DNA from: Microvirga aerilata
GTDB taxonomy: Bacteria > Pseudomonadota > Alphaproteobacteria > Rhizobiales > Beijerinckiaceae
Assembly: GCF_016743775.1 (NCBI RefSeq)
Contig: NZ_JAEQMY010000024.1
Span: forward strand, 1-64,000
Length of the DNA: 64,000 nt
Direction of reading: 5' to 3'
Positions 1-64,000 of this stretch are shown here, in pieces. The notes under the pieces were generated by a model. It was not told where the DNA came from and did not search any database. It saw only the letters and a list, made by a program, of their open reading frames with translations. A program made the translations under genes and the position numbers. Positions within the stretch are counted from its first letter, which is position 1; every line of letters begins with the position of its first letter.

Positions 1-212
1 GGGCGCCTCCGCAAATCGGCGCCAACCAGTGAATCACAAGTCATTGCTCGGATTCAAATTTCACTCGGACAGGCTCTTAATAAAATGTCACTGAACGTAG
101 AGGAAGTTGGCTGAAAGCGGCTTTCCGGCGGGCAAGCCCCACACAAGCATCCCAAGTCTATTGTCCCCGGTCGCTTGCGGACATTGCGGTGATGCTTGCG
201 TTGGAGAATTTC

Positions 213-1883
213 ATGAAGATTAGAGCCAAAATTTTTGTACTCGTTGCCGCATTGGGGTTTGTGGCCGTACTGACGGCTGCCATCGGCATCAGCACCCTGC
301 GGGCCTATAATGTGGCTGTCGAGGACGTGAAATCTGCGGCGACCCGTGCCCTCTACGGCGAGCGCCTGAACCGGCTGGTGACGCATGTCGTCATGGAAGC
401 GCGAGGCATTTACGCGTCGAAGAGCACCAGCGACGCGCGCAAGTTCGGCGACGGACTGCTCTCGACCTTGAAAGAAATCGACGTGCTCCTGAACGAATGG
501 GAGCCGCTGGTTACGGCCGACAGCCGAACGCTGTTCAACGCGGTGGCAAAGGACGCTGCCGAGTTCAAAACGTTCAGGGCGGAGACGGCCCGTCTCGGCG
601 CGGAGATCTCACCCGAAGCAGCGAACGCGCAGGGCAATACCGAGGCCAACCGCGCGAACAGAAAGACGTTTCAGGTCAGCATCGATGCTCTCACGAAAAA
701 AGGCAGCGAGGAAATCGCGGCTGTCGAGCGCCGCGCGACGGAGCTCTACAACCAGCGCCTGACGCTGCTTATCTCGCTCGCCCTGGGAGGCACCTTCATG
801 GCGCTGCTGATCGGCTGGCTCGTCGGCCACAGGCAGATTGCTCGCCCCCTCAACGGCCTCACGGCGGCGATCCAGAGGTTGGCGTCCGGGGACTACAACC
901 TCCCGCAAGTCCGCCCCAGCAAGGATGAAATCGGCGACATCTGGAAGGCGACGCAGGTTTTCGCTCTCGCCATGCAGGAGGCGGAGCAGCTTCGGCATGC
1001 CCAGGCCGAAGCCGAGAAGCAGACCGCCGAGCAGCGCAAGATCGATATGATGAGGCTTGCCCAGAGCTTCGAAGGCAGCGTCGGCGGCTTGGTTCAGCAT
1101 CTGTCGGTCGCCGCCCAGGAGATGGAAGCGACGGCGCGCGCGATGGCCAGCACCGCCCAGCAAACCAACCAACAGTCGAACTCCGTGGCCGCAGCAGCGG
1201 AGCAGACCTCCAGCAACGTTCAGGCGGTTGCTGCTGCCGCCGAACAGCTGGCCGCGTCGTCGAACGAGATCGGGGTACAGGTGTCTCAAACATCCGTTGC
1301 GGCCGCCCGAGCCGTCAGCAACGCGCGCAAGACCAATGAGCTGGTGGAGACCCTCGCCGACGGCGCTCAGAAGATCGGCGACGTTGTGGCCCTCATCAAC
1401 ACGATTGCGAGCCAGACGAACCTGCTGGCGCTGAATGCGACCATCGAGGCCGCCAGGGCCGGAGAGGCCGGCAAGGGCTTCGCCGTCGTCGCCGCCGAGG
1501 TGAAGGAACTCGCCAATCAGACGTCGCGCGCCACCGAAGACATCAGTGCCCATGTCAATCAGATCCAGCAGTCCACGAAGGGTGCGGTCGAAGCCATCCG
1601 GGACATCGGCCTAACCATCGAGGAGGTGCACCAGATCGCGACGAGCGTTGCGGCGGCTGTCGAAGAGCAGCAGGCTGCCACCCAGGAGATCGCCCGCAAC
1701 GTCAGCGAAGCGGCGCGGGGAACGCAGGACGTGAGCGAGAGCATCGTCCAAGTCCAAGGCGCGGCAACGCATGCGGGCTCGGCGGCATCCCAGGTGCTGG
1801 CGGCAGCCGGCGAGCTTGCCAGCAACTCATCCGCCCTGAGCCGCGAGGTCGAGGGCTTCCTGCAAGGGGTCCGGGCAGCCTAA
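213..1883 (+). CDS. Methyl-accepting chemotaxis protein
   Basis: Transmembrane chemoreceptor that would signal to a CheA/CheW complex. The N-terminus (MKIRAKIF) enters a first membrane helix at about residues 7-28. A periplasmic ligand region of roughly 160 residues follows, then a second helix near 192-212 and a HAMP linker (RQIARPLNGL...KDEIGD). The long alanine/glutamine-rich signalling coiled coil carries the conserved hairpin tip, readable as LLALNATIEAARAGEAGKGF. I start at 213 because GGAGA lies 8 bases upstream; an in-frame ATG at 189 has no such site. No CWxxY-like CheR tether is seen at the C-terminus (LQGVRAA). The ligand is unknown. No chemotaxis operon adjoins it, but four stand-alone receivers lie downstream. 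Confidence 0.93.
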   Translation: MKIRAKIFVLVAALGFVAVLTAAIGISTLRAYNVAVEDVKSAATRALYGERLNRLVTHVVMEARGIYASKSTSDARKFGDGLLSTLKEIDVLLNEWEPLVTADSRTLFNAVAKDAAEFKTFRAETARLGAEISPEAANAQGNTEANRANRKTFQVSIDALTKKGSEEIAAVERRATELYNQRLTLLISLALGGTFMALLIGWLVGHRQIARPLNGLTAAIQRLASGDYNLPQVRPSKDEIGDIWKATQVFALAMQEAEQLRHAQAEAEKQTAEQRKIDMMRLAQSFEGSVGGLVQHLSVAAQEMEATARAMASTAQQTNQQSNSVAAAAEQTSSNVQAVAAAAEQLAASSNEIGVQVSQTSVAAARAVSNARKTNELVETLADGAQKIGDVVALINTIASQTNLLALNATIEAARAGEAGKGFAVVAAEVKELANQTSRATEDISAHVNQIQQSTKGAVEAIRDIGLTIEEVHQIATSVAAAVEEQQAATQEIARNVSEAARGTQDVSESIVQVQGAATHAGSAASQVLAAAGELASNSSALSREVEGFLQGVRAA

Positions 1884-1890
1884 AACATTG

Positions 1891-1918
1891 TCAGGTGAAG
1901 TGGATCCGGTTCACCTGA
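1891..1918. repeat. Perfect 9-bp inverted repeat
   Basis: TCAGGTGAA and TTCACCTGA pair perfectly around a 10-base loop, seven bases after the chemoreceptor stop codon. No T-run follows on the plus strand, so termination here is uncertain. Confidence 0.5.
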
Positions 1919-1940
1919 AAATGCGGCCCCGCCAAGAAGA

Positions 1941-1970
1941 GAGCTGTTTCCATGGCAATGGAAACAGCTC
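1941..1970 (-). terminator. Probable terminator hairpin between convergent genes
   Basis: A perfect 13-bp stem (GAGCTGTTTCCAT with its complement) closes a 4-base GGCA loop. On the minus strand the stem is followed by TCTTCTT, the T-rich tail expected for factor-independent termination of the receiver gene that ends at 2148. It could also stop plus-strand transcription from the chemoreceptor. Function is inferred from structure only. Confidence 0.55.
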
Positions 1971-2046
1971 CAGCGCCTGGCGTGGGAAGGGCGGACGCGG
2001 TCTTCCCGTGCCCGCCGCTGCGCTGCCTCGGGCGTCGACCATATGC

Positions 2047-2090
2047 CCTCAAGCGGACAGGCGGTGACACACGCGCCCGTCCGCTTGAGG
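2047..2090. repeat. Perfect 12-bp inverted repeat
   Basis: CCTCAAGCGGAC and GTCCGCTTGAGG pair perfectly around a 20-base spacer. This is the third palindrome in a gene-free gap of 264 bases. It may be a dispersed palindromic element; copy number in the genome cannot be judged from this window. Confidence 0.45.
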
Positions 2091-2110
2091 TTCAGTTCAG
2101 CAAAACCGGT

Positions 2111-2125
2111 CCGGGAGGCTCCCGG
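2111..2125. repeat. Short perfect palindrome
   Basis: CCGGGAG and CTCCCGG flank a single G, just downstream of the minus-strand receiver gene. It may be part of its 3' untranslated structure. Confidence 0.35.
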
Positions 2126-2147
2126 CCATTCGCCGCTTCGGTCGGGA

Positions 2148-2609
2148 TCAGGCGGTCTTGGGAATCGGGGCTGCGGTCTCGGAAGAAGCCGTATCCGGCC
2201 TGTCCTGCTGCGCGGTCATGTTTCGGGCTGCCTGAGCCCTCCTGACCGCCGCCTGCACATGAGAGACTAACGTTGCGTTAGGACAGGGCTTTGCCAGGAA
2301 GGCTGCTCCTGGGGGCAGGTCGTCCCCTCGGGGCCATTCCCGCCCTGACGTGATCAGGATTTCGGTGCCGGGCCAGGATTCATGGACCTGCCTGGCCAGT
2401 TCATAGCCATTGATGCCGGGGGGCATCTCCACGTCGGAGAGCATCACGTCCACCCTGACCATCGCCCTGAGGACCTTCAGGGCCTCTTCCGCGCCTGAGG
2501 CTTCGATGACGTGGAAATTTGCTTCCATGAGGATGTCGGCCACCACCAGTCGCACCAGCGGTTCGTCTTCCACTAACAGAACGACACCTAGGGATTGCTG
2601 ATGAGACAC
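2148..2609 (-). CDS. Stand-alone response regulator receiver
   Basis: Single-domain CheY-like receiver with no output domain. From the GTG start at 2609 it reads MSHQQSLGVVLLVEDEP, with the acidic pair in VEDE, phosphoacceptor Asp59 in MLSDVEMPPG, the TSG switch segment and the conserved lysine in LAKPC. About 35 hydrophilic residues follow the domain. A TTG at 2699 would add 30 residues that look non-conserved, so I prefer the GTG, although neither start has a strong ribosome site. It faces away from three plus-strand receivers of the same style, and no histidine kinase is nearby. Partner and output are unknown. Confidence 0.85.
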   Translation of the reverse strand: MSHQQSLGVVLLVEDEPLVRLVVADILMEANFHVIEASGAEEALKVLRAMVRVDVMLSDVEMPPGINGYELARQVHESWPGTEILITSGREWPRGDDLPPGAAFLAKPCPNATLVSHVQAAVRRAQAARNMTAQQDRPDTASSETAAPIPKTA

Positions 2610-2773
2610 TGGGGCAACACAATATCTAGAAAGGTACAGGACTAACGTGGCAATTGATATACGGTTCCGCTTGATCCGGCTAGCCGGGCCGGGTGACAAT
2701 CCGGCTCAGGAATGAGGAGAACCCCCGGGACGGAAGCGCGTTTGTGGCGTGTTGTACCGCGTAAGGGACAAGA

Positions 2774-3187
2774 ATGAGCGCCGCATCCGTCACGGTTCTT
2801 CCACGCCGGACACCGCCCACCATCCTCATCGTTGAAGACGAGGCCTTGGCCCGCTGCCTCGTCAGCGACGAGCTAAGGTCCCGAGGCTTCAAGGTGCTGG
2901 AGGCCGGTTCGGCTCCCGAGGCCCTTACGGTTCTCGAAACCGTCCGGATCGATCTCCTGTTGATCGCGGTCGATCTCTCAGGGGGTGGGAGCGGGTTGGA
3001 CATCGCGCGCCTCGTCCAGGGCCGGAGGGCGCCGATGCAGGTCATCCTCGCTTTGAGCGAAGATGGGGCCCTGGCCGATCCGGAATGGGAGAGCCTCGGC
3101 CACCTGATCCGCAAGCCGTACCACCCGCCCCAGGTTTTCGACCTCGTCGCCCGCTGCCTCAACTGGCCGACGCCTCCTGACGAATGA
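2774..3187 (+). CDS. Degenerate stand-alone receiver domain, phosphoacceptor missing
   Basis: CheY-like receiver of 137 residues. The acidic pair (ILIVEDEA, residues 17-24) and the conserved lysine (LIRKPY) are present. Where its neighbours read SDVEM, this protein reads IAVDL, so the phosphoacceptor position is Ala65 (codon GCG). The nearby Asp67 aligns with the glutamate two places later. The Thr/Ser switch segment is also altered (ILALSE instead of ILTSG). Both changes suggest it is not conventionally phosphorylated and may act as a constitutive or decoy partner. It lies between the divergent receiver and two further receivers. The start is an ATG with no strong Shine-Dalgarno. Confidence 0.8.
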   Translation: MSAASVTVLPRRTPPTILIVEDEALARCLVSDELRSRGFKVLEAGSAPEALTVLETVRIDLLLIAVDLSGGGSGLDIARLVQGRRAPMQVILALSEDGALADPEWESLGHLIRKPYHPPQVFDLVARCLNWPTPPDE

Positions 3188-3226
3188 GATCGGGAACCAA
3201 GGCAAAAGCTCGGCGGTTAGCTTTGC

Positions 3227-3649
3227 GTGAGCACCTTTTCGACACATATCACCCCCAGACAGGACGCCCCGCCTCAGACCGTGCTTGTGGTCGAGGACGA
3301 GGTTCTGATCCGTCTGGTGATCGCGGACTATCTGCGCGAGTGCGGCTACAGGGTCCATGAGGCCGTGAGCGCCGAGGAAGCCATGGCGATCCTTCAGGCG
3401 CCGGATGTCTCGGTCGATGTGGTGTTCAGCGATGTCGAGATGCAGGGAGAAATGGACGGTTTCGGGCTGGCCCGCTGGGTTCGGTCCAATATGCCGGGAA
3501 TCCAGGTCATCCTCACGTCTGGGGCCGAGCGCTCCGCTGACATTGCCGCAACCCTTTGCGAGGCCGGCCCGCTCTTGAAGAAGCCCTACCCATCACAAGA
3601 TGTCGTTGATCGCATAAGGCAGCTCGCCGCAAAAGCAGGCCGCTCCTGA
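3227..3649 (+). CDS. Stand-alone response regulator receiver
   Basis: Receiver of 140 residues beginning at a GTG. The acidic pair lies in VLVVEDEV, the phosphoacceptor Asp69 in FSDVEMQG, the switch in ILTSG and the lysine in LKKPY, so all catalytic positions are intact. The motif GxxLAR after the aspartate resembles the two flanking receivers, which suggests local duplication. It follows the degenerate receiver by 39 bases on the same strand and could be co-transcribed. No DNA-binding or enzymatic output domain is attached, so it probably works by protein contact. Confidence 0.87.
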   Translation: MSTFSTHITPRQDAPPQTVLVVEDEVLIRLVIADYLRECGYRVHEAVSAEEAMAILQAPDVSVDVVFSDVEMQGEMDGFGLARWVRSNMPGIQVILTSGAERSADIAATLCEAGPLLKKPYPSQDVVDRIRQLAAKAGRS

Positions 3650-3749
3650 CGATCCACGAACGATGGCCCCCGAGGGCGGAGCTTCCTGCCGTAACCTCAC
3701 GCTTCTGCGACGGGAGGGAACCGGATCCGAGCGGCCTCGTTTCTGGAGA

Positions 3750-4163
3750 ATGAAGCCCCATCGAAGAATTCTGAAGCAACCTGTCGTTCTCCTTGTCGAG
3801 GACGAGCCGCTTGTCCGCCTGACCCAGGTCGACATCCTTCGAGAGGCGGAGTTCTGGGTTGTCGAGGCGCAGGATGCCGATGAAGCCTTCGAGCTGCTGA
3901 AGGCAAGACCCGATATCTCCGCCGTTCTCACGGACGTCAACATGCCGGGTTCCATCGACGGCTTCGAGTTCGCCCGGCTGGTTCGGCAGGGCTGGCCCGA
4001 GGTGGGAGTGCTCGTGATTTCCGGCAAGACCGGCCCCGGCCCCGGGGACCTTCCGCCCGACACCTCTTTCCTTCACAAGCCGGTCCGCCCGGCCGCGTTG
4101 GTGGCAGCGCTTCAGGAGGTCATGGCCACGAGGGCGAACGGCAGCCTGACGCCGGAGACCTGA
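3750..4163 (+). CDS. Stand-alone response regulator receiver
   Basis: Fourth receiver of the cluster. From ATG 3750 it starts MKPHRRILKQPVVLLVEDEP; phosphoacceptor Asp62 is in LTDVNMPG, the switch segment is VISGK and the conserved lysine is in LHKPV. An in-frame start at 3663 would add 29 residues without receiver character, so I use 3750, though GGAG sits very close to it. It resembles the receiver ending at 3649, with GSIDGFEFAR matching GEMDGFGLAR. It ends about 60 bases before the convergent oxidoreductase gene. A cognate kinase is not in the window. Confidence 0.83.
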   Translation: MKPHRRILKQPVVLLVEDEPLVRLTQVDILREAEFWVVEAQDADEAFELLKARPDISAVLTDVNMPGSIDGFEFARLVRQGWPEVGVLVISGKTGPGPGDLPPDTSFLHKPVRPAALVAALQEVMATRANGSLTPET

Positions 4164-4224
4164 ACCCTGCCGGTGACTTCCCGGCCAGGCACGCTGAACC
4201 CCATCGAATGTTTCGGGCCGTGAC

Positions 4225-7200
4225 CTACGCTCGAAGAGCTTCAGGCCGGCGGGTGTCGAGCACGGCGGTCTCCGTGCGAAGGCGCTCCACCAGGCCCTCG
4301 ACCTCCGACTTCACCTTGACGACAGCGGCGTCCTTGACCGGACCGTAGCCCCGGATCTCCATGGGGGCCCTGGCAATGGCCAGGAGAACATCGAAGCGCC
4401 GGGCATCGAGGTTGCGGAGGATGAGCGCAACCTGCTCCTCGTACCAGCCGATCAGGGCCTGTTCCATCCGCCGCTCGGCCGTATAGCCGAAGACATCGAA
4501 CGGCGTGTTGCGCAGAACCTTCAGGCGGGCCAGGATCCGCATCGGCATCTGGATCCAGGGGCCGAAGGAACGCTTTCGCGGGCGGCCTCGCGCATCGCTC
4601 TTTCCGGGCAGGAGCGGCGGCGCCAGGTGATACTTCACCGTGAAGTCTCCCTCGAACTCCCGCTGCAGCTCATCGAGGAAGCCGGTTTCCATATGCAGGC
4701 GCGCCACCTCGTACTCGTCCTTGTAGGACATCAGCTTGAACAGGGAGCGGGCGACCGCGTCGGTCAGGGTCTCGGATCCCAAAGCCTGCTCGGCCTTGCG
4801 AACGCGGGAAACCGTTGCCTCGTAGCGGGACGCATAGGCGGCGTTCTGGTAGGCGGTGAGGAACGCTACTCGCCGTGCGATCACCTGGTCGAGGGTTTCC
4901 GGCTCCTCCGCCCTGTCATCCGTCGTCTCGCGCACGAAGTCCCGGTCGGCGTTGAGCAGCCGCCCCCAGGCGAATGCCTGCTTGTTGGCCTCGACGGACA
5001 CGCCGTTGAGCTCGATCGCCCGTGACAGCGCTTCGAGAGAAACCGGAACGAGCCCCTGCTGCCAGGCGAAGCCCAGCATCATCACATTGGCGTAGACGGT
5101 GTCGCCAAGCAGCTTCTCGGCAAGGGCATTGGCATCGAACGTCGCAAGGTTGCCGGCACCCAGCACCCGCTCGATGGAGCGCAGGCGCGCCTTGCCGGCA
5201 AGATCGGCGTCGCGGAAGCGCACCACATCGCCCGTCAGCATCTCCGCGGTGTTGATCACCGCTCGCGTGCCCGCCCGATAGGTGCCCGATGCCTTCGGCG
5301 AGGAGCTGACGACCACATCGCAGCCGATGAGCGCGTCGGCAGCGCCCTGATCGATGCGAACCTGATGAAGCTCATCGGGGCTTTCGGCAAGGCGGATGAA
5401 GCTCAGGACCGGTCCGAACTTCTGGGCAAAGCCGGTGAAATCCAGCACCGACACGCCGCGCCCTTCCAGGTGGGCCGCCATGCTGATGAGGGCCCCGATG
5501 GTGACGACGCCGGTTCCGCCGACGCCCGTCACCAGCAGGTCGAAGGGGCGCTCGAGACCCGGAAGGGATGGACCGGGCAGGGTTGCTGCCCGCGAGACCG
5601 CGTCGACGCCGTTGGATGTCTTGGTCCTGCGCTTGGCGCCTTCCACCGTGACGAAGCTGGGACAGAAGCCGTCGAGGCAGGAGAAGTCCTTGTTGCAGGT
5701 GGACAGGTTGATCTTGCGCTTGCGGCCGAACGGCGTCTCCTTCGGCTCGACGCTGAGGCAGTTCGAGGCAACCGAGCAATCGCCGCAGCCTTCGCAGACG
5801 AGATCGTTGATATAGGCGAACCGCTTCGGGTCCTCCATCTGGCCGCGCTTGCGGCGGCGCCGCTTCTCGGTGGCGCAGGTCTGCTCATAGATCAGCACGG
5901 TGACGCCTGGGATGTCCCGCAGCTCCTTCTGCACGCCGTCGAGATCCTCGCGCGGATGGATGGTCACGCCTTTGGGCAGATCCGCAGGGATGAACTTGTC
6001 CGGATCGTCCGACACAAGCGCAATCCGTGATACACCCTCCGCGCGGACGCTGTGGGCAATGGCATAGACGCTGACCGGTCCATCCACCGGCTGACCGCCG
6101 GTCATGGCGACCGCGTCGTTGAACAGGATTTTGTAGGTGATGTTGGCGCCTGCAGCGATAGCCTGCCGGATCGCCATGGAGCCCGAGTGGTAATAGGTGC
6201 CTTCGCCAAGATTCTGGAAGATGTGGCCTTGCCCCGTGAACTTGGACGAGGCGGCCCAGTTGACGCCCTCGCCCCCCATCTGGATCAGGGACGACGTCTC
6301 CCGGTCCATCCAGCTCGCCATGAAGTGGCAGCCGATGCCGGCGAGCGCCTTGGAACCCTCGGGCACTTTGGTCGAGGTGTTGTGCGGGCAGCCGGAGCAG
6401 AAATAGGGCGTGCGCGTCGCGCCCGGCACCGTGATCAGGCGCTCCGGATCGGGGTTCAATGCGTCCACGCGCCGGGCGAGGTTGAGATCGGGGAAGATCG
6501 GGTCGAGGCGCTTGGCCAGAACGCCGGCGAGGAAGCGCGGCGAGAGCTCCCCCGTCCAGGGAATGAGCCGGGCGCCGGTCTCGTCGTGCTTGCCGACCAT
6601 GCGCTCGGGCTTGGAGCCGGGATAGTCGTAGAAATACTCCTTGAACTGGCTTTCGATGATGCCGCGCTTTTCCTCGACCACGAGGATCTCGCGCTTGCCC
6701 TTCACGAACTCCATGGCGTCGTGAAGCGGCAGCGGCCACACCATGCCGACCTTGTAGATGTCGATCCCGTGGGCGCGGCAGGCGGCCTCGTCGAGGCCGA
6801 TCAGACGCAGGGCTTCCATCAGGTCGAGATGCGCCTTGCCGGCGGTGACGATGCCATAGGACGCGTCCGGGATATCGTAGATGCGCCGGTCGATGGGGTT
6901 GGCCTTGGCGAAGGCATAGACCGCGTGCTTCTTGGCCTCCATGCGCTCTTCGATCTGAGGACCCGGCAGGTCGGGCCAGCGATAATGCAGGCCTCCCGGA
7001 GGCGGCGTGAAGTCGGGCTCACGGAACTGGCGCGGCGCGCGCAGCTCGACGGAGACGCCCGATTCCACGATTTCCGACACGGCCTTGAAGCCCACCCACA
7101 TGCCGGAGAAGCGGCTCAGCGCATAACCGTATTCGCCGAACTCGAGATACTCGGCGACGCTTGCCGGATGCAGCGTCGGCATGAACCAGCTCATGAAGGC

Positions 7201-7695
7201 GACGTCGGACTGGTGCGGCATCGACGAGGAGACGCAGCCATGGTCGTCGCCTGCCACCACCAGCACGCCCCCATGCGGCGAGGAGCCATAGGCGTTGCCG
7301 TGCTTCAGCGCATCGCCCGAGCGGTCGACCCCCGGGCCCTTGCCGTACCACAGGCCGAAGACGCCCTCGACCTGCCGGTTCGGATCGGTCTCCACCTGCT
7401 GCGAGCCGAGAACGGCGGTTGCGGCGAGATCCTCGTTGACGGCGGGAAGAAACTCGATGCGGCGCTCTTTCAGCTGCTCCTTGATGCGCCAGAATTCGAG
7501 ATCGACGCCGCCCAGCGGCGAACCGCGATAGCCTGAGACAAAGCCCGCCGTGTTCAAGCCCGCCGCCCGATCGCGCTTCGCCTGATCGAGCACGATGCGC
7601 ACGATGGCCTGCGTGCCGGTCAGAAACACCCGGCCGGTGTCGCGGGCGTAGCGGTCGGACAGCCGATAATCGTCGAGTGACGGAGCATCTGTCAT
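4225..7695 (-). CDS. Indolepyruvate (arylpyruvate) ferredoxin oxidoreductase, fused subunits
   Basis: Single-chain 2-oxoacid ferredoxin oxidoreductase of 1156 residues, the fused form common in Proteobacteria. It oxidatively decarboxylates indolepyruvate or phenylpyruvate to the aryl-acetyl-CoA, reducing ferredoxin. The N-terminal part carries the pyrimidine/core domain. CSGCPHN (about residue 430) and GGEGVNW mark the thiamine-diphosphate region, CEGCGDC (about 630) begins an iron-sulfur segment, and VTGVGGTGVVTIG (about 720) begins the gamma-type domain. The ATG at 7695 follows GGGAGGAAGCAG. It is divergent from an Lrp/AsnC gene and adjoins the phenylacetate locus. I infer that it turns transaminated phenylalanine into phenylacetyl-CoA. 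Substrate preference is not visible in the sequence. Confidence 0.92.
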   Translation of the reverse strand: MTDAPSLDDYRLSDRYARDTGRVFLTGTQAIVRIVLDQAKRDRAAGLNTAGFVSGYRGSPLGGVDLEFWRIKEQLKERRIEFLPAVNEDLAATAVLGSQQVETDPNRQVEGVFGLWYGKGPGVDRSGDALKHGNAYGSSPHGGVLVVAGDDHGCVSSSMPHQSDVAFMSWFMPTLHPASVAEYLEFGEYGYALSRFSGMWVGFKAVSEIVESGVSVELRAPRQFREPDFTPPPGGLHYRWPDLPGPQIEERMEAKKHAVYAFAKANPIDRRIYDIPDASYGIVTAGKAHLDLMEALRLIGLDEAACRAHGIDIYKVGMVWPLPLHDAMEFVKGKREILVVEEKRGIIESQFKEYFYDYPGSKPERMVGKHDETGARLIPWTGELSPRFLAGVLAKRLDPIFPDLNLARRVDALNPDPERLITVPGATRTPYFCSGCPHNTSTKVPEGSKALAGIGCHFMASWMDRETSSLIQMGGEGVNWAASSKFTGQGHIFQNLGEGTYYHSGSMAIRQAIAAGANITYKILFNDAVAMTGGQPVDGPVSVYAIAHSVRAEGVSRIALVSDDPDKFIPADLPKGVTIHPREDLDGVQKELRDIPGVTVLIYEQTCATEKRRRRKRGQMEDPKRFAYINDLVCEGCGDCSVASNCLSVEPKETPFGRKRKINLSTCNKDFSCLDGFCPSFVTVEGAKRRTKTSNGVDAVSRAATLPGPSLPGLERPFDLLVTGVGGTGVVTIGALISMAAHLEGRGVSVLDFTGFAQKFGPVLSFIRLAESPDELHQVRIDQGAADALIGCDVVVSSSPKASGTYRAGTRAVINTAEMLTGDVVRFRDADLAGKARLRSIERVLGAGNLATFDANALAEKLLGDTVYANVMMLGFAWQQGLVPVSLEALSRAIELNGVSVEANKQAFAWGRLLNADRDFVRETTDDRAEEPETLDQVIARRVAFLTAYQNAAYASRYEATVSRVRKAEQALGSETLTDAVARSLFKLMSYKDEYEVARLHMETGFLDELQREFEGDFTVKYHLAPPLLPGKSDARGRPRKRSFGPWIQMPMRILARLKVLRNTPFDVFGYTAERRMEQALIGWYEEQVALILRNLDARRFDVLLAIARAPMEIRGYGPVKDAAVVKVKSEVEGLVERLRTETAVLDTRRPEALRA

Positions 7696-7731
7696 CTGCT
7701 TCCTCCCGGGATCAGAAGCATTGTTCGTTGG

Positions 7732-7760
7732 CTACCAGTGTAATCCTGAACGGCTGGTAG
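7732..7760. promoter_or_regulatory. Inverted repeat in divergent Lrp/oxidoreductase promoter
   Basis: CTACCAG and CTGGTAG form a perfect 7-bp inverted repeat with a 15-base spacer. It lies 37 bases upstream of the oxidoreductase start and about 96 bases from the Lrp gene. It is a candidate operator for the neighbouring Lrp/AsnC protein. Confidence 0.45.
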
Positions 7761-7826
7761 GTGCTTCCTATTCGTTCCTTGTTAAGGTTCCTTCTTGGTA
7801 GAAGTTCCGGGTTCTGGCGCTATAAA

Positions 7827-7841
7827 CGGTAGAAAATACCG
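7827..7841. promoter_or_regulatory. Short palindrome just upstream of the Lrp gene
   Basis: CGGTA and TACCG flank GAAAA, 15 bases before the Lrp/AsnC start codon and directly after a TATAAA that could be its -10 element. An autoregulatory site is plausible but unproven. Confidence 0.35.
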
Positions 7842-7855
7842 GAGAGAACAGGGCC

Positions 7856-8311
7856 ATGCTTGAGAAGCAGGACGAGCATATCCTGGTGCAGCTCCAAAGG
7901 GAGGGGCGCACCACGAACCAGCAGCTCGCCGACGATGTCGGCATGTCCACCTCGGCCTGCTGGCGGCGCGTGCGGGCGCTCGAGGATTCCGGCGTGATCG
8001 TGGGTTATTCGGCGCTTGTGGACAGGGAGAGGGCGGGGTTCAACACCTCCGCCATCCTGCACGTGTCGCTGGAGCGGCACGACGCCAAGTTCGTGGACGA
8101 ATTCGTGTCCCGTGTAACGGCGCGGGCCGAGGTTCTGGAGTGCTTCGCAACCACGGGCGATGCCGATTATCACTTGCGCGTCGTCGTGCGCGACATGAAG
8201 GCCTACAACGAATTCCTCGACGAATTCATGTTCCGGCTGCCCGGCATTCGCACCGTGCGCACCAACGTCATCCTAAAGGAGATCAAAACCAGTGTTGCGC
8301 TGCCGTTCTGA
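7856..8311 (+). CDS. Lrp/AsnC family transcriptional regulator
   Basis: Feast/famine regulator of 151 residues, the normal family length. The N-terminal winged helix-turn-helix reads TNQQLADDVGMSTSACWRRV (about residues 22-41). The C-terminal RAM/ligand domain includes LECFATTGDADYHLRVVVRD. It is preceded by GGAGAG and is divergent from the arylpyruvate oxidoreductase, so local control of that gene in response to an aromatic amino acid is a reasonable inference. It converges on the thioesterase gene with a 15-base gap. Confidence 0.92.
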   Translation: MLEKQDEHILVQLQREGRTTNQQLADDVGMSTSACWRRVRALEDSGVIVGYSALVDRERAGFNTSAILHVSLERHDAKFVDEFVSRVTARAEVLECFATTGDADYHLRVVVRDMKAYNEFLDEFMFRLPGIRTVRTNVILKEIKTSVALPF

Positions 8312-8326
8312 ACCGCGCGCCTTATT

Positions 8327-8752
8327 TTATTTGCTCTCAGGCAGCAGTGCGTAGGCGAGCTGCGCGATGGCGACGGGCCGGCTGTCGCTCACGGTCGTGA
8401 GCGTCACGCTGCCGAAAGCCATCGTGCGCCCGAGCCGGACGACCTTTGCGTCCGCCAGCACGTCGGCGCTTACTGCGGGACGAAGAAAGTGCATCGTCTG
8501 ATCGACGGTGGTCATGGGCCTGTAGGCGCCTCCTGCCGAGGAAACGGCAAACACCATGGCGGTGTCGGCAAGGCTCATGAGAGCCTGTCCGCACACCACG
8601 CCGTTGTCCCGACAGAGCCGTTCCGAGAACCGCATGCGCAGAACGGCGCCCTCGGGGCTCAGGCTCTCGATGGACAGGCCGAGATCCTGGACCCAGGGGG
8701 CAAAGACGCTGGTCAGCATCTGCTCGGCAGTGTCTTGGTCGAATGTGCTCAA
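8327..8752 (-). CDS. PaaI-type hotdog-fold thioesterase
   Basis: Protein of 141 residues with the hotdog acyl-CoA thioesterase pattern: an N-terminal helix, NGVVCGQALMSLADTAMVFA (hot-dog helix with the catalytic-type Asp), then TTVDQTMHFLRPA. It is the second PaaI-like thioesterase of this locus; the other is at 18760-19236. In the phenylacetate pathway such enzymes release CoA from stalled or toxic intermediates. It lies 104 bases downstream of paaZ on the same strand and may share its transcript. Its exact substrate is not deducible. Confidence 0.82.
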   Translation of the reverse strand: MSTFDQDTAEQMLTSVFAPWVQDLGLSIESLSPEGAVLRMRFSERLCRDNGVVCGQALMSLADTAMVFAVSSAGGAYRPMTTVDQTMHFLRPAVSADVLADAKVVRLGRTMAFGSVTLTTVSDSRPVAIAQLAYALLPESK

Positions 8753-8856
8753 TGTCTCCCCCAGTCATTTTTCTTCTGATACGTCATACCAACTGTGAAG
8801 TGGCAGGACATACCAGGCTTATGTCAAGGTAACTGGCATGTGCTGCCAGAGTTCTT

Positions 8857-10887
8857 TCATGACGAACGCACCGCGTTCATCGTGAGCAGTTCATAGGTCG
8901 CGACCGTTTCCCCCTGATCCGTCGTGATCTCAACGTCCCAGCGCACCTCGCCGTACTGCTCGTTGCGCGGCGACTTCGATTTCGCCGTGAGGCGAACCTT
9001 GATGGTCTCCCCCGGCTGCACCGGCTTGAGGAAGCGTAAGGAATCGAGCCCGTAATTGGCGAGCACCGGTCCAAGATCCGGATCGACGAAGAGGCCGGCC
9101 GCGAAGGACAGCAGCAGGTAGCCGTGGGCGACGCGGCCTGGGAAGAACGGGTGGTCCTTCGTGTCCTCTTCGCTCATATGCGCGTAGAAGGTGTCGCCGG
9201 TGAACTCGGCGAAATGCTCGATGTCCTCCAGGGTGATGGTGCGCTCCTTCGACACGAAGGTCTGCCCGACCGCGAGGTCCTCGAAGTGGTAGCGGAAGGG
9301 GTGCCGCCCCTCCTCGACTGTGGGAGCGCCCTTGATCCAGCTCTTGGTCACGCGGGAGAGCATGGCGGGCGAGCCCTGCAGGGCGGTGCGCTGCATGTAA
9401 TGATGCACGCCGCGCATGCCGCCGAGCTCCTCGCCGCCGCCGGCGCGGCCGGGGCCGCCATGGACCATGTGCGGCATGGGCGAGCCGTGGCCGGTCTGCT
9501 CCTTGGCGCAATCCCGGTCGATCAGCACCAGGCGGCCGTGGAAGGCGCCGACGCCGAAGACGAGGTCGGAAGCGGCACCGGGATCGTAGGTGTAGACGGA
9601 GGCGACGAGGCTGCCGTCGCCGCGATTGGCGAGCGCCATCGCCTGCTCAAGTCCGTCATAGCCCATCACCGTGCAGACGGGGCCGAAAGCCTCGACGCTG
9701 TGCACGTTGGTGGCGCGGATCGGGTCTGGGCAATGGAGCAGGAGAGGGGGGATGAAGGCGCCGCGCTCGCGGTCCGCGCCTTCGACTGGGAAATCGTCCG
9801 GATTTCCAACGACAATATCCGCCTCGGACCGCAGCTTTGCCACCTGGGCCAGCACATCGCGGCGCTGGCCGAGGCCGACGACCGGGCCCATGCGGACGTT
9901 CTCAAGCTCCGGGTTGCCCACCTTGATTTTGGACAGCCGCTCGCGCAGGGCCTCGATCACGGCGGGTACATGGGCATTCGGCGCGATGGCACGGCGGATG
10001 GCGGTGCATTTCTGCCCCGCCTTGACCGTCATCTCCTTCGCGACTTCCTTGACGAAGAGATCGAATTCCGGCGTGCCGGGCCCGGCATCCGGCGCCAGGA
10101 TCGCGGCGTTGAGGGAGTCGCGTTCCGCAATGAAGCGAACGGACTCGCGGGCAATCACCGGGTGCCGCTGCAGCTTCTGGGCGGTGTCCGCGGATCCCGT
10201 GAAGGACACCACGTCCTGACAGGTGAGGTGATCGAAGAGATCGCCCGTGGAGCCGACGATGCACTGGAGCGCGCCCTCGGGCAGGATGCGGGATTCCGCG
10301 ATCATGCGCACCAGGGCATGGGCCACGTAGGACGTGATCGTCGCCGGCTTCGTGACCACGGGCACCCCGGCCAGGATGGCGGGCGCGAGCTTCTCAAGCA
10401 GGCCCCAGCAGGGGAAGTTGAAGGCGTTGATGTGGACGGCGACACCGGCCAGGGGCGCCATCACGTGCTGGCCCACGAAGCTGCCGCCCTTGGAGAGCGG
10501 CTCGACGGCGCCGTCGAGCAGGAAGGTGGAGTTGGGCAGTTCGCGGCGGCCCTTGGACGAGTAAACGAAGAGGGTGCCGATGCCGCCGTCCACGTCGATG
10601 AAGTTGTCGGAACGGGTGGTGCCGGTCTGGTAGGAGAGCCTGTAGAGCTGCTCCTTGCGCTCTGACAGATAGATGGCAAGAGCTTTCAGAAGCTCTGCCC
10701 GCTGATGGAAGGTCAGCCGCCGGAGGTTGGGGCCGCCCACCTGCCGGGCATAGGCCAGCACATCGCCCATATCGAGACCGCCGCTGGCGACCTCGGCGAC
10801 CACGTCGCCCGTCACGGCGCTGCGAACCTCCGCAAGCTCCTGACCCGGGGACATCCAACTTCCGCGAACGAAGCTCTCAAGTCTCAT
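8857..10887 (-). CDS. paaZ: Bifunctional oxepin-CoA hydrolase / 3-oxo-5,6-dehydrosuberyl-CoA semialdehyde dehydrogenase PaaZ
   Basis: Ring-opening enzyme of phenylacetate catabolism. Residues about 1-510 form an aldehyde dehydrogenase with the catalytic cysteine in AGQKCTAIRRA and the NAD-binding segment FTGSADTAQ. Residues about 540-676 are a MaoC-type hydratase containing FAEFTGDTFYAHM and FFPGRVAHGYLLLS. The 676-residue length and domain order match PaaZ of known pathways. It is transcribed away from paaX, and its upstream region carries a perfect palindromic TetR-type operator overlapping the promoter. The ATG start has no clear ribosome site. Confidence 0.95.
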   Translation of the reverse strand: MRLESFVRGSWMSPGQELAEVRSAVTGDVVAEVASGGLDMGDVLAYARQVGGPNLRRLTFHQRAELLKALAIYLSERKEQLYRLSYQTGTTRSDNFIDVDGGIGTLFVYSSKGRRELPNSTFLLDGAVEPLSKGGSFVGQHVMAPLAGVAVHINAFNFPCWGLLEKLAPAILAGVPVVTKPATITSYVAHALVRMIAESRILPEGALQCIVGSTGDLFDHLTCQDVVSFTGSADTAQKLQRHPVIARESVRFIAERDSLNAAILAPDAGPGTPEFDLFVKEVAKEMTVKAGQKCTAIRRAIAPNAHVPAVIEALRERLSKIKVGNPELENVRMGPVVGLGQRRDVLAQVAKLRSEADIVVGNPDDFPVEGADRERGAFIPPLLLHCPDPIRATNVHSVEAFGPVCTVMGYDGLEQAMALANRGDGSLVASVYTYDPGAASDLVFGVGAFHGRLVLIDRDCAKEQTGHGSPMPHMVHGGPGRAGGGEELGGMRGVHHYMQRTALQGSPAMLSRVTKSWIKGAPTVEEGRHPFRYHFEDLAVGQTFVSKERTITLEDIEHFAEFTGDTFYAHMSEEDTKDHPFFPGRVAHGYLLLSFAAGLFVDPDLGPVLANYGLDSLRFLKPVQPGETIKVRLTAKSKSPRNEQYGEVRWDVEITTDQGETVATYELLTMNAVRSS

Positions 10888-10949
10888 CTGGACACCATTG
10901 GGAATGAGGTGGCGGCGCCGGCTCGAGGCAGAGCTGCGCCTTTTGGATG

Positions 10950-10978
10950 CATTATTGACCGACCGGTCGGTTAGTCAA
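10950..10978 (-). promoter_or_regulatory. paaZ promoter with overlapping TetR-type operator
   Basis: On the minus strand TTGACT (10978-10973) is followed after 17 bases by ATAATG (10955-10950). The spacer is filled by the perfect palindrome ACCGACCGGTCGGT (10959-10972). The same half-site occurs at 20085-20104 upstream of paaG. The TetR regulator at 16768-17403 is the obvious candidate ligand-responsive repressor. Promoter and operator are read from sequence; the pairing with this regulator is inference. Confidence 0.7.
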
Positions 10979-11109
10979 GAAATTTTGGGGATCGCGCCTG
11001 CCGCGGCTTCGGGTCGACAGAGACGCATGATCCATAGATAGGTTAGGGGACGATGGGCCGAGGCGGCGGCGACGATCGCCACGGTCCTGAAGGAACGGAG
11101 TTGGCGTGA

Positions 11110-12006
11110 ATGGCCGCGTTTGTCGAATCCCTCTTGGACCGGTTTCACGAGCGGACGCCCATCCGGGCGGGCTCCCTGATCGTGACAGTCTTCGGGGACG
11201 CGGTCGTGCCACGGGGCGGGGTTCTGTCCCTGTCCTCCCTCCACGAGGTCATGCGGGCCTTTCGCATCAGCGACACCCTGGTCAGGACAGCCCTGTCGCG
11301 CCTGGTGTCGGAGGGCTGGTTCGAGCGCTGGAAGGTGGGGCGCAACAGCTATTACCGGCTCACGAAGAAGGGGCAGGAGGCCTTCGCCCAGGCGACGCAG
11401 CGGATCTATGCCGACCCGTCCCCGGCCTGGCACGGCTCCTTCGACCTCCTTCTGCTCGACAACGGCCAGGACCGGGGCGCCCTGCGGGCGGAACTGTCCG
11501 AGGCCGGGTACGGAACCCTCGGGCCGGATCTCCTGATCGCTGCGGCGGCATCCTCGAAGGACAAGGAGGGGGTCCTGCGCCTTGCTGCCGCCCCGGCGGA
11601 TCTGCCGACCGCCCGGCGGCTGGCGGAACGCGCCTGGCCTCTGGAGAGCATCGAGGGCCGTTACCAGCGCTTCATCGATACCTACGCGGGAACCCTCAAG
11701 GCGCTCGAGGGGGGCGCCCGGTTCAGCAGCCTGGATGCCCTGCTGGTGCGCATTCTCCTGATCCACGACTACCGCCGGGCCGTTCTGAAGGATCCCCTGC
11801 TGCCCCAGCAGCTTCTGCCGGACCCTTGGGCCGGAGCGGCCGCCCGCACCCTGTGCGGCACGATCTATAAGACGCTGCTGCCTGCCGCCGAGGGGTGGGT
11901 CGACCGCCATGCGCAGAACGATCGGGGCCCGCTTCCGCCCGTGGATCAAGGCTTTCGGCAGCGCTTCGCGTCAGTCCGGCCAGTCGCGGAGTTGCAGGCC
12001 GGCTAG
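11110..12006 (+). CDS. paaX: Phenylacetate-operon transcriptional repressor PaaX
   Basis: PaaX-family regulator of 298 residues, the usual length. The N-terminal winged helix (SLIVTVFGDAVVPRGG, RISDTLVRTALSRLVSEGW) is followed by the PaaX central segment (FDLLLLDN...) and a C-terminal helical domain (RFSSLDALLVRILLIHDYRR). In characterised systems PaaX senses phenylacetyl-CoA. It begins 9 bases after GGAG and is followed by a palindrome-bearing promoter and paaABCDE. Together with the TetR gene further along, the locus carries two different candidate phenylacetyl-CoA sensors. Confidence 0.93.
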   Translation: MAAFVESLLDRFHERTPIRAGSLIVTVFGDAVVPRGGVLSLSSLHEVMRAFRISDTLVRTALSRLVSEGWFERWKVGRNSYYRLTKKGQEAFAQATQRIYADPSPAWHGSFDLLLLDNGQDRGALRAELSEAGYGTLGPDLLIAAAASSKDKEGVLRLAAAPADLPTARRLAERAWPLESIEGRYQRFIDTYAGTLKALEGGARFSSLDALLVRILLIHDYRRAVLKDPLLPQQLLPDPWAGAAARTLCGTIYKTLLPAAEGWVDRHAQNDRGPLPPVDQGFRQRFASVRPVAELQAG

Positions 12007-12013
12007 ACAATCC

Positions 12014-12057
12014 GTTACAAAAATATCTTGAATAAGCTGATTTTTGTGACATATTAG
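12014..12057 (+). promoter_or_regulatory. paaA promoter flanked by a long inverted repeat (candidate PaaX operator)
   Basis: GTTACAAAAAT (12014-12024) and ATTTTTGTGAC (12040-12050) are inverted with one mismatch around a 15-base spacer. TTGAAT (12028-12033) followed 17-18 bases later by ATATTAG gives a candidate promoter for paaA, with the operator arms covering it. It lies directly downstream of paaX, so PaaX is the best candidate binder. Confidence 0.6.
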
Positions 12058-12189
12058 CTGGGTGGCTGCCCGTCATCGGGACGTGCTGCCCGATGCTTGG
12101 CACTTGGCGCATGGGAAATTGCTGCCTTCCAGGCGTTGCCCGACAGCAACGAAACCGGACGACACAACGCAGGCTGAAGGAGAAGCGCC

Positions 12190-13185
12190 GTGTACGCACA
12201 GATGGTGAAGACGGGCGTCGACCATATCCAGTCCAAGGAGGAGATGTCCCCCGAGGAGCGCGCCTTCCAGGACCGCGTCGACCAGGACATCAAGATCGAG
12301 CCGAAGGAATGGATGCCGGAGGCCTATCGCAAGACCTTGATCCGGCAGATCTCCCAGCACGCCCATTCCGAGATCATCGGCATGCAGCCGGAGGGCAACT
12401 GGATCACCCGTGCGCCGACGCTGGAGCGCAAGGCCATCCTGCTCGCCAAGGTGCAGGACGAGGCGGGCCACGGGCTTTATCTCTACTGCGCCGCCGAGAC
12501 GTTGGGCGTGAGCCGCGACGAGCTCATGGAGCAGCTCAACAGCGGCAAGGCAAAGTATTCGAGCATCTTCAATTATCCGACGCTCACCTGGGCCGATATC
12601 GGCGCCATCGGCTGGCTCGTGGACGGTGCCGCGATCATGAACCAGGTGCCGCTGCAGCGCTGCTCCTACGGTCCCTATTCCCGCGCCATGATCCGCATCT
12701 GCAAGGAGGAGAGCTTCCACCAGCGCCAAGGCTACGACGCGATGACGAAGCTTGCCCGCGGCACCCCCGAGCAGAAGCAGATGGCGCAGGATGCGCTGAA
12801 CCGCTGGTGGTGGCCGTCGCTGATGATGTTCGGCCCCTCCGATGCGGAGTCGGTTCACAGCGCCCAGTCCATGCGCTGGAAGATCAAGATCAACTCGAAC
12901 GACGAGCTGCGCCAGAAATTCGTCGACCAGACGGTGCCGCAGGCCGAGTATCTCGGGCTCACCGTTCCCGACCCCGATCTCAAGTGGAACGCCGAGCGCG
13001 GGCATTACGATTTCGGCGAGGTCAACTGGGACGAGTTCTATCAGGTGATCGCCGGCAACGGCCCCTGCAACCGCGACCGGCTGCGCACGCGGGTGAAGGC
13101 CTATGAAGAAGGCCGCTGGGTGCGCGACGCCGCCGACGCCTATGCGGCGAAGAAGGCGGCACGCACCAAGGCCAAGGCGGCGTGA
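12190..13185 (+). CDS. paaA: 1,2-phenylacetyl-CoA epoxidase catalytic subunit PaaA
   Basis: Ferritin-like diiron subunit of 331 residues that epoxidises the phenylacetyl-CoA ring. Ligand-bearing helices are visible: [20 protein letters not shown] (ExxH) and [11 protein letters not shown] (ExxH). The start is GTG 12190 with GGAG 8 bases upstream. It opens the paaABCDE operon behind a candidate PaaX-controlled promoter, and its stop overlaps an upstream GTG of paaB. Residues C-terminal to 315 are lysine/alanine-rich ([13 protein letters not shown]). Confidence 0.97.
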
Positions 13186-13199
13186 GCGGGAGAGCGACG

Positions 13200-13490
13200 A
13201 TGACCGACAAGAAGGAATGGCCTCTCTGGGAGGTGTTCATCCGCAGCCAGCATGGGCTTGCCCACCGCCATGTGGGCAGCCTGCATGCGCCCGATGCCGA
13301 GATGGCGATCATGAATGCGCGCGATGTTTATACCCGCCGCAACGAGGGCGTGAGCATCTGGGTGGTGCGCGCCTCCGACATCGCGGCAAGTTCGCCAAGC
13401 GAGAAGGGCCCGCTGTTCGATCCGGCCAACAGCAAGGTCTACCGGCACCCAACCTTCTACGAGATCCCGGAAGAGCTGGGGCACATGTGA
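13200..13490 (+). CDS. paaB: Phenylacetyl-CoA epoxidase subunit PaaB
   Basis: Small non-catalytic subunit of the epoxidase complex, 96 residues from ATG 13200 (MTDKKEWPLWEVFIR). The family hallmark WEVFIRSQHGLAHRHVGSLHA is easily read in two parts. I choose 13200 because GGGAG lies 7 bases upstream, over a GTG at 13182 that overlaps the paaA stop. Its TGA overlaps the paaC ATG (ATGTGATG), indicating translational coupling. Confidence 0.95.
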   Translation: MTDKKEWPLWEVFIRSQHGLAHRHVGSLHAPDAEMAIMNARDVYTRRNEGVSIWVVRASDIAASSPSEKGPLFDPANSKVYRHPTFYEIPEELGHM

Positions 13491-14248
13491 TGAGCGGGCA
13501 GGACGCGCTCTTCGAGTATCTGCTGCGCCTGGGCGACAACACGCTGATCCTCGGGCACCGCCTGTCGGAATGGTGCGGGCATTCGCCGGCGCTGGAAGAA
13601 GACTTGGCGCTGTCCAACGTGGCGCTCGACCTCATCGGGCAGACGCAGCTCTGGCTCAATCTCGCGGGCGAGATCGAAGGCAAGGGGCGCGATGCCGACA
13701 AGCTTGCCTATCTGCGCGACGCCCGCGACTTTCGCAATCTCCTGCTCGTCGAGCAGCCGAACGGCGACTTCGCCGCCACCATGGCGCGCCAGTTCTACTT
13801 CGATGCCTGGCATTACCTGCTGCTGCGGGAGCTCACGGGCGCGAAGGATGGGCGCATTGCCGAGATTGCCGCCAAGGGCCTGAAAGAGGTCACCTATCAC
13901 CTGGAGCGCAGCCGCGATTGGGTCCTGCGCCTCGGCGACGGCACGGAAGAGAGCCATCGCCGCATGCAGGCGGCGGTTGACGATCTCTGGATGTATACGG
14001 GCGAGATGTTCGAATCCGACGAGGTGGACGAAGCCATGATGCGCGACTGCATCGGTCCCGATCTCTCGTCGCTTCGCGAGCCGTGGCTCGGCCTGATGCG
14101 GGCCACAGCTGATGAAGCCACGCTCACCCTGCCGCAGCCCGGATGGGCGCAGCGGGGCGGCAAGCGGGGCATGCACTCGGAGCATCTCGGCTACATCCTG
14201 GCGGATCTCCAATTCCTGCAGCGGGCCTATCCCAACGCAACGTGGTAG
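13490..14248 (+). CDS. paaC: Phenylacetyl-CoA epoxidase structural subunit PaaC
   Basis: Ferritin-like partner of PaaA, 252 residues, lacking the full diiron ligand set as in known PaaC proteins (helix ALSNVALDLIGQTQLWLNL has no ExxH). Conserved stretches include LRLGDNTLILGHRLSEWCGH and TYHLERSRDWVLRLGDGTEE. The ATG shares a base with the paaB stop codon. It is followed without a gap by paaD. Confidence 0.95.
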   Translation: MSGQDALFEYLLRLGDNTLILGHRLSEWCGHSPALEEDLALSNVALDLIGQTQLWLNLAGEIEGKGRDADKLAYLRDARDFRNLLLVEQPNGDFAATMARQFYFDAWHYLLLRELTGAKDGRIAEIAAKGLKEVTYHLERSRDWVLRLGDGTEESHRRMQAAVDDLWMYTGEMFESDEVDEAMMRDCIGPDLSSLREPWLGLMRATADEATLTLPQPGWAQRGGKRGMHSEHLGYILADLQFLQRAYPNATW

Positions 14249-14257
14249 GTGGCGGCG

Positions 14258-14770
14258 ATGACGAGCAGCCTGACGCGGCCGGATCTGGATCAGATCAGAG
14301 CCTGGCTGGAAGAGGTTCCCGACCCGGAGGTTCCGGCCGTCTCGGTCATGGATCTCGGCATCGTGCGCGATGTGCAATGGTCGGGCGACGAGCTTGTCGT
14401 GGCGATCACGCCCACCTATTCGGGCTGCCCTGCAACGGGCGTCATCGCGCTCGACATCGAAGCGGCGCTGCGGGCGAGGGGACTTGATCGCTTGCGCGTC
14501 GAGCGCAGGCTCTCGCCGCCTTGGACCACGGACTGGATCAGTGAGGCAGGCAGGCGCAAGCTCGAGGCTTACGGCATCGCACCGCCGGCCGAGAGTGCGG
14601 GCGGCCCGTCGGTCTTCGACCGCCTCCTGCGCAAGCCGCTGACGATCTCCTGCCCGCGCTGCAAATCGGAGAGCACCTCGCGCATCAGCGAGTTCGGCTC
14701 GACCCCTTGCAAGGCGCAGTACCGGTGCGACAGCTGCCTCGAGCCCTTCGACTACTTCAAGTGCATTTGA
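14258..14770 (+). CDS. paaD: Phenylacetate degradation protein PaaD (iron-sulfur assembly-type, DUF59)
   Basis: Protein of 170 residues. It has an N-terminal MIP18/DUF59 domain (VPDPEVPAVSVMDLGIVRDV, TPTYSGCPATGVI) and a C-terminal cysteine-rich tail with CPRCKSE and YRCDSCLEPF, a probable zinc ribbon. PaaD is required for epoxidase maturation or activity in known systems. ATG 14258 has AGGTGG five bases upstream; GTG 14249 directly abuts the paaC stop and is an alternative. Confidence 0.94.
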   Translation: MTSSLTRPDLDQIRAWLEEVPDPEVPAVSVMDLGIVRDVQWSGDELVVAITPTYSGCPATGVIALDIEAALRARGLDRLRVERRLSPPWTTDWISEAGRRKLEAYGIAPPAESAGGPSVFDRLLRKPLTISCPRCKSESTSRISEFGSTPCKAQYRCDSCLEPFDYFKCI

Positions 14771-14786
14771 AACGAGCGGACGCTCC

Positions 14787-15863
14787 ATGACAAAGTTCTA
14801 CCCTGTCACCGTTGCCGACGTCAGGCGCGAGACCCGCGATGCCATCGTCCTCACGCTGGACGTGCCGGATGAGCACAAGGAGGCGTTCAGCTTCTCGCCG
14901 GGGCAGTACTTGACCCTGCGCACGAATATCGACGGCGACGAGGTCCGTCGGTCCTATTCCATCTGCGCCGCGCCCATGGAGGGCAGGCTCCGGGTCGGCA
15001 TCAAGAAGATTGCGGGCGGCGTGTTCTCGAACTGGGTGAGCGAGCAGCTCGCCCCCGGCCATGTGATCGAGGCCATGCCGCCGATGGGCAACTTCTTCGT
15101 GCCTCTCGATCGCACGCAGAAAAGGCACTTCGTGGGCTTTGCGGCGGGCAGCGGAATCACGCCGCTGATCAGCATCGTCAAGACGACGCTTCTATCCGAG
15201 CCCCAATCCTCCTTCACCCTCTTCTATGGCAACCGCGCGTCGAGCTCGATCATGTTCCGCGAGGAGCTGGAGGATCTCAAGAACGAGCATCTCGAGCGCT
15301 TCAGCCTCATCCATATTCTTAGCCGCGAGCAGCAGGACATTGACCTCTTCAACGGCCGCCTGACCAAGGAGAAGTGCGATCAGCTTCTCGATCACTGGAT
15401 CGACGCTTCCTCCATCGATGTCGCCTTCATCTGCGGGCCGCAGGACATGATGCTGGGCGTTGCGAAAAGCCTTGAGGAACACGGCCTCGACAAGCGCAAG
15501 ATCAAGTTCGAGCTGTTTGCCACATCCACGCCAAGCCGCCGCCCGCGCAAGCCCGAAGAAGAGCAGGCCAGGAACCACAAGGATCTCTGCGAGGCCACCA
15601 TCGTCATCGACGGACGCGCCCGCACCCTGTCCTTCGAGAAGGGCACCGCGTCGGTGCTCGATGCGGCCACCCAGGAAGGAATCGAGCTGCCTTACGCCTG
15701 CAAGGGCGGCGTCTGCTCCACCTGCCGGGCCATGCTGGTGGAGGGCGAGGTCGACATGGACGCGAACTTCGCCCTGGAGGATTACGAGATCGCCCGGGGC
15801 TATATCCTGACATGCCAGAGCTACCCGGTGACGGACAAGATCCTGGTCGATTTCGACAGGTGA
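14787..15863 (+). CDS. paaE: Phenylacetyl-CoA epoxidase reductase subunit PaaE
   Basis: Electron-transfer subunit of 358 residues that passes electrons from NADPH to the diiron centre of PaaA. The N-terminal ferredoxin-reductase part contains the FAD motif RRSYSICA and the nucleotide site GFAAGSGITPLISI. The C-terminal plant-type [2Fe-2S] ferredoxin domain has CKGGVCSTC and a fourth cysteine in LTCQSYP. It lies 16 bases after paaD and ends 15 bases before the extra PaaA/C-like gene. Confidence 0.96.
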   Translation: MTKFYPVTVADVRRETRDAIVLTLDVPDEHKEAFSFSPGQYLTLRTNIDGDEVRRSYSICAAPMEGRLRVGIKKIAGGVFSNWVSEQLAPGHVIEAMPPMGNFFVPLDRTQKRHFVGFAAGSGITPLISIVKTTLLSEPQSSFTLFYGNRASSSIMFREELEDLKNEHLERFSLIHILSREQQDIDLFNGRLTKEKCDQLLDHWIDASSIDVAFICGPQDMMLGVAKSLEEHGLDKRKIKFELFATSTPSRRPRKPEEEQARNHKDLCEATIVIDGRARTLSFEKGTASVLDAATQEGIELPYACKGGVCSTCRAMLVEGEVDMDANFALEDYEIARGYILTCQSYPVTDKILVDFDR

Positions 15864-15878
15864 TCGAGGAGGTGCGCC

Positions 15879-16667
15879 ATGGTCGATGAAGATGGCCTCG
15901 TGGGCTTCGTGGCCGGCGGCGGGCGCTTGAGCGCACCCGACAACGTGACGCCCCGCTATCGCGCGGAGCTCATGCGCCTCATGGCGATCTTCGTCGATTC
16001 CGAGATGGCGGGCGCCTCGGGTTTTGCCGATTGCATCAATCTGGCGCCGGGGCTGAAGGAGCGGATCACGGCCACGCGCATGGTCTTCGAGAAATTCAAC
16101 CATGCGCGGCAGGTGCTGAAGCTGATGGAGGAGTTCGGCGCCAATACAGGCCAGTATGTAGGCGCGCATCCCTGGTCGTCCCGCCTCGACCGCAGCGTTA
16201 ATCTGGGCACGCGCCGCATGGACGGCGACATGCGCCTCAACGTGTTCCATTCCCCGATCAACGGTTGGGTGGATGCGGTGGTGATGAACTGCCTCATGGG
16301 GCAGGCGACCGTGGTGCAGCTCGACGAGCTGACCCGCGGCTCCTATCAGCCCCTGGCCGATGCCCTTGCCGACATACTCCCCGTCGAGAGGCAGCATGCG
16401 GAGCTTGGGCAGCAGGGCCTGCGGGTGGCGCTCGACAGGGGCCACGACAGGACCGACGCCCAGGCCTCTGTGAACTACTGGTATCCGCGCGTGGCCGACA
16501 CCTTCGGCAGCAGCGCGTCGGATCACTTCGACCGGCACCGGAAGTACGGGTTGCGCCAGAAGGGCAGGGAAGAACTCCTGGCCCGCTGGCAAGGCATCGT
16601 TGACCCGGTGATCGAGGGGTTCGGGCTCACGGTGCCGGCGCTCGCGTCACGCCAACCTGGCTCATGA
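15879..16667 (+). CDS. PaaA/PaaC-like ferritin-fold protein, extra member of the paa operon
   Basis: Protein of 262 residues that resembles the phenylacetate catabolic (PaaA/PaaC) family but is neither standard subunit. The helix TRMVFEKFNHARQVLKLMEE aligns with the PaaA ExxH helix; the glutamate position appears to be lysine, with a glutamate one residue earlier. Later VERQHAELGQQ keeps an ExxH, and WVDAVVMN resembles the PaaA helix [10 protein letters not shown]. So it may hold a partial or altered metal site. It follows paaE by 15 bases with GGAGG before the ATG, and converges with the TetR gene. Its role in ring epoxidation is unknown. Confidence 0.75.
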   Translation: MVDEDGLVGFVAGGGRLSAPDNVTPRYRAELMRLMAIFVDSEMAGASGFADCINLAPGLKERITATRMVFEKFNHARQVLKLMEEFGANTGQYVGAHPWSSRLDRSVNLGTRRMDGDMRLNVFHSPINGWVDAVVMNCLMGQATVVQLDELTRGSYQPLADALADILPVERQHAELGQQGLRVALDRGHDRTDAQASVNYWYPRVADTFGSSASDHFDRHRKYGLRQKGREELLARWQGIVDPVIEGFGLTVPALASRQPGS

Positions 16668-16685
16668 GGGTGCAATGCCTGCCTT

Positions 16686-16704
16686 CCTCCCCCTTGCGGG
16701 GAGG
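16686..16704. terminator. GC-rich hairpin between convergent operons
   Basis: CCTCCCC and GGGGAGG pair around CTTGC, 18 bases after the PaaA/C-like gene stop and before the convergent TetR gene end. Position suggests a bidirectional terminator. The sequence style resembles dispersed palindromes seen between genes in related genomes. Confidence 0.5.
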
Positions 16705-16767
16705 GGAAAGGCGGCGCGGCTCCATGAGCCGATTTTGAACGCAAGCAGGCTAAAAACCCCGGCGAGA

Positions 16768-17403
16768 CTACTCCGCCGCTTTCACGCGCCGTGTTGGGGC
16801 GATGGGCTCCGCGTGAAGATTGCGCGTGCCGTCCACGATCAGTTGCGCCACAAGCTCGGCATAGTCGGCGCGGGTCACGTCTCCGGTGCTCTTGAACCAG
16901 AGATAGTGCCAGTTGATCATGCCGAAGAGCGACATGGTCACGGGCTTGAGCAGCTTGGTGCCCTTGAGCTGCGGCGCGACGCCGGCCACCGCGTCGGAGA
17001 AGATCTTGACCAGCTCGCGCTCCATCGCCTTGAGTTCCGTCTGCCTGTCGGAGGGCAGCAGACGCAGGCCGTTGATCTGCACATTGTGCTGGGCGTCGGC
17101 ATCGCGATAGGCTTCGAGCAGGGCTGCGACCAGTTCCTTGAGGCGGGGCCCGGCGGCAAGGCCCGGCCGGTCGGCTGCTTCCACGACGTCGAGCAGCTCT
17201 TCCAGGTGGAAGCGGATCACGTCGAAGAGCAGCTCCTCCTTGTCCCGGTAGTAGTGGTAGAGGTTCGCCTTCGAGACGCCGCAGGCCTCCGCGATCTTGC
17301 TCATGGAGGCGCGGTCGTAGCCGTGGGCTGCAAACAGCTCGGCCGAGCGATCCAGGATCGCCCGGCGCTTGTCGTCGTAGTCGGTGGCGCGGGTGCGGGC
17401 CAT
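16768..17403 (-). CDS. TetR family regulator of the phenylacetate genes (PaaR-like)
   Basis: TetR repressor of 211 residues. The helix-turn-helix is ASMSKIAEACGVSKANLYHYY (about residues 32-52 with adjoining residues), followed by an effector domain of normal length. It is the last gene of the paaG-paaI-paaK operon, 8 bases after paaK. Two matching palindromes, at 10955-10978 and 20085-20104, overlap the paaZ and paaG promoters and fit a TetR dimer. Similar PaaR proteins respond to phenylacetyl-CoA; that effector is inferred here. Autoregulation through the paaG promoter follows if the site assignment is right. Confidence 0.88.
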   Translation of the reverse strand: MARTRATDYDDKRRAILDRSAELFAAHGYDRASMSKIAEACGVSKANLYHYYRDKEELLFDVIRFHLEELLDVVEAADRPGLAAGPRLKELVAALLEAYRDADAQHNVQINGLRLLPSDRQTELKAMERELVKIFSDAVAGVAPQLKGTKLLKPVTMSLFGMINWHYLWFKSTGDVTRADYAELVAQLIVDGTRNLHAEPIAPTRRVKAAE

Positions 17404-17411
17404 GGGGTTTT

Positions 17412-18746
17412 CTATTCTTTCGGTCTGCGGTCGATCACGCGCTTCGCCTTGCCGAGCGAGCGCTCGATCCCTTCAGGGTCGAGGACGTTTACCTGAGCCG
17501 TGATGCCGATGGTATCCTTGATCGCCTGGCTCAGGCGGTCGGACGCGGCCTTGCGGGTTTCCGGATAGTCGGCCTCGGGCCTGATCTCGGCCCGGATCTC
17601 CATCTGGTCCATGCGGCCTTCGCGGGTCAGCACGATCTGGTAGTGGCCCGACAGGGCCGGGATCTGCAGGAGCTTTTCCTCGATCTGGGTGGGGAAGACG
17701 TTCACGCCCCGGATGATCATCATGTCGTCGGTGCGGCCCGTGACCTTTTCCATGCGTCGCATGGTGCGCGCGGTACCGGGCATGAGCCGGGTCAGGTCGC
17801 GGGTGCGGTAGCGGATGACGGGCATCGCCTCCTTGGTGAGCGACGTGAACACGAGCTCGCCTTCCTCGCCGTCCGGCAGCACCTCGCCGGTCACCGGATG
17901 GATCACCTCGGGATAGAAGTGATCCTCCCAGATGTGCAGACCGTCCTTGGTTTCGATGCACTCGCAGGCGACCCCCGGACCCATGACCTCGGACAGGCCG
18001 TAGATGTCCACCGCATGGATGTCGAAGGCCTCCTCGATCTCGGCCCGCATGGCGTTGGTCCAGGGCTCGGCGCCGAAGATGCCGACTTTGAGCGACGATT
18101 GGCGCGGGTCGAGGCCCTGCTTGCGGAACTCGTCCAGGATCGCCAGCATGTAGGAGGGCGTGACCATGATCACGTCGGGTTGGAAATCCTGGATGAGCTG
18201 CACCTGGCGCTCGGTCATGCCGCCCGACATGGGGATCACCATGCAGCCGAGGCGCTCGGCGCCGTAATGAGCGCCCAATCCGCCGGTGAAGAGGCCGTAG
18301 CCGTAGGCCACATGCACCTTCATGCCCGGCCGCGCGCCGCTCGCCCGGATCGAGCGGGCCATCACGTCCGCCCAGGTGTCGATGTCGCGCTTCGTGTAGC
18401 CGACCACGGTGGGCTTGCCGGTGGTGCCCGAAGAGCCGTGCACGCGGGCGACCTGATTTTGCGGCACGGCGAACATGCCGAACGGATAGTTGTCGCGCAG
18501 GTCCGCCTTGGTGGTGAACGGAAATTTCGCGAGGTCGGCGAGATCCTTGAAATCGTCCGGGTGAACGCCCGCCTGGTCGAACTTCGCCCGGTAGTGCGGC
18601 ACGTTCTCGTAAGAGTGGCGCAGGGACCAGGCGAGGCGCTCGCGCTGCCAGGAGGCCAACTCGTCACGGGATGCGAGTTCGAGGCGGTCGAGGGCTGTGG
18701 CTTGCGGCTTAAGCTCGGACAGCTTGCGGAGCGGAATCTGGTTCAA
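17412..18746 (-). CDS. paaK: Phenylacetate-CoA ligase
   Basis: AMP-forming ligase of 444 residues that activates phenylacetate to phenylacetyl-CoA, the first step of the pathway. The ATP-binding loop reads HGSSGTTGKPTVVGYT; TRDLTRLMPG and GRTDDMMIIRGVNVFPTQIE are typical PaaK segments. I place the start at TTG 18746 (MNQIPLRKLSEL), with GGGAGG seven bases upstream. An upstream in-frame start would add an unrelated arginine-rich stretch overlapping paaI. It sits between paaI and the TetR gene, with 13- and 8-base gaps. Confidence 0.95.
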   Translation of the reverse strand: MNQIPLRKLSELKPQATALDRLELASRDELASWQRERLAWSLRHSYENVPHYRAKFDQAGVHPDDFKDLADLAKFPFTTKADLRDNYPFGMFAVPQNQVARVHGSSGTTGKPTVVGYTKRDIDTWADVMARSIRASGARPGMKVHVAYGYGLFTGGLGAHYGAERLGCMVIPMSGGMTERQVQLIQDFQPDVIMVTPSYMLAILDEFRKQGLDPRQSSLKVGIFGAEPWTNAMRAEIEEAFDIHAVDIYGLSEVMGPGVACECIETKDGLHIWEDHFYPEVIHPVTGEVLPDGEEGELVFTSLTKEAMPVIRYRTRDLTRLMPGTARTMRRMEKVTGRTDDMMIIRGVNVFPTQIEEKLLQIPALSGHYQIVLTREGRMDQMEIRAEIRPEADYPETRKAASDRLSQAIKDTIGITAQVNVLDPEGIERSLGKAKRVIDRRPKE

Positions 18747-18759
18747 GGAAACCTCCCAA

Positions 18760-19236
18760 TCATTTTCTTGTTGGTTCTGTCTCGTCCGCGCCTGACGGGA
18801 GCAGCGTTCCGGGGATCGTGCGCGAATGGCCGCGGAACTCGGCAACGACCTCGCCCTGGCCGTTGCGAACCGTCACGTCGTAGATGCCCGAGCGGCCGGA
18901 GCGGTTGCGCTCCACCGCATGCGCCGTGAGCGTGTCTCCCCGGCGGCCGGGCTGCAGGAACGTCACGGCGCATTGCTGCGCCACGGTGCGCTGGTTGTAG
19001 GTGTTGCAGGCGAACGCGAAGGCCGAATCCGCCAGCGTGAAGATGAAGCCGCCGTGGCAGATGCCGTGGCCGTTCGTCATGTCGGGCCGGACCGGCATGG
19101 ACAGAACGGCCTCGCCGGGCGCCACCCGCTCCACCACCATGCCGAGACCCTGGCTCGCCTGATCCTCGGCCCACATGGCCTGGGCGCAGGCTTGTGCAGT
19201 GTCGTGCGCGGCGATGGCGGAAGAGGGCGCGTCCAT
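18760..19236 (-). CDS. paaI: Phenylacetate thioesterase PaaI
   Basis: Hotdog-fold hydroxyphenylacetyl-CoA thioesterase of 158 residues (MDAPSSAIAAHDTAQACAQAMW). The signature HGICHGGFIFTLADSAFAFA contains the active-site Asp in its family position, and CAVTFLQPGRRGDTL follows. The ATG overlaps the paaG TGA (ATGA), so translation is coupled. It probably rescues CoA from dead-end hydroxylated or epoxide-derived thioesters. A more distant relative is encoded at 8327-8752. Confidence 0.93.
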   Translation of the reverse strand: MDAPSSAIAAHDTAQACAQAMWAEDQASQGLGMVVERVAPGEAVLSMPVRPDMTNGHGICHGGFIFTLADSAFAFACNTYNQRTVAQQCAVTFLQPGRRGDTLTAHAVERNRSGRSGIYDVTVRNGQGEVVAEFRGHSRTIPGTLLPSGADETEPTRK

Positions 19237-20027
19237 CAGGCTTTTCCCGTGAACTTGGGCTGGCGCTTTTCGAAGAAGGCCGTGACGCCTTCCATGTAGT
19301 CGGGCGTGCGGCCCGCTTGACCTTGCAGGTCGCGCTCCAGGTCGAGCTGCCTGTCGAGGTCGTTCGTCTGCGAGGCGTCGAGGGCCTGCTTGATGAGCCC
19401 AAGTCCAACCGTGGGCTGTGCCGCGAAGTGAGCCGCCAAGCGATGCGCCTCGTCCATTAGGGCAGCATCGTCGACCGCTTTCCAGATCATGCCCCAGGCC
19501 TCCGCCTGCTCGGCCGCGACCGGCTCGGCGAGCAGGGCGAGCGCCCGTGCGCGCGCCGGGCCGACGAGCCGCGGCAAGAACCAGGTGCCTCCGGAATCGG
19601 GCACGAGGCCGAGTTTCGCGAAGGCCTGAATGAACTTCGCCGAGCGCGCCGCCAGAACGATGTCGCAGGCGAGCGCGATGTTGGCGCCGGCACCCGCGGC
19701 CACGCCGTTGACGGCGCCGATGACGGGGATCCGCAACGCGCGCAGCTTGCGCACAAGAGGATTGTAGAGCCGCTCCAACGTCGAGGAGAGATCGGGAGCC
19801 TGCCCCGGGCTGAAGACCCGGTCGGACAGGTCCTGGCCGGCGCAGAAGCCGCGCCCGGCGCCCGTGAGGATCAGCGCCCGGCAATCGCTGTCGGCCTCCG
19901 CATCGAGAAGCGCCGTCATCAGGGTCGCATGCATCGCCTCGTTGAAGGAGTTGAGACGGTCCGGCCGGTTGAGGGTGATGACGCGATAGCCTTCTCGCCT
20001 GTCCGTGAGGATGAGATCGGTCTCCAC
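19236..20027 (-). CDS. paaG: 2-(1,2-epoxy-1,2-dihydrophenyl)acetyl-CoA isomerase PaaG
   Basis: Crotonase-fold enzyme of 263 residues that isomerises the ring epoxide to the oxepin. It shows the oxyanion-hole segments LILTGAGRGFCAGQDLSD and VNGVAAGAGANIALACD, and the active-site region SAKFIQAFAKLGLVPDSGGT with the family's aspartate. I use GTG 20027 (METDLILTDRREGY), five bases after GGGAGG, rather than the upstream 20057 start. It opens the minus-strand operon paaG-paaI-paaK-tetR, whose promoter overlaps a TetR-type palindrome. Confidence 0.92.
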   Translation of the reverse strand: METDLILTDRREGYRVITLNRPDRLNSFNEAMHATLMTALLDAEADSDCRALILTGAGRGFCAGQDLSDRVFSPGQAPDLSSTLERLYNPLVRKLRALRIPVIGAVNGVAAGAGANIALACDIVLAARSAKFIQAFAKLGLVPDSGGTWFLPRLVGPARARALALLAEPVAAEQAEAWGMIWKAVDDAALMDEAHRLAAHFAAQPTVGLGLIKQALDASQTNDLDRQLDLERDLQGQAGRTPDYMEGVTAFFEKRQPKFTGKA

Positions 20028-20375
20028 GAGGTCCTCCCGATTGTGCGCCGGCGGCATGCCACCGAGCTTGCGACTTGTTTACTATTGACCAACCGTTCGG
20101 TCAATTATATTGATGTGAAGCAAAGGGTCAATGAGAGCATTCACCGCTCGCACGGAGCCGCATGAGATGGGATTTTTCGAAGACCATCGGGACACGCTCA
20201 CCCAAGCCTCGCAGGCTGTGCGCCCACACGATGGCCGCAGCGCCGACCCCTGCCTCGCCACCGCTGCTTTCCCATTCCACTGTGCTCGAACCGCCATGAC
20301 CTGAAGGGTCGTCGGCGGCCGATTCACTGTGCAACAATCAAGAAAAACAAACGACAACCAACCAGGAGGAAACGG
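20028..20375. other. Gene-free divergent region between paaG and the ABC importer
   Basis: About 350 bases with no credible gene. It holds the shared operator/promoter at 20076-20113 and then a long leader before the binding-protein gene, with GGAGG directly upstream of its ATG. I saw no convincing riboswitch or terminator in the leader. Confidence 0.6.
20076..20113. promoter_or_regulatory. Divergent promoters sharing one TetR-type operator
   Basis: The near-palindrome with ends TTGACC and GGTCAA (20085-20104) forms the -35 of both strands. Minus strand: TTGACC, 17 bases, TAAACA (20081-20076), driving paaG. Plus strand: TTGACC (20085-20090), 17 bases, TATTGA (20108-20113), a candidate promoter for the ABC importer. 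The half-sites match the operator upstream of paaZ. One repressor could therefore silence both operons. Confidence 0.65.
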
Positions 20376-21542
20376 ATGACATCGAAAACGACGCTCAAGT
20401 TCATGCTGGCCGCAGGCGCGCTCAGTGTCGGCCTGTCTCACGGCGCCCTTGCGCAAGGCACCGTCAAGATCGGCTCGGTGCTCTCGGTCACCGGTCCGTC
20501 GTCGTTCCTGGGCGAGCCCGAGGACAAGACGTTGCGGCTTTACGTCGACAAGATCAACGCGGCGGGCGGCGTTGCCGGCAAGAAGATCGAGCTCGTGATC
20601 TATGACGACGGCGGCGATGCCAACAAGGCCCGCACCTTCGCCACGCGCCTCATCGAGGACGACGAGGTGATCGCCATGGTGGGCGGCACCACGACGGGCA
20701 GCACCATGGCCATGATCCCGGTCTTCGAGGAGGCCCAGGTGCCGTTCATCTCGCTGGCCGGCGCCATCGAGGTGATCGACCCCGTGCGCAAGTTCGTGTT
20801 CAAGACCCCGCACACCGACAAGATGGCCTGCGAGAAGATCTTCGAGGACCTGAAGAAGCGAAACCTCACCAAGATCGGCATGATCTCGGGCACGGACGGC
20901 TTCGGCGCCTCCATGCGGGCGCAATGCGTCAAGGTCGCGCCCAACTACGGCATGCAGATCCTCATCGACGAGAGCTACGGCCCGCGCGACAGCGACATGA
21001 CGGCCCAGCTCACGAAGATCAAGAACACGGCCGGCGTGCAGGCGGTGGTCAATCCGGGCTTCGGCCAGGGTCCGGCCATCGTGACCCGCAACTATGCCCA
21101 GCTCGGCATGACCGCAACGCCGTTCTACCAGAGCCACGGCGTCGCATCAAAAAGCTTCATCGATCTGGCCGGTCCTGCCGCCGAAGGCGTCCGCTTGCCG
21201 GCGGCGGCGCTTCTCGTCGGCGACAAGCTGCCGGAAAGCGATCCGCAGAAGAAGGTGGTGACGGAATACAAGCAGGCCTACGAGAGCGCCACGAAGCAGC
21301 CGGTCTCGACCTTCGGCGGCCATGCCTATGACGGTCTCTTCATTCTGGTGGAGGCCATGAAGCGCGCCAACTCCACGGACCCGCAGAAGATCCGCGACGA
21401 GATCGAGAAGACCAAGGGCTTCGTCGGCACGGGCGGCATCGTCAACATGTCGGCCACCGACCATCTCGGCCTCGATCTCTCGGCGTTCCGCATGCTGGAG
21501 ATCAAGGGCGGCGACTGGAACCTGGCTCAGTCGGGCAGCTGA
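20376..21542 (+). CDS. ABC transporter substrate-binding protein, branched-chain amino acid type
   Basis: Periplasmic type I binding protein of 388 residues. The signal peptide (FMLAAGALSVGLSHGALAQG) is followed by VKIGSVLSVTGPSSFLGEP, the canonical LivK-type start of the mature domain, and VAMVGGTTTGSTMAMIPVFE. ATG 20376 follows AGGAGGAAACGG. It heads a complete livHMGF-type operon and shares its regulatory region with paaG. The ligand may therefore be phenylacetate or another aromatic acid rather than leucine; that is inference from position. Confidence 0.9.
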   Translation: MTSKTTLKFMLAAGALSVGLSHGALAQGTVKIGSVLSVTGPSSFLGEPEDKTLRLYVDKINAAGGVAGKKIELVIYDDGGDANKARTFATRLIEDDEVIAMVGGTTTGSTMAMIPVFEEAQVPFISLAGAIEVIDPVRKFVFKTPHTDKMACEKIFEDLKKRNLTKIGMISGTDGFGASMRAQCVKVAPNYGMQILIDESYGPRDSDMTAQLTKIKNTAGVQAVVNPGFGQGPAIVTRNYAQLGMTATPFYQSHGVASKSFIDLAGPAAEGVRLPAAALLVGDKLPESDPQKKVVTEYKQAYESATKQPVSTFGGHAYDGLFILVEAMKRANSTDPQKIRDEIEKTKGFVGTGGIVNMSATDHLGLDLSAFRMLEIKGGDWNLAQSGS

Positions 21543-21559
21543 TCTTTCGCTGACATCGA

Positions 21560-21593
21560 CCGGACGGGAGGCTGGCCCCAGCCTCCCGTCCGG
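21560..21593 (+). terminator. Intercistronic hairpin after the binding-protein gene
   Basis: A perfect 15-bp GC-rich stem (CCGGACGGGAGGCTG with its complement) closes a 4-base loop, 18 bases after the stop codon. No T-run follows and the permease gene begins 27 bases later. It probably acts as a partial terminator or 3'-end protector, giving more binding protein than permease. Confidence 0.65.
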
Positions 21594-21619
21594 CAACCTG
21601 AATGGCGTAAGGCAGCAGC

Positions 21620-22492
21620 ATGGCAGAGTTCCTCCAGTTCCTCATCTCCGGGCTGACGGTCGGAGCGGTCTACGCGCTGGTCGCGCTGGGCTTCACGCTG
21701 ATCTACAACGCCTCGGGCGTGGTGAACTTCGCGCAGGGCGAGTTCGTGATGCTCGGCGGCATGGTGACCGTCTTTACGTCGGCGGCCGGCATGCCGCTGC
21801 CGCTCGCGGCCCTGATCGCCGTAGGCGTTGCCGTCGTCATCGGGCTCATGCTGCATCGCTTCGCCATCGAGCCTGCCCGCGGCGCATCGGCGGTGACGCT
21901 CATCATCATTACCATCGGCGCATCGATCCTGCTGCGCGGCATCGCCACCATCGTGTTCGACAAGCAGTTCCACAAGCTGCCCGCCTTCACAGGCGACACG
22001 CCGGTCGACATTCTTGGCGCAGCCGTGCAGCCGCAGAGCTTCTGGGTCCTCGGCGGTGCGGCCGTCGTCGTGCTGGTGCTGTATGTGTTTCTGGAGCACA
22101 CGCTTCTCGGCAAGGCCGTCCTGGCAACGGCCGCGAACCGCCTCGCGGCCCGCCTGGTCGGCATCAACACGACCACGATCATGGCGCTCGCATTCGGCGG
22201 GTCCGCGGCCATCGGCGCGGTGGCGGGCATTCTGGTGACGCCGATCACGCTGACGAGCTACGACGTGGGCACGCTTCTTGCGCTGAAAGGCTTTGCGGCC
22301 GCCATGCTGGGCGGCATGGGCAATCCGGTGGGCGCCGTCGTCGGCGGGCTTCTGCTCGGCCTGCTCGAGGCGTTCGGCGCGGGCTATATCAGCTCCACCT
22401 ACAAGGATGCCTTCGCGTTCGTGGTCATTCTCATCGTGCTGTTCGCCGCCCCGCAGGGATTGTTCGGACGCCGCGTGGTGGAGAGGGTTTGA
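21620..22492 (+). CDS. ABC transporter permease, LivH type
   Basis: Integral membrane permease of 290 residues with about eight hydrophobic helices. The N-terminus (FLQFLISGLTVGAVYALVAL) and the segments YNASGVVNFAQGEFVMLGG and LKGFAAAMLGGMGNPVGAV are hallmark LivH motifs; the latter contacts the ATPase. It follows the binding-protein gene after an intercistronic hairpin, and its TGA overlaps an in-frame TTG before the LivM start. Confidence 0.93.
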   Translation: MAEFLQFLISGLTVGAVYALVALGFTLIYNASGVVNFAQGEFVMLGGMVTVFTSAAGMPLPLAALIAVGVAVVIGLMLHRFAIEPARGASAVTLIIITIGASILLRGIATIVFDKQFHKLPAFTGDTPVDILGAAVQPQSFWVLGGAAVVVLVLYVFLEHTLLGKAVLATAANRLAARLVGINTTTIMALAFGGSAAIGAVAGILVTPITLTSYDVGTLLALKGFAAAMLGGMGNPVGAVVGGLLLGLLEAFGAGYISSTYKDAFAFVVILIVLFAAPQGLFGRRVVERV

Positions 22493-22494
22493 GG

Positions 22495-23442
22495 ATGCGT
22501 GCTCTCGTGAATCATCGCATACTGACGCTCCTCGTTCTGGCAGCCATGATCGCGGCTCTCCCGCTGATCTTTCCCTCGAGCTATTACTTCCGCGTGGCGT
22601 CGCTCGTATGGGTTTCGGCGCTTGCCGCCATCGGCCTCAACATCCTGATGGGGCAGGCCGGGCAGGTAAGCCTCGGCCATGCGGCCTTCTTCGGCATCGG
22701 CGCCTATGCGGTGGCCATCGGGCCGGCGCATCTCGGGGTGCCGCCCTGGGCCGCGCTTTTCCTCGGTGCGCTGCTCTCCGCCGCTCTCGCTTATCTGGTC
22801 GGGCGGCCGATCCTGCGGCTGAAGGGACATTATCTCGCCATCGCCACCCTGGGCCTCGGCGTGCTGGTGGCGCTCGTCATCTCCACGGAAAGCCGCTGGA
22901 CCGGCGGCCCGGACGGCATGCCCGTTGCACGCCTGACCCTGTTCGGCTGGAGGGTCGCCGGATCGGACACCTGGTACTGGGTCACCGGCGGGCTCCTGCT
23001 CCTGGGAACATGGATCGCGCTCAATCTCGACGAGACGCCCACCGGGCGAGCGTTCCGCGCCCTTCACGACAGCGAGGTGGCGGCCCAAGTGGTCGGGGTC
23101 GACGTCGCCCGGTTCAAGCTCCAAGCCTTCGTGATCGCGGCCGTCTATGCTTCCCTCGCGGGCTCGGCCCTTGCCTTCATGAACGGCTTCATCAATCCCG
23201 ATCAGGCGGGCTTCCTGCACTCGGTGGAGCTTGTCACCATCGTGGTCCTCGGCGGCCTCGGCTCCGTGGTGGGCAGCATCGTGGGCGCCGCCGTGCTGGT
23301 GACGCTGCCGCAGGTGCTGACGGTCTTTCACGAATACGAGCACCTGCTGCTCGGGCTCATCATCATCGTGGCGATGATCTTCATGCGCAACGGCATCGTA
23401 CCGAGCCTCTCGGGCCTGCTGTTCCGGAGGGCACGGTCATGA
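22495..23442 (+). CDS. ABC transporter permease, LivM type
   Basis: Second permease of the importer, 315 residues. Typical LivM signatures are LAAIGLNILMGQAGQVSLGH, AAFFGIGAYAVAI and the coupling-loop region VTIVVLGGLGSVVGSIVGAA. I use ATG 22495, just past the LivH stop; an in-frame TTG at 22489 overlaps that stop. Its own TGA overlaps the LivG ATG at 23439. Confidence 0.93.
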   Translation: MRALVNHRILTLLVLAAMIAALPLIFPSSYYFRVASLVWVSALAAIGLNILMGQAGQVSLGHAAFFGIGAYAVAIGPAHLGVPPWAALFLGALLSAALAYLVGRPILRLKGHYLAIATLGLGVLVALVISTESRWTGGPDGMPVARLTLFGWRVAGSDTWYWVTGGLLLLGTWIALNLDETPTGRAFRALHDSEVAAQVVGVDVARFKLQAFVIAAVYASLAGSALAFMNGFINPDQAGFLHSVELVTIVVLGGLGSVVGSIVGAAVLVTLPQVLTVFHEYEHLLLGLIIIVAMIFMRNGIVPSLSGLLFRRARS

Positions 23443-24192
23443 CGATCCTCAAGGCAACGGATGTGGGCATCTCCTTCGGCGGCGTGAAGGCGGTCGACGG
23501 CGTGAGCTTCTCGGTGGGCTCAGGGCAGATCCTGTCGATCATCGGCCCGAACGGCGCCGGAAAGACCACGCTCTTCAACGTGGTGTCCGGAGTGTACGTG
23601 GCAAGCCGCGGCACGATCCATCTGGCCGACGAGGACGTGACGGGCCTCGCGCCCCACAAGCTCGCGGCGCGGGGGTTGTCGCGCACCTTCCAGAACCTCC
23701 AGATCTTCCAGCGCATGACCGCCTGCGAGAACGTGATGGTGGGACGCCACCTGCGGGAAAAGTGCAGCCTTCTGCCGGCCCTGTTCAGAACGCCGTCCGT
23801 GACGCGCCAGAACCGGGAGACGAGGGCTGCGGCTCTCGACCTGCTTGCCGAGGTCGGCCTGAAGGACTTTGCCGACGTTCCGGCAGGCTCGCTCTCCTAC
23901 GGGGCCTGCAAGCGCCTGGAGATCGCCCGCGCGCTTGCGGCGGAGCCGCGCGTTCTCCTTCTCGACGAGCCGGCGGCCGGGTGCAACGCCGTCGAAACGG
24001 AGGAGATCGATCACCTCATCCGGCAGGTGGCCGACCGGGGCGTCGCGGTCGTTCTGGTCGAGCATGACATGAAGCTCGTGATGAAGATTTCCGACAGGAT
24101 CCTGGTTCTCGAGCGCGGCAGGCCTCTGGCCGAGGGAACGCCGCGCGAGGTGCGCGATGATCCCAAGGTGCTGGAGGCCTATCTGGGCCATC

Positions 24193-24221
<29 letters not shown>
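23439..24221 (+). CDS. ABC transporter ATP-binding protein, LivG type
   Basis: ATPase of 260 residues. Walker A is GPNGAGKTTL, the Q-loop region reads RTFQNLQIFQRMTACENVMV, the signature is LSYGACKRLEIARAL and Walker B is VLLLDEPAAG. The LivG-type signature normally reads LSYGxQRR; here ACK replaces the usual glutamine-containing stretch. The ATG overlaps the LivM stop and the gene runs into LivF by overlap. Confidence 0.93.
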
Positions 24222-24918
<697 letters not shown>

Positions 24919-24931
24919 GCAGCCTGCGCCA

Positions 24932-25150
24932 TCAGTCGGCACCGGGTTCCTGCTGCGCCATGCTTTGCTTGGCGAGAGTCAGCGCCTCCTGCAGCACGGC
25001 CTGATCGCCGATGTGGTTGGCAAGGATCAGCACAAGACGGCTGTTGAGCGCGGCGCTCCTCTCGTCCGACAATCCGCGATGCGCGTCGATGAGGGCGCGG
25101 TAGGCGCGATCCGGATCGGGAAACCGGCTGTCGGTGATCAACGCGCTCAT
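24932..25150 (-). CDS. Small DUF2783-like protein
   Basis: Protein of 72 residues with no signal or membrane segment. It looks like one compact helical unit: DPDRAYRALIDAHRGLSDER then ALNSRLVLILANHIGDQAVL. It resembles DUF2783 proteins, which are typically encoded beside FAD aromatic hydroxylases, as here. Its ATG overlaps the hydroxylase TGA (ATGA), so the two are translationally coupled. A role as accessory or stability factor is only a guess. Confidence 0.7.
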   Translation of the reverse strand: MSALITDSRFPDPDRAYRALIDAHRGLSDERSAALNSRLVLILANHIGDQAVLQEALTLAKQSMAQQEPGAD

Positions 25151-26751
25151 GCTGTTACTCCCGCAAGGCCCCGCAGGCGACGGGATGCGCTTTGGATTGC
25201 CTCGGGATCTGCATAACGCCAGCGTGCCGCCAGATGCTGATCGGGGCGCACCAGGTAGGTGCTGCCGGGGGCCGCATCGAAGCGCTGCGCGAACAGGCCG
25301 CTCTCGTCCACGAGATCCTCGCCGATCACGAGCACGTTCAGGCCTGCCGGTGGTTCCTGTCCGTTCGGCACATGAAGAACGGTCTCCTCGCCCTTGAGAG
25401 CCTCAAGGAGCCAGACCGGTTGTCCGCTGCGGTCGCGCATCGGCGCATCGGGCAGGGGCGCGCCTAGATGGGCCGAGCCGGACCAGGCTTCCCGATCGGG
25501 CGTCGACAGGGGTGTCTCGTAGGTGGAGGGCAGCGACAGCCGGCCCGAGTTCACCATCCGCTTGGCAAAAGGCGTATGGCGCGCAAGAGCAAGCGCCGCA
25601 TCGCGGAAGCGAAGCTCCTGGGAAGAGCGGGGTGCGATGAAATCCGTCGAGCGGGTCGAGTGGCCGATATTCTCGTCGGCCGCGGTCGAGCGTTCGAGGT
25701 CGTAGCTGTCGATCAGGCTCTCCGATGCTTCACCTCTGGCGATACGGGCAAGCTTCCAGGCGAGGTTGTCCGCATCCTGAATGCCGGAATTCGCGCCTCG
25801 CGCGCCGAAGGGCGATACCTGATGGGCCGCGTCTCCGGCAAAGACCACCCGCCCGTGCACGAAGCGCTCCAGGCGGCGGCATTGGAACGTATAGACCGAC
25901 ACCCATTCGAGCGCGAAATCGTCGTGCCCCAGCATCTGCCTCAGGCGCGGCAGCACGCGCTCCGGCGCCTGCTCGGCCTTCGCGTCCGCATCGGGACCAA
26001 GCTGAAGGTCGATGCGCCAGACATCGTCCGGCTGCTTGTGCAGGAGGGCGGAGCGGCCCTCGTGAAAGGGCGGGTCGAACCAGAACCATCGCTCCGGCGG
26101 AAAATCGCCCTTCATCTTCACGTCGGCGATGAGGAACCGGTCCTCGAACGCCTCGCCTTGGAACGCCAACCCCAGCATGCCGCGTATCCCTGAACGGGCG
26201 CCGTCGGCAGCGACGGTCCAATCGGCTTCAACCGCATAGGAGCCATCCGGCGTCTCGACGGTGAGCGTCACGCCGTCGTTGCGGCGGTTCAGGCCGACGA
26301 CCTTGTTGCGCCAGCGGATCTCGAGGTTGGGCAGCGCGGCGGCGCGCTCCACGAGCGCGTGCTCCAGGTAATATTGCTGGAGATTGATGAAGGCCGGCAT
26401 CTTGTGCCCGTCTTCCGGCAGAAGGTCGAAGGCGTAGAGCAGGTCGTCGCGCTGAAACACCTTGCCGAGCTTCCAGGTGACGCCTTTCGCCAAACAGGGC
26501 TCCGCAACGCCCAAGCGGTCGAGGATCTCGAGCGTGCGCTTGGCATAGCAGATGCCGCGCGATCCCTCGCCGATCCGATCCGCATCGTCGAGCAGGACCA
26601 CCGGCACGCCGCGCTGGGCCAGGTCGATGGCGGTGCAAAGGCCCACGGGCCCTGCGCCGACGACAACGACCGGGTGCCGCGCAGGGGAGGAGCGGTCCTG
26701 ATCCGCGCAGCGGCGGTAGCCGAACTGGTAGAGGGACTTGCGGGTGTTCAT
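25147..26751 (-). CDS. FAD-dependent aromatic hydroxylase (MhpA/PheA-type monooxygenase)
   Basis: Flavoprotein monooxygenase of 534 residues from ATG 26751, preceded by GAGG. The dinucleotide motif VVVVGAGPVGLCTAIDLAQR, the DG motif region ADWTVAADGARSGIRGML and the GD motif VVFAGDAAHQVSPFGARGAN are all present, with the C-terminal thioredoxin-like segment of the phenol/3-hydroxyphenylpropionate hydroxylase group. The substrate is probably a hydroxylated aromatic compound. It forms a coupled pair with the DUF2783-like gene and lies downstream of the TonB operon. No ring-cleavage dioxygenase is in the window. Confidence 0.85.
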   Translation of the reverse strand: MNTRKSLYQFGYRRCADQDRSSPARHPVVVVGAGPVGLCTAIDLAQRGVPVVLLDDADRIGEGSRGICYAKRTLEILDRLGVAEPCLAKGVTWKLGKVFQRDDLLYAFDLLPEDGHKMPAFINLQQYYLEHALVERAAALPNLEIRWRNKVVGLNRRNDGVTLTVETPDGSYAVEADWTVAADGARSGIRGMLGLAFQGEAFEDRFLIADVKMKGDFPPERWFWFDPPFHEGRSALLHKQPDDVWRIDLQLGPDADAKAEQAPERVLPRLRQMLGHDDFALEWVSVYTFQCRRLERFVHGRVVFAGDAAHQVSPFGARGANSGIQDADNLAWKLARIARGEASESLIDSYDLERSTAADENIGHSTRSTDFIAPRSSQELRFRDAALALARHTPFAKRMVNSGRLSLPSTYETPLSTPDREAWSGSAHLGAPLPDAPMRDRSGQPVWLLEALKGEETVLHVPNGQEPPAGLNVLVIGEDLVDESGLFAQRFDAAPGSTYLVRPDQHLAARWRYADPEAIQSASRRLRGLAGVTA

Positions 26752-26863
26752 GGCGCCTCTTCGCCCCTGCTTCACTGGCCTGCATCAGGGTGCAATCGCC
26801 GTCCGATGCAAGCACAGGGTAGTCTGGGGACCGGGCCCGTCAAGTTGGCATGTCCGGGAATGA

Positions 26864-27691
26864 TCAGCGCAGATCGAAGCGCAGGGGCACCGAGAATGTG
26901 AACTGCTGCTGTGGCAGCGAAGCTGGTGCCGGTGGAAGAGAGGAGCCGGGGCGGGCCGCTGCCAAAGCAGCCTGATCGAGGGCAGGGTGGCCGGCGCTTC
27001 GAACGACGGACGCGCTGAGGATCCGGCCTGAGCGGTCCATCGTGAAGCGCAAGGTCGCGATGCCGCCAACGCCCTGGCTGCGTGCGATGTCGGGATAGCG
27101 CAGGCGGTTGCGCAGCGCGGATGCGAGGCTTGCCACGTAACGGTTGAGCGCATTCGGATCGGCGGACGCGGCTGCGCCTCCCGTATTCTCTCGTGAGGCC
27201 GAGGCCTGCCCCTGACGTGCCTGCGATGGAGGAAGCTGCTGTGCGGCGACGGTGCGGTGCGGCTCGGGCTTGCGCTCCACCGGCTTGGCCGGCGGCGGCT
27301 TCCTCGCGGGCTTGGGCGCGGGCTTCTCTTCGGGCGGCTTCGCCACCACTGTCTCCGGCGGCGGAAGAGCCACGACGGCATCGGGCTCCGGGGGCGCCTC
27401 GGGCAGCGCCTCAGCGGGCACCGCTTCCGCTTCTTCGGCTTGCCGAGCCTCGACCTCCTCGACGGGAGGAGCAGCCTGCGCGGAGACTTCGGCCGGCGCC
27501 ACGGATGCGATCTCTTCCATGGCGGGAGCCAGGTCGATGGTGATCTCCTGCTCGCCCGGCGGAGCGACGGTCTCCCCCGGGGGCCAGAGGGTCAGCGCCG
27601 CAAAGGCTGCTCCATGCAGGAACAGCGCCGTGACGAAGGCGATCCCGAGACGGCCCGGGTCCTGCGGCGATCGGATGGTCTGAACGGTCAT
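26864..27691 (-). CDS. tonB: TonB-family energy transducer
   Basis: Protein of 275 residues spanning inner membrane and periplasm. The N-terminal helix is LGIAFVTALFLHGAAFAALT. A long proline/glutamate then proline/lysine-rich spacer (EKPAPKPARKPPPAKPVERK) crosses the periplasm. The C-terminal TonB domain (LRYPDIARSQGVGGIATLRF, VVRSAGHPALDQAAL) contacts outer-membrane receptors. It is the last gene of the secreted protein-exbB-exbD-tonB operon, 17 bases after exbD. No receptor gene is nearby. Confidence 0.9.
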   Translation of the reverse strand: MTVQTIRSPQDPGRLGIAFVTALFLHGAAFAALTLWPPGETVAPPGEQEITIDLAPAMEEIASVAPAEVSAQAAPPVEEVEARQAEEAEAVPAEALPEAPPEPDAVVALPPPETVVAKPPEEKPAPKPARKPPPAKPVERKPEPHRTVAAQQLPPSQARQGQASASRENTGGAAASADPNALNRYVASLASALRNRLRYPDIARSQGVGGIATLRFTMDRSGRILSASVVRSAGHPALDQAALAAARPGSSLPPAPASLPQQQFTFSVPLRFDLR

Positions 27692-27708
27692 CGGCTGCGC
27701 TGCGGGCT

Positions 27709-28155
27709 TTAGGGGACCGCGGGTCCGCCGGGGGCCTGCGCGATCAGGGACACCTTGCCGAAGCCGGCGGCGCTGATCTGCCCCATGATCTCGACGATGC
27801 GCCCGTAAGGAACGGCCTTGTCGCCGCGAACCAGCACGACCTGGTTGGGATCCTGGCTCACGAGCTCCTTGAGGCGCGGCATTATGGCGTCGGGGGAAAG
27901 AGCCTCCTTGTCGAGAAAGGGCTGGCCCTTGTGGTCGATGCTGATCACCACCGGCTGCTTGGGCTGCGACACCTTCGGCGCCGCCGTCTTCGGCAGCTGC
28001 ACGGGCACGCCAACGGTCATGAGGGGCGCTGCCACCATGAAGATGATGAGCAGCACGAGCATGACGTCGACAAGCGGCGTGACGTTGATCTCCGACAGGG
28101 GAGCGGCGGCGAACTCGTCGTCGGCCTCCTGCGAACGGACCGGGCCCATTCCCAT
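27709..28155 (-). CDS. exbD: Biopolymer transport protein ExbD
   Basis: Single-span proton-channel partner of ExbB, 148 residues. The N-terminus is cytoplasmic, and the helix INVTPLVDVMLVLLIIFMV carries the essential aspartate. The periplasmic domain includes VVISIDHKGQPFLDKEAL and VLVRGDKAVPYGRIVEIM. The start ATG at 28155 overlaps the exbB stop (TAATG). An open frame continues upstream but is the shadow of exbB. Confidence 0.93.
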   Translation of the reverse strand: MGMGPVRSQEADDEFAAAPLSEINVTPLVDVMLVLLIIFMVAAPLMTVGVPVQLPKTAAPKVSQPKQPVVISIDHKGQPFLDKEALSPDAIMPRLKELVSQDPNQVVLVRGDKAVPYGRIVEIMGQISAAGFGKVSLIAQAPGGPAVP

Positions 28156-28841
28156 TACTCGGCGGCCTCCGCCCGGAGATGGGCCTTGCGGTCGCGGGCG
28201 AGGCGGTCGCCCAGCGCCGTGATGCCTGCCGCGAAGGACTGCTGGAGACGGCCCAGATCCGTCGTGAGCTTGTTGTAGGCGATCACCGCCGGAATGGCGG
28301 CCACGAGGCCGATGGCGGTGGCGAACAGCGCTTCGGCGATGCCGGGGGCAACCACCGAGAGGCTGGTGTCCTGGCTCGCCGCAATTGCCGAGAAGGAGTT
28401 CATGATGCCCCAGACCGTGCCGAAGAGGCCGATGAACGGCGCTGCCGATCCGGTGGTGGCCAGGAAGGGCAGTCCGGTCTGGAGCCGGCGCATGTCGACG
28501 GAAAGGGCGGCCCGCATGGCCCGCTCGATGCGCTCGCGGCGCTCGGCACGGCTCTCGGATGCGTCCTGGTCGCGCCAAGCCTCATGGCCCGCCGCGACGA
28601 TCCGGCCCGTGGTTCCGGCCATCTGCGGGTGAAGCTTGTCGCCCGAGCGGGCGGCCGTCTCGAAGGCGCGAGCCTGCCGGCGGATGCTCCCGATGCGCAG
28701 GAGCTTGTCGACGATCACCGTCCAGCAGCCCAAGGAGGCCAGGACCAGCATGATCATGACGCCCTTGACGATTGGGTCGGCCTGCAGGAACAGGGCGAGA
28801 AACGACAGGTCGTGCGGAGCTGCGGACGCGATCTCGTTCAT
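28155..28841 (-). CDS. exbB: Biopolymer transport protein ExbB (MotA/TolQ/ExbB proton channel)
   Basis: Proton-channel protein of 228 residues from ATG 28841, which follows GAGG by eight bases; a TTG at 28862 is less likely. Helices lie at about 18-40, 130-155 and 170-195. TTGSAAPFIGLFGTVWGIMN is the conserved proton-channel loop, followed by VAPGIAEALFATAIGLVAAIPAVIAYN in two parts. It sits 10 bases after a small secreted-protein gene and before exbD. Confidence 0.94.
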   Translation of the reverse strand: MNEIASAAPHDLSFLALFLQADPIVKGVMIMLVLASLGCWTVIVDKLLRIGSIRRQARAFETAARSGDKLHPQMAGTTGRIVAAGHEAWRDQDASESRAERRERIERAMRAALSVDMRRLQTGLPFLATTGSAAPFIGLFGTVWGIMNSFSAIAASQDTSLSVVAPGIAEALFATAIGLVAAIPAVIAYNKLTTDLGRLQQSFAAGITALGDRLARDRKAHLRAEAAE

Positions 28842-28851
28842 GGCATCGGCC

Positions 28852-29319
28852 TCACTTCGCAAAGGACACGGCGTCGATCCGGGAGGCGGTCTCCACGGCG
28901 GACAGGCAGTCCTCCCGTGAGCCGGCCGCGCCTTCGCAGGCCAGGACGTCGTTCAGGAGCACACGCCCGAGCCGGGAGCAGTTCAGTCCCGGAAAATCGA
29001 AGAGCTTGATGAGGGTCTTGCGGCCCGGCACCGGACCGACCTCGACAGCCAGCCGCTTGGCCGCGACGCCATCTGTGTCGAGGGCAAACAGGTCGAGCTT
29101 CAGGGAGCGCCAGCTCTCGCCCTTCTGGTTCTCGATCAGGAAATAGGTGCGGCAGCTCTCGCCGGCCGCTTCGACCTTGTTCAACTCGATGCGCAGGGCC
29201 GTCGCGGCCGGCGAGGGAGCCTGGGCCAGGGCCATGCCGCTGAAAGGCAGGAGCAGGGCCAGGCAGGCCAATACGGGGCCTGCCGAAAACCCGGGCTCAT
29301 TCCATGCGCTGATGCCCAT
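28852..29319 (-). CDS. Small secreted four-cysteine protein, first gene of the TonB operon
   Basis: Unrecognised protein of 155 residues from ATG 29319, preceded by GGAG. The N-terminus GPVLACLALLLPFSGMALAQA is a signal peptide with likely cleavage after AQA. The mature part has four cysteines (ESCRTYF, LNCSR, LACEG, EDCLS) suited to two disulfides. YFLIENQKGESWRSLKLDLFA looks like a beta-sandwich segment. It lies 10 bases upstream of exbB, so it is probably part of the same periplasmic energy-transduction unit. No function can be assigned from the sequence. Confidence 0.75.
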   Translation of the reverse strand: MGISAWNEPGFSAGPVLACLALLLPFSGMALAQAPSPAATALRIELNKVEAAGESCRTYFLIENQKGESWRSLKLDLFALDTDGVAAKRLAVEVGPVPGRKTLIKLFDFPGLNCSRLGRVLLNDVLACEGAAGSREDCLSAVETASRIDAVSFAK

Positions 29320-29747
29320 CTTGTCGTTCTCCTCGTGCAGGCGAGCGCCTGCGGGCCGCGGCAAGCAGCCTTGGCGCCTCGCGGGAGGCGCCCGTCACAG
29401 ACATCGTCAGCAGGTTCGATCCAATGCCCGAAGCCTGTCAGGCTCACAAAGGCAGTGCCCATGGAATATCTGAAAGAATTCAGATTGATCAAGAGGTTAG
29501 GAGAAGATCAGAGGCGTTCTAAAACAGCCCCTACGGCTTTGAGATCGGTGCCGAAATCGCTTCTTTAAAACGGCTTCAAGGTACTTTTTCTTAGTCCCCA
29601 TGCCCCAAAGGACGGCTCAGGCAGGCCCATCTTCTTGCTGAAACCTTCCTCAAGGGTTCGCGCAGGCGACGATTTTGTCCGGCCTCCACGAAAATACCAT
29701 TTTGCGCCGCCACAGGAGGGAAAGCTTCCTATGCGCGGGAGATCCCC
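29320..29747. other. Gene-free divergent region upstream of the TonB operon
   Basis: About 430 bases without a credible gene. It contains the perfect palindrome at 29468-29485 and AT-richer sequence near 29460-29600 that should hold the promoter of the TonB operon. I do not see a clear Fur box. Confidence 0.5.
29468..29485. promoter_or_regulatory. Perfect palindrome upstream of the TonB operon
   Basis: ATCTGAA and TTCAGAT flank AGAA, about 150 bases upstream of the first gene of the secreted protein-exbBD-tonB operon. It has the size of a dimer operator. The regulator is unknown; it does not match a Fur box. Confidence 0.45.
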
Positions 29748-29849
29748 TTGAGCTTCAACGGTCACGACAAGCCCTTTCCCGCCTGGTACCCTTACGCGTT
29801 CGTCGGCGTCATCGCGGCCGTGGCGGTTGCGTATGTGGTGCTTGTTTGA
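29748..29849 (+). CDS. 33-residue single-span membrane peptide
   Basis: A short open frame from TTG 29748 to TGA 29849, with GGGAGA five bases upstream of the start. It reads MSFNGHDKPFPAWYPYAFVG, followed by a hydrophobic run VIAAVAVAYVVLV at the C-terminus. The aromatic-proline N-terminal part then one short membrane helix is a coherent small-protein design. A strong terminator-like hairpin starts 69 bases after the stop, so it may be a complete transcription unit. No family is recognised. Confidence 0.55.
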   Translation: MSFNGHDKPFPAWYPYAFVGVIAAVAVAYVVLV

Positions 29850-29903
29850 GAGCTGACCGAGGGTTGCGGGCGCCGGCTTGAAAGCGGGACGTCTCCGGCG
29901 GCA

Positions 29904-29956
29904 GGGATCCTGATCCCAAAGCAAACGGGGCGGTACATCCGCGCCCCGCTTGCTTT
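29904..29956 (+). terminator. Double hairpin terminator
   Basis: GGGATC/GATCCC (29904-29917) is followed at once by a 15-bp stem with one mismatch (AAAGCAAACGGGGCG with CGCCCCGCTTGCTTT, 29918-29956). The descending arm carries the T-rich TTGCTTT. It closes the short plus-strand gene at 29748-29849 and may also serve the minus-strand synthetase. Confidence 0.65.
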
Positions 29957-30079
29957 CGGGAAGGTGTCGATCCGGCGTTCGGATCAGCCGGATCATCATC
30001 GGCCCAACATGGTTAACGGCCGGTTAACGAGCCTTGCGCAACGGAAAGTGCCGCGCGGCTGCGATCCGTCGCGAACCGC

Positions 30080-31711
30080 CTAGCTCTCGGCGGATTGCTC
30101 GGACGGAATGCATCCCCTGGCTTCGAGCTCCGCGCGAATGGTCTTCTTGGTGATCTTGCCATAGGCCGATTTCGGCAGCGCATCCCAGAAGAATACGCGT
30201 TTCGGCAGTTTGTAGCGGGCGACCTTGCCGTCCATCCAGTCCAGGAGATCCTGCTCGTCGAGCGCCGCCTCCGGCCGGAGGATGCACACGGCCACGCCGG
30301 CCTCGCCCCAGGTTCTGTCGGGCACGCCGAGAACCGCGACTTCCGCGACGGCAGGATGCGTGAGGATCTTCTCCTCGATCTCGCGCGGATAGATGTTCGA
30401 GCCTCCCGAGATATACATGTCGGAGGCGCGGCCCGTTATGTAGAGAAAGCCCTCCTGGTCCATGTGCCCGAGATCGCCGGTGCGGAACCAGCCGTCCCGA
30501 AACGCCTTTTCGTTGGCTTCCGGGTTGTTGTAGTACCCTGCGAAGACCGCCGGCCCGCAGACGCAGATCTCGCCGGTCGTGCCCGGGGGAACCTCGTCCC
30601 CTCGATCGTTCTGGATCGAGATCTGCATGCCGGTTCGCTCATACCCGCAGGTTCCGGCTTTCACGCCGGGGGTGTCCTCGGCCTCGTGGAGGCCCGGCGG
30701 CAGCACGGTGATGTTGCCGGTGACCTCCCCCAGGCCGAAATACTGAACGAGCACCTTGCCCAGCTTTTTCAGCGCGTGCTTCTGATCCTCCCGGTACATG
30801 GGAGCGCCCGCATAGATGAGGTAGCGCAGGGACAGGTGGTCATGGGCATCCACCGACGGGTGCTCGGTCAGCAGCTTCACGATGGTCGGCACCGTGAACA
30901 TGTTCGTGATGCGCCAGCGCTCGACCAGGCTCCAGGCCTCATCGGGATCGAAGCGGTCGCTCGAGAGCAGCACGGTCTTGGCCGCCCGTGCCACCTGCAC
31001 GAGCTGATGGACGCCGGCCCCATGGGAGAGGGGGGCGACGACCAGGGAGGCGTCGGCATGCGTGGTTCCCGGCATCAGGTCGCAGAGATGGTTGGTGATC
31101 ACGAAAGCCATCTGGCCATGGGTCAGGACGGCGGCTTTCGGGCGCCCGGTCGTTCCCGACGTGAAGAAGAACCAGCATGGGCTGTCGCGGTCCACCACTG
31201 CGGTCGGAACGGATTGGCCTTCATGCCGGCGCACAAGCGCGTCGTAGTCCTCACCGAACGCGGAAGGGCCGATCGAGACGATGAACCGCAGATCCGGGAT
31301 GGCGCTGCGCACGGCTTCCGCATGCTCCGGAAAGTCGCTGTGGCAGATCATGGCGGATGCGCCGCTCGCCTGTGCCAGATAGGTCACCTCGCCCGGCGTC
31401 TGGCGAAAATTCGTCGGCACCCAAACGGCGCCGAGCCGGAAGCAGGCGAACATCGATTCGAACATCTGATTGCAGTTCTTCGACTGCACCAGCACACGAT
31501 CTCCCTTCCCGATTCCCTTAGCCGAAAGAGCCGCCGCCATGGCATCGACGCGCCTGTCGAGATCGGCCCATGTCCACGTGCGCTCGCCCCAAACGAAGCC
31601 TGTTTCCGCCCCATGCCGCCGCGCCGCCTGGCGGAGGAAATGGGAAAGGTTCATGACCCGCGTGGATGCCGGTGCGACGCCGCCATGCGGGGGAGGGGAG
31701 CTGCTGATCAT
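30080..31711 (-). CDS. AMP-forming acyl-CoA synthetase
   Basis: ANL-family ligase of about 543 residues. The ATP loop reads CWFFFTSGTTGRPKAAVLTH; YFGLGEVTG, GWFRTGDLGHMDQEGFLYI and the C-terminal lysine in PKSAYGKITKKTIR are all in place. The start is uncertain among ATG 31744, 31711 and 31654, none with a strong ribosome site. It lies 47 bases downstream of the IclR gene on the same strand and back-to-back with a TRAP uptake operon. The substrate is therefore probably the carboxylate that the TRAP system imports. The open frame extending further upstream is not coding. Confidence 0.88.
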   Translation of the reverse strand: MISSSPPPHGGVAPASTRVMNLSHFLRQAARRHGAETGFVWGERTWTWADLDRRVDAMAAALSAKGIGKGDRVLVQSKNCNQMFESMFACFRLGAVWVPTNFRQTPGEVTYLAQASGASAMICHSDFPEHAEAVRSAIPDLRFIVSIGPSAFGEDYDALVRRHEGQSVPTAVVDRDSPCWFFFTSGTTGRPKAAVLTHGQMAFVITNHLCDLMPGTTHADASLVVAPLSHGAGVHQLVQVARAAKTVLLSSDRFDPDEAWSLVERWRITNMFTVPTIVKLLTEHPSVDAHDHLSLRYLIYAGAPMYREDQKHALKKLGKVLVQYFGLGEVTGNITVLPPGLHEAEDTPGVKAGTCGYERTGMQISIQNDRGDEVPPGTTGEICVCGPAVFAGYYNNPEANEKAFRDGWFRTGDLGHMDQEGFLYITGRASDMYISGGSNIYPREIEEKILTHPAVAEVAVLGVPDRTWGEAGVAVCILRPEAALDEQDLLDWMDGKVARYKLPKRVFFWDALPKSAYGKITKKTIRAELEARGCIPSEQSAES

Positions 31712-31758
31712 TTGGTCCGTTCCGGGATCAAGGTGCGATGACATTGGAGGCTGCGCGG

Positions 31759-32556
31759 TCAGGACCACATCTTGCGGAGGCTGCCCTCGATGCGGTCGAC
31801 CTCGATCCGCATGCAGCGGGCCAGTTCGGGCTGCCGCTCGGCGGTCATGCGGCTGTCGATCGCCGCGATGCTGAGCGCGCCTGCGACCCGTCCGTCCGGA
31901 AACATGATCGCAGCGCCGATGCCCCAGGATCCGGCGAAGATGCGCCCCGGATTGAGCGCGTATCCCTGGTCGCGCGTCCGGGCGATGTCGTCCCGGATCT
32001 GGTCCATGGAGTAACTGGCATACTGGGTTTCGAGCACCTTCCTGTTCGCGGCAAGCACCCGTTCGATCTCGCTGTCGTCGAGGGCTGCGAGCATCGCCAA
32101 CGAGCCGGCGCCGATGCCGAGAGGATGCTGGTTGCCGGCTTGCAGGGCGTGGGTTCGAACCGGATAGGTTCCTTCCTCGCGATGCAGGCACACCGCATAG
32201 TTGCCCCGCCGCGCGGAAACGAAGCTTGTGTCCATGGTGGCTTCCGAGAGGTTGCGCAGGCTCTCCAGGGACAGCTCGAGCAGCCCATGCCGGCGGGACG
32301 CGAGGGTGCCGAGCACATAGGCCTCCTCGCCCAGATAGTAGCGCCGCGTCCTGGTCTCCTGCTCGATCAAGCCCGCCCGCATCAGGGCGAGGAGCAGCCG
32401 TCTCGCGGTGGGTTTGTTCAGGCCGCTTTCCTCGACGATGTCGCTCAGCTGCGCGCCACGCTCGGCTTCGCGCCCCACCAGCGCCAGCAGCCGCAGGGCC
32501 CGGTCCACACTTTGAGCCCCCGATAGGTCGCCGGTCGAGAACTGAGCATCATCCAT
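31759..32556 (-). CDS. IclR family transcriptional regulator
   Basis: Regulator of 265 residues from ATG 32556 (MDDAQFSTGD). The N-terminal winged helix reads AQLSDIVEESGLNKPTARRLLLAL; the effector domain includes THALQAGNQHPLGIGAGSLAMLA and AGALSIAAID, as in other IclR proteins. It is transcribed with the acyl-CoA synthetase and divergently from the TRAP operon. Two related palindromes in the divergent gap are likely operators. Confidence 0.92.
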   Translation of the reverse strand: MDDAQFSTGDLSGAQSVDRALRLLALVGREAERGAQLSDIVEESGLNKPTARRLLLALMRAGLIEQETRTRRYYLGEEAYVLGTLASRRHGLLELSLESLRNLSEATMDTSFVSARRGNYAVCLHREEGTYPVRTHALQAGNQHPLGIGAGSLAMLAALDDSEIERVLAANRKVLETQYASYSMDQIRDDIARTRDQGYALNPGRIFAGSWGIGAAIMFPDGRVAGALSIAAIDSRMTAERQPELARCMRIEVDRIEGSLRKMWS

Positions 32557-32572
32557 ATTGCCGATCCATTGA

Positions 32573-32589
32573 GGTCCATATGATGGACC
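32573..32589. promoter_or_regulatory. Candidate IclR operator 1
   Basis: GGTCCATATGATGGACC is a perfect 7-3-7 palindrome, 17 bases upstream of the IclR start codon, where it would mediate autoregulation. Confidence 0.65.
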
Positions 32590-32692
32590 AAAGATCCAAG
32601 CCTCTGTCCGTGGATGGAACTTAAAATGCTTCTCGCCATGTTGCAATGACTTGCCGGACGTGTATCTTTCCGTTCGTCCGTTACAAAGAAGA

Positions 32693-32709
32693 GATCCATA
32701 AAGTGGACC
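32693..32709. promoter_or_regulatory. Candidate IclR operator 2
   Basis: GATCCATAAAGTGGACC keeps the 7-3-7 layout of the upstream palindrome with two mismatched pairs. Its centre is 120 bases from the centre of operator 1. It lies about 215 bases before the TRAP permease start and could control that operon. Confidence 0.55.
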
Positions 32710-32922
32710 TGTCAGGCGGCCTTGGTCGCCGGCGTCAGGAGGAACGGGAGGAGCCCGAATGAGCATTGCGCCTGAGGAGAGGCCGCTTCCCCCGCCATGC
32801 GCGCGATCCGGGCTCCATGCCGCAAAGCGTGGAATGCCGCGCAGCGCACGGTTCCGGGCGTCCTTGGACGCTGGGTGCCGTCACCCGAACGGCATGCGGT
32901 GACCGGGAGCATGGAGAGCAAC

Positions 32923-34791
32923 ATGGCTGCCGTAAGCGACACGATCGCTCCCCTGTCCAACGCCGAAGCGGTCGACGCACCCCGCGTCGGCGCTTTCCTG
33001 ATCAAGCCCATAGAGGTCGTGTCCGCGCTTCTCCTTGCGTTGATCATGGTTTTGCTGCTGGCCGGCGTTGCATCCCGCTATGTGTTTTCCGTTCCGGTGA
33101 TCTGGATCGACGAGGTGGCGTCGATCTCGTTTCTGTGGCTTGCGATGCTGGGCTCCGCCATCGCCATCGACCGGAATGAGCACCTCAGGCTCACCATCTT
33201 CACGGGCATGTTCCCCAAGAGGGCTCAGGCCTTCATCAACACCCTGTCGCTCCTGGTCATGGCGGCGTTCCTGCTCGTCATGCTGCAGCCGGCCGTCGAG
33301 TATGTGATGGAGGAGTGGTACGTCACATCCCCCGCCCTGAACATTCCCAACAGCTTTCGCGTCTCGGCCATAGCCTTCGGCTTGTTCGCCATGCTGGGCC
33401 TGGTCCTGTCCTATGCGGTGAAGACATCGACGCTTCGGGATCTCGCCGTTGCGGCGGCGCTCATCGGAGCGATTGCGGGCGCCTTCTGGCTGCTCTCGCC
33501 GGCCCTCCTGCGGCTCGGCAACATCAACATTCTGATTTTTCTCGTCGGCCTTGTGGCGGTCTGCCTCGTCATGGGCGTGCCGATCGCCTTCTGCTTCGGC
33601 ATCGGCACTCTGGCGTTCCTGGCCTTCAGCACGCGGGTTCCGATCTTCGTCATGATCGGGCGCATGGACGAAGGCATGTCCAGCATCATCCTGCTCTCGG
33701 TGCCGATCTTCGTGTTCCTCGGCTGCATCCTGGATGCAACCGGCATGGGCAAGGCCATCGTGGACTTCCTGGCCTCGCTTCTGGGCCATGTGCGGGCCGG
33801 CATGTCCTATGTGCTGCTGGGCTCGCTGTTCCTGGTCTCAGGCATCTCCGGCTCGAAGGTCTCCGACATGGCGACCGTTGCGCCGGCCCTGTTTCCCGAG
33901 ATGAAGCGGCGCGGGCATCAGCCCAGGGAGATGATCGCTCTCCTGGCGACCGGCGCCGCGATGGCCGATACCGTTCCGCCCAGCATCGTGCTGATCGTCC
34001 TGGGGTCCGTCGCCGGCGTCTCCATCGCCGGGCTGTTCACGAGCGGCTTCGTGGTCGCCATGGTCCTGCTGGCCGTGCTGGCCGCGCTCGCGCGCATCAA
34101 GGCATCCGGAGAAAACCTCCGCAACGTGCGCCGCGCCCCGCTCCAGGCCATCGGGCGCACCCTGCTGATCGCCGCGCCCGCCCTGGTGCTGCCGTTCCTG
34201 ATCCGAAGCGCCGTCGGCGGCGGCGTGGCCACGGCCACGGAAGTCTCCACCATCGCCGTTCTCTACGCCCTCGTTATCGGCATCGTCCTTTACGGGGGCA
34301 TCGGCTGGCGCAAGTTCTACGGCATGCTGGTCGAGACCGCCGCTCTCAGCGGCGCGATCTTGCTGATCCTGGGGACGGCGCTCGCCATGGCCTGGGCGCT
34401 GACCCAGACGGGCTTTGCCCAGCAGCTTGCGGCCTTCATGACCGGGCTGCCCGGCGGCTGGATGATCTTCATGGCCGCGACCATCTTGATCTTCCTGATC
34501 CTGGGCTGCGTGCTCGAAGGCCTGCCGGCGATCGTCCTCATGGCCCCGCTCATGTTTCCCATCGCCAAGAATCTCGGCATCAACGATGTCCACTACTCGA
34601 TGGTGGTGGTGACCGCGATGAATATCGGCCTGATGGCGCCGCCCATCGGCATCGGGTTCTACATCGCCTGCAAGATCGGCAACGTTTCGCCCGACGAAGC
34701 CATGGGGGCCATCTGGCCCTACATCCTGGCCCTGCTGGTCGGCCTCGTGCTGATCGCGGCCATTCCGGCCATCTCAACCAGCTTCCTGTAA
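32923..34791 (+). CDS. TRAP transporter permease, DctQ and DctM fused
   Basis: Membrane protein of 622 residues. The first about 185 residues are a four-helix DctQ subunit (ASRYVFSVPVIWIDEVASIS, FLWLAMLGSAIA). The remainder is a 12-helix DctM subunit beginning LGNINILIFLVGLVAVCLVMG, with ATGAAMADTVPPSIVLIVLG and MAPPIGIGFYIACKIGN as typical segments. I start at ATG 32923, seven bases after GGAG, rather than ATG 32911, where the site is too close. It uses an ion gradient to import an organic acid captured by the following DctP protein. Confidence 0.92.
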   Translation: MAAVSDTIAPLSNAEAVDAPRVGAFLIKPIEVVSALLLALIMVLLLAGVASRYVFSVPVIWIDEVASISFLWLAMLGSAIAIDRNEHLRLTIFTGMFPKRAQAFINTLSLLVMAAFLLVMLQPAVEYVMEEWYVTSPALNIPNSFRVSAIAFGLFAMLGLVLSYAVKTSTLRDLAVAAALIGAIAGAFWLLSPALLRLGNINILIFLVGLVAVCLVMGVPIAFCFGIGTLAFLAFSTRVPIFVMIGRMDEGMSSIILLSVPIFVFLGCILDATGMGKAIVDFLASLLGHVRAGMSYVLLGSLFLVSGISGSKVSDMATVAPALFPEMKRRGHQPREMIALLATGAAMADTVPPSIVLIVLGSVAGVSIAGLFTSGFVVAMVLLAVLAALARIKASGENLRNVRRAPLQAIGRTLLIAAPALVLPFLIRSAVGGGVATATEVSTIAVLYALVIGIVLYGGIGWRKFYGMLVETAALSGAILLILGTALAMAWALTQTGFAQQLAAFMTGLPGGWMIFMAATILIFLILGCVLEGLPAIVLMAPLMFPIAKNLGINDVHYSMVVVTAMNIGLMAPPIGIGFYIACKIGNVSPDEAMGAIWPYILALLVGLVLIAAIPAISTSFL

Positions 34792-34844
34792 CGCTCAGAC
34801 CGTGCGTACCAACCATCCGACATAACAAGACGAGGGAGAAACAC

Positions 34845-35855
34845 ATGATCATTTCACGCCGCACGATGCTGCAGGGCGCCGCCTCCGCCGCCGTGCTCAC
34901 CGGCTTCGGGGCTCGTGCTCAATCGGCCGAGTTCACCTACAAATACGCCAACAACCTGCCCGTCACGCACCCGATGAACCTGCGGGCCAGGGAAGCCGCG
35001 GACAAGATCAAGCAGGAGACCAATGGTCGGGTCGAGATCCAGATCTTCCCCAACAACCAGCTCGGCTCCGACACCGACATGCTGAGCCAGGTGCGCTCGG
35101 GCGGCGTGGAGTTCTTCACCCTGTCGCCTCTGATCCTGTCCACGCTCGTGCCGAACGCCTCCATCAGCGGCATCGGCTTCGCCTTCCCGAACTACGACGC
35201 GGTCTGGAAGGCCATGGACGGGGAGCTCGGAGCCTATGTTCGCGGCCAGATCACGAAGGCCAACCTGGTGGTGATGGACAAGATCTGGGACAACGGCTTC
35301 CGCCAGATCACCAGCTCGAACAAGGCCATCGAGAAGCCCGAGGATCTGAAGGGCTTCAAGATCCGCGTTCCGGTGAGCCCGCTCTGGACCTCCATGTTCA
35401 CCGCCTTCGGCTCGGCCCCGGCCAGCATCAACTTCGCGGAGGTCTACACGGCCCTGCAGACCAAGGTGGTCGACGGGCAGGAGAACCCGCTTGCCATCAT
35501 CTCGACGGCGAAGCTGTTCGAGGTGCAAAAGCACGTCTCCATGACCAATCACATGTGGGATGGGTTCTGGTTCCTGGCGAACCGCCGTGCGTGGGAGCGG
35601 CTGCCGGAGGATCTGCGGGCCATCGTGGCCAAGCACCTCAATGACGCCGCCGTCACGGAGCGGGCGGATGTGGCGAAGCTGAACGCGGGCGTCAAGGACG
35701 AGCTCATCGCCAAGGGCATGCAGTTCAACGATCCCGATGCCGCACCCTTCCGCGAGGCGCTCAGAAAAGCGGGCTTCTATGCGGAGTGGAAGAAGAAGTA
35801 CGGCGACGAGGCCTGGGCCATCCTGGAGAAGTCGGTGGGCAGCAGCCTGAGCTGA
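34845..35855 (+). CDS. TRAP transporter substrate-binding protein DctP
   Basis: Periplasmic binding protein of 336 residues. The N-terminus ISRRTMLQGAASAAVL has the twin-arginine export pattern. The mature domain begins EFTYKYANNLPVTHPMN. The central IRVPVSPLWTSMFTAFGSAP carries the arginine that usually grips a ligand carboxylate, and FAEVYTALQTKVVDGQENPL is the family hallmark. ATG 34845 follows AGGGAGAAACAC. A long hairpin follows the gene. The ligand is not known; genes around it suggest an acid destined for CoA activation. Confidence 0.92.
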   Translation: MIISRRTMLQGAASAAVLTGFGARAQSAEFTYKYANNLPVTHPMNLRAREAADKIKQETNGRVEIQIFPNNQLGSDTDMLSQVRSGGVEFFTLSPLILSTLVPNASISGIGFAFPNYDAVWKAMDGELGAYVRGQITKANLVVMDKIWDNGFRQITSSNKAIEKPEDLKGFKIRVPVSPLWTSMFTAFGSAPASINFAEVYTALQTKVVDGQENPLAIISTAKLFEVQKHVSMTNHMWDGFWFLANRRAWERLPEDLRAIVAKHLNDAAVTERADVAKLNAGVKDELIAKGMQFNDPDAAPFREALRKAGFYAEWKKKYGDEAWAILEKSVGSSLS

Positions 35856-35867
35856 TCGATACCGGGC

Positions 35868-35907
35868 GTCACGAGGCGGGCTGCAAGACTGCAGGCCGCC
35901 CCGTGAC
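35868..35907 (+). terminator. Long hairpin after the DctP gene
   Basis: GTCACG, GGCGG and CTGCA pair with TGCAG, CCGCC and CGTGAC in a stem with two single-base mismatches and a 4-base loop, 13 bases after the stop. There is no T-run. It probably reduces read-through into the dehydrogenase gene or protects the DctP message. Confidence 0.6.
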
Positions 35908-35967
35908 GGCTATGACCGTGACGGATATGGCGATCTCACCTCGAAGCAGAGCATGTCGGAGAAGCGT

Positions 35968-36771
35968 ATGGCCGGGCGTCTGAGCGGCAAAGCGGCCATC
36001 GTCTTCGGAGCCGGATCCTCGGGCCCCGGCTGGGGCAACGGCAAGGCCGCCGCCGTGGCCTATGCGCGCGAAGGCGCGCAGGTGGCGTGCGTGGATCTCG
36101 ACCAGGCGGCCGCGGACGAAACGGCATCCATCATCGAGCGCGAGGGCGGCCTTGCCGTCCCGATCGCGGCGGACGTGACCGGGATCGCCTCGATCGAGCA
36201 GGCCGTCGCGCAAAGCGTCGCGCAGTTCGGGCGCATCGACATCCTGCACAACAATGTCGGCGTGACCCATATGGGCGGCCCGGTCGAGCTCAGCGAGGAG
36301 CAGTTCGCCGCCGCGCTCGACTTGAACATCGGGCCGGTCTACCGCACCGCCAAAGCCGTCATCCCTCACATGCTGCAGCAGGGCGGCGGCGCGATCGTCA
36401 ACATCTCCTCGCTCGCGGCGATCCGGTGGACGGGCTATCCCTATTTCGCCTACTACGCCACGAAGGCCGCCGTGAACCAGGCCACCGTGGCGCTCGCGAT
36501 GCAGTATGCCCGGCAGGGGATCCGGGCCAACTGCATCATGCCGGGCCTCATCGACACGCCCCTGATCTACCGGCAGATCTCGGGCCAGTACGCCTCGGTG
36601 GAGGAGATGGTGGCGGCGCGCAATGCGGCCGTTCCTTTAGGCCGAATGGGAACGGCCTGGGATGTGGCCAATGCGGCTGTCTTCCTGGCCTCGGACGAGG
36701 CTCGGTTCATCACCGGCGTGTGCCTTCCGGTGGACGGCGGGCAGAGCTGCGCCGTATCCGAGTTCCACTGA
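35968..36771 (+). CDS. Short-chain dehydrogenase/reductase
   Basis: NAD(P)-dependent oxidoreductase of 267 residues. The cofactor loop is AIVFGAGSSGPGWGNGKAAA, a lengthened TGxxxGxG variant. DILHNNVGVTHMGG matches the NNAG position, and the catalytic set is Ser in NISSL with YYATK (YxxxK). The C-terminal FLASDEARFITGVCLPVDGG is typical. ATG 35968 has CGGAGAAG just upstream and is preferred over 35953. It lies between the TRAP operon and the PPC-domain gene, so it probably oxidises or reduces an intermediate of the same unknown pathway. Confidence 0.9.
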   Translation: MAGRLSGKAAIVFGAGSSGPGWGNGKAAAVAYAREGAQVACVDLDQAAADETASIIEREGGLAVPIAADVTGIASIEQAVAQSVAQFGRIDILHNNVGVTHMGGPVELSEEQFAAALDLNIGPVYRTAKAVIPHMLQQGGGAIVNISSLAAIRWTGYPYFAYYATKAAVNQATVALAMQYARQGIRANCIMPGLIDTPLIYRQISGQYASVEEMVAARNAAVPLGRMGTAWDVANAAVFLASDEARFITGVCLPVDGGQSCAVSEFH

Positions 36772-36810
36772 ACGGCTCGTTCGCCTTGCCGGAGCAAGCA
36801 GGAATCGATC

Positions 36811-37677
36811 ATGCGTCATATCCTTCATCCAGGCCCTGCCGCCCCGGAGCGCGTGACGACGGCCCTCGGCGCGCCGGTTCCTCTCCGCTTTGCTCTGGAG
36901 CCCGGCGATGCCGTCGAGGAGGCGATTGCCAGGGGGCTGGCCGCCTCGGGCTGCGCTGGCGGTTTCGTTTCCCTGCGGGGCGGCCGCTGTGAGCCGTTCC
37001 GCTATGTGATGCCCGCCGCCTCTCCCGATGCGGATCATGCCGCCTGGTACAGCGCGACGTTCGAGCCCGCGGGAGGCGTGGAGATCCTGCGCGCCGATGC
37101 CATCGTGGGCATTCGGGACGAAAAGCCGTTCATCCACTGCCATGGCATCTGGCAGACCGCCGACGGCCCGCGCATGGGCCACATGCTCGGGCCGGTCTCA
37201 ACGGTGGCGGAGCCCATAGACGTTCATGGGATCGGAGTGAGGGAGGCCACCTTCCGGGGCACGCCCGACCGGGAGACGAACTTTACCCTCTTCGAGCCGG
37301 TTCAGGCCGCCGAATACCGGGCCGGCAGGCCGGGCTCCCGCGCGCTGCTCGCGAAGGTTCGCCCGAACCAGGATATCGGCGTGGCCATCGAGGGGATCTG
37401 TTCGAGCCATGGGATCAGCCGGGCCAAAGTCCATGGCATCGGCAGCCTGAACGGCGTCCGGTTCACGGATGGAAGCCGGGTGGAGTCCCATGCAACCGAG
37501 GTCCTGATCCGGAACGGAATCGTGGAGACCGCAGGCGGCCGGTTGCAGACGCGGCTTGTGATCGATGTGGTCGACATGGAAGGAGCGATCTTCTCAGGCG
37601 AACTCGTTCACGGCGACAACCCGGTCTGCGTCACCTTCGAGCTCCTGATCGAGGTGCTGGAGGGCGGAGGCGTCTGA
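36811..37677 (+). CDS. Tandem PPC (DUF296) domain protein
   Basis: Protein of 288 residues that resembles two copies of the plant-and-prokaryote-conserved domain. The first half includes PFIHCHGIWQTADGPRMGHM, with the histidines placed as in metal-binding PPC proteins. The second half repeats the fold: VHGIGSLNGVRFTDG, then VDMEGAIFSGELVHGDNPVC. The histidine cluster is not kept in the second half. It is the last gene of the TRAP-SDR run, converging on the AI-2E-type gene. Most such proteins have no known biochemical role, so its link to catabolism is of interest. Confidence 0.75.
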   Translation: MRHILHPGPAAPERVTTALGAPVPLRFALEPGDAVEEAIARGLAASGCAGGFVSLRGGRCEPFRYVMPAASPDADHAAWYSATFEPAGGVEILRADAIVGIRDEKPFIHCHGIWQTADGPRMGHMLGPVSTVAEPIDVHGIGVREATFRGTPDRETNFTLFEPVQAAEYRAGRPGSRALLAKVRPNQDIGVAIEGICSSHGISRAKVHGIGSLNGVRFTDGSRVESHATEVLIRNGIVETAGGRLQTRLVIDVVDMEGAIFSGELVHGDNPVCVTFELLIEVLEGGGV

Positions 37678-37687
37678 GCTGTCGCCA

Positions 37688-40123
37688 TCACGATTGCCCG
37701 GCCCTGCCGGCGGCCTGCGTCGGCGCGAGATCCTCGCGAGCCGGGCTTTGCCCAGCTTCATGCTCGAGATCCGACATCAGCTCGTCCGCCATGTCCTGCA
37801 GGCGCCGGCGATCCTCTTCCGCGAACTCCCTGGGCTCCGTGTCGATGACGCATAGCGAGCCGATGGTGAGGCCTGAGGAGGTGCGCAGGGGCGCGCCGGC
37901 ATAGAAGCGAATGCCTTTTTCGAGCACGAGCGGGTTGTCGGCAAACCGCGGATCCTTGGACACGTCCTCCGCCACCACGACCTCGTCGGCCGCGACGACG
38001 TGGCCGCAGATGGACTCCTCCCTGGGCATGCGCCGGGTGGCGTTGAGATCCGCCGAGAGGCCGGTTGCCCCGGGCATGTGCTGGTGCTCCTCGTCGATCA
38101 GCGAAACGAGCCCGATGGGCGCATCGAAGGATTGGGCCACCCTCTGGGCCACCGCTTCGAAGCGAGGATGATGAGCCGAGTTGAGGCCCAGCCGTTGAAG
38201 GGCGGAGAGCCGCTCGTGCTCCTCGTCCAAAAGGGCTGGCGCGTTCTCCGCTGCCTTTCCGTCGCGAGACACCCAGCCTTCCACTTGGCTCACGCAGTTC
38301 TCCAGGGACACGATGGCCGCATCGGCCCCCATCTGCCGGGTCATGTCCTCGGCCTGGCCTGCGTGAGGCGGTGCGTTCCAGCAGCAAACCACGAGCTTCA
38401 GGTGGGGTGCGCGTCGCCGGAGACGACGGCAGATGTAGCGGGCGAACACCTGGGGCTGAGGGTGCAGATAGGACAGGCACACAACCTCCACTCCGGTCAG
38501 ATCGAGCTGGCCCAACGCGCCTTCGCTGATGGAGATCGGCGGCAGGACGCGCGCTCCGATGCCGGTTTCCTGCAGAACCTGCGCGAGCATCTCGGCGGCT
38601 GCACGGTCGAGTTCCGTGCGGCCGGCGATGCACAGGACCGGAGTTCCCTCCACCGCATTCGCCGGATAGGACCCCTCGTCGCCTTCGTCGTTCTTGGAAC
38701 GCGATGCCTTCTCCTGAATGTGGTCCGCCACCTCCCGCACCACGCATGTGGCCGTGCTTGCCACGAGGCGGCGGTAGTTGGTGTCCGTGGTGCTGCGCTG
38801 ACGGTCGTTTTCCGCCAGGCGCAGGGCCGGTATGGCCACGTGGTCGTAGAACTCCCGGGAGGAGTGCTCGTCCACGTAATCCTCGGCGATCTCGACGGCC
38901 TCTTCGAGATTGCCGGCGAGCAGCCTTTGGTACAGGCGCTCCTCCGGCGCCAGCACGGGATCGCTGCCGAGGAGGACACCCAAGAATTCGAGCTGCGGCA
39001 CATAGCGGCCGATCACCACGAGGCAGACCGTCAGGGGCGTGGCGAGAAACAGCCCGACCGGTCCCCACAAGGTGGTCCAGAAGATGGCCGCCATGATGAT
39101 CGCAAGCGAGGACAGGCCGGTGCTGGAGCCGTAGAGCCAAGGCTCGATGACGTTGTTGCTGATGAGCTCGGCGAGAAGAAACAGGCCGATGACCCACAGC
39201 AGCATCGACCAGCCCGGGTCGACCGCGAAGGCAAGCGCGATGGGAAAGGTCGCGGCCAGGAAGGGGCCCAGATAGGGCACGAAGCGCAGCACCGCCGCCA
39301 GCAAGCCCCACAGCACCGCATTGGGAATGCCGATGAAGTACAGGGCGATGCCGATCGGAACCCCATAGGTGAGGTTCACCACGAGCTGCATCAGCAGGTA
39401 GCGGCTGACCCGCGCCGCTGCGTCGTTGAGCGCCTGCGTGCTCTTCTGAAGATCGCCGGCACCGGCCAGCTTGATGAAGCGATCTCGCAAATCCTCCTGT
39501 TCGAGCAGAATGAAGATCACGAAAATGATGATCAAGCCGGCGGTGGCCAGCGGTGCGAGAAGGGGGCCGACGATGGTTTGGATGATCTCGAGCGGCTGGG
39601 ATTCCGGACGCTCCAGCCTGACCGTCACAGGCTCCTGCGGCGCAGCCGGGGAGCCAAGAGCCGCGCCAGCCTGCCTGGCCGCATTGTCGGTGGCCTTGTC
39701 GGCTCCTGAGATTTCCTTGCTCAGGTCCTGAATGGTTGTGGTGACCTTGTCCACGACCCCGCCTCCCGGGGCGGAGGACTGCAGGCCTCGGATTTTCTCC
39801 GTAATGGTGGTCTGATAGCTCGGCAGGTTGTTGGCGAGCTGCACGAGCTGGCGGCCGACCACGTAGGTGAGGCCTCCGATCAGGATGAACGCCAGGGTCA
39901 CGGCGATCAGCACCGCAGCGATGCGCGGAAGCCTCAGCCGCCGAAGCCGATTGACGAGCGGGGTCACCGCGAAGCTGAGGAGAATGCCGACCGCGAAGGG
40001 AATGAAGATGTCCCGGCCGAAATAAAGCCCGCCGATCGCCAGGACCACGCCGCCGGCCGTCAGGAGCGAGGAGCCCGCCGGCGGCGAGGCAGGCGGGAGC
40101 GGGGGTGGCGCCGGGTCGGCCAT
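37688..40123 (-). CDS. AI-2E family permease fused to Rossmann-like and GAF domains
   Basis: Protein of 811 residues. Residues about 15-375 are an AI-2E/PerM-type permease with paired helices at the start (FIPFAVGILLSFAVTPLVNR) and AAVLRFVPYLGPFLAATFPI. A soluble part follows. Residues about 376-500 are helical, and about 500-600 read like a Rossmann/B12-binding fold without its His motif (VVCLSYLHPQPQVFARYICR). Residues about 638-790 are a GAF domain (APIGLVSLIDEEHQHMPG, SICGHVVAADEVVVAEDV, GSLCVIDTEPREF). Such a sensor fused to an exporter-like permease is unusual. The ligand and transported molecule are unknown. It is a single gene, divergent from a phosphodiesterase. Confidence 0.85.
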   Translation of the reverse strand: MADPAPPPLPPASPPAGSSLLTAGGVVLAIGGLYFGRDIFIPFAVGILLSFAVTPLVNRLRRLRLPRIAAVLIAVTLAFILIGGLTYVVGRQLVQLANNLPSYQTTITEKIRGLQSSAPGGGVVDKVTTTIQDLSKEISGADKATDNAARQAGAALGSPAAPQEPVTVRLERPESQPLEIIQTIVGPLLAPLATAGLIIIFVIFILLEQEDLRDRFIKLAGAGDLQKSTQALNDAAARVSRYLLMQLVVNLTYGVPIGIALYFIGIPNAVLWGLLAAVLRFVPYLGPFLAATFPIALAFAVDPGWSMLLWVIGLFLLAELISNNVIEPWLYGSSTGLSSLAIIMAAIFWTTLWGPVGLFLATPLTVCLVVIGRYVPQLEFLGVLLGSDPVLAPEERLYQRLLAGNLEEAVEIAEDYVDEHSSREFYDHVAIPALRLAENDRQRSTTDTNYRRLVASTATCVVREVADHIQEKASRSKNDEGDEGSYPANAVEGTPVLCIAGRTELDRAAAEMLAQVLQETGIGARVLPPISISEGALGQLDLTGVEVVCLSYLHPQPQVFARYICRRLRRRAPHLKLVVCCWNAPPHAGQAEDMTRQMGADAAIVSLENCVSQVEGWVSRDGKAAENAPALLDEEHERLSALQRLGLNSAHHPRFEAVAQRVAQSFDAPIGLVSLIDEEHQHMPGATGLSADLNATRRMPREESICGHVVAADEVVVAEDVSKDPRFADNPLVLEKGIRFYAGAPLRTSSGLTIGSLCVIDTEPREFAEEDRRRLQDMADELMSDLEHEAGQSPAREDLAPTQAAGRAGQS

Positions 40124-40323
40124 CTGTGGGACCTTGCAGTTAAGTTACGATGAGGACAACTCGTCACCGGCCCGTTGGATCCTGGGTGGGGATTGTGCTT
40201 TCATCCCTCCGGGCCCGCGAAGACGAGCGCCCGAACGTCAGGCTTGTGGGTCCGTTTCCTGCCGGTCCGGTCATCACAGCGTCACAGAACCGCTGGTAGG
40301 CGGCAGCTCTAGGAGGAATGTAC

Positions 40324-41472
40324 ATGAAGCATCTTGCAATTCTCGGAACATTGGCCGCTTCCGTGTCCGGATTGATCGCGCCGGCCCTGGCGCAGGAGAA
40401 GACCCTGACAGGCGAGCGCACGATCGTGGTCGCCCATCGCGGCGCCAGCGGCTACCTTCCCGAGCACACCCTCGAGGCCTACAAGATGGCCATCGACATG
40501 GGCGCCGATTTCATCGAGCCGGATCTCGTGGTGACGAAGGACGGCGTGCTGATCGCCCGTCATGAGCCCATGCTCAGCGGCACGACCAATGTGGCGGACC
40601 TTCCCCAGTTCGCATCGCGCAAAACCACCCGCAAGGTGGACGGAGTGGACACCACGGACTGGTTCGCCGGCGACTTCACCCTGGCCGAGATCAAGCAGCT
40701 TCGCGCCAAGCAGGCGATGTCCGACCGCGACCAGTCGAAGAACGGCCAATACCAGGTTCCCACCCTGCAGGAGGTCATCGACCTTGCGAAGAAAGAGGCA
40801 GGCGCGCGTGGGCGGGCCGTTGGGATCGCCCCCGAGACCAAGCACTCGACGTTCCATGCGGCACTGGGCCTTCCCATCGAGGATCGGCTGGTGACCGTTC
40901 TGAAGGAGGCGGGCTGGGCCGAGGCTTCGTCCCCGGTGGTGATCCAGAGCTTCGAGGTCGCCAACCTGAAATATCTGAACACCAGGATCGACGTGAAGCT
41001 GGCGCAGCTGCTCGATGCCGAGGACGTGGACAAGGATGGGAACATCGTTCTCAACGCTCCCTATGCGCAGCCCTACGACTTCGTGGTCATCGGCGACAAG
41101 CGCACCTACAAGGACCTTCTGACCAAGGAGGGGCTGGCCGAGGTCAAGAGCTATGCCGACATCCTGGCTCCCTGGAAGCCGTACATTCTTCCGAGCAAGC
41201 AGGTGGATCAGAACGGCGACGGCAAGGCGGACGATCTCAACGGCGATGGAAAGGCCGATGAGCAGGACCGCGTTCTCGCACCGGCGACCAGCGTCGTGAA
41301 GGACGCCCACGCGGCAGGCCTCCAGGTCTTCACCTGGACCTTCCGCAACGAGCCCAAGCGCCTCGCCTCATCCTTCAAGGGCGATCCGGCGGCTGAATAC
41401 AAGGCGTTCTACGCTCTTGGCGTCGATGGCCTCTTCAGCGACTTTCCCGACACCGCCGTAAAAGCGCGCTAG
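40324..41472 (+). CDS. glpQ: Periplasmic glycerophosphodiester phosphodiesterase
   Basis: Secreted GlpQ-type enzyme of 382 residues that hydrolyses glycerophosphodiesters to glycerol-3-phosphate and an alcohol. The signal peptide is LAILGTLAASVSGLIAPALA. Catalytic motifs are VVAHRGASGYLPEHT, FIEPDLV and ARHEP. Near residues 298-318 two calcium-loop-like repeats occur (DQNGDGKADD and LNGDGKADEQDR), an insertion resembling EF-hand/dockerin loops. ATG 40324 follows AGGAGG by seven bases. A strong terminator closes the gene. Confidence 0.9.
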   Translation: MKHLAILGTLAASVSGLIAPALAQEKTLTGERTIVVAHRGASGYLPEHTLEAYKMAIDMGADFIEPDLVVTKDGVLIARHEPMLSGTTNVADLPQFASRKTTRKVDGVDTTDWFAGDFTLAEIKQLRAKQAMSDRDQSKNGQYQVPTLQEVIDLAKKEAGARGRAVGIAPETKHSTFHAALGLPIEDRLVTVLKEAGWAEASSPVVIQSFEVANLKYLNTRIDVKLAQLLDAEDVDKDGNIVLNAPYAQPYDFVVIGDKRTYKDLLTKEGLAEVKSYADILAPWKPYILPSKQVDQNGDGKADDLNGDGKADEQDRVLAPATSVVKDAHAAGLQVFTWTFRNEPKRLASSFKGDPAAEYKAFYALGVDGLFSDFPDTAVKAR

Positions 41473-41491
41473 TCCCAGGCGGTCGCATCGG

Positions 41492-41527
41492 CAAAGGCCC
41501 GGCAGACGTCGTTCCGCCGGGCCTTTG
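41492..41527 (+). terminator. Terminator after glpQ
   Basis: A perfect 12-bp stem (CAAAGGCCCGGC with GCCGGGCCTTTG) closes a 12-base loop, 19 bases after the glpQ stop. The 3' arm ends in CCTTTGCTTTG, a modest T-rich tail. Confidence 0.75.
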
Positions 41528-41725
41528 CTTTGCGCTCTCCACCCTCTCAAAAGGATCATCCTCCTGAATTGCCATCAAGGGTGCCCGGCAAAGCCACAAT
41601 ACAGGTCGATATAGGTTGCAGCTTATCTGCGGCATCCGAGGCTGCAGGCTTTTCATTTGGTTATGGCTCCGCAACGCGGGCAACAGCCATTGCTGCAACT
41701 TTTATGAAGTGACCAAGGATTTCCC

Positions 41726-42841
41726 ATGGTTTGGCAGAGGATTCGGAATTCCGGTGCGGGCCATCGCGAAAGCACGGCCTCGTCTGCGTTCTTCCGTCCG
41801 TGGCGGTGGGGCATGGCTGGCGCTCTGGTCGTGGGCGGTGCCACGGCGTACCTGCTGCCCGGTTTCGCAGGAGACAGACTCGCAACGGAAGTTCACCTGC
41901 CGCCGGTAACGGATGCGCGCCCGGTTGCCGGCGAAGCTCATGCTCGCGCGCCGGCCGCACCCTCGTCACCGGCCGGCAAATGGCAGGACTTGCCTCCGCT
42001 TCCAGCGGAGAGCCCTGTGGATGCCCCTGCCGATGAGGAGATCAGGGTTCTGTCGCTCCAAGCGGCCTTGGAGCGGGAGAAGGAGCGCGCCGATGCGGCG
42101 CAGCGCGATCTCCTGGGCCTCCGGGGACAGCTTGCCAGTATCGAGGAGAACGAGGCGCTGATGGCCGAGTATCGCAGCGCGGCGATCGAGGAAAAGGAGC
42201 GCGCCAACAACGCGCTTCTGAGGGCGGCCGCCTCTCATGAGGAACTTGCCAGCCTGAGGGCAGGGATGATCGAAGCCCAGAAGGCGGCCGAGAACGAGAG
42301 GGCAAAGGCAACTCTCGCGCACAAGCAGATCGAGGCCATGCAAGGGCAGCTCGCCGCGCTCACCTCGAAAGAGGCCGCGAGGGCAGAGGCCAAGAGCCTG
42401 CCCCAGCCGAAGCAGGATCAGGTTGCCGCCATCTCACCCCCCGCAGACCGGATGAACGTGCTGCCGGCCAATCCGGCACGGTCATTGCCGCCGTCGAACG
42501 AAAGAAAGGGGCCGGTACGGGACACTCAGCCGGTGAAGGACCCGGATGCCACGAGCCGTAAAGCCCGTCAGGCGTCGCCTCCCAAAGCCAAAGCGCCGGC
42601 CCGGCCGGCGGACGATGCCGCGACGGCTTCGATCCGCAGCCCCCGGCAGCGACCGGAGCCTGCGGCAGCCAGGGTGACCATGCTGGAGAGGGAAGCCCGC
42701 CCCCAAAGCACGTCATCGGCGGACAAGGTTTCCAAGAAGGTCCCTCGACCCCGCATGCTGGCGCAGGATGCTCGAGATTTGCCCGGTCCGCGCGGTCTCA
42801 GCCTGCCCAGAGCCCTGCTGCCCGACAGCAGGCTTTGGTAG
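41726..42841 (+). CDS. Membrane-anchored coiled-coil protein of unknown function
   Basis: Unrecognised protein of 371 residues. One membrane segment near residues 29-48 (GMAGALVVGGATAYLLPGF) follows a short basic N-terminus. Residues about 105-225 are a charged coiled coil rich in Glu/Lys/Ala (LQAALEREKERADAAQRDLL). The C-terminal third is basic, proline/lysine/arginine-rich and probably disordered. It ends with GPRGLSLPRALLPDSRLW, whose LSLPR motif recurs in the next gene product. The pair is probably functionally linked, perhaps in the cell envelope. The start is an ATG after a weak ribosome site. Confidence 0.65.
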   Translation: MVWQRIRNSGAGHRESTASSAFFRPWRWGMAGALVVGGATAYLLPGFAGDRLATEVHLPPVTDARPVAGEAHARAPAAPSSPAGKWQDLPPLPAESPVDAPADEEIRVLSLQAALEREKERADAAQRDLLGLRGQLASIEENEALMAEYRSAAIEEKERANNALLRAAASHEELASLRAGMIEAQKAAENERAKATLAHKQIEAMQGQLAALTSKEAARAEAKSLPQPKQDQVAAISPPADRMNVLPANPARSLPPSNERKGPVRDTQPVKDPDATSRKARQASPPKAKAPARPADDAATASIRSPRQRPEPAAARVTMLEREARPQSTSSADKVSKKVPRPRMLAQDARDLPGPRGLSLPRALLPDSRLW

Positions 42842-42927
42842 TTCCGCCACGCCACCTGGAAACACCCGAACCACAACCAGCCGGTCCTGCATCCATGCAG
42901 GGATGACCGCAACCATCAGGAGGAGCC

Positions 42928-44070
42928 ATGCTACGGCTATCAGTCGTTTCCATCGTCGCCATCGCACTGCTGTCGGCTCAGCCCCTTCTGGCCAAGGGCG
43001 GCGGAGGCAATGGTGGAGGCGGTCAGGGGAATGGCAATGGCGGCGGAGACAAGGGAGGCGGGAACGGCGGCGACAAGGGTGGTGGCGACAAGGGCGGTGG
43101 CGACAAGGGGGGCGGTGACAAGGGTGGTGACAGGGGCGGCGGCAAAGGTGGCGACAGAGGCGGCGGCACTGGCGGCGGCGGTGGCAGCCAGGGCAGCGGT
43201 AACAGCGGAAGTGGCAGCCAGGGCAGCAGCGGTAATAGCGGCGGTGGCAACCAAGGCAACGGTGGTGGAAAGGCCGGAGGCGGCAGCAATCAAGGGAATG
43301 GAAGCAGCGGGAGCAGCAGGGGGGGTGGAAGCACGGGGGATAGCGGACAGGGAGCCGGGGGCGGCCAAGGGAAAGGGAGCAGCGGCAACACGTCGGGAGG
43401 CGGCAGCGCCGGCAGAGGTGCCGGGGGCGCTGCCGGCACAAGCAGTCAGAACAGCAGCAACACCAGCGAACGATCCAGAGGAGCATCGGGGTCGGCCCCT
43501 GCATCGGCCCCTACATCGGCGCCTGGAAGAGCAGACACGGCAGGCAGCGCAGCCTCGCGGGCAGCACCGTCCGCTGCAGGCGCACAGGCAGCGCCAGCCG
43601 CTGCAACCTCGCGGCCCGCACCGGCTGCCGCAAGCCCACAGGCAGCGCCAGCGCCCGCAAGCGCGCGGGCTGTGCCTGCTGCTGCACCCGCAGCCGTAAC
43701 AGCGGCTCCGGCCTCGCTCGGCATCAGAGGGGGCAGCGCCGCCTTGAGCCTGCCGCGTTCCCTCATGCCCCGCCTGGAGGCATCAGGATCCGCCACGGCC
43801 GGCTTCATGGACCCCGCGTTTCGGCAGGCCGCTCCCACAGGCAGGTTCGTCCAGGCCTGCCGCGCCTCCATCGCGGCGGCAGCGCTCCCCTATGGGGCCG
43901 TGCAGGTGGACGCAGCCAGTGCCGGACAGGCGAGCCGCACGCAGGATGGAGGGCTCACGGCTCCCATTTCGGTAAGGGTCATTTACGCCCGGGCGAATGC
44001 ACGCCAGGTCCGCCAGTCGCGCGTGGCGTGCCAGCTCGACGCAACCGGCGCAGTCGTGGCCCTGCGCTGA
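42928..44070 (+). CDS. Secreted glycine-rich repeat protein
   Basis: Unrecognised protein of 380 residues. The signal peptide is LSVVSIVAIALLSAQPLLAK. Residues about 24-170 are glycine-rich with GGGDKGGGDKGG-type repeats, then serine/glycine/asparagine. Residues about 185-265 are alanine/proline-rich. A folded C-terminal domain of about 100 residues begins at LSLPRSLMPRLEAS and has two cysteines (VQACRAS and RVACQLD), likely a disulfide. GGAGG precedes the ATG. The composition suggests a surface or matrix protein. The LSLPR motif is shared with the upstream gene. Confidence 0.7.
   Translation: MLRLSVVSIVAIALLSAQPLLAKGGGGNGGGGQGNGNGGGDKGGGNGGDKGGGDKGGGDKGGGDKGGDRGGGKGGDRGGGTGGGGGSQGSGNSGSGSQGSSGNSGGGNQGNGGGKAGGGSNQGNGSSGSSRGGGSTGDSGQGAGGGQGKGSSGNTSGGGSAGRGAGGAAGTSSQNSSNTSERSRGASGSAPASAPTSAPGRADTAGSAASRAAPSAAGAQAAPAAATSRPAPAAASPQAAPAPASARAVPAAAPAAVTAAPASLGIRGGSAALSLPRSLMPRLEASGSATAGFMDPAFRQAAPTGRFVQACRASIAAAALPYGAVQVDAASAGQASRTQDGGLTAPISVRVIYARANARQVRQSRVACQLDATGAVVALR
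43073..43147 (+). repeat. Tandem 15-base coding repeat
   Basis: About five imperfect copies of a GGTGGCGACAAGGGC unit lie head to tail, encoding Gly-Gly-Asp-Lys-Gly. Copies differ mainly at third positions. The last carries Asp-Arg instead of Asp-Lys. Such an array is prone to length change by slippage. Confidence 0.7.
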
Positions 44071-44225
44071 CGCGGCAGCGCGCGATCAACCTGAATTCGA
44101 CCCGCCTGTGGATCGGAAGCCGCCCTGTTCTTGGCAGGATGCCGCCGTTTTCACGGCCTGCCGCAAGAAAGCCCATGAGGACACTCTAAATGGCAAATCG
44201 ACTGACACCTTGAGGAGAAACCTCG

Positions 44226-44645
44226 ATGGGCGGTTTTCTTTCGGCCCTGACGCCTGCAGACCGGGCCATCATCGGCATCATCGTCCTCGTGCCGCTCCTC
44301 ATGCTTTTCGCCATTCACTCCATTCGCCGGGAGGTGAGGGATGCCGGGCGCATCAAGGTAAGATCGGTCAAGCTCAAGACCAGCCGGGAGCAGCGTCGGA
44401 CATGGCGGCAGCAGAACCTGTCCCAGGATACGCTCAACCTGCTGGACGATGTCGAAACCCTTCTCAGGCTCACCCATGCCGACGAAGCAGCCGTCCGGCA
44501 GGAGCACAGGGAGGCGCTGCGCCTGTCCTGGTTGAGCTATCATATTCCGGTTCGTACCGCTCTTCTGGGCGGCGTGCTGCTCGCCGGAGTGCTTTCGGCA
44601 ATCTTCGTGATCATCGCTCAGGGTCCATCCAACCCCATTCCCTGA
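44226..44645 (+). CDS. Small two-span membrane protein of unknown function
   Basis: Protein of 139 residues with two hydrophobic helices, IIGIIVLVPLLMLFAIHSI (about 15-33) and TALLGGVLLAGVLSAIFVII (about 110-130). They are separated by a charged cytoplasmic-type loop (RIKVRSVKLKTSREQRRTWR). GGAG lies about 10 bases before the ATG. It follows the glycine-rich protein gene by 155 bases and converges with the quinate dehydrogenase gene. No family recognised. Confidence 0.65.
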   Translation: MGGFLSALTPADRAIIGIIVLVPLLMLFAIHSIRREVRDAGRIKVRSVKLKTSREQRRTWRQQNLSQDTLNLLDDVETLLRLTHADEAAVRQEHREALRLSWLSYHIPVRTALLGGVLLAGVLSAIFVIIAQGPSNPIP

Positions 44646-44697
44646 TGCGGGCGTCCACGGTGCCCATGTGTCGGCCGATGCAGGGGCCGCTCAGGCT

Positions 44698-45597
44698 CTA
44701 CATCTCGTCGAAGTGGAGAAGCATCCTCGATGCATCAGGCTGTTTTCCCGTGAACAGGTGGAAGGCGCCAACAGCCTGGAAGACGGCCATGCCCCCGCCC
44801 GACATGGTGCGGCAGCCGCGCGCGCGCGCCTGGCGCAGCAGTTCCGTTTCCAGCGGGAAGTAGACGATATCGGCAACCCACATCTCCGGGCGAAGCAGTT
44901 CGACGGGAACCACCATGCCGGGGTATTTCGCCATGCCGATGGGGGTCGTGTTGACCATTCCGTCGGCCGCAGCCAAGGCTTCCCCAGGTGAAGAGCCGAC
45001 GGAGGCGCGCCCTGGGCCGAAACGCTCGCCGAGGGCTGCGGCAAGGGTCCGGGCGCGGGCTTCATCCGTGTCGGCGATGACCACCTCGCCCGTCCCGAGG
45101 GTGAGGAGCGCATGGGCCACGGCGGCGCCTGCTCCGCCGGCGCCGAATTGGACGACGCGGTCGCGGCGCATGTCCGACAGCTCGCGCCGGAAGCTCTCGG
45201 CAAAGCCCCACCAATCGGTGTTGTGCCCGATCCGTCTGCCATCCTTGAGCACCACGGTATTCACCGCCCCGAGCGCTGCCGCATCGGGCGACAGCTCGTC
45301 GAGAAATGGGATCACGGCCTGCTTGCAGGGATGGGTGACGTTGAGGCCCGCAAAGCCCAGGCGCTCAGCCGCCGTCAGAATCTCTGGTAGTGCGCTCGCA
45401 TCGACGCCGAGCGCTTCGAGGTCGATGAGTTTGTAGACATAGCGCAAGCCCTGCCGGGCGCCCTCCCGTTCATGGAGCTTCGGCGTGCGGGAGGCTTGGA
45501 TGCCGGCACCCACCAGCCCGACGAGTACGGATGGCCAAGCCCATGGGTCTTGATCTTCCCTGCTGTTGGTATTCTCGGGCAGCGGCACTTTCGTCAT
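44698..45597 (-). CDS. Quinate/shikimate dehydrogenase
   Basis: AroE-family oxidoreductase of 299 residues. The N-terminal substrate site begins LVGAGIQASRTPKLHEREG. SRTP replaces the SxS of biosynthetic AroE and is typical of catabolic quinate/shikimate dehydrogenases. GLNVTHPCKQAV has the catalytic lysine, and NTDWWGF supplies the substrate aspartate. The cofactor motif is QFGAGGAGAAVAHALL, with an acidic residue (IADTDEA) that favours NAD. It is the last gene of the TRAP-aroQ operon, starting 4 bases after aroQ ends. Confidence 0.9.
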   Translation of the reverse strand: MTKVPLPENTNSREDQDPWAWPSVLVGLVGAGIQASRTPKLHEREGARQGLRYVYKLIDLEALGVDASALPEILTAAERLGFAGLNVTHPCKQAVIPFLDELSPDAAALGAVNTVVLKDGRRIGHNTDWWGFAESFRRELSDMRRDRVVQFGAGGAGAAVAHALLTLGTGEVVIADTDEARARTLAAALGERFGPGRASVGSSPGEALAAADGMVNTTPIGMAKYPGMVVPVELLRPEMWVADIVYFPLETELLRQARARGCRTMSGGGMAVFQAVGAFHLFTGKQPDASRMLLHFDEM

Positions 45598-45601
45598 GGT
45601 G

Positions 45602-46051
45602 TCAGGCGTCCGCCCGCGATTTGGCGATCATGCCCAGGATGGACCTGACGGCAACCGGGTACCCCTCGGTGCCGAGGCCTGCGATCACCGACGTCGCAAC
45701 CGGGGAAACATAGGACTTATGGTAGATCGGCTCGCGCCGGTGAATGTTCGAGATATGCAGCTCGATGATGGGGCCGGGAAACATCTTCAGGGCATCCATG
45801 ATGGCCATGGAGGTGAACGTGAAGGCCGCCGGATTGATGATGATCCCGCCGCCCTCGTCGATGGCCTCGTGGATCCAGTCGATGAGCTCGTATTCACGGT
45901 TCGATTGCCGGAAGATGATCGCGTTGTGAGGCGCGGCCTCACGGCACAAGGCTTCGACTTCGGCCAAGGTGGTCCGGCCGTAGATCTCGGGCTCGCGGGT
46001 TCCGAGCCGGTTCAGGTTGGGCCCGTTGAGAACGTAGACTGGCTTGCTCAT
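45602..46051 (-). CDS. aroQ: 3-dehydroquinate dehydratase, type II
   Basis: Type II dehydroquinase of 149 residues from ATG 46051, converting 3-dehydroquinate to 3-dehydroshikimate. The family start VYVLNGPNLNRLGTREPEIY contains the active-site tyrosine. IINPAAFTFTS and ELHISNIHRREP carry the Asn and His, and SYVSPVATSVIAGLG closes the site. It sits between the TRAP DctM gene and quinate/shikimate dehydrogenase, which argues for a catabolic isozyme rather than aromatic amino-acid synthesis. Confidence 0.93.
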   Translation of the reverse strand: MSKPVYVLNGPNLNRLGTREPEIYGRTTLAEVEALCREAAPHNAIIFRQSNREYELIDWIHEAIDEGGGIIINPAAFTFTSMAIMDALKMFPGPIIELHISNIHRREPIYHKSYVSPVATSVIAGLGTEGYPVAVRSILGMIAKSRADA

Positions 46052-46079
46052 CACAATGCTTCCCTGAAACTGAGCCCGT

Positions 46080-47381
46080 TCATCCCTGGTAGCCGAATAG
46101 CCTGGGCAGCCAGAGAACCGTTTCCGGCACAAAGGTCAGGATGGCGAGGGCAACGAGCATCGCGAAAAGAAACGGCAAGGTGTCGCGGATGATATCGCGC
46201 AGCGGCTCGCCGGAGATATTGGCCATGATGAACAGGAGCAGCCCATAGGGCGGCGTGATCAGCCCGACCATGATGTTGATGACCACCACCACGCCGAAAT
46301 GCACGAGGTCGATGCCGAGCGCCTGCGCCGTCGGGATGAAGACCGGCACGACAATGAGCAGGATGGCCGTTCCTTCGAGCACGCAGCCAAGCAGCAGCAA
46401 AAGCACGTTGACCAGGATAAGAAAGCCGACCGGTGAGAGATCCCAGCCTGCCAGCAGCGCCTTCACCGATTCCGGGATGTTCTCGACCGTCACGACATAG
46501 TTGAACACGAGCGCTCCGGCGATCAGCATGCCGATGGAGGCCGTCGTCCGCGCACTGATGGCCAGCGAGCGGTAGAAGTCGCCCCAGCTTACGCTGCGAT
46601 AAAGGCCCGCCGAAATGACGAGCGCATAGGCGGCGGCGACCGCAGCCGCTTCCGTCGGGGTCATCACGCCGCTGTAGATGCCGCCAAGGAGCACCACCGG
46701 CATCATGAGCGACGGAAAGGCATCCCAGGTGATCCGCGGCAGCTTGCGCAAGGGGACCGGCTTCTCGACAGGAAAATTCCTGCGACGCGCCGTCATGGCA
46801 ACAATGATCATCTGGCTCAACGCCATCAGCAGGCCCGGAACGACGCCGCCCAGAAAGAGGAAGCCGATCGAGGCATCGGAGACGAGCGCATAGAGCACCA
46901 TCGGGATCGACGGCGGAATGATCGGCCCGATCACGGACGACACGGCCGTGACGGCGGCCGCGTAGCTCGGCGTGTAACGGCCGTCGCGGGTCATCATGGC
47001 CTGCATCATGCGCCCCGTGCCCGCCGCATCGGCGATGGCCGAGCCGGACATGCCGGCGAAGATGATGCTCTGCAGGATATTCACGTGAGCCAACCCGCCG
47101 CGGAAGCGGCCCACGAGCGCATTGCAGAACGCCATGAGGCGGTCGGTCATGCTGCCGATGTTCATGAACTCGGCGGCCAGGATGAAGAGCGGCACCGAAA
47201 GAATGACGTAGTTGGAGTACATCCCGTTGAGGAGCTGCTCGGCCGCGGTTCCCATGTCCTGCCCGGCAAGGAGCAGGTACAGGATCGAGCCGGCAATCAT
47301 CGAATGGCCGATGGGCAGCCCGAGGAAAGCGAGGGCGGTGATCGCAACAAGCGCGAGGGAAAAGGGGCTTGCAAGGTTCAT
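46080..47381 (-). CDS. TRAP transporter large permease DctM
   Basis: Twelve-helix permease of 433 residues from ATG 47381. Characteristic segments are LPIGHSMIAGSILYLLLAGQ, SVIGPIIPPSIPMVLYALVS and VGLITPPYGLLLFIMANISG. Its start overlaps the end of the DctQ gene (stop at 47378). With DctQ and DctP it would import quinate, shikimate or dehydroshikimate, as suggested by the downstream aroQ and quinate/shikimate dehydrogenase genes. Confidence 0.92.
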   Translation of the reverse strand: MNLASPFSLALVAITALAFLGLPIGHSMIAGSILYLLLAGQDMGTAAEQLLNGMYSNYVILSVPLFILAAEFMNIGSMTDRLMAFCNALVGRFRGGLAHVNILQSIIFAGMSGSAIADAAGTGRMMQAMMTRDGRYTPSYAAAVTAVSSVIGPIIPPSIPMVLYALVSDASIGFLFLGGVVPGLLMALSQMIIVAMTARRRNFPVEKPVPLRKLPRITWDAFPSLMMPVVLLGGIYSGVMTPTEAAAVAAAYALVISAGLYRSVSWGDFYRSLAISARTTASIGMLIAGALVFNYVVTVENIPESVKALLAGWDLSPVGFLILVNVLLLLLGCVLEGTAILLIVVPVFIPTAQALGIDLVHFGVVVVINIMVGLITPPYGLLLFIMANISGEPLRDIIRDTLPFLFAMLVALAILTFVPETVLWLPRLFGYQG

Positions 47382-47896
47382 ACGCCGGAACTCGCCTTGG
47401 TGGGATCGAAATCGTCCGGGGCGACGCCGCGCATGGCCTGCCATGCCAGCCAGATGTAGCGGATGATCGTGGCAATGATGAAGACGATATAGATCGAGAA
47501 GAGCCAGTCGAACCGGATCTTGAGGTACCCGGTCTTTTCCACCTTCATGAAGGTGATGTAGTCGAGAACGGCCGGAAACGAGATGGCGTAAAGAGCGATC
47601 AGGGCCACGGCGGTGACGATGGCCATGATCCTGCGGGTTCCGGAGCCGACGGAGCCGTAGATGATGTCGAACCGGATCTCCTCGCGCTCGCTGACCACGA
47701 ACGAAGCCCCCCAGAGGACAAGCCAGATCCAAAGGATGACGCTCACCTCGTGGGTCCAGCCGATCGGCAGTCCGAGAACGTACCGAAACGCGATCTGCAG
47801 GAGAAATGCCAGGAACATGGCGGCCAGCATGGCGGACGCGACATTCTCGGCGCGCCGCGCAAGCCAGGCGCCCGTCGCCCTAAGCGATGCGGTCAT
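47378..47896 (-). CDS. TRAP transporter small permease DctQ
   Basis: Four-helix protein of 172 residues. FAFRYVLGLP-like segment IAFRYVLGLPIGWTHEVSVI and WIWLVLWGASFVVSEREEIR are the family hallmarks. The gene overlaps dctM by four bases and lies 87 bases after dctP, with a hairpin between. It stabilises the large permease in known TRAP systems. Confidence 0.9.
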   Translation of the reverse strand: MTASLRATGAWLARRAENVASAMLAAMFLAFLLQIAFRYVLGLPIGWTHEVSVILWIWLVLWGASFVVSEREEIRFDIIYGSVGSGTRRIMAIVTAVALIALYAISFPAVLDYITFMKVEKTGYLKIRFDWLFSIYIVFIIATIIRYIWLAWQAMRGVAPDDFDPTKASSGV

Positions 47897-47942
47897 GGGA
47901 GTCGTTCCTTCCTGGGAAGGCGCTGAACGGGTATGAGCGAAA

Positions 47943-47972
47943 CGGCCGCCGGAGCATCGGGCCCGGCGGCCG
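47943..47972 (-). terminator. Intercistronic hairpin between dctP and dctQ
   Basis: CGGCCGCCGG and CCGGCGGCCG pair perfectly around a 10-base loop, 11 bases after the dctP stop on the minus strand. It probably raises the dctP message relative to the permease genes. Confidence 0.6.
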
Positions 47973-47983
47973 CAAGGCAGTGC

Positions 47984-48976
47984 CTACATGGCGTTGATCT
48001 TCTCCAGCATGCCCTGCTGCCAGCTCTTTGCCAGATCCGAGGCCAGATACTTCTTCTGGGCGAACTCGCGGAAGGCCTTGAGATCGGGCGTGTAGACGTC
48101 GAGGCCCTTCTCCTTGAAGAAGCTTGCGAGTTCCGCCTCCTTCTTCAGGTGCTCCTGCGTGCTCCACTCGATCGCCTTGTCGGCGGCAGCCTGGAAGGCG
48201 GCCTGCTTCTCCGGCGTCATGGCGTTCCAGACCTTGTTGGACACGGCCAGAAGATCGAAGCCGACGAGATGCGAGGTCAGCGCGACCTGGGACATGACCT
48301 CGTAGAACTTCATGTTCTGCACGTTCGGCAGCGGGTTGTCCTGGCCGTCGATGGCTCCCGTCTGTAGGCCGGTATAGACCTCGGCATAAGCCATGGGCGT
48401 GGGATTTGCGCCGAGCGACTGGCCCAGGAACTGCCAGGCGTCGCCGCCGGGCATGCGCAGCTTGATGCCGGCGAGATCCTCAGGCGTGTTGATCTTCTTC
48501 TTCGGCTTCAGGCCCACATGCCGGGCGCCGAAATAGGTGGGGCCCAGGATGTGAATGCCGAGCTTGTCCGAGGCCATCTTCTTGAGCTGCTGACCCACGT
48601 CGCTGGCAAAGACCTTCTTGAGATGGTCGGCATCGCGGAACAGATAGGCGGAGGTGACGATGGACCACTCCGGGATCTGGTTGGAGATGTCCTGCGGGGC
48701 GATGTTGCCCATCTCGAGGTTGCCGCGCTGCATGGCGACCAACTCGGTGCCCTGCTTGAACAGGGTGCCGCCGTAATAGGGCTGAAGCGTGAAGCCCTGA
48801 GCCTTAACGCTCTCGCTGAACTGCCTCATCATCTCGGCCCGGATATCCTGCTCCGAGAAGACTGCAGAGAACCGTAGATTGCCGGGGGCCTGTGCGGTGG
48901 CAGGACCACCCGATCCCAGGGCCAGAAGGGCTGCACCCGCAGCGATCAGGAACCGCCGATTGATACCGAACGCCAT
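47984..48976 (-). CDS. TRAP transporter substrate-binding protein DctP
   Basis: Periplasmic binding protein of 330 residues. The export signal INRRFLIAAGAALLALGSGG is twin-arginine-like, ending near ATAQA. Mature motifs include IKLRMPGGDAWQFLGQSLGA, where the arginine should bind the ligand carboxylate, and AYAEVYTGLQTGAIDGQDNP. It heads the operon dctP-dctQ-dctM-aroQ-quinate/shikimate dehydrogenase and is divergent from a GntR gene. A hydroaromatic acid ligand is inferred from these neighbours. Confidence 0.92.
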   Translation of the reverse strand: MAFGINRRFLIAAGAALLALGSGGPATAQAPGNLRFSAVFSEQDIRAEMMRQFSESVKAQGFTLQPYYGGTLFKQGTELVAMQRGNLEMGNIAPQDISNQIPEWSIVTSAYLFRDADHLKKVFASDVGQQLKKMASDKLGIHILGPTYFGARHVGLKPKKKINTPEDLAGIKLRMPGGDAWQFLGQSLGANPTPMAYAEVYTGLQTGAIDGQDNPLPNVQNMKFYEVMSQVALTSHLVGFDLLAVSNKVWNAMTPEKQAAFQAAADKAIEWSTQEHLKKEAELASFFKEKGLDVYTPDLKAFREFAQKKYLASDLAKSWQQGMLEKINAM

Positions 48977-49035
48977 TGTTTCCTCTCCTTACGATGCCGC
49001 GCACTCGTCTGCGTCTTGGTCCGAACTATCCGCCC

Positions 49036-49099
49036 TGATAATCATAAAATCAATAGTCATTATTAATATCATCTGATATTTTGGCTTTAGACTGATATT
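49036..49099. promoter_or_regulatory. Repeated TGATATT half-sites in the divergent TRAP/GntR promoter
   Basis: AATATCATCTGATATT (49065-49080) is a perfect 7-2-7 palindrome. TGATATT recurs at 49093-49099, and TGATAATCA is a small palindrome at 49036-49044. The cluster lies between the divergent TRAP operon and the tandem GntR genes, and is a candidate binding region for one or both GntR proteins. Confidence 0.55.
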
Positions 49100-49164
49100 G
49101 TCTGGCTGTGTCGCCAGGGTCAAAGGGGCGCTTTCGCGCTTTTGCATGGGGTAACGGTGGCGGA

Positions 49165-49833
49165 ATGAGCATTGAGCTGTTGGCAACGTCCATCGCAGAT
49201 CGTGCTTACGACCGGATTCGGGCCGATATCGTTTTCGGCCGTTTGGGGCCCGGGGCGCGGCTCCGGCTGGACCAGCTCGCAACCGGCTACGGGGCGAGCG
49301 TCCCCACCCTGCGGGAGATCCTGAGCCGGCTGTCATCGGAAGGGCTGGTGATTGCGGAGGGGCAGCGCGGCTTCCGGGTCGCGCCGGTTTCGCCTGCCGG
49401 GTTCGAGGATGTGGCGGCCATGCGGCTGCTCCTGGAAACCTACGCGCTGCCCCTGTCCTTTGCCGCCGGCGACCTTGAATGGGAGAGCCGGGTCGTCGCC
49501 GCCCATCACAAGCTGGCCTTCATGGAGCGGCGGAAGATCGCTGGCGATCAGGAGCAGACGGAGCTCTGGAAACGCTATGACCGTGAATTTCACCAGGCCC
49601 TGATCGAGGCCTGCGGCTCGCAGACCCTGCTCGATCTCTATGGCGGCGTGTTCGACCAATACCTGCGCTACCAGATGGTGGCGGTCGTGTTCCGGGGCGA
49701 GATCGCGGCCGAGGAGCACAGGATCCTGCTGGACTGCGCACTGGCCCGCGATGCCCGCAGGGCCTGCGAGGTGCTCGCCCAACATGTGAACGGATGCGTG
49801 ACCTACACGCTGAAGAGCGGTGCCCTGAAATGA
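49165..49833 (+). CDS. GntR family regulator (FCD domain), first of two paralogues
   Basis: Regulator of 222 residues from ATG 49165 (MSIELLATSIADRAY). The winged helix (LDQLATGYGASVPTLREILS, LSSEGLVIAEGQRGFRVAPV) is followed by an all-helical FCD effector domain. Likely metal/ligand residues are in FHQALIEACGS, EEHRILLDCAL and LAQHV. It is divergent from the TRAP/aroQ operon. Its TGA overlaps the ATG of a clear paralogue. Quinate, shikimate or dehydroshikimate is the natural effector guess. Confidence 0.88.
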   Translation: MSIELLATSIADRAYDRIRADIVFGRLGPGARLRLDQLATGYGASVPTLREILSRLSSEGLVIAEGQRGFRVAPVSPAGFEDVAAMRLLLETYALPLSFAAGDLEWESRVVAAHHKLAFMERRKIAGDQEQTELWKRYDREFHQALIEACGSQTLLDLYGGVFDQYLRYQMVAVVFRGEIAAEEHRILLDCALARDARRACEVLAQHVNGCVTYTLKSGALK

Positions 49834-50510
49834 CCGACGACGCGCAAGCAATTCCGCAGCCATCCACTGTCGGGGAAAGCGCTTACCAGAAGATCCGGTC
49901 CGACATCGTGTTCGGCCGCCTGATGCCGGGCAAGAAGCTGAAGCTCGACCGGCTGAAGGCGGATTACGGGGCCAGCGTCAGCACGCTGCGGGAGATCCTC
50001 AACCGTCTCCACTCCGAACGGCTTGTTGTTGCCGAGGGTCAGAAAGGGTTCGAGGTGGCCCCTGTGTCGATTGCCAACCTGAGGGAGATCGCGGCTCTGC
50101 GGCAGCTGCTCGAGTGCCGCGCGCTGGAGCAGTCGTTCCGGGCCGGCGACATGGAATGGGAGGGGCGGGTGGTTGCCGCCCACCACCGTCTGGCCAGGAT
50201 GGAAGACCGGATGGCCCAGGGCGACAGAGGCCACACGGAGGAGTGGAAGCGATACGACTGGCAGTTCCACCAGGCGCTCATCTCCGCCTGCGGGTCGAAG
50301 ATGCTCATCGATAACCATGCGGCCGTCTTCGACAAATACCTCCGTTACCAGATGATCGCCTTGAGCTATCGCGGGGACATCGCTGCGCAGGAGCATGCCC
50401 TCCTTCTGGAATGCGCCTTGAGCCGGGATGCCGCACGTGCCTGCGAGGTGCTGACCCGCCACGTCGTCGGCGGCGTCGAGCATGCACTGGCTACGGGAAC
50501 GATCAAATAG
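49830..50510 (+). CDS. GntR family regulator (FCD domain), second of two paralogues
   Basis: Regulator of 226 residues whose ATG overlaps the stop of the preceding GntR gene (ATGA). It is clearly a paralogue: SDIVFGRLMPGKKLKLDRLK matches ADIVFGRLGPGARLRLDQLA, and FHQALISACGSKMLIDNH matches FHQALIEACGSQTLLDLY. FCD histidines are kept in FHQAL, QEHALLLE and TRHVV. Translational coupling suggests the two are made in equal amounts and may form a heterodimer. The dehydroshikimate dehydratase gene follows. Confidence 0.87.
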   Translation: MTDDAQAIPQPSTVGESAYQKIRSDIVFGRLMPGKKLKLDRLKADYGASVSTLREILNRLHSERLVVAEGQKGFEVAPVSIANLREIAALRQLLECRALEQSFRAGDMEWEGRVVAAHHRLARMEDRMAQGDRGHTEEWKRYDWQFHQALISACGSKMLIDNHAAVFDKYLRYQMIALSYRGDIAAQEHALLLECALSRDAARACEVLTRHVVGGVEHALATGTIK

Positions 50511-50562
50511 CGGAGAAGGAGCGGACCCCGACGGCAACGCTCTCCCGGCCCCTTGAGAGGAA

Positions 50563-52461
50563 ATGGAAACAAGCATGCGCACCGCCATCGCCACCGTTTG
50601 CCTGAGCGGCACCCTCGCGGAAAAAATAGAGGCCATTGCGGCTGCACAATTCAAGGGCGTCGAAATCTTCGAGAACGATCTTCTCTCCTTCAACGGCACG
50701 CCCGCCGATGCGCGGCGGATGATCGAGGGGCTCGGGCTGAAAACGATCACCTTTCAGCCGTTCCGCGATTTCGAGGGAATGCCCGAGCCGCAGCGATCGA
50801 AGGTGTTCGCCCGGGCCGAGCGCAAATTCGACGTCATGCAGGAACTTGGCTGCGACCTGCTGATGGTATGCAGCAATGTCTCGCCTGATTCTCTCGGCGG
50901 GATCGAGCGGGCAGCCGCCGATTTTCACGAGCTCGGCGAGCGGGCCGCCAAGCGCGGCATGCGGGTGGCGTTCGAGGCTCTCTCCTGGGGGCGGCACATT
51001 CACGACTATCGCGACTCTTGGGAGGTCGTACGGCGGGCGAACCATCCGGCGGTCGGGCTGGTGCTCGATTCCTTCCATGTGCTCGCCAGAGGAACGGACC
51101 TGTCGGCGATCCGCTCCATTCCGCCGGAGAAGATCTTTCTGGTGCAGATGGCGGATGCGCCGAAGCTCGACATGGATTACCTGTCCTGGAGCCGGCACTA
51201 TCGTTGCTTCCCAGGGCAGGGCGACCTACCCATCGATGAGTTCATGGACGCGCTTCATGCAACGGGCTTCGACGGGCTGCTGTCCCTGGAGATTTTCAAC
51301 GATCGGTTCCGGGCAGGCTCGGCGCGCAGCGTCGCCATCGACGGGCAGCGGTCCCTCATTGTCATGCTCGACGAACTTCGCCGGCGAGCGGGAGCAGCCG
51401 TTCCTGACCTGGAGGCTCTTCCATCCAAAGCTGTGTGCACCGGTGTGGAGTTCGTCGAGTTTGCGGTCGACGAGCGGAGTGCCTCAGGCTTCGAGCTGAC
51501 CTTGAGCGCTCTTGGGTTCAGCAAGGCAGGCGTTCACCGCTCCAAGGCCGTAACGCATTGGCGGCAGGGCGACATCAACATCGTCGTGAACGCCGACAAG
51601 GAGGGCTTTGCTCATTCCTTCAACATCACGCATGGAACATCCGTCTGCGCCTTGGCTCTGCGCGTCGATGACGCCCCCGGGGTCGTGAACCGCGCCAACA
51701 CGCTTCTGGACCAGCCTTTTCAGCAGCCTGTCGGGCCGGGCGAGATGAACATCCCGGCCGTTCGCGGCTTAGGCGGCAGCCTGCTGTACTTCGTGGATCG
51801 AAGGACCGGGTTGGACCGGCATTGGGACGTCGATTTCGTGCCTACCGGGGCGGACGATTTCACCGGGGCCGGTCTGACAAGCGTCGATCACGTCTCCCAG
51901 TCCATGCACTACGAGGAGATGCTCACCTGGCTCCTGTTCTACACATCGCTTCTGGATGTGCGGAAGACTCCGGTTCAAACGGTGATCGACCCGGGCGGGG
52001 TGGTGCAGAGCCAAGCCATCGAGACCGGGAACGGATCGCTTCGCCTGATCCTCAACGCCTCCCAGAGCCAGCGCACATTGTCGTCCCGCTTCCTGAGCGA
52101 GCTCTTCGGGTCGGGAGTCCAGCACATCGCGCTGGCCACCGATGACATCTTCGCGACAGTGGAGCGCCTCAAGGCGAACGGCGTCGAGCTTCTGCCGATC
52201 CCTGAGAACTACTACGATGATCTCGAGGTAAGGGCGGATCTGCCGGCCGAGAGCATGGAAAGGCTGCGGAACGGCAACATCCTGTACGACCGCGAGGGAG
52301 ATGCGGAGTACTTCCAGGTCTACACAAGAACGCTGGAAGGCGGGTTCTTCTTCGAAATCGTGGAGCGGCGGAGCTATCGGGGCTATGGCGCCGTGAACGC
52401 TCCCATTCGCCTCGCGTCCCAAACGCGACTGTCCTCCGAAACGCTGCCGCCAGGGGTTTGA
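50563..52461 (+). CDS. 3-Dehydroshikimate dehydratase fused to an HPPD-like domain (QuiC type)
   Basis: Protein of 632 residues. Residues 5-280 are a sugar-phosphate-isomerase-like TIM barrel with metal ligands in VAFEALSW (Glu), LVLDSFHV (Asp), FLVQMAD (Gln) and LLSLEIF (Glu), as in bacterial 3-dehydroshikimate dehydratases that form protocatechuate. Residues about 290-625 are two VOC modules like 4-hydroxyphenylpyruvate dioxygenase. His in TSVDHVSQ, His in VQHIALAT and Glu in FFEIVER keep the iron triad. This matches the QuiC1-type fusion. ATG 50563 is close to GAGAGG; ATG 50575 is an alternative. It follows two GntR genes and completes the quinate-to-protocatechuate route. Confidence 0.88.
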   Translation: METSMRTAIATVCLSGTLAEKIEAIAAAQFKGVEIFENDLLSFNGTPADARRMIEGLGLKTITFQPFRDFEGMPEPQRSKVFARAERKFDVMQELGCDLLMVCSNVSPDSLGGIERAAADFHELGERAAKRGMRVAFEALSWGRHIHDYRDSWEVVRRANHPAVGLVLDSFHVLARGTDLSAIRSIPPEKIFLVQMADAPKLDMDYLSWSRHYRCFPGQGDLPIDEFMDALHATGFDGLLSLEIFNDRFRAGSARSVAIDGQRSLIVMLDELRRRAGAAVPDLEALPSKAVCTGVEFVEFAVDERSASGFELTLSALGFSKAGVHRSKAVTHWRQGDINIVVNADKEGFAHSFNITHGTSVCALALRVDDAPGVVNRANTLLDQPFQQPVGPGEMNIPAVRGLGGSLLYFVDRRTGLDRHWDVDFVPTGADDFTGAGLTSVDHVSQSMHYEEMLTWLLFYTSLLDVRKTPVQTVIDPGGVVQSQAIETGNGSLRLILNASQSQRTLSSRFLSELFGSGVQHIALATDDIFATVERLKANGVELLPIPENYYDDLEVRADLPAESMERLRNGNILYDREGDAEYFQVYTRTLEGGFFFEIVERRSYRGYGAVNAPIRLASQTRLSSETLPPGV

Positions 52462-52502
52462 GGGAAAAGCGGAAGCCTCGTAGGAGGGGTCTTTAGCAGC
52501 TG

Positions 52503-52577
52503 TCAGACGTAGTAGAACGAGACCTTTCGTCCCTGAACGTCCCGGATCTCGACATCCCTGTCGTAAACGTCCCCCAT
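52503..52577 (-). pseudogene. Short coding-like remnant or 24-residue peptide
   Basis: Minus-strand frame MGDVYDRDVEIRDVQGRKVS followed by FYYV and TGA. Third positions are almost all G or C (about 19 of 23), which is coding-like. The same frame opens directly after the TAG of the downstream-facing GntR gene at 52608 and stays open for ten codons before the ATG. It may be the C-terminal scrap of a lost gene, or a tiny peptide. No family recognised. Confidence 0.3.
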
Positions 52578-52607
52578 GACCTCGCTGGCGTGACGTATCT
52601 TTAGGTT

Positions 52608-53324
52608 CTAGCCCCTGACGTAGCCCGGATACTTGGCTCGGATCTCGTCCACATGGGACAATGTGCCGGAGAGGTGGTCGCGAAGATGCCTCTGCGCTTC
52701 CTCGGGTTCGCCGTCGGCAATCGCCTGCACGATCAGCCTGTGATGCTGAACGATGCCTTGAGCCTTGCCTGGGGTTGGAAGGTGGAGGCGACGCAGGCGG
52801 TCGATATGCCCGCTGCGGCTGCGCACGAGGGTCCAGAGGTCATACATCTGGGCCGCTTCGTAAAGGTGCTGATGAAAGGCCTGGTCGGCTGCCGCAAAAG
52901 CCTCGAAGTCCTCAGCCTCCATGAGAGCCTGTTGCTGCGCCAGGAAACCCTGGAGCCTTGCGATCAGCCTTGGCTCCGGTGCCAAGGCCAGGCTGCGCAC
53001 GATCTCAAGCTCCAGAGAGCGGCGCAGGAAATGAGCTTGGTGCGCAAGCGTCAGATCGATCGGGCTGACGACGGTGGCATGCTGAGGAAAGATCTCCACA
53101 AGCCCGTCGTCCTGAAGGCGCAGGAGCGCGTCCCGGATGGGGGTGGAGCTGAGGCCGAACTCCTGCTGCAAGGTCAGGCGATTGAGCACTGTTCCGGGCG
53201 CCAGGGTCAGGGACGTGATCATCTCCCGAAGCTGCTCGAAAACCTGAGGCGCGGCGTGGCGCGAACGGTCCCGGTTGCGCAGCGCAGCTACAGGCAAGGC
53301 ATCCATCTCCCGTCCCTTTTTCAT
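52608..53324 (-). CDS. GntR family regulator (FCD domain)
   Basis: Regulator of 238 residues. The winged helix reads LTLQQEFGLSSTPIRDALLR then GLVEIFPQHATVVSPIDL. The FCD domain has FHQHLYEA and LRDHLSGTL with metal-type histidines. It is divergent from the tctCBA-dehydratase operon, and the 169-base gap carries a 12-base palindrome between the -35 and -10 of that operon. A sugar-acid or related effector is inferred. In-frame ATG at codon 7 is an alternative start. Confidence 0.9.
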   Translation of the reverse strand: MKKGREMDALPVAALRNRDRSRHAAPQVFEQLREMITSLTLAPGTVLNRLTLQQEFGLSSTPIRDALLRLQDDGLVEIFPQHATVVSPIDLTLAHQAHFLRRSLELEIVRSLALAPEPRLIARLQGFLAQQQALMEAEDFEAFAAADQAFHQHLYEAAQMYDLWTLVRSRSGHIDRLRRLHLPTPGKAQGIVQHHRLIVQAIADGEPEEAQRHLRDHLSGTLSHVDEIRAKYPGYVRG

Positions 53325-53379
53325 ATCCGGCTTCGATAAAGCGCCATCATTACATCACGAACCTGGGTGAGGAAAGGGC

Positions 53380-53409
53380 TTGACGCACTAATGCATTAGC
53401 GTTTTAGTA
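53380..53409 (+). promoter_or_regulatory. tct operon promoter with palindromic operator
   Basis: TTGACG (53380-53385) is followed 17-18 bases later by TTTAGTA. The spacer contains the perfect palindrome CTAATGCATTAG (53388-53399). It lies about 85 bases before the tctC start and is the best candidate site for the divergent GntR protein. Confidence 0.55.
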
Positions 53410-53493
53410 AGTGCCTGTCGATGCTGGATAGCCAGCCGTAAGCCCGCAGAGACGAGCACAACGAACACTTTCAAAAACCATAGGAGGAAGCGC

Positions 53494-54465
53494 ATGAAGG
53501 CGCTGAAGCTGTTATCTGCCGTTGTCCTGAGCGCTGCGGTCTATGCACCGTCCTACGCCGCCGGATACCCTGAGAAGCCCGTCACGGTGATCGTACCGTT
53601 CCCGGCCGGCGGCGCATCCGACACGACGGCCCGGGTGACCACCCAGAAGATGCAGGAAAGCCTCGGCCAGCCTATCGTGGTCGAGAACAAGCCCGGCGCG
53701 AACGGCTCCCTCGGCGCCGGCCAAGTCGCTCAGGCAAAGCCCGACGGCTACACGCTCATGGTGGCCTCGATCGGCGTCTACGCCATCAATCCAGCGCTCT
53801 ATAAGAGCCTTCCCTACGACCCGACCAAGAACTTCGATCTGCTCACGGTGGCCGTGCGCACCCCGAACGTTCTTGTGGCCAACCCCAGTTTCCCGGCCAA
53901 CAACGTTCAGGAACTGGTCGCCTATCTGAAGAAGAACCCGGAGAAGGTCACGTTCGCCTCGTCCGGGGCAGGCTCGTCCGACCATCTGACGGCGGCCCTG
54001 TTCTGGCAGAAAACCGGCACGACGGGCGTTCACGTGCCCTACAAGGGCGGCGCTCCCGCCATCACCGACCTGATCGGCGGACATGCCGATGTGTCGTTCC
54101 AGAACCTGGGCGCCGTGTCGAACCACATCAAGGCGGGCAAGCTGAAGCTTCTCGCCATCACGAGCGACAAGCGAAACCAAAGCTTCCCGGATGCGCCGAC
54201 CCTGAAGGAGGCGGGCGTGGAGGGGGTCGAGGTCTATTCATGGCAGGCGATTGCCGCACCCAAGGGCCTTCCGGCCGATGTAAAGGGCAAGCTCGAGCAG
54301 TCGCTGACCGCCGCCCTGAACTCCCCTGATGTGAAGACCAAGTTCAACGACATCGGCTTCGAGGTTGTTGCCAACACGAGCGGCCAGTTCTCGGAATTCC
54401 TGAATCAGGAGATCAGCCGCTGGAAGACCGTGGTCGAAACCGGAAAGATCACGGCCGACCAGTAA
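53494..54465 (+). CDS. Tripartite tricarboxylate-type binding protein (TctC/Bug family)
   Basis: Periplasmic binding protein of 323 residues. The signal peptide (LLSAVVLSAAVYAPSYAAGY) precedes YPEKPVTVIVPFPAGGASDT, the Bug-family hallmark. PIVVENKPGANGSLGA and HVPYKGGAPAITDLIGGH follow in their usual order. ATG follows AGGAGGAAGCGC. It is the first gene of the tctCBA-dehydratase-aldolase run and is followed by a strong hairpin. The ligand is probably a sugar acid or hydroxyacid. Confidence 0.92.
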   Translation: MKALKLLSAVVLSAAVYAPSYAAGYPEKPVTVIVPFPAGGASDTTARVTTQKMQESLGQPIVVENKPGANGSLGAGQVAQAKPDGYTLMVASIGVYAINPALYKSLPYDPTKNFDLLTVAVRTPNVLVANPSFPANNVQELVAYLKKNPEKVTFASSGAGSSDHLTAALFWQKTGTTGVHVPYKGGAPAITDLIGGHADVSFQNLGAVSNHIKAGKLKLLAITSDKRNQSFPDAPTLKEAGVEGVEVYSWQAIAAPKGLPADVKGKLEQSLTAALNSPDVKTKFNDIGFEVVANTSGQFSEFLNQEISRWKTVVETGKITADQ

Positions 54466-54472
54466 GGATTTT

Positions 54473-54503
54473 GGTCGGGGCGCCTAACGTTGCCGCCCCG
54501 ACC
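54473..54503 (+). terminator. Intercistronic hairpin after tctC
   Basis: GGTCGGGGCG and CGCCCCGACC pair perfectly around an 11-base loop, seven bases after the stop. CTTCC follows, without a T-run. It resembles the hairpins after the other two operon-leading binding-protein genes in this window. Confidence 0.65.
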
Positions 54504-54562
54504 TTCCGCTCGCCCGGCAGGGGCTGCAAACCGTTCATGACGATTATACCGGGAGAACGCCT

Positions 54563-55027
54563 GTGAGATCACAGTTGCTCCAGAAGAAAGATCTTTGGGC
54601 TGGCGTTCTCTACATTGCTTTCGGCACGGCCGCCTTCTGGATCGGCCGCGATTACCCGATGGGTACGTCAGGACGCATGGGTGCCGGATACTTTCCCACG
54701 GTTCTCAGCGTGGTTCTGGTTCTCATCGGCTGCTTGTCCGTGGCGCGCTCCTTCCTGCGCGACGGCGATGCGGTCGGCGCGATCGCATGGAAGCCCTTGG
54801 GGCTCATCGTTGGAGCCACCGCTCTGTTCGGGCTTCTCCTTCAGACGGCAGGTCTCATCGTCGCGCTGCTCGGGCTCGTTCTCTTGAGCGCCGTCGCAAG
54901 CCAGCATTTCCGCCTCGATCTCAAGGCTTCCATCGGTCTGGTTCTGCTGGTTGGGTTCTGCGTTCTCGTCTTCGTGAGAGGTCTCGGCGTGCCGCTGCCT
55001 CTCTTCGGCTCCTGGTTCGGCGAGTAG
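54563..55027 (+). CDS. Tripartite transporter small permease TctB
   Basis: Four-helix membrane protein of 154 residues starting at GTG 54563 after GGGAG. The N-terminal segment DLWAGVLYIAFGTAAFWIGR and the GRMGAGYFPTVLSVVLVLIG loop are typical of TctB. It lies 11 bases before tctA. Membrane segments at about 12-30, 47-65, 82-100 and 112-135. Confidence 0.88.
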   Translation: MRSQLLQKKDLWAGVLYIAFGTAAFWIGRDYPMGTSGRMGAGYFPTVLSVVLVLIGCLSVARSFLRDGDAVGAIAWKPLGLIVGATALFGLLLQTAGLIVALLGLVLLSAVASQHFRLDLKASIGLVLLVGFCVLVFVRGLGVPLPLFGSWFGE

Positions 55028-55038
55028 GGGCAGGCACA

Positions 55039-56544
55039 ATGGAAACGGTTGCAAATCTCTGGCTTGGCCTCGAAACCGCCCTGTCCTTCTGGAACCTGGC
55101 CTATTGCATGATCGGCGTGCTGCTCGGCACCGCCATCGGCGTTCTCCCAGGTCTCGGGCCGGTCGCGACCATTGCGATGCTCCTGCCGGTCACCTTCGGG
55201 TTGCCGCCGGTGTCGGCGCTCATCATGCTGGCGGGCATCTATTACGGCGCTCAGTATGGCGGCTCGACGACGGCCATCCTGGTCAACCTGCCGGGAGAAT
55301 CATCGAGCGTCGTCACCGCGCTCGACGGCTACCAGATGGCGCGTCAGGGAAAGGCCGGGAAGGCGCTTGCAACGGCCGCCATCGGGTCGTTCTTCGCCGG
55401 AACGGTCGCGACGATTCTCCTGGCCATCTTCGCTCCGCCGCTCGCCGACCTCGCGCTTAAGTTCGGGCCTGCGGAATACTTCTCCCTGATGGTGCTCGGG
55501 CTCGTGGCCTCCATCGTGCTCGCCCATGGCTCGCTCCTGCATGCTTTCGGAATGATTATCCTCGGGCTGATCCTTGGATTGATCGGCACCGATGTGAATT
55601 CCGGCATGACCCGCTTCACCTTCGACCTGCCGCAGATGGCGGACGGCATCGGCTTCGTCATCGTCGCCATGGGTGTGTTCGGCCTCGGTGAAATCATCGG
55701 CAACTTGGAGAACGAATCCACGCGCACCGTCATGCTGAAGAGCGTGACCGGGCTGATGCCGACCAGGCAGGACCTCAAGCGAATTGCCGCGCCCGTGCTC
55801 CGTGGAACGGCCCTCGGTTCCATGCTCGGCATCCTGCCCGGCGGCGGAGCCATGCTGGCCTCCTTTGCCGCCTACACGCTCGAGAAGAAGGTCTCGCGCC
55901 ATCCCGAGCAGTTCGGCAAGGGAGCCATCGAGGGCGTGGCCGGTCCTGAATCGGCCAACAATGCCGGCGCGCAGACTTCCTTCATCCCCATGCTGACGCT
56001 CGGCATACCATCGAACCCCGTCATGGCCTTGATGATCGGCGCCATGATCATGCAGGGCATTCAGCCCGGGCCATCGGTCATGACCGAGCAGCCGGTGCTC
56101 TTCTGGGGGCTCATCGTCTCCATGTGGATCGGCAACCTGTTCCTGCTCGTTCTCAACCTGCCGCTGATCGGGCTCTGGGTGCGCATGATCTCGGTGCCGT
56201 ATCACTTCCTGTACCCGGCCATCCTGGTCTTCTGCGCCATCGGCGTCTTCAGCCTCAACAACGCAACATTTGACGTCTACCTGATGGCCATCTTCGGGTT
56301 CCTCGGGTACGTCTTCCGGAAGCTCGACTGCGAACCTGCCCCGATGCTGCTCGGCTTTATCCTCGGTCCGATGATGGAGGAGCATCTCCGCAGGGCCATG
56401 CTGATCTCCAAGGGCGATGCGACCGTTTTCCTGAGCCGCCCGATCAGCGCAACGATGCTGGTCATTGCGTTGATCCTGCTCGTGACGGTGCTGGCTCCGG
56501 CCGTGCGCCGCAAGCGTGAGGAAGCCTTCCAGGAAGAGGGCTGA
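55039..56544 (+). CDS. Tripartite transporter large permease TctA
   Basis: Large permease of 501 residues from ATG 55039. The family start [20 protein letters not shown] and the motif [20 protein letters not shown] are clear, as is [20 protein letters not shown] in the second half. About 11 membrane helices. An open frame that begins upstream inside tctB is not its real start. It is followed by the IlvD/Edd dehydratase after 47 bases. Confidence 0.93.
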
Positions 56545-56591
56545 GCCTTCTCCGGCTTTCTTATTCAGAATTCGATTTCAAAAGGCGCGAC

Positions 56592-58340
56592 GTGAGTCCC
56601 ATGACAGCCAAGACGAAAAAACCGGAAGACCTTCGAAGTGCGCGGTGGTTCGCTCCCGACGATCTGCGCGGGTTCGGTCACCGCTCCCGCATCATGCAGA
56701 TGGGCTATGCCCCGGACGATTGGGTCGGCCGCCCGGTTATCGCGATCATCAACACGTGGTCCGACATCAACCCATGCCACGCCCATTTCAAGCAGCGTGT
56801 GGAGGACGTGAAGCGCGGCGTGTTTCAGGCCGGGGGCTTCCCCATCGAACTGCCGGCAATCTCGCTGTCGGAAAACTTCGTCAAGCCCACCACCATGCTC
56901 TACCGCAACATGCTGGCGATGGACACGGAGGAGCTCATTCGCTCCCATCCGGTGGACGGGGTCGTTCTCATGGGCGGCTGCGACAAGACCACGCCCGGCC
57001 TGCTCCTGGGCGCGACGAGCGCCAACCTGCCGTCGATCTACATCCCGGCCGGTCCCATGCTGCGCGGCAACTGGAAGGGCAAGACCCTGGGCTCGGGCTC
57101 CGATGCCTGGAAGTACTGGGACGAGCGCAGGGCCGGCAACATCACCAAGGAGGACTGGGTGGAGGTCGAGGGCGGCATCGCCCGCAGCCACGGCCACTGC
57201 ATGACCATGGGCACGGCCAGCACCATGACGGCCATTGCTGAGTCCATCGGCATGACGTTGCCGGGGGCTTCTTCCATTCCGGCCGCTGACGTCAACCACA
57301 TCCGCATGTGCGCGCAAGCGGGCCGGCGTGCGGTCGAGATGGTGTGGGAAGACCTCACGCCCAACAAGATCCAGACCCGCGCCGCCTTCGAGAACGCCAT
57401 TGCGGTCGCCATGGCGATGGGCTGCTCCACCAACGCGGTGATCCACCTCATCGCCATGGCCCGGCGGGCCGGGCACGATGTCGGCCTCGACGACTTCGAG
57501 ATCGCCAGCCGCAAGGTTCCGGTGATTGCGAACGTGCGTCCGAGCGGCGCGGCCTACCTGATGGAGGATTTCTATTTCGCCGGCGGCCTGCCGGCCCTCA
57601 TGACGCGCATTCACGGTCATCTGCACCTCGACTGCGTCACGGTGACAGGCAAGACCCTGGGCGAGAACATCGCCCGAGCGGAGGTCTACAACGACGACGT
57701 CATTCGCACGGTCGACAACGCCATCTACGAGGAGGGCGCGCTCGCGGTTCTCAAGGGCAATCTCGCGCCGGACGGCTGCGTGATGAAGCCGAGCGCCTGC
57801 GAGCCGCGCCTGCGGCAGCATTCGGGCCCGGCCCTCGTGTTCGACGATTATCCTTCCATGAAGGCTGCCATCGACGACGACGATCTCGACGTAACGGCGG
57901 ACCACATCCTGGTGCTGCGCAATGCCGGCCCGCAAGGCGGCCCCGGAATGCCGGAATGGGGCATGCTGCCGATACCCCGGAAGCTTGTGAGGCAGGGCGT
58001 GCGCGACATGCTGCGCCTGTCGGATGCCCGCATGAGCGGCACGAGCTATGGGGCGTGCATTCTGCATGTGTCGCCGGAGGCGCATGTGGGCGGGCCGCTC
58101 GCGCTCGTGCGCACGGGGGACATCATCAGCGTCGACATTCCGGCGCGTCGCATCACCCTCGAGGTCTCCGAGGAAGAGCTCGAGATGAGGCGCGCACTCC
58201 TGCCCGAGCGCAAGCCCCGCTTCGAGCGTGGCTACGGCTGGATGTTCACGAGGCATATCCGCCAGGCTCATGAGGGCTGCGATTTCGACTTCCTTGAGAC
58301 AAGCCACGGCGCGCCGGTGGCCGAGCCCGATATTTTCTAG
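56592..58340 (+). CDS. IlvD/Edd family sugar-acid dehydratase (arabonate dehydratase-like)
   Basis: Iron-sulfur dehydratase of 582 residues. Cluster cysteines are visible as Cys62 (DINPCHAH), Cys130 (MGGCDKTTPG) and Cys203 (SHGHCMTMGTAS). The 580-residue length and early W-rich N-terminus match the L-arabonate/D-xylonate-type branch rather than IlvD or Edd. GTG 56592 with AAAGG six bases upstream is chosen over ATG 56601. The product would be a 2-keto-3-deoxy acid, which suits the two downstream aldolase-type genes. The exact sugar acid cannot be read from sequence. Confidence 0.88.
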   Translation: MSPMTAKTKKPEDLRSARWFAPDDLRGFGHRSRIMQMGYAPDDWVGRPVIAIINTWSDINPCHAHFKQRVEDVKRGVFQAGGFPIELPAISLSENFVKPTTMLYRNMLAMDTEELIRSHPVDGVVLMGGCDKTTPGLLLGATSANLPSIYIPAGPMLRGNWKGKTLGSGSDAWKYWDERRAGNITKEDWVEVEGGIARSHGHCMTMGTASTMTAIAESIGMTLPGASSIPAADVNHIRMCAQAGRRAVEMVWEDLTPNKIQTRAAFENAIAVAMAMGCSTNAVIHLIAMARRAGHDVGLDDFEIASRKVPVIANVRPSGAAYLMEDFYFAGGLPALMTRIHGHLHLDCVTVTGKTLGENIARAEVYNDDVIRTVDNAIYEEGALAVLKGNLAPDGCVMKPSACEPRLRQHSGPALVFDDYPSMKAAIDDDDLDVTADHILVLRNAGPQGGPGMPEWGMLPIPRKLVRQGVRDMLRLSDARMSGTSYGACILHVSPEAHVGGPLALVRTGDIISVDIPARRITLEVSEEELEMRRALLPERKPRFERGYGWMFTRHIRQAHEGCDFDFLETSHGAPVAEPDIF

Positions 58341-58356
58341 TTCAGGAGACGAACCG

Positions 58357-59076
58357 ATGACCGGACTGAAGCCCGAGACCCGCGACAAGCTGAAAACCGT
58401 CGCCACCCCAACGCTGATGACGGCGCTCTACAAGCGCGGCCTGCGCAATCAGTGGATCCAGGATGTTCATCGCATCAACCGAGGCGCGGGGCCCATGGTG
58501 GGGGAGGCTTTCACCCTGCGCTACATGCCGGCTCGCGAGGACCTGAACCCGCTTACCGTCTTCCGCGACCGCGAACACCCGCAGCGCAAGGCTGTCGAGA
58601 TTTGCCCCCCGGGAGCCGTTCTCGTCATGGACAGCCGCAAGGATCCGCGGGCCGCATCGGCGGGCTCGATCCTGATCTCCCGCCTGATGGTGCGTGGCGT
58701 TGCCGGTGTTGTGACCGATGGCGGTTTCCGGGACACGCCGGAAATCGAGACACTGGGCATCCCGGCCTATCACAACCGCCCCTCGGCTCCGACAAACCTG
58801 ACCTTGCACCAGGCCATCGACATCAATGTCCCGATCGGCTGCGGGGACGCGCCCGTGTTTCCCGGCGATGTGATCGTGGGAGATGCAGAAGGCGTGGTCG
58901 TGATCCCGGCGCACCTGGCGGACGAGATTGCGGACGAGACGGTCGAGATGACGGCATTCGAGGATTTCGTCACGGAGGAAGTGCTGAAGGGCCGCTCCAT
59001 CCTCGGGCTCTATCCGGCCACGGATGAGAGGACGAATATGGACTTTGCGGCTTGGCGCCAGGCCAACGGCCGCTAG
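58357..59076 (+). CDS. RraA-family aldolase/decarboxylase
   Basis: Protein of 239 residues from ATG 58357, preceded by CAGGAG. It contains the RraA-like fold: TPTLMTALYKRGLRNQWIQD, then LISRLMVRGVAGVVTDGGFR, where Arg and Asp of the RGxxGxVxDGxxRD-type motif bind pyruvate and metal. It ends with VVIPAHLADEIADETVEMTA. Relatives act as 4-hydroxy-4-methyl-2-oxoglutarate aldolase or oxaloacetate decarboxylase, and some sit in sugar-acid operons. It lies between dehydratase and HpcH-type aldolase genes. Confidence 0.85.
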   Translation: MTGLKPETRDKLKTVATPTLMTALYKRGLRNQWIQDVHRINRGAGPMVGEAFTLRYMPAREDLNPLTVFRDREHPQRKAVEICPPGAVLVMDSRKDPRAASAGSILISRLMVRGVAGVVTDGGFRDTPEIETLGIPAYHNRPSAPTNLTLHQAIDINVPIGCGDAPVFPGDVIVGDAEGVVVIPAHLADEIADETVEMTAFEDFVTEEVLKGRSILGLYPATDERTNMDFAAWRQANGR

Positions 59077-59120
59077 TCTTAAAGCCGCAGGGTGGCCGCA
59101 GCCGAGCTATTGGGGGCAAG

Positions 59121-59897
59121 ATGAAGCCGAACAGGATCAAGTCGCTTTGGAGAGAGGGAAAGCCGGTCCTGAATGGCTGGCTGTCGATCCCGAATGCATT
59201 CACCGCCGAGATCATGGCCGAGCAGGGCTATGACTCCATGACGATCGATCTGCAGCATGGCGTCATCGACTACCAAGCATCCCTCGGCATGCTGCAGGCC
59301 TTGCGCGCGAGCGAGGTTGCAACGCTCGTGCGTGTTCCGTGGCTGGATCCGGCGGCCATCATGAAGGCCCTGGATGCGGGAGCCTATGGGGTGATCTGCC
59401 CCATGATCAACAACCGTGCCCAAGCGGCCGAACTGGTCTCCTATGTCCGCTACCCGCCCGACGGCACCCGCAGCTTCGGACCGACCCGGGCGAGGTTCTC
59501 GGCTGGATCCGACTACAGTGCCAAGGCGGATGAGAACATCCTCTGCCTTGCGATGATCGAAACCGCGGAAGCGTTTGAGCAGGTCGAGGAGATCGTCTCG
59601 ACCCCCGGCCTGGACGGCGTCTACATAGGTCCGTCCGATCTGACGCTGGGGCTTACCGGAAAGCGGTATCGAACCGGCTTCGACCGAGAGGAGCCGGAAA
59701 TGGTCAGCGCCATCCAGACCATCCTTGCCAAGGCGCACGAGGTAGGCATCCGCGCCGGGCTCCATTGCGGAACGCCGGCCTATGCGGCCAAGGCCGTGAG
59801 CTGGGGCTTCGATCTCGTGACGCTGCCCAACGATGTCACCCTCCTGGCCGGTGCAGCCGCCGCCAGCGTGAGTGACACGAGGAAGCTTATCGCATAG
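59121..59897 (+). CDS. HpcH/HpaI family class II aldolase
   Basis: Metal-dependent aldolase of 258 residues from ATG 59121. Active-site landmarks are TIDLQHGVIDY (His), TLVRVPWLDP (Arg), AMIETAEAFEQVEE (Glu metal ligand) and VYIGPSDLTLGL (Asp metal ligand). Such enzymes split 2-keto-3-deoxy sugar acids into pyruvate and a hydroxyaldehyde. It ends the tctCBA-dehydratase-RraA run, so it probably performs the final cleavage. It is convergent with the methyltransferase gene. Confidence 0.9.
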   Translation: MKPNRIKSLWREGKPVLNGWLSIPNAFTAEIMAEQGYDSMTIDLQHGVIDYQASLGMLQALRASEVATLVRVPWLDPAAIMKALDAGAYGVICPMINNRAQAAELVSYVRYPPDGTRSFGPTRARFSAGSDYSAKADENILCLAMIETAEAFEQVEEIVSTPGLDGVYIGPSDLTLGLTGKRYRTGFDREEPEMVSAIQTILAKAHEVGIRAGLHCGTPAYAAKAVSWGFDLVTLPNDVTLLAGAAAASVSDTRKLIA

Positions 59898-59915
59898 CGC
59901 CGTGGCCTTGTGTGC

Positions 59916-60620
59916 CTAGCTTTGCGCCCGGGAGGCAGGCGGGCCTCCTGGCTTGGTGGCAATCCAGATCGTGTGCCTTGCGCCGCCGCGTGCTCCGTTG
60001 GCGCGCGCACCGACCTCTTCCACGCGAAAACCTGTTTTGCGCAGGCGCTGGGTAAAGGCCCTGTTCGGGGCCGACGACCACACGGACAAGACGCCGCCAG
60101 GCGCCAGCGCCGTCCGGGCGGCGCCGAGACCTGCCAGGTCGTAAAGGCTGTCATTGGACTTGCGGGTCAGTCCCTCGGGCCCGTTGTCGACGTCGAGCAA
60201 AATAGCATCGTAGGCAGACCGGCCTGATCGTATCAGCCCGCCGACATCTCCCTCGTGGATGCTGACGCGTGGATCCGTCAGGCTGCCGCCAAAGACTTCC
60301 GCCATGGGATCTCGGGCCCAGGCCACCACAGCGGGCAGGAGTTCGGCCACAGTGACCTGAGCATCGGAGCCCAGTTCAGCAAGAGCGGCCCGAAGGGTGA
60401 AGCCCATCCCCAGCCCGCCGATAAGGACCCTCGCTCGCGGGCGGTCCCGAATCCTCGAGCAGGACAGCTTGGCCAGCGCCTCCTCGGAGCCGCTGAGGCG
60501 GCTGTTCATCAACTCGTTGCTGCCCAACATGATGGAGAACTCGGCCCCACGCCTCTTGAGGCGCAACTCGGTGCCGTCGCCGGGAACTTTCGCCGTATCG
60601 ATGAGAACCCAGGGGATCAT
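59916..60620 (-). CDS. Spermidine synthase-like methyltransferase-fold protein
   Basis: Protein of 234 residues with a class I methyltransferase/polyamine synthase core. Motif I is ARVLIGGLGMGFTLRAALAE, VTVAELLPAVVAWAR is the acidic loop, and YDAILLDVDNGPEG follows. The N-terminal beta domain (TELRLKRRGAEFSIMLGSNE) resembles that of spermidine synthase. It is a lone gene between an aldolase and the efflux operon; its substrate is unknown. Confidence 0.8.
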   Translation of the reverse strand: MIPWVLIDTAKVPGDGTELRLKRRGAEFSIMLGSNELMNSRLSGSEEALAKLSCSRIRDRPRARVLIGGLGMGFTLRAALAELGSDAQVTVAELLPAVVAWARDPMAEVFGGSLTDPRVSIHEGDVGGLIRSGRSAYDAILLDVDNGPEGLTRKSNDSLYDLAGLGAARTALAPGGVLSVWSSAPNRAFTQRLRKTGFRVEEVGARANGARGGARHTIWIATKPGGPPASRAQS

Positions 60621-61040
60621 GACGTGCTCTTTCGGCAGCTCTGCCCATTTTGCGATTGACCGTGCAAGCCGTGAACCTCAGCCACAGGGTTGCGGCGAGG
60701 TGCATTCTCGCCGCTGACAGGGATCGCCGGTACCTCCGCAGCCAAGCTGAAGAGCCTTAGCTGAATTGACGATCCCGGCAAAGGGACGGCCGCTCGGCCG
60801 GAAAGCCATGCAGAACCCAAATGGCGGAAGGAGCGGAACATGAACCGTGGTACGCCTGTCAAATGCCATGTCTCATAAGTCATTGAACAACTTGTCACAA
60901 CTCCGCCGTGACATTCTCTGCTTGGAGGGGTGTTCACGGCGGAGCTTCAGCGATGGCATCCCGGCGAACCTCGCCTTGGAGGCTTCTGCAGTCCCTCCCA
61001 TATTCAAAGAGACCCTGCTTTTCGCCGGTTCGTTCGATCG

Positions 61041-61069
61041 TTGACGGAGGTGGATAGAGTACCTATATA
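61041..61069 (+). promoter_or_regulatory. Sigma-70-type promoter of the padR-efflux operon
   Basis: TTGACG (61041-61046), a 17-base spacer and TATATA (61064-61069) form the best consensus promoter in the window. Expected transcription start is near 61076, leaving a leader of about 18 bases. Confidence 0.75.
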
Positions 61070-61086
61070 TACTCCACATTGGAGTA
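61057..61086. promoter_or_regulatory. Candidate PadR operator
   Basis: GAGTA (61057-61061), TACTCC (61070-61075) and GGAGTA (61081-61086) make two overlapping inverted repeats; the second is TACTCC-ACATT-GGAGTA. They cover the -10 element, the start point and the Shine-Dalgarno GGAG of padR, so bound PadR would block its own operon. Confidence 0.65.
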
Positions 61087-61093
61087 GTACAGT

Positions 61094-61666
61094 TTGGACA
61101 ACAAGACGCTCTGCCTCGCCGTTCTGTCCATGGGTGACGCATCCGGGTACGAGATCAAGAAGCGGGTCGAGGAGGTTTTCTCGCGCTTCATGGATGTCGC
61201 GCCGAGCGGGATTTACGCGGCCTTGAAGCTCCTCGATCAGGAGGGGCTCGTATCGGCAAAGGTGGTGCCCCAGGAAGGGCGGCCTAACAAGACCGTTTAT
61301 ACCTTGCTTGAGCTTGGGCGCGAGGCGCTGACTGCCTCGCTCAAGGCCTCGGAGGGGCGGCATAAGATCCGCTCCGAATTGGTCACGCTTCTCATGTTCG
61401 CCGATCTGCTCCCGCCAGAGAAGCTGCGCGACGTCTTGGCTCATCGGATTTCGGAGCTGGAGCAAATCAAGGCCGAGACGGAGGCCGCCACCGGTGCCTA
61501 CCCCCCGGGCCACCGGTTCCTTGTGCGCATGGGCATGGTGATGGCAGGCGCCGAACTTGCCTTCCTGCGCGAGAACGTTCCCGGTTTCTTGAGCGAGCTG
61601 AGCCGCACGCAAGCCAAGCAACACAAGCAACCGACCGGCGATCTGGTCGGGTCGGACCTGCCATAG
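61094..61666 (+). CDS. PadR family transcriptional regulator
   Basis: Regulator of 190 residues starting at TTG 61094 (MDNKTLCLAVLSMGD), with GGAG nine bases upstream. The winged helix reads ASGYEIKKRVEEVFSRFMDV and PSGIYAALKLLDQEGLVSAK. The C-terminal dimer helices follow (LPPEKLRDVLAHRISELEQI). It precedes the RND pump genes by 10 bases and is most likely their substrate-responsive repressor. Confidence 0.88.
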   Translation: MDNKTLCLAVLSMGDASGYEIKKRVEEVFSRFMDVAPSGIYAALKLLDQEGLVSAKVVPQEGRPNKTVYTLLELGREALTASLKASEGRHKIRSELVTLLMFADLLPPEKLRDVLAHRISELEQIKAETEAATGAYPPGHRFLVRMGMVMAGAELAFLRENVPGFLSELSRTQAKQHKQPTGDLVGSDLP

Positions 61667-61676
61667 GGGCAATGCT

Positions 61677-62789
61677 GTGAAGAAAAAAATAACTGTTGCG
61701 CTCGCTGCCATCGGCATCGTCGCCATGGGAGCCGGAGGCGCGCGCTACCTGAAAAACGATACGGCCGCGGCTGTCGTGCAGCCAAGCGCGCCGATCGTGA
61801 CGGAGCTTGCCCGCAGCGAAACCTTTACTGTCCGCAGGACCGATCTGCGCTTCACCGTGCCACTGGCCGGCACCCTGCGCCCGGTCGACCAGACGACCCT
61901 GAAGTCGGAGGTTGCCGCAAAGGTGTCGGAGGTTCTGGCGCAGGAGGGGCAGCCGGTGAAGAAGGGCGATGTTCTCGTGCGCCTCGACACCGAGGATCTG
62001 ACCTCCTGGCTCAACGAGCGCGTGGCCAACCTCGAATCCGCCAAGGCGCAGCTGGCTCTCGCGGAGAAGAACCGCTCGATGAAGCTCAGCCTGCAGCAGA
62101 AGGGCTACGCGGCTCAGGCTTCGGTGGACGAGGTCGAGAGCGCGTACCGCACCTCGCAGGCGAATGTCCGCGCCATGCAGGCTCAGGTCGATCTGGCGCG
62201 CAAGGCGTTGGAAAACGCCGTCGTGCGAGCCCCCATGGACGGCTTCGTGTCCGAGCGCGCCGTCAGCCCGGGCGACAAGGTGCCGGTCGACGGCAAGCTC
62301 GCCGTCCTCATCGACCTGTCGCGGCTTGAGATCGAGGCCCCCGTGCCGACGAACGAGATTGCTCTCGTGGCGGTCGGGCAAATGGCGGCTTTCCGGGTGC
62401 CGGGTCTTGAAGGACGCGAGTTCACCGGCCGGGTGGAACGGATCAATCCCACCACGAAGTCAGGATCGCGCTCGATCCCGGTCTATATCCAGGTTGAGAA
62501 CGGCGACAAGGTTCTGCGCGGCGGCATGTTCGCATCGGGCGACATTGTCGTGCGCGAGATCAGGAACGTGGTTGCGGTTCCGCCCGAGGCGGTGCGGGGC
62601 GACCAAAGCCAGAGATACGTTCTCAAACTCGACGGCGACAGGGTCGCCCGGCAGCCCGTCGAGGTGGCGAAGGACGCCACGGCCACCTTGGTCGCCGTAG
62701 CCTCGGGCCTGTCCGAAGGCGACACGATCGTGAGCGCTCCATCCATTGTACTCGAGCCGGGCACCCCGGTTCGCATCGGCAGTCGTTAA
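61677..62789 (+). CDS. RND efflux periplasmic adaptor (membrane fusion protein)
   Basis: Adaptor of 370 residues starting at GTG 61677. The N-terminal anchor is ITVALAAIGIVAMGAGGARY. The lipoyl halves flank a coiled coil: VLAQEGQPVKKGDVLVRLDT, the hairpin AKAQLALAEKNRSMKLSLQQ, then VVRAPMDGFVSERAVSPGDK. The beta-barrel and membrane-proximal domains continue to LEPGTPVRIG. It couples the following inner-membrane pump to an outer-membrane channel not seen here. It lies in the padR operon. Confidence 0.92.
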   Translation: MKKKITVALAAIGIVAMGAGGARYLKNDTAAAVVQPSAPIVTELARSETFTVRRTDLRFTVPLAGTLRPVDQTTLKSEVAAKVSEVLAQEGQPVKKGDVLVRLDTEDLTSWLNERVANLESAKAQLALAEKNRSMKLSLQQKGYAAQASVDEVESAYRTSQANVRAMQAQVDLARKALENAVVRAPMDGFVSERAVSPGDKVPVDGKLAVLIDLSRLEIEAPVPTNEIALVAVGQMAAFRVPGLEGREFTGRVERINPTTKSGSRSIPVYIQVENGDKVLRGGMFASGDIVVREIRNVVAVPPEAVRGDQSQRYVLKLDGDRVARQPVEVAKDATATLVAVASGLSEGDTIVSAPSIVLEPGTPVRIGSR

Positions 62790-62790
62790 G

Positions 62791-64000
62791 ATGTTCCTCA
62801 CACGCATCAGCATCAACAACCCGGTCTTCGCCACCATGATGATGGTGGCGATTCTCGTGGTTGGGCTGTTCTCCTACCAGCGCCTCGGCGTCGATCAGTT
62901 CCCCGACGTGGACATCCCGACGGTCGTCGTGACGGCATCTTACCCAGGCGCCTCTCCCGAGGCTGTGGAGAGCGATGTCACGCGCAAGATCGAGGATGCT
63001 ATCAACACGATCAGCGGACTCGACACGCTCACCTCCCGCTCCGTCGAGGGCCGCTCCATCGTGATCGCCCAGTTCACACTGGACACGCCGGCGGCTGTTG
63101 CGGTGCAGGACGTGCGCGAGAAGGTGGCGGGCATCCGCGGTCAGTTGCGCGACGAAGTGAACGACCCGACGGTGACCCGCTTCGATCCGGACAGCGCGCC
63201 GATCGTGTCGGTTGCGCTAGAGTCGCCCTCGCGTTCGCTTCGCGGGCTGACGGCCCTTGCCGACGAGGTCGTGCTCAAGCGCATCCAGACCGTTCGTGGC
63301 GTGGGCAGCGCCACCATCGTGGGCGGAGTGAAGCGTCAGGTGGAGGTGCGGCTGAAGCCCGACCGCATGCAGGCGCTTGCCATCGGCGTCGATCAGGTGG
63401 TGGCCACGATCCGCTCGGAGAATCAGGATCTGCCTGCCGGCAACGTGACCCGCGGGCGCGAGGACAAGGTTGTGCAGATCGAAGGCTCCGTGAAGGAGCC
63501 GCGTGAGATCGGCAATTTCATCGTCGCCCAGCGTGGCGGCTCGCCGGTTCGGCTGTCGGAGGTGGCCGACGTCATCGACGGTCAGGAGGAGAAGACGAAC
63601 CTTGCCCTGTTCAACGGCAAGCCTGCGCTGGCCGTGGACGTGGTCAAGGTGCAGGGCGCCAACACCATCGAGGTGGCCGACGGCGTGTTCCGTGCGGTGC
63701 GCGAACTCAAGAGCTCCCTGCCGCCCGATGTCGAGATGTCGGTGGTCAAGGACTCGTCGAAGGGCATTCGCAGCTCGGTCCACAATGTGCGCAGCACGAT
63801 GCTGGAAGGCGCCGTTCTGACGGTGGCTATCGTGTTCCTGTTCCTGCACTCGTGGCGCTCGACCGTGATCACCGGCCTCACGCTGCCGATCTCGGTCATC
63901 GGCACCTTCGGGGCGCTGGCCTTCATGGGCTTTACCCTGAACAGCATGACCTTGATGGCGCTGTCGCTTGCCATCGGCATCCTGATCGACGACGCCATCG
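62791..64000 (+). CDS. RND efflux pump permease (partial, continues past the window)
   Basis: The N-terminal 403 residues of an AcrB/HAE1-type pump. It begins MFLTRISINNPVFATMMMVA with the first membrane helix, then DQFPDVDIPTVVVTASYPGA and EDAINTISGLDTLTSRSVEG, which are pump-family signatures. The second helix starts at GAVLTVAIVFLFLHSWRSTV, and the sequence stops within LAIGILIDDAI, the helix-4 motif carrying the proton-relay aspartates. One base separates it from the adaptor stop. The full protein should be about 1,030 residues. Confidence 0.93.
   Translation, partial: MFLTRISINNPVFATMMMVAILVVGLFSYQRLGVDQFPDVDIPTVVVTASYPGASPEAVESDVTRKIEDAINTISGLDTLTSRSVEGRSIVIAQFTLDTPAAVAVQDVREKVAGIRGQLRDEVNDPTVTRFDPDSAPIVSVALESPSRSLRGLTALADEVVLKRIQTVRGVGSATIVGGVKRQVEVRLKPDRMQALAIGVDQVVATIRSENQDLPAGNVTRGREDKVVQIEGSVKEPREIGNFIVAQRGGSPVRLSEVADVIDGQEEKTNLALFNGKPALAVDVVKVQGANTIEVADGVFRAVRELKSSLPPDVEMSVVKDSSKGIRSSVHNVRSTMLEGAVLTVAIVFLFLHSWRSTVITGLTLPISVIGTFGALAFMGFTLNSMTLMALSLAIGILIDDAI

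Follow-up and report, generated by a model that had tools for sequence, protein, structure and literature searches.

The window, a 64,000-nucleotide stretch of the Microvirga aerilata genome, carries on the complement of positions 37688-40123 a single uninterrupted open reading frame that begins with ATG and encodes 811 amino acids. It converges on a PCC-domain gene and is transcribed divergently from a GDPD gene. Its features, all on the minus strand, are these:

37688..40123, minus strand: whole 811-aa gene, AI-2E permease with a cobalamin-binding-like module and a GAF domain (open reading frame and Pfam)
38969..40069, minus strand: membrane domain of AI-2E/TqsA type, residues 19-385 (PF01594, E 3.6e-49; TqsA 7nb6, sequence match E 6.3e-28, fold match E 2.4e-11)
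38684..38962, minus strand: helical cap, B12-binding_2-like, residues 388-480 (sub-threshold PF02607, E 0.0036; AlphaFold helices; fold match covering both halves)
38258..38644, minus strand: Rossmann half, B12-binding-like, cobalt ligand lost, residues 494-622 (PF02310 in relatives; profile and fold alignments)
38606..38608, minus strand: codon of Asp506, at the position of the cobalt-ligating His of B12 domains (invariant in 55/55; register from two profile alignments)
37754..38230, minus strand: GAF domain, residues 632-790 (PF01590, E 3.2e-16 at 654-782; 4zmu, E 1.6e-21 over 637-776)
40155..40182, minus strand: EcfG-like promoter element GGATC-N16-AGTT(GTC) (31 bases from the end of the element to the ATG; consensus in PMC6599016)

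The identity of the domains is well supported, and we hold it with high confidence. The Pfam model AI-2E_transport (PF01594) scores 168.1 bits against a curated cut-off of 34.3, and the GAF model (PF01590) scores 60.5 bits against 22.4. About 426 soluble residues follow the membrane domain, some 235 of them ahead of the GAF domain, and a sub-threshold B12-binding_2 hint lies between the two. This agrees with the sequence-only reading of the locus, which had described an AI-2E-type permease followed by some 430 soluble residues and a clear GAF domain. No NCBIfam model exceeded its cut-off for the 811-aa protein. The full-length AlphaFold model has a mean pLDDT of 82.4 and a pTM of 0.60, which leaves the mutual placement of the domains uncertain. 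Foldseek matched this model to TqsA 7nb6 (E 2.4e-11), to 4zmu over the GAF domain (E 1.8e-9) and to CarH 5c8f (E 3.1e-5). TqsA of E. coli (PDB 7nb6) resembles the window protein in membrane fold and in sequence, but is a 344-residue chain without any extension.

The AI-2E family name is a misleading quorum-sensing label. LuxS (PF02664) was found in none of 41 genomes, the host's own included, by a search that recovered it in 5 of 14 controls. Quorum-signal export was rejected on this ground, the host's own AI-2 is an unlikely substrate, and gating by a quorum signal, which the sequence-only reading had allowed, is not favoured. The group of AI-2E proteins that act as Na+/H+ antiporters has a signature that includes D251, R292 and R293 (PMC7221264). 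Membership in that group was rejected as well, as D251 corresponds to R280, R292-R293 to N323-N324 and K298 to W329 when the protein is compared with the consensus by eye; the signature residues Q217 (Q246 here) and E296 (E327) are kept.

The segment between the membrane domain and the GAF domain is well supported, by its predicted structure and by profile comparisons, as a helical cap and Rossmann pair of the cobalamin-photoreceptor type (residues 388-622), the type of photocobilin, AppA SCHIC, AerR and CarH. The earlier description of a Rossmann-like domain had not resolved this arrangement. Modeled alone, residues 386-622 reach a pLDDT of 92.7 and a pTM of 0.90. When Foldseek's 1000 best matches were compared with the module in VIA-align, photocobilin 8j2y (Z 18.7, 3.3 A, 204 residues) and AppA SCHIC 4heh (Z 17.5, 3.3 A, 198 residues) stood ahead of MetH 1bmt (Z 15.5, 3.8 A, 214 residues), AerR 7te2 (Z 15.0, 4.9 A, 198 residues) and the CarH domain 8c36 (Z 13.2, 3.2 A, 183 residues). 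Because the receiver domain 3nns, too, scored Z 12.5 (111 residues), a match confined to the Rossmann half has no discriminating power; that comes from the coverage of both halves. The likeness to AppA SCHIC, AerR, photocobilin and CarH takes in cap and Rossmann half over nearly the whole module; unlike the modules of those proteins, the one in the window is attached to a membrane transporter.

Sequence profiles point the same way with varying strength. Residues 388-615 were scanned in each of 20 relatives separately; at E up to 1, PF02310 was detected in nine (best 8.4e-8) and PF02607 in nine (best 4.7e-4). The window's own module had no PF02310 match and stayed below the PF02607 cut-off (17.9 bits against 23, E 0.0036), and C354, one of the four copies in the same genome, exceeds the curated PF02310 cut-off (33.7 against 32.1 bits). 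The module profile aligned end to end with eight AerR/PpaA-like proteins over 204 columns (E 5.6e-5, probability 66%, global 79%). That label is our own, assigned by motif and length: of 13 fetched regions, the eight with [DE]xHxxG (L210-L217) were used and L218-L222 were dropped. Against MetH and mutase domains, a 113-column alignment crossed the Asp506 stretch at a probability of 36%, and another, at 61%, began after that stretch. An earlier comparison of profiles, made with four unsuitable B12 sequences, produced no match (probability 1.3%), and the module profile searched against PDB sequences returned a chance match alone, CENP-S at E 2.5. Corrinoid binding is a candidate function of the module.

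Cobalamin-binding domains carry the motif DxHxxG, whose His is the cobalt ligand, and CarH has a Trp in its cap. Further parts of the B12 motif are SxL and GG. The His ligand is absent. In its place is Asp506, invariant in 55 of 55 aligned rows. Both profile alignments (MetH/mutase and AerR/PpaA-like) match it to the cobalt-ligating His, and residues 495 to 521 are aligned free of gaps in both. Residues 500-512 of the window protein contain no His at all, and two of the 55 rows (L063, L069) have one, at 507. Leu553 is kept in 50/55 rows and Ser551 in 24/55, and at the place of the GG motif in the AerR/PpaA-like alignment Gly occurs in 10/55 rows at 580 and is outside the six commonest residues at 581. 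The helical cap (residues 388-480) is without Trp, a comparison with CarH made by composition rather than residue by residue. PMC9144470 describes the role of the His in cobalt ligation and places the heme His of SCHIC two residues away from the B12 His; AerR and SCHIC keep a His ligand, whereas neither form is present in residues 500-512 here.

Other residues of the module are conserved nearly as strictly. Arg502 is found in 51/55 rows, and R566, R567, D440 and R443 are also near-invariant; together with the invariant Asp506 they suggest a specific site. Such a site argues against the idea that the extension is a structural or oligomerisation platform alone, with no regulatory ligand. That idea would account for the lost cobalt ligand and for the many relatives that have no further domain, and we consider it very improbable.

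The fusion of an AI-2E transporter with a module of this type is already in print. HaAI-2E (WP_052573826), the closest relative with experimental binding results, consists of an AI-2E domain, a cobalamin-binding domain and a diguanylate cyclase (PMC11796333). It shares with the window protein the AI-2E domain, a CarH-like cobalamin-binding domain in which another residue stands in for the cobalt His, and a third soluble domain. The third domain is a diguanylate cyclase in HaAI-2E and a GAF domain in the window protein, and the His is replaced by Arg in the former (PMC11796333) and by Asp506 in the latter in our alignments. HaAI-2E bound hydroxocobalamin only, leaving adenosyl- and methylcobalamin unbound, and is called light-independent by its authors (PMC11796333). 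The loss of the His therefore does not show a loss of corrinoid binding. Our literature searches of open-licence papers found no published GAF-tailed form and no family-wide loss of the His; the phrase "AI-2E family transporter" was never paired with "GAF domain" in those papers, and its pairing with "B12-binding domain" gave an unrelated use alone. Such fusions, which extend across rhizobia and related bacteria, are almost unstudied.

Even with no axial His, the module might still bind a tetrapyrrole, be it a corrinoid or another, and so make the transporter sensitive to light, to redox state or to the level of the cofactor. Photocobilins and AppA SCHIC are the best fold matches of the module, and the hydroxocobalamin bound by the HaAI-2E domain (PMC11796333) is in line with such a function. 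Set against these are the Asp at the His position in every row, the scarcity of Gly at 580 and 581, and the selectivity and light independence that the same source ascribes to HaAI-2E. On balance we think this unlikely.

The combination of permease and module is, judging from the genomes searched, common. Eighteen of the 36 congeneric genomes carry a full-length relative of 74-82% identity (E 0), interrupted by one stop codon each in G018 and G020; in a further genome, G004, pieces of the gene lie at contig ends. All 36 congeneric genomes have a paralogue of 41-48% identity whose match ends before the GAF domain. Four copies are present in the genome of the window, two with a GAF domain (C166, C360) and two without (C338, C354). 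Counting this genome, the module was found in 16/289 genomes of the class and in 30/398 of the phylum, scattered over many alphaproteobacterial families and beyond; weak partial matches were dropped from both counts, G270 from the first and 20 of 50 matching genomes (E 8e-5 to 9e-4) from the second. Many of those 20 weak matches to the module profile lie in open reading frames of about 430 aa.

Named relatives were collected with two membrane-domain motifs, and of the 562 that were confirmed, the 80 most similar to an extension-bearing query make up the set; it is hence no survey of the AI-2E family. Among these 80 are Microvirga, Bradyrhizobium, Rhizobium, Sinorhizobium, Mesorhizobium, Noviherbaspirillum and others. 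In 79 of these best 80 the protein has at least 603 aa, and the 80th is interrupted by a contig end. The sequence-only reading held that permeases of this family usually end after the membrane domain, which is true of E. coli TqsA but not of the present clade. Plasmid sequences gave 206 matching records with E no higher than 1e-60 (75 of Sinorhizobium, 57 of Rhizobium), and in 11 of them the match spans at least 80% of the query; all 11 are annotated just as "AI-2E family transporter". The architecture, which that reading would have set aside if it proved common and already characterised, is thus common, but the characterisation in print extends to just one relative with a different tail.

The tail after the module varies. 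The GAF domain of the window protein is of the same kind as that of 4zmu (Dcsbis), although the latter is part of a diguanylate cyclase and the former part of a transporter; the sequence search matched 4zmu to residues 637-776 (E 1.6e-21). Among the best 80 of 562 relatives, 16 have a tail of GAF length that aligns with the GAF domain of the window, and all four tails scanned with Pfam (L063, L073, L096, L128) are GAF domains. In 12/16 rows GAF is less conserved than any of the other three domains. Its identity to the window's copy is 48-70% in the rows from Microvirga and Bradyrhizobium, where the membrane domain reaches 75-92%, and thirty GAF positions are conserved in 16 or more of the 17 rows. 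Cys706-Gly-His708 was rejected as a GAF cofactor site, as Cys and His are both kept in 9/17 rows. We built a tree of 131 rows (129 different; six duplicate rows left out) by a quick method. GAF is present in 24 rows and SpoIIE in one, and most rows are without a tail. The GAF domain needs four changes on this tree, with 23 of the 24 GAF rows in one clade of 25 (SH-aLRT 98); L116 and L048 lie inside that clade without a GAF domain, and L128 has one outside it. By these comparisons, transporter and module form the wider core and GAF is a lineage-specific tail. This split went unnoticed in the sequence-only reading, as did the kinship of the middle module and the loss of its cobalt ligand.

Relative L046 (652-3339, minus strand) has a SpoIIE-type phosphatase in place of the GAF domain, and HaAI-2E has a diguanylate cyclase there (PMC11796333). 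Output enzymes at the tail position would suit a receptor better than a gated transporter. The protein may thus be a membrane receptor, or "transceptor", whose AI-2E domain senses a ligand or the state of the membrane and whose B12-type module relays what is sensed to the tail, be it GAF, SpoIIE or diguanylate cyclase, or else to partner proteins, with little or no transport. AppA SCHIC, which acts by binding a partner protein (PMC9144470), offers a precedent for the latter. However, most members have no tail, and the membrane domain keeps many invariant positions in the alignment of relatives, as in a working permease. We regard the receptor as a tentative alternative, possible but doubtful.

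The promoter region offers a possible link to the general stress response. The motif built for EcfG of S. melonis is GGAAC-N17-20-GTT, and its target table includes GGATC forms (PMC6599016). The strict form GGAAC-N16/17-CGTT lies upstream of 9 of the best 80 of 562 relatives compared with 8/475 other open reading frames (p 1.6e-4, for relatives that are not independent and controls that are mechanical). All nine are among the 64 named loci without GAF; none is found at the 16 named GAF loci, the 21 congeneric GAF copies or the 13 congeneric paralogues. A loosened form, GGAWC-N16/17-[CA]GTT, precedes 19/21 congeneric GAF copies, 12/13 congeneric paralogues, 14/64 named non-GAF loci and 8/16 named GAF loci, compared with 13/475 control open reading frames. 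This form was drawn after inspection of the GGATC sites of the congeneric sequences and is post hoc for those genes, their orthologous upstream regions are not independent, and the named GAF rows partly repeat the congeneric genomes. At 43 further loci (order, class and phylum), not counted before, the strict form occurred at 4 and the loosened form at 8. With wider spacing, GGAAC-N15-18-CGTT was found within 300 bases of 11/81 loci, 42/4000 random pieces and 21/4050 shuffled sequences. The element at 40155-40182 of the window (minus strand), GGATC-N16-AGTTGTC, is a conserved EcfG-like variant.

Transcription of the gene from an EcfG-type general-stress promoter would fit these counts and is supported, partly post hoc. 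The second GAF copy of the same genome lacks even the loosened site. A scan of that genome found the GAF-type site at one place and a looser version at two, and the paralogue-type pattern at 8 places, one of which precedes paralogue C338, against 2 in the control, a ratio that defines no regulon. NepR gave seven matches over the cut-off in the same genome.

In our preferred model the protein is an AI-2E-family transporter of the inner membrane, induced by stress, and its activity would be set from the cytoplasm by a re-purposed B12-type module and a GAF domain. We give this model about an even chance, and gating from the inside, as a part of it, much the same. The gene would be induced from the EcfG-type general-stress promoter, and the soluble domains would lie in the cytoplasm. 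The cap/Rossmann pair may then change its conformation or assembly state in response to a ligand that is not a His-ligated corrinoid, or the trigger could be a protein partner, as PpsR is for AppA SCHIC. This change would open or close the transporter, with the GAF tail as a lineage-specific second input or dimeriser. The shared fold, itself read from a predicted structure, says nothing on gating, and the direction, substrate and ligand of the transporter are inferred, in contrast to the well-supported identity of its domains. The sequence-only proposal of a ligand-regulated transporter or a membrane sensor is, in either form, plausible.

In many soil and plant-associated bacteria, a membrane transporter is thus fused to a sensor fold known from light-responsive gene regulators. 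Gating of transport by the module, should it occur, would put the B12-photoreceptor fold to a new use. It is tempting to speculate further that the module senses a tetrapyrrole or redox state from the cytoplasm, with the conserved Asp in place of the His and the GAF domain as second input, and that a stress-controlled, ligand-gated family lies under the AI-2E name across rhizobia and their relatives; we consider this full version unlikely. These ideas are directly testable, given the invariant Asp506 and the copies in the tractable species S. meliloti.

A conserved operon was rejected, as ten queries from neighbours in the window gave just two 33% SDR matches at the 80 named loci. No RNA element exceeded its gathering score in 36700-41500. 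The second GAF copy of the genome (L225 3739-10016) adjoins a PAS-HisKA_2/HWE kinase gene in convergent orientation; some 2.5 kb further is an open reading frame with NepR and sigma-70 region 2 matches, overlapped by an IS91-type transposase gene. In raw counts, this sigma factor recurs at 3 of the 80 named loci (L062, L066 and L067, within 3.5 kb) and the catalytic part of the kinase at 9; a NepR query found none at these 80 loci. The commonest neighbour at L060-L139 is a histidine-kinase-like family, as read from one member, at 17 of the 80 loci, again a raw count. Elsewhere in the window, positions 42928-44070 (plus strand) encode a 380-aa glycine-, serine- and alanine-rich reading frame without a Pfam match. 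The divergent gene at 40318-41472 (plus strand) encodes a GDPD-family phosphodiesterase with an insert of repeated NGDGKAD letters that resemble calcium sites.
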